A DNA stretch of 29,321 nt from a virus. Position 1 is the first letter of the stretch. The number at the start of each line of letters is the position of its first letter. The position numbers were made by a program, and so were the translations under genes. Below, piece by piece: positions 1 through 29,321 of the stretch. The notes below the pieces were generated by a model. It worked only from the letters and a program-made list of their open reading frames with translations, did not search any database and was not told the origin of the DNA. The DNA lies in IMG/VR virus record IMGVR_UViG_3300034105_001782, positions 1-29,321 of that record. One strand, given 5' to 3'.

Positions 1-443
1 TCCTAAAACTTGATGCTAAAGATCAAGTCAAACGCCTTAATAGAGTCATTGATAAAGGTACTCTAGAATGGTGGTCTAAGCAACACAAATATCTACAAGA
101 TATTAGTCTGCACCCAAAGCCCGATGACCTAAAAGCTGAAGAAGCTATTCAAAAAGTAAAAGACTATATTAACATGTTTCCAAATCCAGATAATCAAACC
201 ATTTGGATTAGAGGTAACATGGACCAGCCAATGTTTGATAGTTTATCTAAAGCAGTATCTATTGAACCAATTATGAGATATAATAACTATAGAGATCTTA
301 GAACTGCTATTGATATTATGTATGGTTCATCTAATGGATATTGCGAAGTTGCAGATTTTAATAAAGATCTAGTAATCAAACACCATCCAGTCCATGATAT
401 CTGCTATGATGTAATGATGTTGAATAAGGGAAAACATGTCTAA
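1..443 (+). CDS. dexA: DexA-like 3'-5' exonuclease, C-terminal part (left end cut off)
   Basis: The open frame runs in from the left edge, so only about the last 147 residues are seen; the first in-frame ATG (position 174) is internal, because homology-like sequence precedes it. The segment WIRGNMDQPMFDSL, then RYNNYRDLRTAIDI, then HHPVHDICYDVMML fits the second half of a DEDDh-type exonuclease of the phage DexA / Rv2179c group: the RD of RDLRT and the final HxxxxD (H of PVHD, then D of CYDVM) would be the late catalytic positions. In T4, DexA is a DNA exonuclease acting on single-stranded 3' ends. The stop overlaps the polymerase start by 8 bases (ATGTCTAA), suggesting coupled translation. 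The family call rests on motif memory; the N-terminal DxE motif lies outside the window. Confidence 0.7.
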   Translation, partial: LKLDAKDQVKRLNRVIDKGTLEWWSKQHKYLQDISLHPKPDDLKAEEAIQKVKDYINMFPNPDNQTIWIRGNMDQPMFDSLSKAVSIEPIMRYNNYRDLRTAIDIMYGSSNGYCEVADFNKDLVIKHHPVHDICYDVMMLNKGKHV

Positions 444-2940
444 ATTCTATACAAGTGTACTACAAGTATCTAATAACATCTTACTTCGAGGTTATGAAGA
501 TGGCAAACGAATCCATACAAAGGTTGACTTCAAACCTACCTTATTTGTCTCATCCAAGACTCCAACCAAATGGAAGACTCTTACTAATGAATACGTAGGT
601 GAACTACATCCTGGTAGTATAACTGACACTAAAGAGTTTATCAAAAGCTATGGTGAGGTTGAGAATTTCAAAATATACGGAATGCAAGACTTCACTAAAC
701 AGTTTATATCTGAATATTATCCAGGTGAAATCGAATATGACCAATCAGTAATGAATATCACAACTATTGATATTGAAACTACCACTGAGCATGGCTTAAG
801 CATTGATGAAGTTATTAAAGATCCAGTAGAAGAGATTACCCTTATATCAGTAAAAAATAGAAACTCAACTGATATTGTAACCTTTGGTACAAAGCCGTAT
901 GATAAGGTAAATGCTGATGGTCCATATATTAAATGCCAAAGTGAGGCTCATTTACTTCGTGAGTTCATGACTCATTGGACTTTGAATTATCCTGATATTG
1001 TAACAGGTTGGAACACCAATGGATATGACTTTCCATATCTAATCCGTAGAATGGCCAGAATTATAGATGATCAAATCATTAATAAATTATCACCTTGGGG
1101 TCGTGTTCGTGAACGATTGTATAAAGACCAGAATGGTAATGATAAGATCGGTTATAATATTGAAGGCATTGCAATGCTTGATTATAAAGAACTATTTGCT
1201 AAGTTTGGTAAAATCCCTGTAGATGATATGAAACTTGATACAGTTGCCAATACAGTTCTTGGTGAAAAGAAACTTGAAAATCCATATAATTCCTTTAAAG
1301 ACTTTTATACAAAAGATTGGTCATTATTTGTAGACTATAATAGGACCGACGTTAGACTTGTAGATAAATTGGATGAGAAGCTTAAACTTATTCAGATTGC
1401 TGTATCACTTGCATATTATTCAAAGATTAATCTTGACGAAGTATATGGTCCAGTAAATATGTGGGACTCAATCATTTATAATAGACTAAAGAACAAGAAT
1501 ATTGTTATACCACCTAAGAAGAATTCTATTAAAACAGGTAAGTATGAAGGTGCATATGTTCAGATACCGGTAGTTGGCAAACATAAGTACATTGCATCAT
1601 TCGATTTAGCATCTCTATATCCGCATTTGATTATGCAATACAATATTAGTCCTGAGACTCTTACTGATACTAGAATACCTTGTACTGTCGATGAGCTATT
1701 ATCAAAGTCATTTGATAATTCCCATATTAAAGAGCAGAATTTATCTCTAACTGCAAATGGTTGGTGCTATCGTAAAGATGTTCGTGGCTTCTTACCTGAA
1801 ATTATGGAAGAAGTATATGCCGACCGTAGTAATTATAAAAATGAAATGCTTAAGTATGAGCAGTTAATTGAATCTGATAAGTACAATAAAGAATATCAGA
1901 ATGCTCAAAGTTCTTCCAATGCTATGCAATTAGCAGTAAAAGAAGCATTAAACAGTGTGTATGGCGCAATAGGTAATTCATGGTTCAGGTATTATGACTT
2001 AAGAATGGCAGAAAGTATTACTCTATCGGGTCAGTTATCTAATCGATGGAATGCTAATATGTTGGATGAGTATTTTAACAAAGCAAATAAAACAGAAGAT
2101 ATCCAATATGTTATTGCTGGTGATACCGATTCTAATTATCTAACCTTAGAAGCAGTTGTAGAATCTGTATGTAAAGATAAATCTGTCGATCAAAAGATAG
2201 TATTCATGGATTCATTTTGTGCTAAAATAGTTGAACCATTGATTGATCGTTCATATATAAAACTTGCCGACTATATGAATGCATATGAACAGAAAATGAA
2301 AATGAAACGTGAAGTACTAGCTGATGTTGGTGTATTTGTAGCCAAGAAAAGATACTTTCTTCGAGTACATAATTCTGAAGGTGTTCAATATGCTGAACCT
2401 AAACTAAAAGTAACTGGCCTAGAGTTGGTTAAGTCTTCTACACCTCAGGTATGTAGGAAAAAACTAAAAGACTCATTGAATATTATATTAGATGGTGATC
2501 AAGATCAAATCAATAAGTATGTGAATGACTTTAAAATTGAGTTCGAATCTCTTGAAACTACTAGTATAGGCAGACCATCTGGTATTAATGGTCTTAAGAA
2601 GTTCAGTGATAAGACTAATGTGTGTATCAAAGGTACTCCTATGCATGTACGTGGAGCTCTTTGGTATAACCATCTGATAGACAAATACAAACTATCCAAG
2701 ACTTATGAAAAAATCCTTGATAGTGATAAGGTTAAGGTAGTGTTCTTGAGAACTCCTAATCCTATTAATCAGAATGTAATATCCATTAAAGATAAGATAC
2801 CCGAAGAATTTGGATTACAAAAGTATATTGATTATGATACCCAATTTGAAAAGGTATTCGTTGATCCTCTTCAAATCATGCTTGAACCAATTGGTTGGAA
2901 ATTAAATAACTCGGCAAACCTAGAGGATTTCTTTGGATGA
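436..2940 (+). CDS. 43: DNA polymerase, family B (T4 gp43-like)
   Basis: This 834-residue protein is the replicative polymerase with proofreading exonuclease. Visible motifs in order: Exo I DIET (112-115), Exo II GWNTNGYDFPYL (191-202), Exo III YNRTDVRLV (301-309), Pol motif A DLASLYP (390-396), motif B KEALNSVYG (502-510), motif C GDTDS (562-566) and KKRY (637-640). All catalytic acids are present, so both activities should be intact. The length is slightly below T4 gp43 (898). The C-terminus NLEDFFG resembles the sliding-clamp-binding tail known for T4/RB69 gp43, and near-copies end two other proteins in this window (stops at 14631 and 15668). The gene overlaps the upstream exonuclease by 8 bases and the next gene by 4 (ATGA). 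Confidence 0.97.
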   Translation: MSKFYTSVLQVSNNILLRGYEDGKRIHTKVDFKPTLFVSSKTPTKWKTLTNEYVGELHPGSITDTKEFIKSYGEVENFKIYGMQDFTKQFISEYYPGEIEYDQSVMNITTIDIETTTEHGLSIDEVIKDPVEEITLISVKNRNSTDIVTFGTKPYDKVNADGPYIKCQSEAHLLREFMTHWTLNYPDIVTGWNTNGYDFPYLIRRMARIIDDQIINKLSPWGRVRERLYKDQNGNDKIGYNIEGIAMLDYKELFAKFGKIPVDDMKLDTVANTVLGEKKLENPYNSFKDFYTKDWSLFVDYNRTDVRLVDKLDEKLKLIQIAVSLAYYSKINLDEVYGPVNMWDSIIYNRLKNKNIVIPPKKNSIKTGKYEGAYVQIPVVGKHKYIASFDLASLYPHLIMQYNISPETLTDTRIPCTVDELLSKSFDNSHIKEQNLSLTANGWCYRKDVRGFLPEIMEEVYADRSNYKNEMLKYEQLIESDKYNKEYQNAQSSSNAMQLAVKEALNSVYGAIGNSWFRYYDLRMAESITLSGQLSNRWNANMLDEYFNKANKTEDIQYVIAGDTDSNYLTLEAVVESVCKDKSVDQKIVFMDSFCAKIVEPLIDRSYIKLADYMNAYEQKMKMKREVLADVGVFVAKKRYFLRVHNSEGVQYAEPKLKVTGLELVKSSTPQVCRKKLKDSLNIILDGDQDQINKYVNDFKIEFESLETTSIGRPSGINGLKKFSDKTNVCIKGTPMHVRGALWYNHLIDKYKLSKTYEKILDSDKVKVVFLRTPNPINQNVISIKDKIPEEFGLQKYIDYDTQFEKVFVDPLQIMLEPIGWKLNNSANLEDFFG

Positions 2941-3506
2941 AAAATATTTCAGATTATGTAATGATAGTGGATGATTGTATTAGTAAAGATACATGCGAAA
3001 GTTTAATTGATAAATTTGATAAAGCAGATGATTTAGTGGTTAGAGATAGATCTTGGGATCAAGATTATAAATCATTTAAAGAATTAAATTTAACAACACA
3101 TCCAGAATTTAAAGATGAACAAACTTTATTTTATGATGTTAGTAAACAACTATATACGTTCTATGAGAAAAAATGTGGTATAAATTTCTTTCCAAAAGAA
3201 TATGGATTTGAAGATGTAAGAATGAAACGATATAATAATGATGATAAAGATCAATTTGGTTGGCACACAGATGTTGGTGATTATGCTTCTGCTAGAAGAT
3301 ATTTAGTTATGTTTTATTATTTAAATGATGTTGAAGAAGGAGGAGAAACTGCTTTTGATGATAAAGTTTCAGAATATTATCTTAAAGTAAAATCTAAACA
3401 AGGTAGAATAGTAATGTTCCCTCCTATGTGGATGTATCCTCACAAAGGATTAAAACCTATCAGTAACCCAAAATATATTATTAGTACTTATATGCATTAT
3501 TTATAG
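2937..3506 (+). CDS. 2OG-Fe(II) dioxygenase, prolyl-4-hydroxylase-like
   Basis: A 189-residue protein with a double-stranded beta-helix signature: WHTD gives H110 and D112, PHKG gives H169, and K179 lies ten residues later, the His-to-Lys spacing of prolyl 4-hydroxylases, where the Lys binds 2-oxoglutarate. EEGGETAF before the distal His is also typical of the family. The reaction would be Fe(II)- and 2-oxoglutarate-dependent hydroxylation; the substrate (protein, nucleotide or metabolite) is unknown. Such genes are common in marine T4-like phages. It overlaps the polymerase stop by 4 bases, so it is probably co-translated. Codons look more AT-rich than in the polymerase, consistent with a separately acquired gene. 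A role in DNA base oxidation is possible but less likely than a P4H-type role, given the P4H-like spacing. Confidence 0.85.
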   Translation: MKNISDYVMIVDDCISKDTCESLIDKFDKADDLVVRDRSWDQDYKSFKELNLTTHPEFKDEQTLFYDVSKQLYTFYEKKCGINFFPKEYGFEDVRMKRYNNDDKDQFGWHTDVGDYASARRYLVMFYYLNDVEEGGETAFDDKVSEYYLKVKSKQGRIVMFPPMWMYPHKGLKPISNPKYIISTYMHYL

Positions 3507-3535
3507 TTTACAAATTGTAACTTGTATATTAAAAT
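3507..3535 (+). promoter_or_regulatory. Probable sigma70-type promoter for uvsX
   Basis: TTTACA (3507-3512), 17 bases, then TAAAAT (3530-3535), 31 bases before the uvsX ATG. The -35 box lies in a short palindrome, TTACAA-A-TTGTAA (3508-3520), which could be an operator. The -10 box matches consensus at 5 of 6 positions; there is no extended -10. Confidence 0.4.
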
Positions 3536-3565
3536 AGTAAGATAAATTAACAAATGAGGTAATTA

Positions 3566-4654
3566 ATGAGTGCATTATTAGAACGAATTAAAAAGAACAG
3601 TACGATTAAAGATTCTTCGATATTATCATCTTCAAAGTTCTTTACTAAGAAAGATATGGTAACAACTCCAATCCCTGCTCTTAATATTGCCCTATCAGGT
3701 AGAATTGACGGTGGATTAACTCCCGGTCTTACATTATTCTGTGGACCAAGCAAGCATTTCAAATCATTATTCTCTTTGATCCTTGCTAAGTCATATATGG
3801 ATAAGTATCCAGAATCTGTATTGATATTCTATGATTGTGAGTTTGGTACTCCAGAATCGTATTTTGATTCTCTGGGTATTGATAAAGAACGTGTAGTACA
3901 TACACCTATCATGAATATGGAAGAGTTCAAATTTGATATAATGCATCAGTTGCAAGAAATCAAACGGGGTGATAAGGTTATCTTTGTTATTGATTCTCTT
4001 GGTAATATGTCATCAAAGAAAGAAATGGAAGATGCTATTGAAGGTAAGTCAACTCAAGATATGACTCGTGCTCGCCAGATGAAGTCTATCTTTAGAATGA
4101 TTACTCCATATCTAGTTAAGTATGATATCCCTATGGTAGCAGTGAATCATATCTATATGACACAAGAGATGTTTAGTAAGCCAGTAGTATCAGGTGGATC
4201 AGGTATATACCTTTCGGCTGATAACATCTTTATACTTGGTCGTCAACAAGAAAAAGATGGAACTGAATTGGCAGGTTATAACTTCATTATTAATGTAGAG
4301 AAGTCTAGACATTCACGTGAAAAATCAAAGATACCTGTTACTGTTAAGTTTGAAGGTGGTATTAGCAAATGGTCAGGCTTATTAGAAATGGCTTTAGAAT
4401 CAGGTCATGTAATTAAACCAAGTAATGGTTGGTATTCAAAAGTTAACACTGAAACAGGCGAAGTAGAAGATAAAAAGTACAGAATAAAAGATACTGATAC
4501 TAAAGACTTTTGGTTACCTATTATATCAAGTACCAGTTTCCAAGAATGGATTAAAAAGAATTATCAAGTTTCAAATGGTGCTATTATATCAGATGAATCT
4601 ATTGAAGAAGAATTGGCATTAATTGAAGATGATTTAGGAGAAGATAGTGAGTGA
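3566..4654 (+). CDS. uvsX: UvsX, RecA-like recombinase
   Basis: A 362-residue RecA-fold ATPase that would form presynaptic filaments on single-stranded DNA and drive strand exchange for recombination-dependent replication. Walker A is GPSKHFKS (60-67), close to the T4 UvsX form, and Walker B is VIFVID (138-143). A YDCEFG segment (89-94) and a strongly acidic C-terminal tail (EEELALIEDDLGEDSE) also match UvsX. The start is set by GAGG eight bases upstream. It is followed with overlap by a gp40-like gene and then gp41, the same uvsX-40-41 order as T4, which independently supports all three calls. Confidence 0.95.
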   Translation: MSALLERIKKNSTIKDSSILSSSKFFTKKDMVTTPIPALNIALSGRIDGGLTPGLTLFCGPSKHFKSLFSLILAKSYMDKYPESVLIFYDCEFGTPESYFDSLGIDKERVVHTPIMNMEEFKFDIMHQLQEIKRGDKVIFVIDSLGNMSSKKEMEDAIEGKSTQDMTRARQMKSIFRMITPYLVKYDIPMVAVNHIYMTQEMFSKPVVSGGSGIYLSADNIFILGRQQEKDGTELAGYNFIINVEKSRHSREKSKIPVTVKFEGGISKWSGLLEMALESGHVIKPSNGWYSKVNTETGEVEDKKYRIKDTDTKDFWLPIISSTSFQEWIKKNYQVSNGAIISDESIEEELALIEDDLGEDSE

Positions 4655-4997
4655 TGATTTTAAGTTTTTAGTTGGACATAAAATAGTAGAAAACCATAGT
4701 GAAAAAGGTCTTTCTGCAATTAAGTTGACAGATGCTCCTTATGAAGGTATAATTTTTAGTTATGGTAAAGTTGAATTTCCTGAAGATGCTTTAGAAGGAG
4801 AAAATTGTCCAATAAAATTTGATTATGAGGTTTACAATAATGCTGGAATAGAATATAATGTAGATGAGTTCGAAAAATATATTGGAGATTTTCTTATAGA
4901 GTTAATCGTGTACCAATTATCTAAAAATGGCATTGTATATACAGGCGGAATTGATGACGATAACACAGACTATATTGAGCAACTTGATCCACAATGA
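4647..4997 (+). CDS. 40: gp40-like protein (head vertex assembly chaperone)
   Basis: A 116-residue protein starting at GTG with GGAG six bases upstream; the start overlaps the uvsX stop by 8 bases. It lies exactly between uvsX and gp41, where T4 carries gene 40, whose product helps head vertex (gp20 portal) assembly at the membrane. The size fits (T4 gp40 is about 114 residues), and the stretch GLSAIKLTDAPYEGIIFSYG looks like the conserved core. There is no signal peptide or membrane segment. Its 3' end overlaps the chosen start of the helicase gene by 44 bases. The assignment depends mainly on position and size, with moderate sequence resemblance from memory. Confidence 0.65.
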   Translation: MSDDFKFLVGHKIVENHSEKGLSAIKLTDAPYEGIIFSYGKVEFPEDALEGENCPIKFDYEVYNNAGIEYNVDEFEKYIGDFLIELIVYQLSKNGIVYTGGIDDDNTDYIEQLDPQ

Positions 4998-5583
4998 AAC
5001 ATACTCAAGGAAAGTAATTCCATTTATTAAACTTGAGTATTTTACTGATCATTATGAAAAAGTAATTTCACAAGAAATTATTAACTTTTTTGATCAATAT
5101 AATTCAACAATAACTCTTGATATATTAGCAATTCAGATCAGTAACAGGTCTGAATTGCGTGAAAACCAACTACAGGATATTGAAAAATATATCAATGAGT
5201 TAACTTTTAAAACTGATAATGAACAATGGCTTTATGATAATACTGAAAAATTCTGTAAGAATCGAGCAGTCATTAATGCAATCATTGATGCTTATGATAT
5301 TGTAGAAGGTAAAAATAAGGATAAAACTGAAGATGCTATACCAAGTCTTTTATCAGATGCTTTGGCAGTAAGTTTTGATTCTTCTGTAGGTCATGATTAT
5401 CTCGAAGATTATCAAGAACGATATGATTTCTATCATAGAGTAGAAGAAAAGATTCCATTTGATCTTGACATCTTCAATAAGATTACAAAGGGTGGATTAT
5501 CTAAAAAGACTTTGAATATATGCATGGCAGGATGTGTGCACCCTGAAACTTTAATCAGGGTGCGGTATAGGAAATTAGTCTAA
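4954..5583 (+). CDS. 41: gp41 replicative helicase, N-terminal part fused to a 16-residue N-intein
   Basis: A DnaB-family helicase N-terminal half: 193 extein residues followed by a tiny N-intein. The start at 4954 gives MTITQTILSNLIHNETYSRKV, which lines up with the T4 gp41 N-terminus; the upstream ATG at 4927 would add nine unrelated residues. Later segments (SFDSSVGHDYLEDY, IPFDLDIFNKITKGG, LNICMAG) match gp41 up to the middle of Walker A. There the frame changes character: Cys1 at 5533 begins CVHPETLIRVRYRKLV and stops. The rest of Walker A (TGVGKS) lies more than 1.1 kb downstream, behind a C-intein. The product is inactive as a helicase until trans-splicing joins it to the second half. 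The stop overlaps the convergent HNH gene by 9 bases. Confidence 0.92.
   Translation: MTITQTILSNLIHNETYSRKVIPFIKLEYFTDHYEKVISQEIINFFDQYNSTITLDILAIQISNRSELRENQLQDIEKYINELTFKTDNEQWLYDNTEKFCKNRAVINAIIDAYDIVEGKNKDKTEDAIPSLLSDALAVSFDSSVGHDYLEDYQERYDFYHRVEEKIPFDLDIFNKITKGGLSKKTLNICMAGCVHPETLIRVRYRKLV
5533..5580 (+). other. Atypical N-intein coding segment (16 residues)
   Basis: The codons after MAG read CVHPETLIRVRYRKLV then TAA. Cys1 with CxxPETLI is a standard intein block A. Nothing else of the N-terminal half of an intein is present, so the split falls right after block A, as in the atypically split VidaL and AceL-TerL inteins, not at the usual endonuclease position about 100 residues in. Confidence 0.88.
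5538..5563. repeat. 9-bp perfect inverted repeat inside the N-intein
   Basis: GCACCCTGA (5538-5546), an 8-base spacer, then TCAGGGTGC (5555-5563). It is GC-rich against the surrounding AT-rich DNA and sits just before two convergent overlapping stop codons. No T-run follows on either strand, so it is not a standard intrinsic terminator. It may protect an mRNA 3' end or be a protein-binding site. Confidence 0.7.
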
Positions 5584-6201
5584 GGTGAATCCTAATCTAT
5601 AACCTTTGGATAAGTATTCTTCTAGAAATTCAGGTTTTATTCTAGTTCTGTGTTTGCCATTGGTTATACATTTCATTCCTATTAAAGATTTGCCACCCAT
5701 AATAGCTCTTTCTATTTGTCCTTCTTTAGTTGCCCAATATGACCAAGGATTATTTGGAGATATTATAGAAGCTTTACCACCTAAACTAGCATGATATGAC
5801 AGAAGCTTTGGATCAAATATACCTACTTGATTTAGCATTTGAGTATGTATTCCTTTTAATCGCCATTCTTGTTTTTGATCTGGAGAAAATTTATCTGAAA
5901 AATACCCTATTTTATTTTCAAAACACCATTTACCCGTAATTTGACGTTGTTCTGAGGATAACTTAGCACCAAGCATATGCATAGATCTTAAATCATTAGG
6001 GTCTTTATTTATTTTCCAAAGTAGATAATGGGCAATAATATGTTCACGTACAGTAAAATATGTTAAATTAGATTCATCATCTGAACCACCTGAATGCACT
6101 GGTGTTATATGATGTCTATGTAAACCTGATTTAGGTTTATAGAATTCTTTATTAGATTTTCTAGATTCACACAGGTTGGTATATATGTTAATAAATAACA
6201 T
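5575..6201 (-). CDS. HNH homing endonuclease between the split-intein halves
   Basis: The only convincing minus-strand gene in the window: 208 residues, with AGGAG nine bases before the ATG (6211-6215 on the minus strand). The HNH core is HRHHITPVHSGG (28-39), N45, and REHIIAHYL (53-61). The C-terminal part (WATKEGQIERAIMGGK, ITNGKHRTRIKPEFL, YLSKGYRLGF) resembles the repeated DNA-binding modules of free-standing phage HNH enzymes. It would cut alleles lacking the insert and so spread the split-intein arrangement. The second HNH protein (12397) shares the same HNH layout, including REHYIAHWLL, so the two are distant relatives. The open frame is intact. The cleavage site is not known; the uninterrupted Walker A codons are the obvious candidate. 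Confidence 0.88.
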   Translation of the reverse strand: MLFINIYTNLCESRKSNKEFYKPKSGLHRHHITPVHSGGSDDESNLTYFTVREHIIAHYLLWKINKDPNDLRSMHMLGAKLSSEQRQITGKWCFENKIGYFSDKFSPDQKQEWRLKGIHTQMLNQVGIFDPKLLSYHASLGGKASIISPNNPWSYWATKEGQIERAIMGGKSLIGMKCITNGKHRTRIKPEFLEEYLSKGYRLGFTLD

Positions 6202-6229
6202 TGCTGATATCTCCTATTAAGATGTTAGA

Positions 6230-6266
6230 GCCAATGGATGTTTCAGCATCGCGATTGGCATTTTTT
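6230..6266 (+). terminator. Possible intrinsic terminator before the C-intein gene
   Basis: GCCAAT (6230-6235) pairs with ATTGGC (6254-6259); an inner GATG/CATC stem (6237-6240, 6247-6250) closes a 6-base loop; six T follow at 6261-6266. It faces rightward, so it would stop transcripts coming through the antisense of the HNH gene before the next promoter. The asymmetric internal loop weakens it. Confidence 0.45.
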
Positions 6267-6269
6267 ATG

Positions 6270-6298
6270 TTTACAATATACACTTTTTAGTGTATAAT
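6270..6298 (+). promoter_or_regulatory. Promoter with overlapping 8-bp palindrome, upstream of the second gp41 half
   Basis: TTTACA (6270-6275), 17 bases, TATAAT (6293-6298), 35 bases before the ATG. A perfect inverted repeat TATACACT-TTTT-AGTGTATA (6277-6296) covers the spacer and most of the -10, a good place for a repressor operator. It would give the second helicase fragment its own transcript. Confidence 0.6.
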
Positions 6299-6333
6299 CT
6301 ATTTATACAAAAATAACTTTCAGTAGGTGAAAA

Positions 6334-6705
6334 ATGTGGATAAATGATGAAATAAGTATAAAAAACATAGATAAACTTTTAAAAGAGGGTTATGAAATAG
6401 AAGTTGATTCTCCTGATGGTTATGTTCCAGTAAATTTTTATGTTGACAAAGGTATGTGGGAAGAATATGTTCTTCAATTAGATAATGGAACTATTGTTAG
6501 AATTAATGAAAATCATTTATTTGAAACTAGTTTTGGTTGGGAATATGCTAAAGATCTAGTACATATGTCTGAAGTACATTATTTAACTAATAATGGTTTT
6601 GTTAAAGGAAAAGTTCATAAAACTGGCCAAATAATCCCAATCGTTGATATTAATGTAGAACATGACAATCACCGGTACTATACCAATGGAGTATCGTCAC
6701 ATAAC
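6334..6705 (+). other. C-intein coding segment (124 residues)
   Basis: Block B-like DNGTIVRINENHLF lies around residues 50-63. Block F VDINVEHDNHRYYTNGV and block G SSHN follow, with penultimate His123 and terminal Asn124. The +1 extein residue is Thr (ACA, 6706-6708), an allowed nucleophile. There is no endonuclease domain. The 16 + 124 partition adds up to a mini-intein. Confidence 0.9.
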
Positions 6706-7506
6706 ACAGGTGTAGGCAAATCTATGTTCATGTGTCATGTTGCTGCTTCCAGTCTTCTACAAAATAAGAATGTTTTGTATATTACCATGGAAATGGCTGA
6801 AGAACGTATTGCAGAACGTATAGATGCTAATCTTCTTAATATGAATATGAATGAGATGGCTACAATAGATTTGCCTACATATAATAATCGTATTAATAAA
6901 TTGATTAAGAAGACTTCCGGTAAACTTATAGTTAAACAATATCCAACTTCAACTGCCCATTCAGGTCATTTTAAGGCTTTATTAGAAGAATTGAAGATCA
7001 AACGTAACTTCAAACCTGATATGATAATTATCGATTATTTAAATATCTGTTGCTCTTCACGTATTAAAAATGGTTCAGGTGTTAATTCATACACTTATGT
7101 TAAATCGATAGCTGAAGAACTTAGAGGTCTTGCAGTTGAATATGATGTACCATTATTAAGTGCAACCCAAACAACACGAGGTGGTTTTGGTAATACAGAC
7201 GTAGAATTAACCGATACTTCAGAATCTTTTGGTTTGCCTGCTACAGCAGATATGATGTTTGCTTTAATTGCTACAGAAGAACTTGAAAACTTAAACCAAA
7301 TCATGGTTAAGCAACTTAAGAATCGGTATGCAGATCCTGGTTATTATAAACGATTTGTTATAGGAGTTGATAGATCTAGAATGAAACTATATGATGTTGA
7401 AGAATCTGCTCAAAAGGATATTTCTGAGAGTGGCCAACCGGCAACTCAGTTCTTGACAGAGAGAAATAAAAAGTCACAAATTGAAACAAAAGGTTTTACT
7501 TTCTAG
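6334..7506 (+). CDS. 41: C-intein (124 residues) fused to the C-terminal part of gp41 helicase
   Basis: Residues 1-124 are a C-intein ending in SSHN; residues 125-390 are the RecA-like motor of gp41, beginning TGVGKS, which completes the Walker A begun in the gene ending at 5583. The motor has LYITMEMAEERIAERIDANLL, Walker B MIIIDYLNIC, the SATQTTRGGF motif, and a late LKNRYADPGYYKRF segment with the arginine region, all as in T4 gp41. Joined exteins give about 459 residues against 475 in T4. Splicing should ligate ...MAG to TGVGKS..., so ATP hydrolysis and DNA unwinding depend on it. The start has a weak GTAGGTG upstream and its own promoter. This is not a pseudogene: both halves are open, conserved and carry intein ends. 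Confidence 0.93.
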   Translation: MWINDEISIKNIDKLLKEGYEIEVDSPDGYVPVNFYVDKGMWEEYVLQLDNGTIVRINENHLFETSFGWEYAKDLVHMSEVHYLTNNGFVKGKVHKTGQIIPIVDINVEHDNHRYYTNGVSSHNTGVGKSMFMCHVAASSLLQNKNVLYITMEMAEERIAERIDANLLNMNMNEMATIDLPTYNNRINKLIKKTSGKLIVKQYPTSTAHSGHFKALLEELKIKRNFKPDMIIIDYLNICCSSRIKNGSGVNSYTYVKSIAEELRGLAVEYDVPLLSATQTTRGGFGNTDVELTDTSESFGLPATADMMFALIATEELENLNQIMVKQLKNRYADPGYYKRFVIGVDRSRMKLYDVEESAQKDISESGQPATQFLTERNKKSQIETKGFTF

Positions 7507-7522
7507 GAAAATGTGATATAAT
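7495..7522 (+). promoter_or_regulatory. Extended -10 promoter for the MazG-like gene
   Basis: TTTACT (7495-7500), 16 bases, then TGA-TATAAT (TATAAT at 7517-7522) followed by AGAT. The -35 lies in the last codons of the helicase gene. It shares spacing and the TATAATAGAT core with the boxes at 8917 and 10523. Confidence 0.65.
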
Positions 7523-7543
7523 AGATTTTTAATTGGAGATAAT

Positions 7544-7948
7544 ATGAGTATTAATTGGGTAAGTGATATTGCAATAATGCATCAAGGTTTTGGTGTAAAT
7601 GAAGTTGTTAAAACTTTTGATGATGACAAACTTAAGAAGTTTTTGGAATTCCGTATTGGTTGTTTACAAGAAGAATTGGATGAGTTAAAAGAAGCTAAAT
7701 CTGCCGATGATGCTGTAGATGCTTTAATAGATTTGGTTGTATTTGCTATTGGTACTTTGGATTCATATGAAGTAGATGCTTATACTGCTTGGAATAGAGT
7801 ATTGGATGCTAATTTAGGAAAACAAGTTGGTATTAAAGAAGGTCGACCTAATCCATGGGGATTACCAGACTTATTAAAACCAGAAGGTTGGACTGCCCCT
7901 ACCCATGTAGATAATGTTGGTTTATTTGCCCAGGTGTTTGATCAATAA
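7544..7948 (+). CDS. MazG-like nucleotide pyrophosphohydrolase
   Basis: A 134-residue all-alpha NTP-pyrophosphohydrolase-type protein. The metal-binding pattern is visible: EELDE (43-47) on one helix and DAVDALIDL (56-64) on the next, the EExxE...DxxxD arrangement of the MazG/HisE/dUTPase superfamily. It would hydrolyse a (d)NTP to the monophosphate and PPi. In T4 a related job (dCTP removal) is done by gp56, so a role in excluding a canonical dNTP from a modified genome is a reasonable inference, though general MazG house-cleaning is equally possible. GGAG seven bases upstream supports the start. Its stop shares one base with the next ATG. Confidence 0.75.
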   Translation: MSINWVSDIAIMHQGFGVNEVVKTFDDDKLKKFLEFRIGCLQEELDELKEAKSADDAVDALIDLVVFAIGTLDSYEVDAYTAWNRVLDANLGKQVGIKEGRPNPWGLPDLLKPEGWTAPTHVDNVGLFAQVFDQ

Positions 7949-8910
7949 TGTATTCGCTAACAGTTTTCAAGAGTATCTTTGATAATAAAACTGATACTCG
8001 AGTCGACTTTAAGACATTTGAAGAGTTTGAGAGATCTTTGTATCATCTCTCAACTCTATCCGGCTACAAAGCAAAGAAAGGTGAGTTCAATAAAAAGACC
8101 TCACCTCTTATTTCACCGGCGACCTATACTCCTGGTACTACAAGAGCTAATGCTAATGTAGTAAATTGGGGTAAGTGGGCTGCTATCGATGTAGATACAC
8201 ATGAATTTGAAGGAAACTTAGAAGATGAACTTTATCGACGGTTTGGTGATTGGGATTACATTTGTTATAGTACTGCAAGCAGCACTATTGCATGGCCAAA
8301 GTTTAGACTCGTGTTCCCACTTACTCGACTTGTTGAGTCGAGTGAAATCAAACACTTCTGGTTCGCTCTCAACTCTGAATTTGGATGCATGGGAGATCTC
8401 CAAACTAAAGACCTCAGTAGAATGTATTACGTCCCTGCGCTATACCCTGGTGCTAATAACTTTATCTTTAGCAATCGTGGTGCCTATATTGATCCTACGG
8501 AGTTAATGTGTAAATATGAATTCACTGCACTAGTTAATAGTAATTCATTCATTGATAGATTACCGGATGAACTTCGTGATGAAGTTATTAGTCATCGAAA
8601 AGCTAAGTTAGAAGAAACTAAAAGAGATTATAATTGGAATTCATATAAAGATTGTCCATTTGTAAACCAAAAATTAGTCACTGAGTACAAATCTATATCA
8701 GGTATGGATGGTACAGGTCGATATTCTATGATTTATAAACTCATGACATCAATTGCTTGCTTTGCAGTTAAGAAGCAGTATCCTATAACTGAATATGAAA
8801 TTGTTCAGTTAATTCTACAATTAGATAGAGAAACATCTAATATCTATGCCAAACGTCCTTTGAATACTGAAGCAAGTAGAGCTATTGAATTTGCTTATAA
8901 AAATATGTAA
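7948..8910 (+). CDS. AEP-superfamily (PrimPol-like) primase candidate
   Basis: A 320-residue protein resembling archaeo-eukaryotic-type primases of phages and plasmids. AIDVDTHEF (79-87) fits the metal-binding DxD motif; YSTASST...PKFRLVFPL (107-125) fits the following nucleotide-binding strand region; DLSRMYYVPALYPGA (155-169) fits the third motif with D155 near the usual R-x-aromatic-P context. The residue normally His in the second motif (STxSH) appears to be Thr here. The C-terminal part (from about 225) is helical, like PriCT helper domains. The position just after gp41 is where T4 carries the DnaG-type primase gp61 (after dam), so it may replace it. A Toprim gp61 elsewhere in the genome is not excluded. 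Confidence 0.6.
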   Translation: MYSLTVFKSIFDNKTDTRVDFKTFEEFERSLYHLSTLSGYKAKKGEFNKKTSPLISPATYTPGTTRANANVVNWGKWAAIDVDTHEFEGNLEDELYRRFGDWDYICYSTASSTIAWPKFRLVFPLTRLVESSEIKHFWFALNSEFGCMGDLQTKDLSRMYYVPALYPGANNFIFSNRGAYIDPTELMCKYEFTALVNSNSFIDRLPDELRDEVISHRKAKLEETKRDYNWNSYKDCPFVNQKLVTEYKSISGMDGTGRYSMIYKLMTSIACFAVKKQYPITEYEIVQLILQLDRETSNIYAKRPLNTEASRAIEFAYKNM

Positions 8911-8916
8911 AAAACG

Positions 8917-8944
8917 TTTACATTACCAGGATTTATGTTATAAT
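8917..8944 (+). promoter_or_regulatory. Extended -10 promoter for the 8978 gene
   Basis: TTTACA (8917-8922), 16 bases, TGT-TATAAT (TATAAT at 8939-8944), then AGAT. Both hexamers and the TGN extension are near consensus for sigma70. It lies 34 bases before the ATG at 8978. Confidence 0.75.
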
Positions 8945-8977
8945 AGATCCATAACTAAACTAATGAGAAATTATATT

Positions 8978-9436
8978 ATGACTAAAAAAGAAAACAATAA
9001 AAGATTAGGTGATATAGGTGAAAACTTAGTTGCTAAAATATTAAATGGAGTTTTATCTGAAAATGCATATGATATGGTTAAAGATGGAGTCTTGCCAAAT
9101 GGTGAAGACTTTGAAGTAAAGACTCAAAATAGACATCCTAATCGTAAAATGCCTTATTTTAGTATTGATGATATTGACAATAATAATAAACAAAAATGTT
9201 TAAATGTTGAAAATTTATATTTTGTAGAGTATGATTCTACTAATGATATTAAAATTTGGCATTGTACAAATCCTAGAGATTATATAATATATGAAACTTA
9301 TGCAACTACATATTCACCTAGTTTAAAAAAAATAGGTTGGGATATAAACAAAATGATTCTTATTCATACTGAATATGATCCTATATTAGCAGAAGAAATG
9401 AGATCCCTTTCACAGGCAAAGCAATTTAGGAAATAA
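8978..9436 (+). CDS. PD-(D/E)xK-type nuclease-like protein, unknown role
   Basis: A 152-residue protein. The start at 8978 is used because the promoter at 8917-8944 would begin transcription after the longer frame's ATG at 8885. GDIGENLVAK (11-20), then YDMVKDG (31-37) and GEDFEVKTQ (42-50), reproduce the E...D...ExK order of the restriction-endonuclease fold, and N/H-rich residues follow. Many such small phage proteins are nucleases or resolvases, but no specific family is recognised. It has its own strong promoter and is followed after two bases by the Nmad1-like gene, linking it to the nucleotide-modification block. It could equally be a defence or counter-defence enzyme. No signal peptide or membrane segment is seen. 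Confidence 0.55.
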   Translation: MTKKENNKRLGDIGENLVAKILNGVLSENAYDMVKDGVLPNGEDFEVKTQNRHPNRKMPYFSIDDIDNNNKQKCLNVENLYFVEYDSTNDIKIWHCTNPRDYIIYETYATTYSPSLKKIGWDINKMILIHTEYDPILAEEMRSLSQAKQFRK

Positions 9437-9438
9437 TT

Positions 9439-9876
9439 ATGACACAAAATGAACGACCTTCAGTCCAAGTCTTAAGAGAGGCTATTGAATTACAAATATT
9501 AAAAGGTGCGGATTACAACAATTCTGTTTCCAGTGTCCAACAGGCAGACTATTATGTCCATGGTGTATGGTCTATTATGGATACGATTCACGGTAAGTAT
9601 CTAAGAATGGTATCAGTACTTGAAACTATGGAAGCAGGTGGTAAAGTCAATTATGAATCAGTCGAAGATTCTGCATTAGATCTTATTAACTATACATCAT
9701 TTCTTGCTGCATATATGCGTGGTGAAGTACCAGGTCAAAGACCAGATCGCGATATCTTTAATAAACCGGTTGATGAGCCAACATCTTTATTAATACCTAC
9801 AGCATTTAGAATAACATCTCAACCAACAGTTTCAACAGTGTTTCCAACCTTAAAAGGACATTATGACAATGGTTAA
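9439..9876 (+). CDS. DUF1599 / nucleotide-modification-associated domain 1-like protein
   Basis: A 145-residue mostly helical protein. KGADYNN (22-28), HGKYLRM (51-57) and YESVEDSALDLINYTSFLAAYM (72-93) match the pattern of the DUF1599 (Nmad1) family: a KxxDYG-like turn, a KxxR helix and an ESxxDxxxDLxxY helix, a MazG-related all-alpha fold. The family was named for its recurrent association with base-modification genes in phages; its reaction is not settled, but nucleotide hydrolysis or binding is likely. Here it lies next to the hydroxymethylase-like gene, overlapping it by 14 bases. The last 45 residues are proline/threonine-rich and probably disordered. Confidence 0.7.
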   Translation: MTQNERPSVQVLREAIELQILKGADYNNSVSSVQQADYYVHGVWSIMDTIHGKYLRMVSVLETMEAGGKVNYESVEDSALDLINYTSFLAAYMRGEVPGQRPDRDIFNKPVDEPTSLLIPTAFRITSQPTVSTVFPTLKGHYDNG

Positions 9877-10519
9877 TAGTGTTAATGATATAAGAAAAGA
9901 GTTCCTAGGTAAATTAATGTTTGCAGATTTTGTAATTGATAAAACCGGTTGCAAAATGCTTGAAATTATGGGTGCATCTTTTATTGCGGATGAACCTGTA
10001 ATTTTTGGAACACTAAATACTAATTATGCTAAACGTGAAGTTGAATGGTATGAGTCTCAATCATTAAATGTAAATGATATTCCAGGTGAAACACCAGCAA
10101 TATGGACATCTATTGCTACTCCAGATGGATATATCAATAGTAATTATGGTTACTTGATCTTCTCAGAAGAGAATGGTAACCAATATAAAAATGTATTAAA
10201 TGAATTGAAACAGAATCCTTTCTCTAGACGTGCTACTATGATTTATACCAGACCTTCTATTTGGTCTGATTATAATAAAGATGGTATGTCTGATTTTATC
10301 TGCACTAATGCTGTAGGTTATATGATTAGAGATGGTAAACTCCATGCTCATGTAGTAATGCGTTCCAACGATACAATTTTCGGATACAAAAATGATTATT
10401 ATTGGCAAGAATATGTTTTGAAAAAACTTGCTAAAGATCTTGATATAGAAGTAGGTACTATTATGTGGAATTGTACATCTCTTCATGTATATGAAAAACA
10501 TTTCCATTTAATAAAATAA
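9863..10519 (+). CDS. Thymidylate synthase-fold dCMP/dUMP hydroxymethylase
   Basis: A 218-residue enzyme of the thymidylate synthase superfamily, which transfers a one-carbon unit from methylene-tetrahydrofolate to pyrimidine C5. Cys147 in ICTNAVGYMIRDGKL aligns with the catalytic Cys ten residues before DGKL in E. coli ThyA. SRRATM (121-126) and MRSND (166-170) are the phosphate-binding and RSxD motifs, and LHVYEKHF is the late HxY region. At the position of ThyA Asn177 (four residues after the G of RSxDxxxG) this protein has Asp178, the change that makes T4 gp42 prefer dCMP; Asn177 sits just before it, so the alignment should be checked. The usual PCH is replaced by CTN. The product is most likely a 5-hydroxymethyl (less likely 5-methyl) nucleotide. 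A good SD (AAAAGGA) precedes this start. Confidence 0.8.
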   Translation: MTMVNSVNDIRKEFLGKLMFADFVIDKTGCKMLEIMGASFIADEPVIFGTLNTNYAKREVEWYESQSLNVNDIPGETPAIWTSIATPDGYINSNYGYLIFSEENGNQYKNVLNELKQNPFSRRATMIYTRPSIWSDYNKDGMSDFICTNAVGYMIRDGKLHAHVVMRSNDTIFGYKNDYYWQEYVLKKLAKDLDIEVGTIMWNCTSLHVYEKHFHLIK

Positions 10520-10522
10520 ATG

Positions 10523-10550
10523 TTTACATTTCTATAAACTATGATATAAT
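10523..10550 (+). promoter_or_regulatory. Extended -10 promoter for the dCMP deaminase gene
   Basis: TTTACA (10523-10528), 16 bases, TGA-TATAAT (TATAAT at 10545-10550), then AGAT. It is nearly identical in layout to the promoter at 8917 and lies 30 bases before the ATG. Confidence 0.75.
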
Positions 10551-10579
10551 AGATCTATTATAACTAACTTATATAAAAG

Positions 10580-11050
10580 ATGTCTGATATTACTAAATGG
10601 GATATACGGTTCTTAGAGATGGCTAAAAATGTCTCTAATTGGAGTAAAGATCCTTCAACTAAAGTAGGATCTATAGCAGTAGATCCTATCAAAAAGAATA
10701 TTATTTCTACTGGATATAATGGATTTCCACGCGGTATCTTAGATTCAGTAGAAAGATATGAACATAAGCCAACTAAGTATAAATTAGTTGTACATTCAGA
10801 AATGAATCTAATATATAATGCCACATTCAATGGAGTAGCCCTTAATGGATCTACTTTATATGTTTATGGATTACCTGTTTGTTCTGAATGTGCTAAAGGT
10901 ATTATTCAAGTTGGAGTAAAAAGAGTAGTTATGTGGACTGGAGATAAAAAAGTTCCAGATAACTGGCATGATTCCTGGAAACTAACATCTGATTTGTTCG
11001 ATGAGGCAGGAGTAGAATATACTTTTTGGAAAGAAAATAATATGTTATAA
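10580..11050 (+). CDS. dCMP deaminase
   Basis: A 156-residue zinc-dependent cytidine/deoxycytidylate deaminase. The catalytic HSE (72-74) supplies the Zn ligand His and the proton-shuttling Glu; PVCSECAKGIIQ (99-110) supplies the two Cys ligands. DPSTKVGSIAVD (24-35) and GYNGFPRG (45-52) are typical of phage dCMP deaminases. It converts dCMP to dUMP, feeding a thymidylate- or hydroxymethyl-dUMP-forming enzyme; the TS-fold gene is immediately upstream. It is shorter than T4 Cd (193 residues) and closer to bacterial ComE-like forms. It has its own promoter and a poor SD. Confidence 0.92.
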   Translation: MSDITKWDIRFLEMAKNVSNWSKDPSTKVGSIAVDPIKKNIISTGYNGFPRGILDSVERYEHKPTKYKLVVHSEMNLIYNATFNGVALNGSTLYVYGLPVCSECAKGIIQVGVKRVVMWTGDKKVPDNWHDSWKLTSDLFDEAGVEYTFWKENNML

Positions 11051-11064
11051 CTAGATAGACCTAC

Positions 11065-11082
11065 TTCACTAGAAATAGTGAA
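11065..11082 (+). promoter_or_regulatory. Perfect hairpin with GAAA tetraloop in the leader of the inositol-phosphate synthase gene
   Basis: TTCACTA (11065-11071), loop GAAA, TAGTGAA (11076-11082). No T-run follows, so it is not a terminator. It lies 40 bases before the ATG, where it could stabilise the mRNA 5' region or bind a protein. A weak TGT-TATAAC box (11043-11051) just upstream may start this transcript. Confidence 0.5.
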
Positions 11083-11121
11083 CCAAAAATCGTCTTAAAA
11101 CTGAAATATTAGGAAAATAAA

Positions 11122-12339
11122 ATGTCAAAAAAAATTAAAGTTGCTATTGCTGGTATAGGTAATTGTTGTTCTTCATTAGTTCAAGGTCTTGAATATTATA
11201 AAGATGTTGATCCTGAAAATGGAACAATTCCAGGAGTTATGGAAATGCGCATTGGAGGGTATCATCCAGCAGATATCCAAATTGTGGCAGCATTCGATGT
11301 AGATAGAAGAAAGGTTGGAAGACCCTTAGGAGAAGCAATTTTTGCTAAACCTAATTCTTCAAGAATTTTTCAACCTCATATTCCAGAAGGTCCTATTGTT
11401 CAAATGGGAAATGTTTTAGATGGTGTTTCTGATTTTATGTTAAATGGACCTGAACACTTAAGTTTCATTTTATCAAATGAAGAAACTGTAGATGTTGTAC
11501 AAGTGCTTAAAGATACTAAAGCAGATATTCTTTTAAATTATATGCCGGTTGGGTCACAATTGGCTACTGAATTTTATGCACAAACTGCGCTTGACGCAGG
11601 TATTGCATTTATGAATTGTATGCCAGTTTTTATTGCCTCAAATCCTGAATGGGAAACTAAATTTATTGATGCTGGTTTACCATTACTTGGTGATGATATG
11701 AAATCTCAGGTAGGAAGTTCTATTATTTCCCAAGCAATGCAAGAATTGTTGTTTGATAGAGGCGCCGAAATAGATTTTCATGCCCAATTAAATATGGGAT
11801 TTAATCAAGATTTTAGAAATATGGAAGTACAATCAAGACTCCAATCTAAAAAGATTTCAAAAGAAAATGTTATTAGATGTCAAAATGATTTAAGAGGAGT
11901 TCCTGTTAAGGAAGGTCAATTATATGCTGGACCATCTGCATACATTCCAAGAGCTACAGATGAAAAAGTTGCATTTTTCGATATTAGAGCAAGAGGCTTT
12001 GGCGATGCTCCAATTAAAATTGATATTAGATTAAGTGTATGCGATAGCGAAAATAGTGCCGGTGTAGTTATTGATGGTTTGCGTTATCTTAAGGTTGCTA
12101 GAGAGTTGGGTATAATTGGTTCTTTAAGAGGTCCAAGTTCTTGGACTCAAAAATCTCCACCTCAAACAATGGAATATGCGGATTCTAAACAAGAATGTGT
12201 AATGTTAGCTAAACGTGAATTAACTGAAATAACAAAAAGACAACTTTCTAAAGAAGATGCATTATCTTATATGAATGAACAAATTGGAAAGGGTTCAACC
12301 GCACATTTGCAACGATTAAAAGAATATCAATGCAAGTAA
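11122..12339 (+). CDS. ino1: Myo-inositol-1-phosphate synthase
   Basis: A 405-residue NAD-dependent enzyme of the bacterial/archaeal MIPS type, converting glucose-6-phosphate to 1D-myo-inositol 3-phosphate. The Rossmann start IAGIGNCCSSLVQG (9-22), the central NCMPVFIASNPEW, GDDMKSQVGSSI, and the late YAGPSAYIP and SENSAGVVIDGLR segments are all present; the Lys of DDMKSQ is part of the active site. Length is normal and the frame is intact, so it should be active. The gene is single-copy metabolism placed between dCMP deaminase and the base-modification genes. Two roles fit: an auxiliary metabolic gene changing host inositol or phospholipid supply, or a precursor pathway for an inositol-derived DNA base decoration. 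The SD is AGGAAAA. Confidence 0.93.
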   Translation: MSKKIKVAIAGIGNCCSSLVQGLEYYKDVDPENGTIPGVMEMRIGGYHPADIQIVAAFDVDRRKVGRPLGEAIFAKPNSSRIFQPHIPEGPIVQMGNVLDGVSDFMLNGPEHLSFILSNEETVDVVQVLKDTKADILLNYMPVGSQLATEFYAQTALDAGIAFMNCMPVFIASNPEWETKFIDAGLPLLGDDMKSQVGSSIISQAMQELLFDRGAEIDFHAQLNMGFNQDFRNMEVQSRLQSKKISKENVIRCQNDLRGVPVKEGQLYAGPSAYIPRATDEKVAFFDIRARGFGDAPIKIDIRLSVCDSENSAGVVIDGLRYLKVARELGIIGSLRGPSSWTQKSPPQTMEYADSKQECVMLAKRELTEITKRQLSKEDALSYMNEQIGKGSTAHLQRLKEYQCK

Positions 12340-12353
12340 TTTAATAAAAGTCG

Positions 12354-12398
12354 GTCTTTGCACTTCTATAAATATATTTTTAAAAGGAGTGCAAAGAT
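12354..12398 (+). promoter_or_regulatory. Start-masking hairpin with a T4-type late promoter in its loop (I-TevI-like control)
   Basis: CTTTGCACT (12356-12364) is perfectly complementary to AGTGCAAAG (12388-12396). With flanking pairs the stem spans about 12354-12367 with 12385-12398 and buries both GGAG (12386-12389) and the first two bases of the ATG at 12397. TATAAATA, the T4 late promoter consensus, lies at 12367-12374. Read-through RNA would hide the start; a transcript beginning a few bases after the TATAAATA lacks the 5' arm and leaves it free. Confidence 0.8.
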
Positions 12399-13062
12399 GA
12401 ATTATTTAAAAATATATAACCAATTAATGCTTAACGCAAAAAATAGAGAAATAACTAATTATACTGAAAATCATCATATTATTCCTAAATGTATGGGCGG
12501 AAATAATGATATTAAAAATCTTATAAAATTAACTTTTAGAGAGCATTATATTGCCCATTGGTTATTAAGTAAAATGTATAAAAAAAATTTAAAAATATCT
12601 TATAAATTAGGATGCGCATTTTTATTAATGTCTAAATCAAATAATGGAAAAAGAATAACTAATTCAAAATTTTTTGATAGAGCTAGGACTCAATTTAAGA
12701 AATCACAAATTGAATTTTATAATTCAGATGAGGGGATAACTTATTTAAAAGAGAGAGGTAAAACTCGCAGTCAAAATAGAAAAAATTTATTTTCATATCA
12801 TTTTTATCATGAAACTTATGGCGATTTTTTATTACCTACTATAGATTTAGTTGAGTTATTTCCTGAACAAAAATTAAATTCATCAAATCTTGTAAAAGTT
12901 GGAAAAGAAGAAAGATCCTCAACTAAAGGATGGATATTATTTAAAAATAAAGATATTGGAGTTTCTGGATTTTTAAAAAAGAAAAAAGAAAAAATGAGTA
13001 ACTCTGCTAAAAATAGACAAAATGAAGTTTGGAATAAAGGTATTTCAACAAAAATTATATAA
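12397..13062 (+). CDS. Free-standing HNH homing endonuclease, late-expressed
   Basis: A 221-residue protein starting at 12397, directly behind AAAAGGAG; the upstream in-frame ATG at 12358 is part of the masking hairpin and is not used. The HNH core is ENHHIIPKCMGG (24-35), N41 and REHYIAHWLL (48-57). The rest is lysine/asparagine-rich, with a likely DNA-binding C-terminus (GVSGFLKKKKEKMSNSAKNR). Base use is much more AT-rich than in its neighbours, with long A/T runs, as expected for a mobile gene. It is inserted between the inositol-phosphate synthase and HAD genes, neither of which looks interrupted. The target is unknown. It is related in HNH layout to the minus-strand gene at 5575-6201, but the remainder is different. 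Confidence 0.87.
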   Translation: MNYLKIYNQLMLNAKNREITNYTENHHIIPKCMGGNNDIKNLIKLTFREHYIAHWLLSKMYKKNLKISYKLGCAFLLMSKSNNGKRITNSKFFDRARTQFKKSQIEFYNSDEGITYLKERGKTRSQNRKNLFSYHFYHETYGDFLLPTIDLVELFPEQKLNSSNLVKVGKEERSSTKGWILFKNKDIGVSGFLKKKKEKMSNSAKNRQNEVWNKGISTKII

Positions 13063-13075
13063 AATAGGTGATAGA

Positions 13076-13468
13076 ATGAATAGTATCAATACTTTTGATA
13101 TAGATGGTGTCATATACATGGGTGAATACGGAGGTGTTTACCCAGGTCTTAATGATATTATTATAACCGGTAGATCTTTTGAGGAATCAGAAGAAACACT
13201 ACATATGCTTAATAAGAAAGGCATTCATAATAAAGTAATGTTCAATGAATTGTCTTTTGATAATAAGAGTAGAGAGTCTTCCGGTATTCATAAAGGAAAT
13301 ACTATCCTTAAATTAGAACAACAAGGACATAAGATTGGTATTCATTTTGAAGATGATCCAATTCAAATTGCAGAAATTAAGAAAATAGTTCCGCATATTA
13401 ATATTGTGTATATGCAACATGACTTAGTTGAAAAAGAAAATGTTCGTCATATTAAGGATACAGAATGA
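13076..13468 (+). CDS. HAD-superfamily phosphatase-like protein
   Basis: A 130-residue minimal HAD protein. Motif I is FDIDGVIY (7-14) with D8 as nucleophile and D10 as acid/base; motif II is ITGRS (30-34); the acidic motif IV is FEDDP (91-95). There is no cap domain, so the substrate is probably large or exposed (DNA or RNA end, nucleotide, or small phosphate ester). The start at 13076 follows AGGTGATAGA; the longer frame from 13022 lies inside the HNH gene. Its stop overlaps the next start by four bases (ATGA), so it forms a tight three-gene unit with the HhH and SGNH-like genes. In that context it might remove phosphate from a modification precursor such as inositol phosphate, but this is inference. 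Confidence 0.8.
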   Translation: MNSINTFDIDGVIYMGEYGGVYPGLNDIIITGRSFEESEETLHMLNKKGIHNKVMFNELSFDNKSRESSGIHKGNTILKLEQQGHKIGIHFEDDPIQIAEIKKIVPHINIVYMQHDLVEKENVRHIKDTE

Positions 13469-14631
13469 TAGATGCAACAGGTAAACAGTATATAGAAGCA
13501 AACAACTTTGTATCTAATAATCCTGATTATCCTATTGATAAGTACTTCTCTATATGTGATGTAGAGAAGTTTCTTGACTTCAAGTATTTTGTTGAACAGG
13601 TTAACAAAAGAACTGAATGGCAATATGGATTAACAGACAAATATGAGTATACAGAATATGCATTAAATCCTGATACAGAGTATTTTCATCCAATTATTAC
13701 TTGTGATGATCGAATGGTTTATATTATGAAGAATATAGTATCATTACCAGATGAAAAACTCTCGATTCATAATAAGATTGGTAATACAATTATTTCGCAT
13801 TTTTATGGAGCACGAGGTATCCATCAGATTGCTACTAGAAATAATGATCCACAGACTGCTCATGTTGATTTTGAGAACTATTTTACCTCAGGCGAGCGTA
13901 CCCGCGTACGGAAGAATCTAGAGTTAGCAGCATCAATTAAGTTACCAATCTATGGATCTACTGAGTTACGTACTTCTTTATTTGGAGCAGCAAACAAGTA
14001 TCAATTACAAAGGTTTGGACCTACTGCAGATAAAGTACATCCAGGTAATATTATGGATTGGGTAGCAGGATTAGGAGAACAAGGATTCTTTAATAGAATG
14101 CAACAATCAGATGCTGCTTCTAATACTTTTAAAATATTAACTGAGATTGAAGGTATTGGATCTTATTATGGTTACCATTGTACTACTTCTAATTCAGTGA
14201 ATCCAAAACTATCGTGGGATAATGATGAGAACTTTGTTAAACCTGGACCTGGAGCACAATACACTCTTAAGTTATTGTTTCCAAAAGCTTCATCAAAGGA
14301 AATAACAAATGGAGATCTTGTAGTATGGTTCAGACATAATCAAAAGTTCTTTGGGTTTGGTGATATTAAGATCCATGAACATTTCCATAATGTACTTGAT
14401 CATACTGGTAATAAGATTCTAAGTAAAGACCAGACTGAGATGATGACGTACGGATCGGAGGTCTCATTTTGCCAGTATGGTATCTTCTGTAAGATTAGAC
14501 ATGATACTAAAGCAATTGAACGCCGCAAGGTTGCTCGATTAGGTTCTCGTGATATTGAAAAAGAGTTGTACAAAGCCGAGCAATTAGTATATAATAAACA
14601 AAATACTGCAACTTTGGACTCTTTCTTCTAA
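13465..14631 (+). CDS. HhH/glycosylase-fold protein resembling the alpha-glutamyl/putrescinyl thymine pyrophosphorylase (ADDT) clade
   Basis: A 388-residue protein. The middle has a helix-hairpin-helix core, ILTEIEGIGSYYGYH (224-238), followed by WDNDENFVKPGPGAQYTLKLLF (251-272). This GIG...GPGA pattern is what I recall for the thymine-hypermodification families related to DNA glycosylases (aGPT-PPlase clades / amino-acid:DNA transferases), which join a nucleophile to a phosphorylated or pyrophosphorylated hydroxymethyl pyrimidine in DNA. The alternative is an ordinary or inactive DNA glycosylase. The last residues TLDSFF match the polymerase tail NLEDFFG and the next protein's TLEDFF, suggesting clamp docking. 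It overlaps the HAD gene (ATGA) and the SGNH-like gene (TAATG), so the three are translationally coupled. Confidence 0.6.
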   Translation: MIDATGKQYIEANNFVSNNPDYPIDKYFSICDVEKFLDFKYFVEQVNKRTEWQYGLTDKYEYTEYALNPDTEYFHPIITCDDRMVYIMKNIVSLPDEKLSIHNKIGNTIISHFYGARGIHQIATRNNDPQTAHVDFENYFTSGERTRVRKNLELAASIKLPIYGSTELRTSLFGAANKYQLQRFGPTADKVHPGNIMDWVAGLGEQGFFNRMQQSDAASNTFKILTEIEGIGSYYGYHCTTSNSVNPKLSWDNDENFVKPGPGAQYTLKLLFPKASSKEITNGDLVVWFRHNQKFFGFGDIKIHEHFHNVLDHTGNKILSKDQTEMMTYGSEVSFCQYGIFCKIRHDTKAIERRKVARLGSRDIEKELYKAEQLVYNKQNTATLDSFF

Positions 14632-15668
14632 TGAAAAAATATGCTTTAGATTTATTACCTGGTAAATTAACATCATCTCAATATTCGCATAAATTTGGTT
14701 GGGCTATGCTTAGGAAATGCCAACTTGAAGATGCTTTGAATATTAAGATTGATGTTCTTCATGGAGAGTCTTGGGATGATTATGATACTATATTTCTATA
14801 TCATTCCATGGAACAAGATGGAGAAACTCTTAATCTCTTTGGAGGAGCAACTAAAGAAAATGCTGTATTCTTCGAGCGAATATTAACCCATAAGAATAAG
14901 TCTTTAGTATCTATTGATATCCCAATGCCTGATTATGGTAGACTATGTAAGAATCGACTTAAAAATGCCGATGAATATTGGTCTGCCATAGATTGGGACG
15001 AGATGTCTAATGTATGTAAATCTATACCTGAAATGCTACATCCAGAGACTACAACTAAATTGGTATTAGGAGATAGTCATTCATTTTCTGCATATCAACC
15101 TGGATATATGACATTTCGTAAAGATGGTAGAACTCTTGCTGGTGTATTAAGAAAAACTATTACAAAAGAAATAGATGATTTCATGCCAGGAGTAAGAGAA
15201 AATCTTACTCATCTTACATGTTATTATGGCAATATTGATATTAGACATCATATCTGTCGTGAAGAGAATCCAAAGTCATATATTGATGGTTTAATTACTG
15301 AATATGAGAATCAAATAAAGGTATTAAACATTAAGAATATTGAAGTTGTGTTACCATTACCTATAGAAGATGAGACTCGCAAATTGCCTAAAACAGGTTG
15401 GTATAAAGGTACTCCATTCTTTGGTTCTAGATTGGAAAGAGAAGGTATAAGACAATACTTTACTGAAGCATTAATACAAATGTGCAACAGAAATAATTGG
15501 TCAGTTTTTAAATGGCCTGAGCAGTTCTATACATATAGTCCTATTGAGTTTATGCAGACATGCATGGAAAGACCTAAGTCAGTACACTTAGCACCAGTTA
15601 ATCATCGTTATGATTATTGGAATAGGTGTGCTAAGCAACAAGAATCTACTCTTGAAGATTTTTTTTAA
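14631..15668 (+). CDS. SGNH/GDSL-like protein with clamp-binding-type tail
   Basis: A 345-residue protein without an obvious named family. LVLGDSHSFSAY (144-155) looks like SGNH block I, with Ser149 as nucleophile; CYYGNIDIRHH (197-207) like block III with the oxyanion-hole Asn; HLAPVNHRYDYW (319-330) supplies late His and Asp candidates for the dyad. Such enzymes hydrolyse or transfer acyl groups. No signal peptide is present, so it should act in the cytoplasm. The tail QQESTLEDFF ends in the same L(D/E)xFF form as the polymerase and the preceding protein, suggesting action at replicating DNA. As the last gene of the HAD-HhH-SGNH unit it may add or trim a group on a modified base; this is inference. 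Confidence 0.55.
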   Translation: MKKYALDLLPGKLTSSQYSHKFGWAMLRKCQLEDALNIKIDVLHGESWDDYDTIFLYHSMEQDGETLNLFGGATKENAVFFERILTHKNKSLVSIDIPMPDYGRLCKNRLKNADEYWSAIDWDEMSNVCKSIPEMLHPETTTKLVLGDSHSFSAYQPGYMTFRKDGRTLAGVLRKTITKEIDDFMPGVRENLTHLTCYYGNIDIRHHICREENPKSYIDGLITEYENQIKVLNIKNIEVVLPLPIEDETRKLPKTGWYKGTPFFGSRLEREGIRQYFTEALIQMCNRNNWSVFKWPEQFYTYSPIEFMQTCMERPKSVHLAPVNHRYDYWNRCAKQQESTLEDFF

Positions 15669-15674
15669 TAAATA
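15667..15674 (+). promoter_or_regulatory. Late-promoter-like box
   Basis: AATAAATA, one mismatch to the T4 late consensus TATAAATA, 18 bases before the ATG at 15693 and overlapping the previous stop. It marks the switch from modification genes to virion genes. Confidence 0.35.
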
Positions 15675-15692
15675 CAACATTTAGATAATTAT

Positions 15693-17084
15693 ATGAAATC
15701 ATTCAAAATGCATGTAAACGAAACTCAGAATAAAAATAAATTAAATAGTTCAATAAAACATATAAATGATCATTTTAATTCTATTGTAGTTAAATATTAT
15801 AATGATACAAGAAATCCCACAGCAATACCTTCTATTACAGGTAAAATAGAAGGTGGTGTTGAAGGTATCACTAATATAATGAAAACTATATTTGGTGACC
15901 AAACCAAAGTAGAAAGTTTATCTGGACCCATTGCTAGAAGTATTTCAGGTACTTATGATTCTTATGAAGTGAGAATTTCGCCAATTAATTCATTTTATTT
16001 TAGATCTATTATTGGTGAAAAGGGTGCTTTATCTAAAAAAGACTTAACACCAGTAAAATTAAAATTAAATGGTAAAACATTAACTAAAACAAATGTAGAT
16101 AGTCTTATAGAAGAAGGATTAAAGAATAATTCAGATTTGCCTTTAGAAGTATTAGAACTATGCAGAAATTTAATTAATCTTGCTAAAAATAAAGGATTAA
16201 ATATTATTGTAACACCTAATATTAATAAATTACTTAAGACAATATCAAAAACAGATTTAAAAAAGATAGGAACTAATTATGGCGAAATTGTTTTAGCTAT
16301 TTGGTGTTTATATAATAAACCTGATGCAAAAAGCATATTTTTTCCAAAAGAAGAAAATAATCCACTTGCAGATTTCATTGTAAACTTTTCAACTTCATCT
16401 AAAATTCCACCACTTAATGTATCTGCTAAATATGAAGCGGGTGCTAATGCATCACTAAACTCAATAATTCCTCAAGATTGTAAACCTCCTGAATCAGCTA
16501 CTGCCGATGAACTTAAAGCATTTAATGCTATTATGGCAGTTGCATATGATAAAATTATTGATGGATTATTAAATGCTGAAAAGATATTAAACACACCTGA
16601 ATATGTAGCTTTACAAAAAATGATAGATGGAAATGTTACTTTAGATAGTATTTCAAAGTTAGTTGAAAACGCCTTGAAAAATGCCGAAATTAATTCTAAA
16701 GAAATTCCTTCATTAGATCAATATAATAATTTTTTATCGACATTAGAACCATTTTATAAACTAATTCCAGGTAACCAAAAAGGCAAGCCAAATATAAATT
16801 CTATGAAAAGCATTGCTGCATTAGGTACTGGTAAATATCATCATCCAATTTATTATGCATTTTCAGTTTCATTAGCTGATAAATTCAATAATGATGTCAA
16901 ATTTTCAAATGTATTAAATAAGGCAGCAAATGCAATTAAAGCAGAACAAATATATCTTGATATTACTAATGATAATATAAATATTAATATGAAACATTTT
17001 TCAGACTCAAAATTCATGTTTGCGGCTGGAGCTTATGCAATTAAAGCAGATAATGTAAGAATGAAAGTCAAACTAGTAAAGTAA
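15693..17084 (+). CDS. Unrecognised late protein with MKSFK N-terminus
   Basis: A 463-residue protein that I do not recognise. It begins MKSFKMHVNE, similar in its first five residues to the capsid-targeting-like peptides of downstream proteins but lacking the usual FL/FI before the Glu. It is lysine-, asparagine- and isoleucine-rich, with no signal peptide and no clear membrane segment. A segment GKIEGGVEGITNIMKTIFGD (50-69) is followed by mixed alpha/beta sequence. It heads the late block behind an AATAAATA box and ends 34 bases before the first nucleotidyltransferase gene. Packaging in the head is a possibility by analogy with its neighbours. No catalytic motif stands out. Confidence 0.75.
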   Translation: MKSFKMHVNETQNKNKLNSSIKHINDHFNSIVVKYYNDTRNPTAIPSITGKIEGGVEGITNIMKTIFGDQTKVESLSGPIARSISGTYDSYEVRISPINSFYFRSIIGEKGALSKKDLTPVKLKLNGKTLTKTNVDSLIEEGLKNNSDLPLEVLELCRNLINLAKNKGLNIIVTPNINKLLKTISKTDLKKIGTNYGEIVLAIWCLYNKPDAKSIFFPKEENNPLADFIVNFSTSSKIPPLNVSAKYEAGANASLNSIIPQDCKPPESATADELKAFNAIMAVAYDKIIDGLLNAEKILNTPEYVALQKMIDGNVTLDSISKLVENALKNAEINSKEIPSLDQYNNFLSTLEPFYKLIPGNQKGKPNINSMKSIAALGTGKYHHPIYYAFSVSLADKFNNDVKFSNVLNKAANAIKAEQIYLDITNDNININMKHFSDSKFMFAAGAYAIKADNVRMKVKLVK

Positions 17085-17090
17085 TAAATA
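17083..17090 (+). promoter_or_regulatory. Late-promoter-like box
   Basis: AATAAATA overlapping the preceding TAA, 28 bases before the ATG at 17119; one mismatch to TATAAATA. It has the same form as the box at 15667. Confidence 0.35.
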
Positions 17091-17118
17091 ACAATATCTT
17101 TATTTTTAGGAAACATTA

Positions 17119-18084
17119 ATGAAATCGTTTGTAGAATTTATAACTGAAGGCGGAAATGTTTTTAAGGGAAAGACTGCTTCTATCAAATTGGAACACATTG
17201 CTCCTACACTTGAAGCATATTTCAAAGAACTTAAACAAATCTTTCCAAAGAAAGCCGCAATATTTAATCTAAATCATTTCAAACCACTTGGTTCAGTAGG
17301 TAAAAAACCGATGTCGGGGGATATAGATCTTGGTATTGATTCAAAGAGTTTACTTGATCATACTATGTCAGATAAATCTATGTCTGATTGGAATATTGAT
17401 CCTAAAGCAGTCCATATAGAATTTGCTAAGTTAGAAAAGAGAGCAAAGTCTGCTTCTCCTGAAATGCTATTGATGAAAGCATTTCTTAAAGAACTAACAT
17501 TGTATATTAATTCACATGCTCCTTCATTATATTGTGATGAAAAGAAAGTTACAAATGGTAACATCTTTGGGCTGTTTCCACAAATTAATGATAAAGGATA
17601 TGAAGTTGGTATTGGTGTTCAAATTGACTGGATGATTGGTGATCTACAATGGTTGACATTTAGTTATCATTCTGCTGCGTATCCTGCAAATTCTAATGTG
17701 AAAGGTTTGCATAGAACCCAATTGATGCTGTCTGCATTTCAAGTAGCAAACTATTCTTTTAATCATGTAACAGGGGTTAAAGATAAGGAAACTGGCGTTA
17801 TTATTGCTCATAATCCAGAAGATGCTTTAGGCGTATTGAGTAAGAAGTTAGGCGTAAAGATAACAAGAACTGATGCTGAAGATTATTACAAACTACATAA
17901 ATTGCTTAAGACCAAAATGAAACCGAAAGATTATTCTAGTATGGTTGATATTTACTTGAAGATACTTGACTCAACAAGAGCCGACGTGCCTGATGATCTT
18001 CAAGCAGATTGGAAAAAACGTAAAACTAAACTGGCCTTAACTGGAAAGTTCTTGCCTGATAACTCAGCACTGAAAGGATTATAA
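17119..18084 (+). CDS. Nucleotidyltransferase with capsid-targeting-like N-terminus
   Basis: A 321-residue protein. It opens MKSFVEFITE|GG, close to the T4 capsid-targeting peptide MKTYQEFIAE, including an I-x-E|G site expected for the gp21-type prohead protease. Behind it is a pol-beta-like nucleotidyltransferase core: LGSVGKKPMSGDIDLGID (57-74) holds the GS motif and the D68xD70 metal pair, and VQIDWM (167-172) the third acid D170. Such enzymes transfer NMP to RNA ends, proteins or small molecules. If packaged, it would enter the host with the DNA and act at once. The next gene encodes a second protein of the same fold. The SD is AGGAAA. The family within the superfamily is not recognised. 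Confidence 0.75.
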   Translation: MKSFVEFITEGGNVFKGKTASIKLEHIAPTLEAYFKELKQIFPKKAAIFNLNHFKPLGSVGKKPMSGDIDLGIDSKSLLDHTMSDKSMSDWNIDPKAVHIEFAKLEKRAKSASPEMLLMKAFLKELTLYINSHAPSLYCDEKKVTNGNIFGLFPQINDKGYEVGIGVQIDWMIGDLQWLTFSYHSAAYPANSNVKGLHRTQLMLSAFQVANYSFNHVTGVKDKETGVIIAHNPEDALGVLSKKLGVKITRTDAEDYYKLHKLLKTKMKPKDYSSMVDIYLKILDSTRADVPDDLQADWKKRKTKLALTGKFLPDNSALKGL

Positions 18085-18085
18085 G

Positions 18086-18994
18086 ATGTCGGGAAGTACT
18101 GGTGCAGATCGTATTCAAAGTAGAGAACACTTCAAGAAGTTTCTCGTTTCATATGAAAATCTAATAAAAAAGTTTCCAGGATTTGTATCTATTGAACCAT
18201 CTGGTTCTTATAACTCTAATCCAAATAAACAAGACTTTGGCGATATAGATTTAGTAACACATATCAAATCTGATAAAGATAAGACAATTCTTAAAAAGGA
18301 ACTTGCGAAGTACCTTGAGAGTTTACCTGATTCAGTTATCGTTCCATTTAAATCTGAAAGATATAAAGGTAAGAAGTTTCTTAATACTGGTGAGATAGTA
18401 ACAATTAGATATCATGATGCAGAGTTAAATTATTCAGTGCAGATTGATAATATTATTGCACTTGATAAGACAGAGGCTGATTTTAAGAAGAAGTTCCTTG
18501 ATTTTGCTGCTGAGAAACAAGGATTGATATTAGGATTAGTTAAAGTTGCTACTATTGAACAACCGTTAAAAACTTTGTTTACTAAGATGGGTATCAATGT
18601 ACCAACCAAGTTACCTAAGGATGAGGAATACGAATTCAATCTTTCTAGTATTGAATTACAGTTGCGCCATGTTATTTATGAACCAGATTCATTTAAGCAG
18701 AAAAGTCGGTCAGTTGTTTGGAAGAGTAGGAACTTTGATGATATCAAAAAGATTCTAAACAAGTATAACCTTGATCTAGATTTTGATTCCTTATTGAAAC
18801 AAGTTAAGAAGAACATTAAGAATCCAAGAAGTAAGAACAGAATCAAAGGTGTATTCAGTTCAATGATTACAGTAAAGTCTGGTGAGATTGGAACTCCTAA
18901 AGGTGCAGATAAAGTCAATGCACTTCATAAGATTAATGCTGTATTAGGGGAATCGCTATTGTCGTTCAAGGGCTTCTTAAATGAAATCTTTTAA
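18086..18994 (+). CDS. Second nucleotidyltransferase-fold protein
   Basis: A 302-residue pol-beta-like protein: EPSGSYNS (37-44), DFGDIDLV (50-57) with metal ligands D53 and D55, and YSVQIDNII (116-124) with D121. All three acids are present, so catalysis is plausible. It shares the motif order with the preceding protein but little other identity. It has no capsid-targeting N-terminus (MSGSTGADRIQS). Its C-terminus reads LLSFKGFLNEIF, which resembles the SFKxFLxE core of the targeting peptides, so it may be recruited from the other end, or via the preceding protein. AAGGA gives a good SD; the 3' end overlaps the ADP-ribosyltransferase gene by 14 bases. Confidence 0.75.
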   Translation: MSGSTGADRIQSREHFKKFLVSYENLIKKFPGFVSIEPSGSYNSNPNKQDFGDIDLVTHIKSDKDKTILKKELAKYLESLPDSVIVPFKSERYKGKKFLNTGEIVTIRYHDAELNYSVQIDNIIALDKTEADFKKKFLDFAAEKQGLILGLVKVATIEQPLKTLFTKMGINVPTKLPKDEEYEFNLSSIELQLRHVIYEPDSFKQKSRSVVWKSRNFDDIKKILNKYNLDLDFDSLLKQVKKNIKNPRSKNRIKGVFSSMITVKSGEIGTPKGADKVNALHKINAVLGESLLSFKGFLNEIF

Positions 18995-19694
18995 AGATTT
19001 TCTATTAGAAGCTGTTGACAATAAGAAATTAGGTCAAATTATTTCACTAGTTAAAAAGATTAATAAAACATTACCCTCTGATTCTAAATATGCTGTGAAT
19101 TCTTGGTCACAAGGTACTCTATCTTCTGGTGGTAATGCATTAGAAAATTCTAGTACACTAAAACAATTAGAAAAATCATTTTTACCAGTCAAAGAGTTGA
19201 TGAAAACTTTGTTGGGTTCACATATTGAATTATACAGAGGCGAGGTCGAAAGATCAGAAGAAAATATAAAACATAGTAGTGGGAGACAAATATACTCTTG
19301 GACGGCAAGTCCTAAGATTGCATCATTACACGCAAACCGCTCTGCATCATATCCAGACTATACTGATGATGAACTAAAAAAGACATTAAATCAATTTAAG
19401 ACAAAGGGTGTTGCTAAATTAGGTAATTATCAATTCATCAAAACAAAAGATGACCCAAAGTATTTTAATCTTTATTATAAAAGAGATTATCAAACAGGAT
19501 ACTATACTAATGAAATTGAAGATGTTTTGAAGCAACTACAGAAAGACAATAAGACTAGTAATAGTGAACTAAAAAAGAATCAAGGAAAGGTATATAATAA
19601 GTTAATACCCATAGATGATATCGTTTGGATAGTAGATGCATTGAATTTTAAAGAATTGGAATTCATAGTTAAAGGTGGGGACAGATTAAAATGA
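18981..19694 (+). CDS. ADP-ribosyltransferase-like protein with capsid-targeting-like N-terminus
   Basis: A 237-residue protein starting MKSFKDFLLE|A, a capsid-targeting-like peptide with an L-x-E|A protease site. The body fits the R-S-E class of mono-ADP-ribosyltransferases: ELYRGE (83-88) with Arg86, YSWTASPKIASLHA (105-118) for the STS-like strand, and FKELEFIV (223-230) with the ExE pair E225/E227, the arrangement found in arginine-modifying enzymes. T4 packages the ADP-ribosyltransferase Alt and injects it to modify host RNA polymerase, so the same life style is a reasonable inference. The target is unknown. It overlaps both neighbours (14 bases upstream, ATGA downstream). Moderate sequence divergence leaves an inactive ART-like structural protein possible. 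Confidence 0.68.
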   Translation: MKSFKDFLLEAVDNKKLGQIISLVKKINKTLPSDSKYAVNSWSQGTLSSGGNALENSSTLKQLEKSFLPVKELMKTLLGSHIELYRGEVERSEENIKHSSGRQIYSWTASPKIASLHANRSASYPDYTDDELKKTLNQFKTKGVAKLGNYQFIKTKDDPKYFNLYYKRDYQTGYYTNEIEDVLKQLQKDNKTSNSELKKNQGKVYNKLIPIDDIVWIVDALNFKELEFIVKGGDRLK

Positions 19695-20611
19695 GTGAAT
19701 TCGAAGATTTCCTAAAACTTGTTGCTGAAGGTAAAAAGGATTATAAAGAAAATGATCCTGTTGGCAAAAAGTTAGAAGAAGTCAAACTGAATATCAAGTC
19801 TGATTTAGGTTCTTTATTTGGCCATTTATCTGAAGCAAAGATAAATGATCCAATTAATAAAAAGATAGAGACTGTAAAAGAGAATGTTAAATCTGATTTA
19901 GGTTCTTTATTTGCTCAATTGTCTGAGATTGCTACTAAGGTAGAACCTTTAGAAGGTAGATTTGATGAAATCATTATTGAAGTTGCCGAGCAAATAGAAG
20001 AAGTTGCTCAAATAATAGAAGAAGTACCAGTTCCTGAAATTAAACCGGCATCTCAGCAGTATTCTCCGGCAGAAATAGAAAAAATACATACTGGTAAATC
20101 ATTCCAACAACCTGATCCAGATTTAGTTACTCCTCAGATGGATGACATCCGTAAGAAACTAAAGTTCATGGAACAGGCAATTGGTAAAATTGCTGCTTTA
20201 GGTCCTGGATCTGGTGAAGTTAATCTAAGATGGTTAGATGATGTTTATAGACCATCTATTATGGATGGTAGATACCTTAGATATAATGATACTTTAAAGA
20301 AGTTTGAATTTGCTGAAGTAAATCCGCATGATATTGTTTACACCACGACTCTAGTAACTAATAATACATATACCGTTAGTAGTGCTGATTATTATATTGG
20401 TGTAAATTATGCAGGTCCAGTTACAATAACATTACCAACTGAATTACTTAGTTCAGGTAGAATGATTATTATAAAAGACGAGTCTGGTGCAGCAGAAACA
20501 AACCCTATTACTGTCCTAGGCACTGTTGATAACGATGCTGGTGGATTTATAATTCAAATTAACAATGGTGCCATTCAATTAATTTACAGAAGTGGCTGGA
20601 GAATCGTATGA
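19691..20611 (+). CDS. Virion structural protein with coiled-coil repeats
   Basis: A 306-residue protein. The N-terminus MSEFEDFLKLVAE|G may be a diverged targeting peptide. Residues 21-82 carry two near-identical 31-residue units beginning NDP(V/I)xKK and containing SDLGSLF. Then come an acidic EV/EE-rich coil (about 92-115), a linker, LGPGSGEVNLRWLDDV (190-205) and a beta-rich C-terminal domain ending SGWRIV. The GSGEVNLRWLDD...YLRYN region is a form I associate with fibre or whisker-like virion proteins of marine T4-like phages. It probably is a trimeric attachment or head-associated fibre. It overlaps both neighbours by 4 bases. Confidence 0.65.
   Translation: MSEFEDFLKLVAEGKKDYKENDPVGKKLEEVKLNIKSDLGSLFGHLSEAKINDPINKKIETVKENVKSDLGSLFAQLSEIATKVEPLEGRFDEIIIEVAEQIEEVAQIIEEVPVPEIKPASQQYSPAEIEKIHTGKSFQQPDPDLVTPQMDDIRKKLKFMEQAIGKIAALGPGSGEVNLRWLDDVYRPSIMDGRYLRYNDTLKKFEFAEVNPHDIVYTTTLVTNNTYTVSSADYYIGVNYAGPVTITLPTELLSSGRMIIIKDESGAAETNPITVLGTVDNDAGGFIIQINNGAIQLIYRSGWRIV
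19751..19936 (+). repeat. Two tandem 93-bp coding repeats
   Basis: Units 19751-19843 and 19844-19936 encode 31-residue copies starting NDPVGKK and NDPINKK; the stretch for SDLGSLF is nearly identical in DNA (TCTGATTTAGGTTCTTTATT). The pattern implies a recent in-frame duplication. Confidence 0.85.
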
Positions 20612-22263
20612 CATATTTGTTTAAACCTGATGTACCATTTGATGGTGAGATTAAAAACGATACTGGTAATCCAATTCCTGTATCTAAAGACACCTCAGTA
20701 AACAGCACCACCAATCGTATTTTTGTAGATACTGGTTTAACTATTCCAGCTGCATTTGATGGTGAGATTAAAAACGATGCCGGTAATCCAATACCAATCA
20801 CAGGCACAGTTAGTATTGGCGCAGACGGCACAGTTAGTTTATCGGCAACCACATTATCAGCATTGGAAAATATAAGTGTTACTGGCACAGTTGAATTAGG
20901 TGCTAGCACATTAGCAGCATTGGAAAACACTACAGTCGCCATTAGTGGAACACCCACAGTTAACATTGGCACTATACCAGAAGTAGAGATTAAAAACGAT
21001 GCTGGTAACCCACTTGCAGTATCTAAGAATACATCAACCAATTCTGATACAAATCCAATCTTTGTTAAGGGAACTTCTGACTCAAGCTTCTTTGCTCCAA
21101 CGCAATCAGATGCTTTTGGTAGACTGCGTGTAAGTAATCCATATACTTTATTTGATGGTGGTGTGCGCTTTTCGGACAATACATTTAAGTGGGATCAAGT
21201 TGATACTGGTGCAGCTACGTCAACTTTTCAACCAAATGAAAGTTCTATACTGATGGCAACCACTGGTGCAGGTTCAGCAATTCGTCAAAGCAAACAAGTA
21301 TTTTCCTATCAGCCTGGAAAAAGTTTATTGAGTATGTTGACTTTTGTTATGAATACTCCTATTGCTGGAGTTACTCAACGTGCTGGATATTTTGGAGCGC
21401 AGAATGGTGTTTACTTTGAAGTGGCGGGAACCACAAAAAATCTTGTCATTAGAAAATATACTTCTGGTTCAGTAGATGACACTACAGAAAAATTCCCCCA
21501 AAGTTTGTGGAATGGTGATAAATTAGACGGGACTGGATCTAGCGGAATAACATTAGATGTTTCTAAAGCACAGATTTTTTGGTGTGATATTGAATGGTTA
21601 GGTGTAGGTTCAGTTCGTTGCGGATTTGTTATTGATGGCCAGTTTATTGTTTGTCATACTTTCCATCATGCTAATATAGCAAACAAAGTTTATATGACTA
21701 CAGCTACGTTACCTTTACGATATGAAATTATTAGTACTGGACCAGCAGCTTCAATGAGAGCGATCTGTTCTACGGTAATATCAGAGGGTGGTTATATGAA
21801 TCGTAGTGAAACCCGTGCCATAGGAACTGCATTAACAGGTAAAAATCTTAGCACTACTGTATACAGACCTTTAGTATGTTTAAGATTGGCGTCAACTGCT
21901 ATAGACTCTATTGTAGTTCCAACCGCATTTGATGTATTTGGATTACAACTAGCAGCTTTTGCATATGCGGTTATTCTTAATCCTACACTAACTGGTGCTA
22001 GTTGGACTTCTGCTGGTACAGATAGCACAGTAGAATATGACATTTCTGCAACTGCTCTTTCTGGTGGAAAGGTAATAACACAAGGTGTATTTGTAGGATC
22101 TAATAAGGGTGGATCTGCTCAGGTTACTTCCAATGACATAGACTTTAGTCAACAGTTAGGTAGAACAATAGCAGGCGTATCAGACATATGGTGCTTAGCA
22201 GCAATAGCTACTACAACTAATGATGATGCGGTTGGTATAGTGAACTGGCAAGAGCATAACTAA
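20608..22263 (+). CDS. Large virion structural protein (fibre or spike-like)
   Basis: A 551-residue protein with no enzyme motif. The first 135 residues are low-complexity beta-type sequence with three copies of (D/V)xEIKND(T/A)GNP and TVxxSALEN/TLAALEN repeats rich in T, V and G, typical of fibrous spike stalks. From about residue 155 a globular region follows (SDAFGRLRVSNPYTLFD, NESSILMATTGAGSAIRQSK, QVFSYQPGKSLLSMLTF), which I associate with a widespread structural protein of marine myoviruses. The end (SDIWCLAAIATTTNDDAVGIV) is hydrophobic beta sequence. It is probably late-expressed with the preceding gene (ATGA overlap). The exact virion location is not known. Confidence 0.7.
   Translation: MTYLFKPDVPFDGEIKNDTGNPIPVSKDTSVNSTTNRIFVDTGLTIPAAFDGEIKNDAGNPIPITGTVSIGADGTVSLSATTLSALENISVTGTVELGASTLAALENTTVAISGTPTVNIGTIPEVEIKNDAGNPLAVSKNTSTNSDTNPIFVKGTSDSSFFAPTQSDAFGRLRVSNPYTLFDGGVRFSDNTFKWDQVDTGAATSTFQPNESSILMATTGAGSAIRQSKQVFSYQPGKSLLSMLTFVMNTPIAGVTQRAGYFGAQNGVYFEVAGTTKNLVIRKYTSGSVDDTTEKFPQSLWNGDKLDGTGSSGITLDVSKAQIFWCDIEWLGVGSVRCGFVIDGQFIVCHTFHHANIANKVYMTTATLPLRYEIISTGPAASMRAICSTVISEGGYMNRSETRAIGTALTGKNLSTTVYRPLVCLRLASTAIDSIVVPTAFDVFGLQLAAFAYAVILNPTLTGASWTSAGTDSTVEYDISATALSGGKVITQGVFVGSNKGGSAQVTSNDIDFSQQLGRTIAGVSDIWCLAAIATTTNDDAVGIVNWQEHN
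20638..21012 (+). repeat. Degenerate coding repeats of the spike stalk
   Basis: A GAGATTAAAAACGAT core recurs at about 20647, 20764 and 20986, encoding EIKND(T/A)GNP. Shorter GCATTGGAAAA repeats (SALEN/AALEN) lie between. Spacing is irregular, so it is a protein motif family and not a tandem DNA array. Confidence 0.75.
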
Positions 22264-22287
22264 AATTATATTCTAGTATTTAAAAAG

Positions 22288-22295
22288 TATAAATA
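22288..22295 (+). promoter_or_regulatory. T4-type late promoter
   Basis: A perfect TATAAATA in the short intergenic AT stretch, 30 bases before the ATG at 22326. The T4 family recognises this box with the gp55 sigma factor and clamp activation. Confidence 0.7.
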
Positions 22296-22325
22296 ATATA
22301 CAGTTTATTTTATAGATGGAACCAA

Positions 22326-24545
22326 ATGAAACAGTATAGACAATTCCTAAAGGAAATGCCTTCCAAAACAATTGTATTTGCTTTTGGCAGATTTTCTCCT
22401 CCTACCACGGGTCATGGGCTACTTATTAAAGTAGTTAAAAAGTTTGCATCTAGTAATAAAGCAGATTATGTAATATATGCTTCTAGAACTCAAGATAAAA
22501 AGAAAAACCCATTATCGGTGGATAAAAAGATTCATTATTTGAATCTAATGTTTCCACACACCAATTTCAAACCTGCAACTGATACAGAGCGCACACCTAT
22601 AGAGGTTGCGAAAGCATTAAACTCTAAATATAAAAATCTTGTCATGATTGCAGGTTCTGATCGGGTTGGTGCTTTTGAAAAATTACTTAACCAATACAAT
22701 GGTATAGAATATAATTATGATTCTATTCAAGTAATTTCAGCCGGTGAAAGAGATCCAGATGCTGATGATGCTTCTGGTATGTCTGGTACTAAGATGAGAT
22801 CGGCAGCTTCTGAAGGTGATTACCAAATCTTTAAAAAGGGTTTACCCTCTACATTACGTGATATTGATGGTAAACTATTAATGAATGATGTTAGACAAGG
22901 AATGGGTCTTGATATCATTAAAGAACAATTTAAACTAAATGTTGATGAACTTAGAGAAAGATATTATAATAAAGAAATATTCAACATTGGTGATATTGTA
23001 GAATCAAATAACGAACCATTTGAGATATTAGACAGAGGTAGTAATTATCTTGTTGTTGTAAATTCAATTGGTGAAACTAGTAAAAAATGGATACAGGACG
23101 TAGTAATGTCAGAACAAACTTTATTTGAAGATATTCAACCTGGAGATGTACCTTCTGAAATTACATTCAAAGGTTATACAACTAAAAATCTTCATCATTC
23201 AGAAGATGCTATTAGAGCATTTGTACAAACTATAAAAATATCCGGTGATCACGATCCAATATCTGTTTTAAATGCATTGAAAGCAACAGATATCTACATG
23301 GGTATTAATGATAGGCATTTAGAACAAGGAAAAGTTCCGGATGAACAAGAATTGAATCAATGGGAAGATGCACATATAAAAGCAAAAATAGCTTTGGAAA
23401 GAAATGGAGATTTCCTACACCATTTAGATTATTGGCATATGCATGGAACTGAAATAGAACTTATGATAAATCAATTTAGAGCATCAACGGCAAATGGTAT
23501 GACTGAAGAATTAACAGACAAAACTCTTAAAACTAATGATAAACTTAAAGTTGCTAGAATGATTGCAACTATTTTAGGATTTGATGATGCTGAGAAATCA
23601 AGTAATGCTGAAACATTGGTAAATAATGCTTTACGTAAAACTAAAACTTTAAATAAAGATTCATTAAAAATTGTTTCCAAAATGTTAAAACTTGCAGATG
23701 AAGTTGGTATTAACTATGATAAGAAATCAATTAAAAATATCTCAAAAAGTAATTTAACTGAAGAACAATTTCAGTTAGCTACTGAAAGGGCAGAACGTTA
23801 TGGAAGACGCTTTCCAAACCCTATTGATAATTTTTGGATTAATGAAGTTAAAATTAATAAAACAATTAAATCTTTACCAAAGGATGATGCTGAAAAGATT
23901 GAAAATCTTGCAGCAACTGGACATGCAACTTTAAGTACTAAACGGCATGGAGTTGATCAATCTGAACTTACACATGTAGGAGCAAATTTAACTCCTGGTC
24001 CTAGAGGTACAGATACTATTGATAGAATGAAAGTCAGGTATATGAAGGAAGAAGAATTAGAATTAGATGAAGATTTTGATCTCACTGAAGAAGAAATTGA
24101 TGAAATAATAGATTCGCTTTCAGAAGAAGATATATTTGAGGCATATGATGATGATGAATTTATTATTATTGATGAAGAAGGCAATGAAGTAGAAATTCAA
24201 GTTCCTGTAAGTGAAGAAGCTCTTATGGAAGTTCTTTCTAAAATGGAAAGAATGAAAGCAAGACTTAGAATGGCAAAATATACACCTAAGTTAACTGCAA
24301 AACGTAAAATTGCTATGCGGACTCATTCAGATTCTAAAAAAATAAATAAAAGAGCTAGAAAATTAGCTGTTGGTCTTATCAAGAAAAAGTTGTTAAAAGG
24401 TAGAGATCCAGCTTCATTATCTACATCTGAAAGAGAAAGAATTGAACGTGTAATTGAGAAAAGAAAACCAATTATAAATCGTTTAGCTATGAAACTTACT
24501 TCAAAAGTTCGTAAAACAGAAAAAGATAGATTATCACATCACTAG
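22326..24545 (+). CDS. Cytidylyltransferase-like domain fused to a packaged-protein-type basic tail
   Basis: A 739-residue fusion. Residues 1-10, MKQYRQFLKE, are capsid-targeting-like. Residues 14-190 form a nucleotidyltransferase of the cytidylyl/NMN-adenylyl class: FGRFSPPTTGHGLL (20-33) carries the T/HxGH motif, and GMSGTKMRS (151-159) replaces the ISSTxxR loop. A beta domain follows (about 215-265), then helical modules. A very acidic tract (about 575-630, EEELELDEDFDLTEEEIDEI) is followed by a strongly basic C-terminus (from about 640, with RKLAVGLIKKKLLKGRD), resembling DNA-binding tails of other phage head proteins. The acidic ELxxDE sites could be cut by the prohead protease, releasing pieces. 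If NAD-related, it would pair with the ADP-ribosyltransferase, but its substrate is unknown. A TATAAATA late promoter lies upstream. Confidence 0.78.
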   Translation: MKQYRQFLKEMPSKTIVFAFGRFSPPTTGHGLLIKVVKKFASSNKADYVIYASRTQDKKKNPLSVDKKIHYLNLMFPHTNFKPATDTERTPIEVAKALNSKYKNLVMIAGSDRVGAFEKLLNQYNGIEYNYDSIQVISAGERDPDADDASGMSGTKMRSAASEGDYQIFKKGLPSTLRDIDGKLLMNDVRQGMGLDIIKEQFKLNVDELRERYYNKEIFNIGDIVESNNEPFEILDRGSNYLVVVNSIGETSKKWIQDVVMSEQTLFEDIQPGDVPSEITFKGYTTKNLHHSEDAIRAFVQTIKISGDHDPISVLNALKATDIYMGINDRHLEQGKVPDEQELNQWEDAHIKAKIALERNGDFLHHLDYWHMHGTEIELMINQFRASTANGMTEELTDKTLKTNDKLKVARMIATILGFDDAEKSSNAETLVNNALRKTKTLNKDSLKIVSKMLKLADEVGINYDKKSIKNISKSNLTEEQFQLATERAERYGRRFPNPIDNFWINEVKINKTIKSLPKDDAEKIENLAATGHATLSTKRHGVDQSELTHVGANLTPGPRGTDTIDRMKVRYMKEEELELDEDFDLTEEEIDEIIDSLSEEDIFEAYDDDEFIIIDEEGNEVEIQVPVSEEALMEVLSKMERMKARLRMAKYTPKLTAKRKIAMRTHSDSKKINKRARKLAVGLIKKKLLKGRDPASLSTSERERIERVIEKRKPIINRLAMKLTSKVRKTEKDRLSHH

Positions 24546-24554
24546 GAAATAAAA

Positions 24555-24992
24555 ATGAATGAATTATCCGCGGCATTGAAAATTGCCTTAGCAAACACTT
24601 TTGTAATGTATTTTAAGAGTCATTCATATCATTGGAATATTGAAGGACCTAACTTTAATGATTACCATGGTTATTTTGGTGGATTATATGAAGAATTACA
24701 TAGTGCAGTAGATCCTATAGCAGAACATATTCGTGCTATTGATCAATACGCACCTGTAGGTCTTTCTGATCTTTATGATGCTAAAACGGTTTCAGATGAC
24801 TCTTCAATAGTAGTATTAACAAAACAAATGTTTTTAAATCTTATTGAGGCTAATGATTTAGTAATCGAAAGTTTAAATAGAGCATTTGATCTTGCAACAT
24901 ACGCAAAAAAACAAGGTTTATGTAACTTCTTAGCAGATCGTTTAGATGTTCATGCTGCACATGCTTGGCAATTAAAATCATTAAGTAAGTAA
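24555..24992 (+). CDS. Dps/ferritin-like protein
   Basis: A 145-residue four-helix protein. YHWNIEGPNFNDYHGYFGGLYEEL (25-48) and VDPIAEHIRAID (52-63) are the Dps signature. The ferroxidase ligands of Listeria Dps map to H26, H38, D53 and E57 here, but the Asp at the fifth position is Gly42, so iron oxidation may be weakened. Dps shells bind and shield DNA and store iron. In this late block, it may be packaged or may protect DNA during lysis. There is no targeting peptide (MNELSAALK). It is followed after one base by a 57-residue gene with such a peptide, so the two may act together. The SD is AGGAAA. Confidence 0.85.
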   Translation: MNELSAALKIALANTFVMYFKSHSYHWNIEGPNFNDYHGYFGGLYEELHSAVDPIAEHIRAIDQYAPVGLSDLYDAKTVSDDSSIVVLTKQMFLNLIEANDLVIESLNRAFDLATYAKKQGLCNFLADRLDVHAAHAWQLKSLSK

Positions 24993-24993
24993 T

Positions 24994-25167
24994 ATGAAGA
25001 CTTATAAAGAGTTGCTTGAAGATATTGCAACATCTGATATTAACGTTAAAAAATGGGTAGATAATAACGGGATTACTCGTACTAGAAAAGTTCATCCACG
25101 TATGGTTGATTTTAAAAATAGCAAATCTGGCGGTGAACCCAGTCAGAATGGCGAACCAAAAAGGTAA
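24994..25167 (+). CDS. 57-residue protein with T4-like capsid-targeting peptide
   Basis: A small gene between the Dps-like gene and the 458-residue gene, one base after the Dps stop. The first ten residues, MKTYKELLED, are the closest match in the window to the T4 internal-protein signal MKTYQEFIAE. The remaining residues are basic in the middle (KKW, RTRKVHPR) and polar at the end (SGGEPSQNGEPKR), with no fold recognised. It looks like a small internal head protein. Standard length cut-offs would miss it. No SD is obvious, so translation may be coupled to Dps (TAATATG). Confidence 0.75.
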   Translation: MKTYKELLEDIATSDINVKKWVDNNGITRTRKVHPRMVDFKNSKSGGEPSQNGEPKR

Positions 25168-25173
25168 TAATAG

Positions 25174-26550
25174 ATGAAAAGTTATAAAGAATTAAATGAG
25201 TCATTAGCAGATGAATTGATGAAAATGAAAGGTGCAAAACCTCGTGGTTCAGTAACTGATCAAAAAGCTGCAAGAGACGCTGTAATTGCTAAAAGAAAAG
25301 AAACTAATCCTAATCCGCCGGCGCTTGGAACTTCAAGTGACAAGTATAAGTTAGGAGGTTATGATAAAAAGTCTAATCGTTCTTATAGTGAAGAAGTTGA
25401 ATTAGAAGAAGGTAAAATTCCAGTAAACCATGCGCACGATGCAGTTGGTTCAGTATTAGGGCAATCTGCAGCAGTTAAATTTACATCTAATCTTAAAGCA
25501 GGAACTACTAAACACACTACTTGGAAAGATATCAATTCCGCTTTAGTAAAGCAAGGTGAACAAACTCATCATATTGCTAAGATTGCAGCTAAATTGAAAC
25601 CTGCTCAATACAATGAAGAAATTGAAGAGTTGGATGAAGTTTCTATGTCAACATTAGATAGTTATCGCAAGAAAGCGTTTGCAGAACCAGGATTCAACAG
25701 ACAAGCTGGTAGAAAACTTGCTTATGATAAATCAAGTTCACACGGTGATTCTAAGGTTAAGTCTTCTGAAGAAATTGATGTAGCAAAATCTCAAATCAAA
25801 GATTTAATTAAACCTGAACATCATTCAAAGTATCCTATATCTAAAATTACCAGTATGACCCATGGACGTAAAATTTATAGAGACGCAAGTGCTGCTGGTC
25901 ATCTTAAAGAAGAAGTTGAATTGGATGAAAAAGAATTAACAGATACAGACGTAAAACAAAAAGAAAAAGTCGTAAAGGGTATGAAGAAAAATCTTCAATC
26001 TTTCAAAGATAAGTATGGTGAAAGAGCAAAAGGTGTTATGCATGCAACTGCTACCAATATTGCAAAAAAGATGCCCGATGTTAAAGAAGAAGTTGAAGAG
26101 TTAGAAGAAGGCAACTTCGAAAAGAATATGGATATCATAAAATCAGGTAAATTACCACCACACATTCAAGCAATACTTGATAAACGTGGAGCAAAAGGTA
26201 ATGATGCTATTATGGCAAAAGGTAGAGTAGAAAAATTAAAAAGCATGAAAGAAATGCTTGATGAAGCAAGAGCAAAGAAAGAACCTATGGAAGTTTACCA
26301 TACTGGTTACTCTGCTGCACTTCAACACGCTGAAAAACATCTAAACAAACAAGGTTATGAAATTCATCCTGATGATTGGCAAGAACATATTAGTCATGGT
26401 CCATCTAAACCATCTGATGGCAAAACTGTTAAACTGCATGTACCATTACATAAAGATGGTGTAAAATCTAAAAAAGTAGCACATATTCAAGTTTATAACC
26501 GAGGTAATACAATACCAAAGAATAATGAACTGAATATGTATGTAAACTAA
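25174..26550 (+). CDS. Internal head polyprotein-like protein with repeated protease-site motifs
   Basis: A 458-residue protein starting MKSYKELNE|S, a capsid-targeting-like peptide. Four acidic spacers, EEVELEE|G (73-80), EEIEELDE|V (148-156), KEEVELDE|K (246-253) and EEVEELEE|G (306-313), separate basic, lysine-rich modules of about 60-145 residues. The (L/I)-x-E ends resemble sites of the T4 gp21 prohead protease, so the precursor may be cut into several DNA-associated peptides inside the head. One module starts with STLDSYRKKA; the last ends with a compact YHTGYSAALQHAEKHL...HIQVYNRG domain. No catalytic motif is seen. No long intergenic region precedes it, so it is probably transcribed with the Dps unit. 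Confidence 0.72.
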   Translation: MKSYKELNESLADELMKMKGAKPRGSVTDQKAARDAVIAKRKETNPNPPALGTSSDKYKLGGYDKKSNRSYSEEVELEEGKIPVNHAHDAVGSVLGQSAAVKFTSNLKAGTTKHTTWKDINSALVKQGEQTHHIAKIAAKLKPAQYNEEIEELDEVSMSTLDSYRKKAFAEPGFNRQAGRKLAYDKSSSHGDSKVKSSEEIDVAKSQIKDLIKPEHHSKYPISKITSMTHGRKIYRDASAAGHLKEEVELDEKELTDTDVKQKEKVVKGMKKNLQSFKDKYGERAKGVMHATATNIAKKMPDVKEEVEELEEGNFEKNMDIIKSGKLPPHIQAILDKRGAKGNDAIMAKGRVEKLKSMKEMLDEARAKKEPMEVYHTGYSAALQHAEKHLNKQGYEIHPDDWQEHISHGPSKPSDGKTVKLHVPLHKDGVKSKKVAHIQVYNRGNTIPKNNELNMYVN

Positions 26551-26554
26551 TCAT

Positions 26555-26562
26555 TATAAATA
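26555..26562 (+). promoter_or_regulatory. T4-type late promoter
   Basis: A perfect TATAAATA just after the preceding stop, 30 bases before the ATG at 26592, the same spacing as the box at 22288. Confidence 0.7.
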
Positions 26563-26591
26563 ACTAATAAACTTAAAATAAGGAATAAAAA

Positions 26592-27386
26592 ATGTCACTT
26601 TGGGGAAATAGAGATTCATTCTCAATTACAGGTACAAGCGTTAGTGTAGTAAATGGTTCACCTACTGTTACTAGCAATGGTGTTACACCAACTACTTTTT
26701 TAACAGACTTTGAAGAAGGTGATACAATTGTTATTGCCACAGTTAAATATAAAATTTTTAAAGTTGATTCATCCACTGTATTAACTTTAGTTGTCAATTA
26801 TGCTGGTTCTACTGCTACTGTGGTAAATGCAAACCTTAAAGGAGCAGATATTCCTAAGTATATTCATCAACAAGATTTACAATATGTATTTTTCTTAGAT
26901 CAAACAGAAGCTCAACAAGAAGAAAATATAGTTAAAGGTTTAAATGAACCAGGTTGGTGGTTTTACAAAACATATACTGATGCTCAAGGTCAAGTTCGTA
27001 ATAAAGCAGAACACTTGGTTGCATTTTCTGTATTACCTGCTGTATCAAGTGATGCTGCTGATGATGCTACCGTTGTTGATGGTACTATCACTATTACTTC
27101 ACAGGGTTCTAATAGAACTATTGTTGCAGGATTACCAACAACATTTGTAGTTGCTGCTACATTAGTTGGTGGAACTACTTTGGCATATAAATGGCAAACC
27201 GCTACAGATGCTTTCCCAACTTATGCTGATTTAAGTAATTCAGGAGTATTCTCCGGTGTAACTTTAGCAACATTATCAATTAGTGATGTCACAGGATATG
27301 ATGGTTATAGATTCCGATGTGTACTTAGTTCAGCTGGTTGCACAAGCAAAACATCTACACCTAAAACATTGACTGTTACTGCATAA
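26592..27386 (+). CDS. Virion protein with Ig-like C-terminal domain
   Basis: A 264-residue protein. The N-terminal part (MSLWGNRDSF, then beta strands) and the central GLNEPGWWFYKTYTDAQG are a form I know from small structural proteins of marine T4-like phages. Residues about 165-264 are an Ig-like beta-sandwich: LAYKWQTATDAF, then a Cys in YRFRCVLSSAGCTSK, ending TPKTLTVTA. Surface Ig domains on phage capsids and tails bind weakly to carbohydrates or mucus. It has its own late promoter and a strong terminator, so it is a single-gene transcript, fitting high-level virion expression. The SD is AAGGA. Confidence 0.75.
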   Translation: MSLWGNRDSFSITGTSVSVVNGSPTVTSNGVTPTTFLTDFEEGDTIVIATVKYKIFKVDSSTVLTLVVNYAGSTATVVNANLKGADIPKYIHQQDLQYVFFLDQTEAQQEENIVKGLNEPGWWFYKTYTDAQGQVRNKAEHLVAFSVLPAVSSDAADDATVVDGTITITSQGSNRTIVAGLPTTFVVAATLVGGTTLAYKWQTATDAFPTYADLSNSGVFSGVTLATLSISDVTGYDGYRFRCVLSSAGCTSKTSTPKTLTVTA

Positions 27387-27394
27387 TTAATATT

Positions 27395-27416
27395 GGGGAG
27401 TTAAGGCTCCCCTTTT
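27395..27416 (+). terminator. Strong intrinsic terminator
   Basis: GGGGAG (27395-27400), loop TTAAGG, CTCCCC (27407-27412), then TTTT. A six-bp pure GC-rich stem in AT-rich DNA, nine bases after the virion gene stop. Confidence 0.85.
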
Positions 27417-27419
27417 ATT

Positions 27420-27800
27420 ATGATTGAAATATTAAATAAAGATAATTTTATACTTTATTGTATGAAACATTATGATAATCCTCAATGTACTTCCATAAAG
27501 GAATTTGAAGAGGATTTGAATAGGGTTTTATATATTCAGAAATTATTGACAAGATATATTAATAATAAAGATGAATTAAGAGAACGATTGATATTAAACC
27601 ATTTTATCGTTCTCTTTAATTTATTTAATGATGCTACAGTAAATATATTGTTTTATAAAATAGATAACGAATATTGGAATATATTGGTTACATTCCTAAT
27701 TTATTTAAATAGGATGCCGGATACATTACCTCAATATGGTATTATCGCATCTGATTATTTACTTGATGATTATATTGTTTCAAACTTAAGGAAAATTTAA
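27420..27800 (+). CDS. Conserved phage protein of unknown function (DUF7207-like)
   Basis: A 126-residue mostly helical protein. LTRYINNKDELRERLILNHFIVLFNLF (38-64) is a pattern found in a small protein family of T4-like phages, where it lies near virion and lysis genes. There is no signal peptide, membrane helix or catalytic motif. The ATG starts directly behind the terminator's T-run, so it must depend on read-through or on a promoter I could not identify. Its stop shares one base with the next ATG. The family name is from memory. Confidence 0.65.
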   Translation: MIEILNKDNFILYCMKHYDNPQCTSIKEFEEDLNRVLYIQKLLTRYINNKDELRERLILNHFIVLFNLFNDATVNILFYKIDNEYWNILVTFLIYLNRMPDTLPQYGIIASDYLLDDYIVSNLRKI

Positions 27801-28342
27801 TGTCACGCATAGTTGATAATCTTATAGCTTTTAGAGTCCTCTCGATGCTTGTTAAACCATTTCCTGAAACAGAAGCATTCAAGTTTGGTATAATTGATAA
27901 AGCAGGTAAAAAAATAAGAGATCCTAAAACTGAAGAAGAAAAGGATTCTTACGATTACCTAAGTCGATTGACATTCAATATGAAAAAATTGATAAATAAA
28001 CTTCCTGGCGGAGATACTAAATTAAAAAATATAGTAGCTGCCTTGTTTTTAATCAAAGAACAATGGAATTCTAAATCTGAATTAGAGACTATTTCAGAAC
28101 ATGAGTTACAAAGAATTATAAACCTTAATGTTGTTCTTGCAGAAGAAACATTACAGGTAAAGATGTTTGAAGATGGCGCTATTGTAGGTCAAGGGCAGGT
28201 TGTTGCTTCTACAGAACCAACTAATAAAACAACCGGTTTAGTATCAACACAAGAACCAGTTATTAGAAAGAAAAGACCTCCTATTGTAAAAAGGCAATCA
28301 ATGAAACAAATTGCTGTTGACATTAATCAAAAAACACTATGA
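27800..28342 (+). CDS. Conserved phage protein of unknown function
   Basis: A 180-residue protein. The front two thirds (VDNLIAFRVLSMLVKPFPET, FKFGIIDKAGKKIRD, YLSRLTFNMKKLINKLPGGD, LKNIVAALFLIKE) match a protein family I have seen in many T4-like genomes near virion genes; function is not established. The last 45 residues are Thr/Pro/Lys-rich and probably flexible. There is no membrane helix. AAGGA precedes the start, and the stop overlaps the spanin start (ATGA), placing it in the same message as the lysis genes. Confidence 0.7.
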   Translation: MSRIVDNLIAFRVLSMLVKPFPETEAFKFGIIDKAGKKIRDPKTEEEKDSYDYLSRLTFNMKKLINKLPGGDTKLKNIVAALFLIKEQWNSKSELETISEHELQRIINLNVVLAEETLQVKMFEDGAIVGQGQVVASTEPTNKTTGLVSTQEPVIRKKRPPIVKRQSMKQIAVDINQKTL

Positions 28343-28932
28343 TGTTCTTATTAAACTTCCTACCAGATTGGATATTTTATGCGTTAGCTTTTGCTGGTGG
28401 AGTAGGTACAATTTTAGTTATGGTATTTGGTGGTTTAATATCTTTACCGTATAAATTAGGATTACAGATTTTATCTGCATTTCTATTAGTTGTAGGTATA
28501 TTCTTTATTGGTGGTATGTCTAATGAAGCAGAATGGCAATTAAAAGTCAAACAGATGGAAGCAGAAATTGCTAAGAAAGAACTTGAGGCAGAAAAGATTA
28601 GTCATGAAGTTGTAACTAAATATGTTGATAGAGTTAAAATTGTTGAAGGAAAAACCCATGAAATTATTAAGAAAGTACCAATTTATATTACCAAAGAATC
28701 TGATGATAAGTGTACTATTAATAATGGGTTTGTCAGCCTGCACAACTCTGGTGCCAGTCAAACAAAAGTTCCCAACACCTCCAGAGATATTAATGAAGGA
28801 GCCTCCGATGTTAAACTCTCTGAGGTAGCAATAACAATTAGTAAAAATTACGGAACGTACTATCAAGTAGCAGAACAATTAAAATCATTACAAGAATGGA
28901 TTAGAAATCAAAAGGAATTGAGTGATGGTTAA
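28339..28932 (+). CDS. Inner-membrane spanin candidate (Rz-like)
   Basis: A 197-residue protein with two hydrophobic stretches near the N-terminus (about residues 4-33 and 38-59), a charged coiled coil (about 65-105, QLKVKQMEAEIAKKELEAE) and a periplasmic-type tail containing CTINNGFVSLHNSGA and YYQVAEQLKSLQEWI, all of which fit phage Rz-type inner spanins. Together with the outer spanin it would fuse the inner and outer membranes at the last step of lysis of a Gram-negative host. Rz proteins usually have one N-terminal membrane helix, so two is a variant. A complete lipoprotein gene lies inside it in another frame, the hallmark of Rz/Rz1. The stop overlaps the next gene by 8 bases. Confidence 0.78.
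   Translation: MMFLLNFLPDWIFYALAFAGGVGTILVMVFGGLISLPYKLGLQILSAFLLVVGIFFIGGMSNEAEWQLKVKQMEAEIAKKELEAEKISHEVVTKYVDRVKIVEGKTHEIIKKVPIYITKESDDKCTINNGFVSLHNSGASQTKVPNTSRDINEGASDVKLSEVAITISKNYGTYYQVAEQLKSLQEWIRNQKELSDG
28658..28828 (+). CDS. Outer-membrane spanin lipoprotein (Rz1-like), embedded in the Rz gene
   Basis: A 56-residue gene entirely inside the inner-spanin gene in another frame. The start at 28658 has GAAGGA eight bases before it; the upstream ATG at 28622 lacks this. A basic N-region (MKLLRKYQF) and hydrophobic LMISVLLIMG lead to a lipobox LSAC with Cys28. After signal peptidase II cleavage, a 29-residue mature lipoprotein remains, with proline pairs (FPTPPEILMKEPP), as in lambda Rz1. 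It would sit in the outer membrane and bind the periplasmic end of the Rz-like protein. Confidence 0.83.
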   Translation: MKLLRKYQFILPKNLMISVLLIMGLSACTTLVPVKQKFPTPPEILMKEPPMLNSLR

Positions 28933-29321
28933 TGAACTAAAAACAGAAGTAGCAGTTCTGCAATCAGTAGTTTATAAAATAGATTCTGCCGTAGCTGAAA
29001 TAGCAAAATCTTCTACCGAAGTGACAAGATTATTAGCAGTACATGATTCACGTATAGGTAATTTAGAGTTTGGTAGTAGAGAAACTTCAACAGATGTTCG
29101 TGAATTGTATAAGAAAATGAATGAAAATACAAAGGAAATAGTTGAAAAACTAGAAGATATGGAAGAACGAATAGAACTCAAATTAAAAGAGCATTCTGAT
29201 AAATCCATCGCCCAACATAAATCTATCTCTGATAGGTTATCAATACTAGAAAACTGGAAATGGATGGTAGTAGGTAGTGCAGTAGCAGTAGGTTTTCTAA
29301 TTAAACAGTTTGATATATTCA
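28925..29321 (+). CDS. Membrane-anchored coiled-coil protein, cut by the right edge
   Basis: The frame is open to the end of the window (132 residues seen). It begins MVNELKTEVAVLQ, runs as a long charged coiled coil with LAVHDSRIGNLE and RELYKKMNENTKEIVEKLEDMEER, and ends with WKWMVVGSAVAVGFLI, a single C-terminal membrane helix. This layout resembles XhlA-type/holin-associated proteins and a small family of phage membrane proteins next to lysis genes. The ATG overlaps the spanin stop (ATGGTTAA). It probably acts in lysis, possibly as a holin partner; no stronger claim is possible without the C-terminus. Confidence 0.65.
   Translation, partial: MVNELKTEVAVLQSVVYKIDSAVAEIAKSSTEVTRLLAVHDSRIGNLEFGSRETSTDVRELYKKMNENTKEIVEKLEDMEERIELKLKEHSDKSIAQHKSISDRLSILENWKWMVVGSAVAVGFLIKQFDIF

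What the first reader, a model, noticed from the sequence alone, without database searches (positions are those of the whole stretch)
4954..7506. gp41 helicase broken in the Walker A loop by an atypical split intein (16 + 124 residues)
The sequence shows ...MAG followed by CVHPETLIRVRYRKLV-stop, and 750 bases later a protein with block B, F and G motifs ending SSHN followed by TGVGKS. The split lies just after block A. Classical split inteins (including the gp41-1 and gp41-8 types in fractured phage genes) split about 100 residues in; only a few inteins (VidaL from a T4-like helicase, AceL-TerL) have this tiny N-part. A new member with 16 residues is of value for splicing mechanism, and it makes the phage's only visible replicative helicase depend on trans-splicing.
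Basis: partly seen in the sequence, partly recalled or inferred. Interest (0 to 1): 0.82.

Follow-up and report, generated by a model that had tools for sequence, protein, structure and literature searches.

The report
Two-part self-splicing phage DNA helicase
This phage's DNA-unwinding enzyme is encoded as two separate genes whose products probably stitch themselves together through a self-cutting protein tag of unusual shape, with a selfish DNA-cutting gene lying backwards between them; the arrangement recurs in many uncultured phages.

Summary
gp41 is broken in its Walker A loop: N-half ...ICMAG|CVHPETLIRVRYRKLV-stop (5533-5580), C-half of 124 intein residues (6334-6705) ending SSHN|TGVGKS. 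This is a VidaL-like, atypically split class 1 intein; a contiguous relative models on the VidaL crystal structure (1.4 A over 136 residues). It is not unique: of 87 IMG/VR loci parsed, 75 are split (IntN 14-21 residues), 6 contiguous, 6 without an N-part found. Most gaps hold an antisense HNH gene, with a T4-late-promoter motif on its strand in 42 of 45 distinct loci. A phage about 92% identical in flanking DNA has an intact, empty gp41, and the cassette is often more alike between phages than its exteins, so it probably homes. Eleven of 75 split loci have no endonuclease gene yet stay split. One contiguous copy is nearly isogenic with a split one. Seven contigs carry gp41 in three pieces with two split inteins. 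VidaL itself sits in a RecA-like gene here, not a helicase. Splicing, cleavage and late expression are inferred, not shown. Whether this gp41 site is already published could not be fully checked.

The parts
4954..5532 (+). gp41 N-extein (helicase N-terminal part up to ..ICMAG); the longest ORF begins at 4927
   Evidence: phrog_19 positions 161-361, E 4e-39
5533..5580 (+). IntN, 16 residues CVHPETLIRVRYRKLV, followed by stop TAA 5581-5583
   Evidence: homologous 14-21 residue IntN in the 75 split loci, 40 distinct sequences
5575..6201 (-). HNH homing endonuclease gene, 208 aa, antisense, overlapping the IntN stop by 9 nt; C-terminal NGKHRTRIKPEFLEEYLSKGY region
   Evidence: phrog_655 homing endonuclease E 1e-19; Pfam HNH E 5e-4, 20.5 bits, below its 21.4-bit cut-off; 65% identical copy on the contig of L002
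6270..6298 (+). sigma70-like promoter TTTACA-17-TATAAT upstream of the IntC gene (inferred from consensus only)
   Evidence: 24 sites in 3 kb against 20.3 in shuffles, so weak alone; TATAAT upstream of IntC in 23 of 45 distinct loci, expected 10.9
6300..6307 (-). T4-type late promoter motif TATAAATA on the strand of the HNH gene (inferred)
   Evidence: same motif and orientation in 42 of 45 distinct loci, expected 2.2, and 14 of 16 clusters
6334..6705 (+). IntC, 124 residues: block B NENH, block F PIVDINVEHDNHRYY, block G VSSHN (block names recalled)
   Evidence: AlphaFold model pLDDT 83.9, best PDB match VidaL
6706..7503 (+). gp41 C-extein, starts TGVGKS (+1 Thr), DnaB_C domain; stop 7504-7506
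   Evidence: Pfam DnaB_C E 3e-16; phrog_19 positions 362-601

Best explanation
A naturally split class 1 intein of the VidaL (S1) type interrupts the Walker A loop of the phage replicative helicase gp41, and an antisense HNH homing endonuclease gene lies between its two coding parts. The N-half (gp41-N + 16-residue IntN) is probably made with the replication genes around it. The C-half (124-residue IntC + gp41-C) starts at its own ATG and ribosome site, probably from its own promoter. The two bind; the IntN strand completes the intein fold. Cys1, Asn124 and Thr+1 then excise the intein and join MAG to TGVGKS, restoring the ATP-binding loop. The HNH gene is probably made late, from a TATAAATA promoter on its own strand. 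It probably cuts intein-free gp41 alleles near the P-loop so that repair copies the whole cassette of about 1.17 kb (IntN, HNH, IntC) as one mobile unit. Shown: anatomy, homology, conserved residues, purifying selection, an empty allele, cassette-versus-extein incongruence, motif enrichment. Inferred: trans-splicing, endonuclease target, promoter use.
For: Anatomy. Both halves fit one helicase profile end to end. Joined IntN+IntC matches VidaL (6vgv) E 1e-8. Contiguous relative L178 models at pLDDT 96.4 and aligns to 6vgv at rmsd 1.4 A over 136 residues, Z 21.6. In 81 complete inteins the last residue is N, the one before H, and +1 T in 81 of 81; the search pattern allowed N/Q/A/S, H/Q and T/S/C. 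Contiguous inteins at the same site in L003, L123, L125, L178, L179, L181. pN/pS window-L002: IntN 0.15, IntC 0.17. Empty allele L006: exteins 94.5% and 98.5% identical to the window's with no intein, whereas L002 has an 80.7% identical intein but exteins of 54% and 70.7%. In 6 of 9 usable pairs IntN, gap and IntC are each more alike than both flanks, e.g. L106-L169 100/84/85% against 77/59%, L153-L167 96/88/89% against 68/71% (pairs chosen by me). pS of IntC is below that of the C-extein in 9 of 12 chosen pairs. Late motif on the HNH strand in 42 of 45 distinct loci, expected 2.2, 14 of 16 clusters against 2.6% of random windows. No second gp41: one match in the own record; in 12 carriers' contigs of 33-107 kb, 10 have one match and 2 show one gene in two pieces. 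No Rfam intron in the gap.
Against: No splicing, cleavage or transcription was measured. Curated intein models do not reach their cut-offs: no intein family on the window halves; on L178 TIGR01445 E 0.014 and TIGR01443 E 0.084, on L003 TIGR01445 E 0.011, all below cut-off. Block B has N..H where most inteins have T..H (recalled), so activity is not assured. The record is a 29 kb fragment, so an intact second gp41 elsewhere is not excluded. In the window alone TATAAATA is no commoner than chance (6 found, 7.7 expected). IntN has only 11 synonymous sites and dS is near saturation. pS of IntC is not lower than that of the C-extein in 3 of 12 pairs, window-L002 among them (0.687 against 0.634). 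In 3 of 9 usable pairs (L106-L110, L140-L173, L122-L144) the cassette is not clearly more alike than its flanks.
Confidence: 0.83

Rival explanations
1. The two halves work as a two-subunit helicase without splicing, the intein parts being inert tails. A nuclease-split ribonucleotide reductase that works as two peptides is a precedent.
For: [quoted passage not shown]
Against: The break lies inside the ATP-binding loop. Terminal His-Asn and +1 Thr are kept in 81 of 81 inteins, IntN and IntC are under purifying selection, and contiguous inteins occupy the same site: hard to explain if the tails were inert.
Confidence: 0.06
2. Splicing at the RNA level, or ribosome bypassing, joins the halves across the gap; the intein resemblance is secondary.
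For: T4-like phages do carry group I introns and one long bypass (recalled).
Against: No Rfam family in 4600-7600 at E up to 1. The gap holds an antisense gene and ends in its own ATG with AGGTG upstream. Removing only the gap would still leave an intein of 140 residues. Gap length varies from 34 to 1575 nt among 75 split loci.
Confidence: 0.03
3. gp41 is broken and decaying in this phage; the helicase function is supplied elsewhere.
For: The record is incomplete (29 kb).
Against: The same split arrangement in 75 of 87 parsed loci, both exteins under purifying selection, and no second gp41 in 12 contigs of 33-107 kb carrying the intein (11 of them split, L148 among these, and L125 contiguous).
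Confidence: 0.04
4. The intein is functional but the HNH gene between the halves is a passenger that does not mobilise it; inteins spread by general recombination between related phages.
For: 11 of 75 split loci have no endonuclease gene and still persist. Different C-terminal HNH types occupy the same gap. Cleavage was not tested.
Against: 59 of 75 split loci keep a full antisense HNH gene in the same place, with a conserved late motif. In 6 of 9 usable pairs the cassette parts resemble each other more than their flanks do.
Confidence: 0.2

Closest known systems
VidaL intein (PDB 6vgv; 16-residue IntN; described in PMC13014065, passages read)
   Same: Class 1 fold (model of L178 at 1.4 A over 136 residues), S1 split after the second strand, 16-residue IntN, P-loop host ATPase, endonuclease-size ORF between the halves in L095.
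   Different: 28% identical IntC in alignment A1. In contigs with 98-99% identical IntC the host is a RecA-like protein (GESG|SGKS), +1 Ser; in L095 the ORF between is sense, 373 aa from its ATG, with no Pfam match and an unknown-function PHROG. Here the host is gp41 (AG|TGVGKS), +1 Thr, HNH gene antisense.
Fractured genes with split inteins and a homing endonuclease gene between (Dassa et al. 2009, seen only as a citation)
   Same: By its title, split inteins together with homing endonucleases in broken genes.
   Different: Paper not held, so its gp41 sites, orientation and nuclease family could not be compared. By recall its inteins split about 100 residues in and its nuclease family is Vsr-like.
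gp41-1 split intein (PDB 6qaz)
   Same: Same host helicase (by name) and intein fold (Z 18.5-19.0 to the L178 model).
   Different: Canonical split near residue 88 (recalled); different site: its native junction residues are SSS (PMC7090010, passage read), not TGVGKS.
AceL TerL, GOS TerL and PolB16 OarG inteins (PMC13014065, passages read)
   Same: Naturally split with short IntN of about 15-37 residues.
   Different: TerL types split after the first helix (S2); PolB16 is cysteine-less; by their names the hosts are a terminase and a polymerase.

Membership tests
Class 1 intein | Nucleophile at position 1 (Cys/Ser) | tested here: met
   Cys1. It is Cys in 81 of 81 relatives, but the search pattern required it.
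Class 1 intein | C-terminal His-Asn and Cys/Ser/Thr at +1 | tested here: met
   H123 N124 | T+1; 81 of 81 complete inteins H, N, T.
Class 1 intein | Block B histidine | tested here: met
   H61 invariant in the alignment of 32 IntC; the T of T..H is N here.
Class 1 intein | Hedgehog/intein (HINT) fold | tested here: met
   Contiguous relative L178 pLDDT 96.4, best match VidaL Z 21.6; window IntC alone TMq 0.70 to 6vgv. The joined 16+124 was not modelled.
Class 1 intein | Match above cut-off to a curated intein model | tested here: not met
   No intein model on the window halves; L178 and L003 below cut-off.
Atypically split (S1) intein | IntN of about 15 residues ending after the second strand, IntC carrying the rest | tested here: met
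   16 + 124; strand 7-13 of the L178 model falls within the IntN part.
Atypically split (S1) intein | Trans-splicing activity | not testable with these tools
   Needs expression of both halves.
Fractured gene with homing endonuclease | Endonuclease gene between the split halves | tested here: met
   HNH gene 5575-6201(-), phrog_655 E 1e-19.
Fractured gene with homing endonuclease | Same nuclease family as the published fractured genes | not tested
   Paper not held.
Homing element | Empty allele in a close relative and cassette-extein incongruence | tested here: met
   L006 empty at 91-93% flank DNA identity; L002 with similar intein in dissimilar exteins.
Homing element | Endonuclease cuts the empty site | not testable with these tools
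   Needs purified HNH protein and an intein-free gp41 fragment.
T4 gp41 / DnaB-like helicase | Both halves on one helicase profile, contiguous | tested here: met
   phrog_19 161-361 and 362-601; DnaB_C.
Canonical split intein (gp41-1 type) | Split about 90-120 residues in | tested here: not met
   IntN is 16 residues.

The most novel reading that the evidence does not exclude
Split inteins in phage gp41 go through a visible life cycle. A late-expressed antisense endonuclease spreads and holds the gene split; the endonuclease decays and is deleted while the gene stays split (L122 full, L115 truncated, L107 and L108 gone, inteins nearly identical). Some copies fuse back into a contiguous intein (L123 beside L106, where 827 bp are replaced by 13 bp between phages 93% identical downstream). 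In other lineages a second split intein has been added, so that the replicative helicase is assembled from three polypeptides by two trans-splicing reactions (L184, L186, L187, L188, L225, L226, L231).
Probability: 0.45. Interest if true: 0.78.

Novelty: new variant of a known kind. Interest (0 to 1): 0.62.

Why it matters
The family gives 40 distinct natural IntN of 14-21 residues, the size wanted for protein semisynthesis, in a cysteine-dependent type; among the fast split inteins listed in PMC13014065 (passages read) only VidaL has a natural short IntN. It also gives near-isogenic split and contiguous copies (L106/L123), which make a standing question directly testable: PMC12707363 (passage read) says that split inteins are believed to come from contiguous ones and then adapt. 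The antisense, late-motif endonuclease suggests how a selfish gene can break an essential helicase without disturbing early replication. Three-piece helicases would be natural double trans-splicing systems.

Tried and rejected
RNA intron in the gap: no Rfam hit at E up to 1 in 4600-7600, none at gathering score in the whole window. Hairpin in the IntN codons (seen by eye): not pursued. Hits of cyanophages to query residues from 50 on: S-ShM2 gp41 is annotated as one CDS of 1380 bases, so I took these as over-extended alignments; not examined further. Cultured hosts: 298 of 50,697 phage records match the IntC at E up to 1, all under 60% identity; the 20 rows listed are at most 33.6%, 13 of them named UvsX/RecA-like or terminase. 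Bacterial and archaeal genomes: 14 stretches matched a pattern, none a relative. Direction of split-contiguous change: the tree nests L123 in a clade of split copies (its fork 98/97, the clade 100/99) and needs 4 changes with the outgroup, 3 without. One clade of L123+L178+L181 is only weakly rejected (AU p 0.034; with L003 0.029), while L123+L003 (0.60) and L178+L181+L003 (0.41) are not, so direction is open. Invalid results: the window-L006 dN/dS rows come from a frame error and are not used; the L089-L090 row failed to align past the gap and is not used. Is this gp41 site already published? I recall the name VidaL_T4Lh-1, which may be a helicase intein of this family. T4Lh found 10 papers, none about inteins by title and start of abstract; VidaL with UvsX and intein found 0; Neugebauer 2017, Burton 2020, Bachmann 2015 and Dassa 2009 are not held. 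Of the rows listed by searches on split intein with fractured genes, gp41, metagenome, P-loop and three-fragment terms (20 of 28, 25 of 31, 15 of 36, 15 of 40, 10 of 12 shown) none describes it by title and start of abstract. Rows dropped: L102 repeats L002, L054 repeats L163, L092 has the same intein as L091. L148 and L180 carry the intein but escaped the pattern, so 87 of 89 were parsed; read later, L148 is split with a 17-residue IntN and L180 has one open frame from IntN onward; neither is in the counts.
Full report
What is there. The window is the whole of one IMG/VR virus record of 29,321 bases. On its + strand stand an 834-aa ORF that I read as DNA polymerase (not searched), a 189-aa ORF, UvsX (Pfam T4_UVSX_C), a small ORF and gp41. 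gp41 stops early...LSKKTLNICMAG runs into CVHPETLIRVRYRKLV and TAA at 5581-5583. A second ORF begins at 6334 with ATG after AGGTG, runs through 124 residues to ...NHRYYTNGVSSHN at 6705, and continues TGVGKSMFMC..., the rest of gp41, to 7503. The two parts fall on adjoining positions of one helicase profile, phrog_19 161-361 and 362-601. In the 750 bases between them, on the other strand, lies an HNH homing endonuclease gene of 208 codons (5575-6201; phrog_655 E 1e-19; Pfam HNH just below its cut-off), which overlaps the N-half stop by 9 nt.

It is an intein. The IntC alone finds the VidaL intein in the PDB (6vgv, E 4e-7), and the joined 16+124 does so at E 1e-8. A contiguous relative at the same site of another phage's gp41 (L178) models with pLDDT 96.4 and lies on VidaL with rmsd 1.4 A over 136 residues, Z 21.6, above gp41-1 at 19.0. 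The window's IntC alone models at pLDDT 83.9 and also finds VidaL first. In 81 complete inteins of the family the last two residues are His-Asn and the +1 residue is Thr in every case, though the search pattern allowed others. Curated intein profiles miss it or stay below cut-off, and block B reads N..H rather than T..H.

It is a large family. A scan of IMG/VR with the IntC alignment gave 312 relatives among 366 matched stretches, of which the best 80 were kept. With earlier loci and the window added, 89 were examined and 87 parsed: 75 split, 6 contiguous, 6 with no N-part found (for 5 of the 6 under 700 bases lie upstream). IntN lengths among the 75 are 16 in 25, 18 in 25, 17 in 16, 19 in 4, 14 in 3, 15 in 1 and 21 in 1; 40 sequences are distinct. 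All 87 sit before the gp41 P-loop, which the pattern required, where it did not, 78 of 78 copies found do so as well. The scan of 84,980 bacterial and archaeal genomes found none, and in 50,697 phage records only more distant inteins were listed, the 20 rows seen being at most 33.6% identical.

The gap. Of 75 split loci, 45 have a full antisense HNH gene, 14 that and a further sense ORF, 2 a truncated antisense HNH, 3 a sense ORF only (phrog_655 in the two tested), and 11 no endonuclease gene; by distinct intein sequence 33, 12, 1, 2 and 5 of 53. The HNH genes end in several different C-terminal modules, so the gap seems to have been reoccupied or reshuffled. In 42 of 45 distinct loci with a full HNH the motif TATAAATA stands on its strand within 140 bases upstream of IntC, against 2.2 expected. 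After clustering at 80% intein identity it is 14 of 16, against 2.6% of random windows of the same loci (binomial 8e-21 if clusters are independent). TATAAATA is the T4 late-promoter consensus (recalled). In the window alone it is no commoner than chance (6 against 7.7), but two of its copies stand about 30 bases before the ORFs at 22326 and 26592. On the sense strand TATAAT occurs upstream of IntC in 23 of 45, against 10.9 expected. My reading is that the endonuclease is a late gene, insulated from the early helicase transcript by lying backwards, while the C-half has its own early promoter. This is inferred from motifs.

It moves. L006 is a phage whose flanking DNA is 92.9% (left) and 91.1% (right) identical to the window's across the site, with an uninterrupted gp41; its exteins are 94.5% and 98.5% identical at protein level. 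L002 has the same cassette at 80.7% intein identity in exteins of only 54% and 70.7%. In 6 of 9 usable pairs IntN, gap and IntC are each more alike than the DNA on either side; L106-L110, L140-L173 and L122-L144 are mixed. pS of IntC is below that of the C-extein in 9 of 12 pairs. I chose these pairs. L108 and L122 share an almost identical intein and a similar N-extein (pS 0.07) but have different C-exteins (pS 0.64), so recombination has broken there.

Decay and fusion. With one and the same IntN (CVHPETRVRIRFRKKQ) there are loci with a full HNH (L122, gap 704), a truncated one (L115, gap 375) and almost nothing (L107, 157; L108, 34). L108 looks like a deletion between short CTTT repeats. 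The split gene therefore can persist without its endonuclease. Contiguous copies also exist. L123 is identical to L106 for the first 32 bases of the intein and 92.6% identical downstream, with 13 bases where L106 has 827. The tree nests L123 among split copies, and one clade of L123 with L178 and L181 is weakly rejected (p 0.034), so split and contiguous forms have probably interchanged at least twice. The direction is not settled, because homing could also have turned a contiguous allele into a split one.

What it resembles. It works like VidaL, splits where VidaL splits, and shares its fold. But the VidaL IntC, at 98-99% identity, is found in IMG/VR in a RecA-family gene (GESG|SGKSY), in L095 with IntN CLPKEAVVQIRLTKKG and a 373-aa ORF between in the sense direction. 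I recall a name VidaL_T4Lh-1 that may stand for a different, helicase-borne intein; the papers are not held, so the gp41 site may already have one published member. That is the main reason for calling the element a new variant, not a new kind.

Three pieces. In long contigs no second gp41 was found: 10 of 12 carriers gave one match, and two gave one gene in two further pieces. Those two, and others found with their third piece, carry a second split intein in gp41 at TSE|SFGLPATAD. Its IntN is 88-96 residues, related to gp41-1 (E 1.4e-6 for that of L169), and its IntC about 90 residues ending TKN. Of 59 loci with the second IntC, 8 also carry the P-loop intein: 7 split there (L184, L186, L187, L188, L225, L226, L231; three lineages by sequence) and 1 contiguous (L239); 18 have an uninterrupted P-loop, and 33 could not be read at the P-loop. 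The pieces were read out in L187, L225, L226, L231, L239 and L177; L184, L186 and L188 are the contigs of L169, L174 and L177. In those seven the helicase should need two trans-splicing reactions.

What is shown and what is not. Shown by sequence: the split, the homology and fold, the conserved catalytic ends, selection, the empty allele, the shared cassette, the motif enrichment. Not shown: splicing, endonuclease cleavage, promoter use, absence of a second gp41 in this phage (the record is a fragment), and the direction of split-contiguous change.

Noticed in passing
L187 888-4546 (also L184, L186, L188, L225, L226, L231): gp41 in three pieces with two split inteins: the P-loop one (IntN 15-18) and a canonical one at TSE|SFGLPATAD.
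   Followed up: partly
L182 760-3766 (Pseudomonas phage PA5oct, NC_071039): UvsX of a cultured phage is split VidaL-fashion: gp276 ends FAGESG|CLPETAKVKIRLSKKQS-stop, gp275 ORF between, gp274 starts MEYIEKEV and reaches SSHN|SGKSY; gp274 is annotated as seen by mass spectrometry. A tractable test system.
   Followed up: partly
L106, L110, L129, L149, L169 and kin: The antisense HNH reading frame runs about 70 nt past the IntN stop, through the whole IntN and into the N-extein codons (18 loci), so the IntN DNA may be coded on both strands.
   Followed up: no
window 12358-13062 (+): A second, free-standing HNH homing endonuclease of the same family (phrog_655 E 2e-39) with TATAAATA at 12367-12374 near its start.
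   Followed up: no
L090 4574-5143 (-): Beside the split gp41, a neighbouring ORF has an intein-C-like end near its start (..VEDAHHYIFSDGTLSHN|S), so a second gene there may also be split.
   Followed up: no
L134, L140, L145 and others, between IntN stop and the antisense HNH: An additional sense ORF of about 100-260 residues in gaps over 1 kb; of the two tested, L140's matches no family and L134's phrog_3708 of unknown function.
   Followed up: partly
L150, L155, L159: Gap ORF in the sense direction; in L150 and L155 it is of the same homing-endonuclease family (phrog_655), so the nuclease occurs in both orientations.
   Followed up: no

Follow-up and report, generated by a model that had tools for sequence, protein, structure and literature searches.

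The closest known precedent for the peptides discussed here is the capsid-targeting sequence (CTS) of the phage T4 internal proteins IPI-III, a 10-residue N-terminal propeptide with aromatic residues at positions 4 and 7, a hydrophobic residue at position 8 and a cut site at E10, which is carried on varied cargo and in which mutation has shown residues 4 and 7 to matter for targeting and residues 8 and 10 for processing (Mullaney and Black 1996, as reviewed in PMC9026906). T4 also injects the ADP-ribosyltransferase Alt, an enzyme cargo with a short cut propeptide (ITE-6; C-terminal LTE-619, PMC5694885), and in T4 the gp21 prohead protease acts on head and core proteins (PMC9026906, PMC5694885). 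Related delivery strategies are represented by the polyvalent proteins, which are injected multi-domain phage proteins with ART, kinase and NTase domains (Iyer et al. 2017, PMC5512222), and by the ejection proteins of SPN3US and phiKZ, which are packaged in the head and processed by a gp21-related protease but have much longer propeptides and different cleavage motifs (PMC5694885).

Here we analyse a 29,321-nucleotide fragment of a freshwater T4-like phage (IMG/VR record IMGVR_UViG_3300034105_001782; hereafter the window), in which several unrelated predicted proteins begin with a T4-like CTS. In comparison with IPI-III, the cargo is mostly enzymes and polyproteins, and sister lineages use another form of the tag (MRAxEFIxE); in comparison with Alt, the one putative ADP-ribosyltransferase is supported by motifs alone and carries a tag of the internal-protein type; and in comparison with the polyvalent proteins, most cargos here are separate ORFs with their own tag, or modules joined by acidic LxE linkers. 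The mechanism itself, that is, the T4 CTS together with gp21, is known, and what is new is its unexpectedly broad and lineage-adapted form.

The tagged cluster and its predicted cargo

The DNA polymerase of the window is best matched by cyanophages, at 48% identity. The ORFs before 15693 are mostly replication and nucleotide genes, whereas those after it include the virion structural families phrog_1645 and phrog_613. The tagged region contains the following features, where a slash marks a predicted cut point:

15693..17084 (+), a 463-aa protein of unknown function, without a PHROG match, with the degenerate tag MKSFKMHVNE
17119..17148 (+), the capsid-targeting tag MKSFVEFITE, with a predicted cut after E10 (ITE/GG)
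17149..18084 (+), the first cargo, a Pol-beta superfamily nucleotidyltransferase (NTase1)
18086..18994 (+), a second nucleotidyltransferase (NTase2; GSYN...GDIDL), with no N-terminal tag but with a tag-like C-terminus, LLSFKGFLNEIF
18981..19694 (+), the tag MKSFKDFLLE and a putative ADP-ribosyltransferase (LYRG R86, SWT 106-108, E227)
22326..24545 (+), the tag MKQYRQFLKE, an NMNAT/cytidylyltransferase domain and a long acidic C-terminal region
24994..25167 (+), a 57-residue peptide with the tag MKTYKELLED
25174..26550 (+), the tag MKSYKELNE/S and a polyprotein of modules, most of which are preceded by an acidic linker EEVE(E)L[DE]E

A preliminary description, made from the sequence alone, had proposed that a family of late proteins at 17119-26550 carries T4-like capsid-targeting peptides on a set of injected effectors, and our analysis confirms the observation and supports the interpretation, albeit with several corrections. 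Six ORFs in 15693-26550 begin with a peptide that matches the T4 CTS at the positions known to matter (aromatic at 4, mostly aromatic or Leu at 7, and an (L/I)xE cut site), and these peptides are the first codons of long ORFs. The strict motif M..[FY]..[FY][LIVM].E matches 3 of 33 N-termini (17119, 18981 and 22326) against 1 of 8746 internal positions (P=8e-9), while a relaxed form, which was adjusted after seeing the examples, matches 6 (adding 15693, 24994 and 25174; P=1e-13). All six lie among the 14 genes from 15693 on and none among the 19 before (P about 0.003 by our own arithmetic). The predicted sites are ITE, LLE, LKE, LLE and LNE, with VNE in 15693; this weak tag is nevertheless genuine, as 89%-identical orthologues begin MKSFKMYITE and MNSFKEYIMET, and the cluster should start at 15693. 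In contrast, MSEFEDFLKL (19691), which had been listed as a weaker member, is rejected, since it lacks E10 and the protein resembles tail fibres. The designation of the genes as late rests on gene context only, as TATAAATA, considered as a late promoter, is not above chance (6 seen, 7.7 expected). A Dps/ferritin-like protein without a tag (24555-24992) also lies inside the cluster.

In NTase1 the GS...GDID and VQIDW motifs are conserved, the AF2 model has a pLDDT of 91, and Foldseek hits Pol beta/mu (prob 1.00, best E 1.5e-5, TM about 0.4). The protein at 22326 matches PHROG 3041/395 (E to 6e-66) and Pfam CTP_transf_like, although it has PPTTGH in place of the PPHxGH of the S-CREM2 and S-SZBM1 copies. 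The identification of 18981 as an ADP-ribosyltransferase is only motif-based: the motif residues are conserved in three homologues, and a Rhizobium phage homologue at 30% identity also starts with a tag (MISFKSHLNE), but the structural model was of low confidence (pLDDT 61), gave no fold match and was discarded. Sequence searches of PDB with the ADP-ribosyltransferase, NTase and NMNAT gave no relevant hit. The tag of the 57-residue peptide is conserved in homologues with 67-100% identity. In relatives of the polyprotein at 25174 the modules are reshuffled while the L[DE]E-ending linker stays, so that internal cutting is likely but unproven.

Elsewhere in the window, the DnaB-like (gp41) helicase is broken in two (4927-5583 and 6334-7506), with the first half ending GCVHPETLIRVRYRKLV and the second beginning with about 125 residues that end VSSHN before TGVGKS; this looks like an atypically split intein with a very short N-part, and an HNH-like ORF lies between on the other strand (5575-6201, -). 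The C-termini at 2940, 14631 and 15668, where the DNA polymerase ends ANLEDFFG and two neighbouring proteins end ATLDSFF and STLEDFF, are possibly sliding-clamp-binding tails. A 405-aa protein at 11122-12339, for which PHROG 33138 is of unknown function, may resemble inositol-phosphate synthase, but no close bacterial homologue was found.

Evolution of the tag and presence of tagged proteins in virions of related phages

The homologues of NTase1 provide a natural experiment. In 38 homologues from IMG/VR the N-terminus varies, but conservation starts at GGN, residue 11. All 29 copies with an N-terminal extension have [LIV]xE immediately before GGN, whether the extension is MKSFVEFITE, MITFKEFITE, MKTFAQYLAE, MRIRELLSE, MLLSELFHHKKKLIE or a longer upstream segment ending in VME, LSE or LNE, whereas the other nine have M directly before GGN, which would give the same mature end by Met removal. 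The extension is therefore a removable unit with a fixed cut point, although many of the 38 are close relatives and the number of independent events is smaller (25 distinct last-14 sequences). In the AF2 model residues 1-8 of the tag are disordered; this separability from the folded cargo has been shown for 17119 only. Furthermore, the same small cargo, a KIRKVNKDWYQIDVE protein, is found behind two different tags, MISFKEFITE and MKSFSDFLTE.

We next compared the motif with published cyanophage virion proteomes. For S-CREM2, with a list of 52 virion proteins out of 219 ORFs (PMC10665884), the strict motif is expected 0.03 times in the 219 N-termini and is seen 3 times, in each case on a virion protein; with F allowed at residue 8, it picks gp6 (SAM hydrolase), gp14 (APH-like kinase), gp136 and gp154 (cytidylyltransferase), all of which are in the virion. 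The near-matches gp13 and gp15 are also virion proteins, whereas gp175 (55 aa, looser match) is not, and the virion protein gp12, annotated as Cas9, has a tag-like FASFMAE/A at residues 19-25. In S-SCSM1 the tagged NMNAT gp91 (MKSFLQFLKE) is labelled a virion protein and the tagged gp30 is not. S-SZBM1 alone does not replicate the strict enrichment (0 of 2, P=1), as its two small tagged proteins, 191 and 192, were not detected, although its NMNAT, with the register-shifted tag MRFRQFIIE, is a virion protein. When the strict tags are pooled, 5 of 8 were detected against 1.5 expected (P=0.008), comprising NMNATs, the SAM hydrolase, the APH-like kinase and one unknown, while the three undetected proteins (S-SZBM1 191 and 192, and S-SCSM1 gp30) are small (105-165 aa). 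A cytidylyltransferase was also found in S-SM1 virions (PMC3037559). The passages of these papers that we consulted do not mention a tag, and a literature search, which did not extend to subscription papers, turned up no paper that links capsid targeting with cyanophages.

The tag is also broadly distributed. As a positive control, the same DNA pattern applied to T4 finds three sites, two of which are MKTYQEFIAE at 65.7 and 66.4 kb (internal proteins, by sequence), whereas the reversed pattern finds 0; a strict match is also carried by the 54-aa T4 protein of gene 61.1 (18966-19130, -), which reads MKTFKEFIKEDMVAGDS.... In IMG/VR, 75 of 81 matches head an ORF of at least 35 aa, in 24 unrelated clusters, and Pfam hits among them include zeta-toxin-like kinase, methyltransferase, DnaJ, phage lysozyme, HiPIP, DUF6267 and GH19. 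One 47-kb relative has six strict tags within 7 kb. In sister phages the NTase1-NTase2-NMNAT cassette is kept, sometimes with NTase2 and NMNAT fused through a linker with an ending similar to the tag-like C-terminus of NTase2, and neighbouring unrelated small proteins share the other start, MRAxEFIxE. This second pattern was written after seeing examples, so that its count of 29 distinct N-terminal against 0 of 3045 internal positions is descriptive; a lineage-specific start shared by unrelated proteins is what a signal recognised in trans should look like.

Capsid proteins point to a matching protease site. Five tag-carrying phages (S-CREM2, S-SCSM1, S-SZBM1 and two others, here G019 and G014) have MCP propeptides ending LLTE/A, FLAE/A, ILTE/A, FLTE/S and IITE/S, with the position inferred from T4 gp23, which is the same consensus as the tag ends, and these phages encode a gp21-type protease. 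However, no gp21 or gp23 gene lies on this fragment or its nearest relatives, so the cognate protease is not seen, and the presence of gp21 does not separate tagged from untagged NTase phages, as those with an untagged NTase also encode it.

Proposed mechanism and competing interpretations

The interpretation that we favour, and hold with considerable confidence, is that the N-terminal 9-10 residues are capsid-targeting propeptides of the T4 type. In this scheme, the aromatic helix face (positions 4 and 7) docks each precursor on the prohead scaffold core during head assembly, the gp21-type prohead protease then cuts after (L/I)xE and frees the mature enzyme inside the head, and DNA is packaged around it; at infection the enzymes leave with the DNA and act in the new host before phage genes are expressed. 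The polyprotein at 25174 is probably cut at its internal L[DE]E linkers by the same protease into small internal peptides. The cargo would comprise a Pol-beta-type nucleotidyltransferase, an NMNAT, a putative ADP-ribosyltransferase, a 57-aa peptide, a polyprotein and one unknown. The tag enrichment, the evolution of the cut point and the virion presence of tagged proteins in related phages underpin this scheme, whereas location in the head rather than the tail, cleavage, injection and the role of each enzyme in the host are inferred and have not been shown for this phage. Sitting less comfortably with it are the three undetected cyanophage proteins, the D at residue 10 of 24994, which in T4 IPIII allows targeting but blocks processing (PMC9026906), although LLE precedes it, and the fact that some tagged cargos are lysozyme- or chitinase-like, which would be odd for head contents.

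Alternative interpretations appear less likely. As the published MS lists are whole-virion and do not separate head from tail, as the neighbouring genes include virion structural families, and as 24994 has E9-D10, the peptide could direct proteins to the tail or neck, or tether them to the scaffold without cleavage, so that they would be structural or assembly factors rather than injected enzymes; we consider this unlikely, because [LIV]xE is conserved in 29/29 extended copies exactly at the mature boundary, matching the capsid-protein maturation site of tag-carrying phages, and because in T4 this protease acts on head and core proteins. It is also conceivable that the cargo is packaged and cut but works inside the head, in DNA condensation or head size, without being delivered, and judging from size and composition the 57-aa peptide and the polyprotein modules could be DNA-binding fillers. 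This, too, seems doubtful, since the catalytic motifs are conserved in NTase1 and an NMNAT domain is present, neither of which has an obvious role in a finished head, and since T4 Alt and the internal proteins are ejected (PMC9026906). Least likely of all is a coincidence of favoured early codons (AAA after ATG) and amphipathic N-terminal helices: the peptide is only 10 residues long and MK starts are probably common, but the data in hand already speak against this reading, given the excess of strict matches in S-CREM2, the absence of tags among the 19 upstream ORFs and the swapping of the tag on constant cargo.

A broader proposition, which we regard as only slightly more likely than not, is that across aquatic T4-like phages the capsid-targeting peptide is a general delivery address, by which dozens of unrelated enzymes and peptides, as separate tagged ORFs or as LxE-jointed polyproteins, are loaded into the head, with each phage lineage using its own tag form matched to its scaffold and protease, so that tag scanning would read out the injected effector set of a phage from sequence alone. 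Aquatic T4-like phages carry large sets of unknown genes, and if a 10-residue tag marks what is carried in the head, the injected effector set can be predicted from sequence, and puzzling virion enzymes of cyanophages (NMNAT, SAM hydrolase, kinase) gain one explanation. Cargo that makes or uses NAD and nucleotides suggests, although this is inference, early control of host metabolism or defence.
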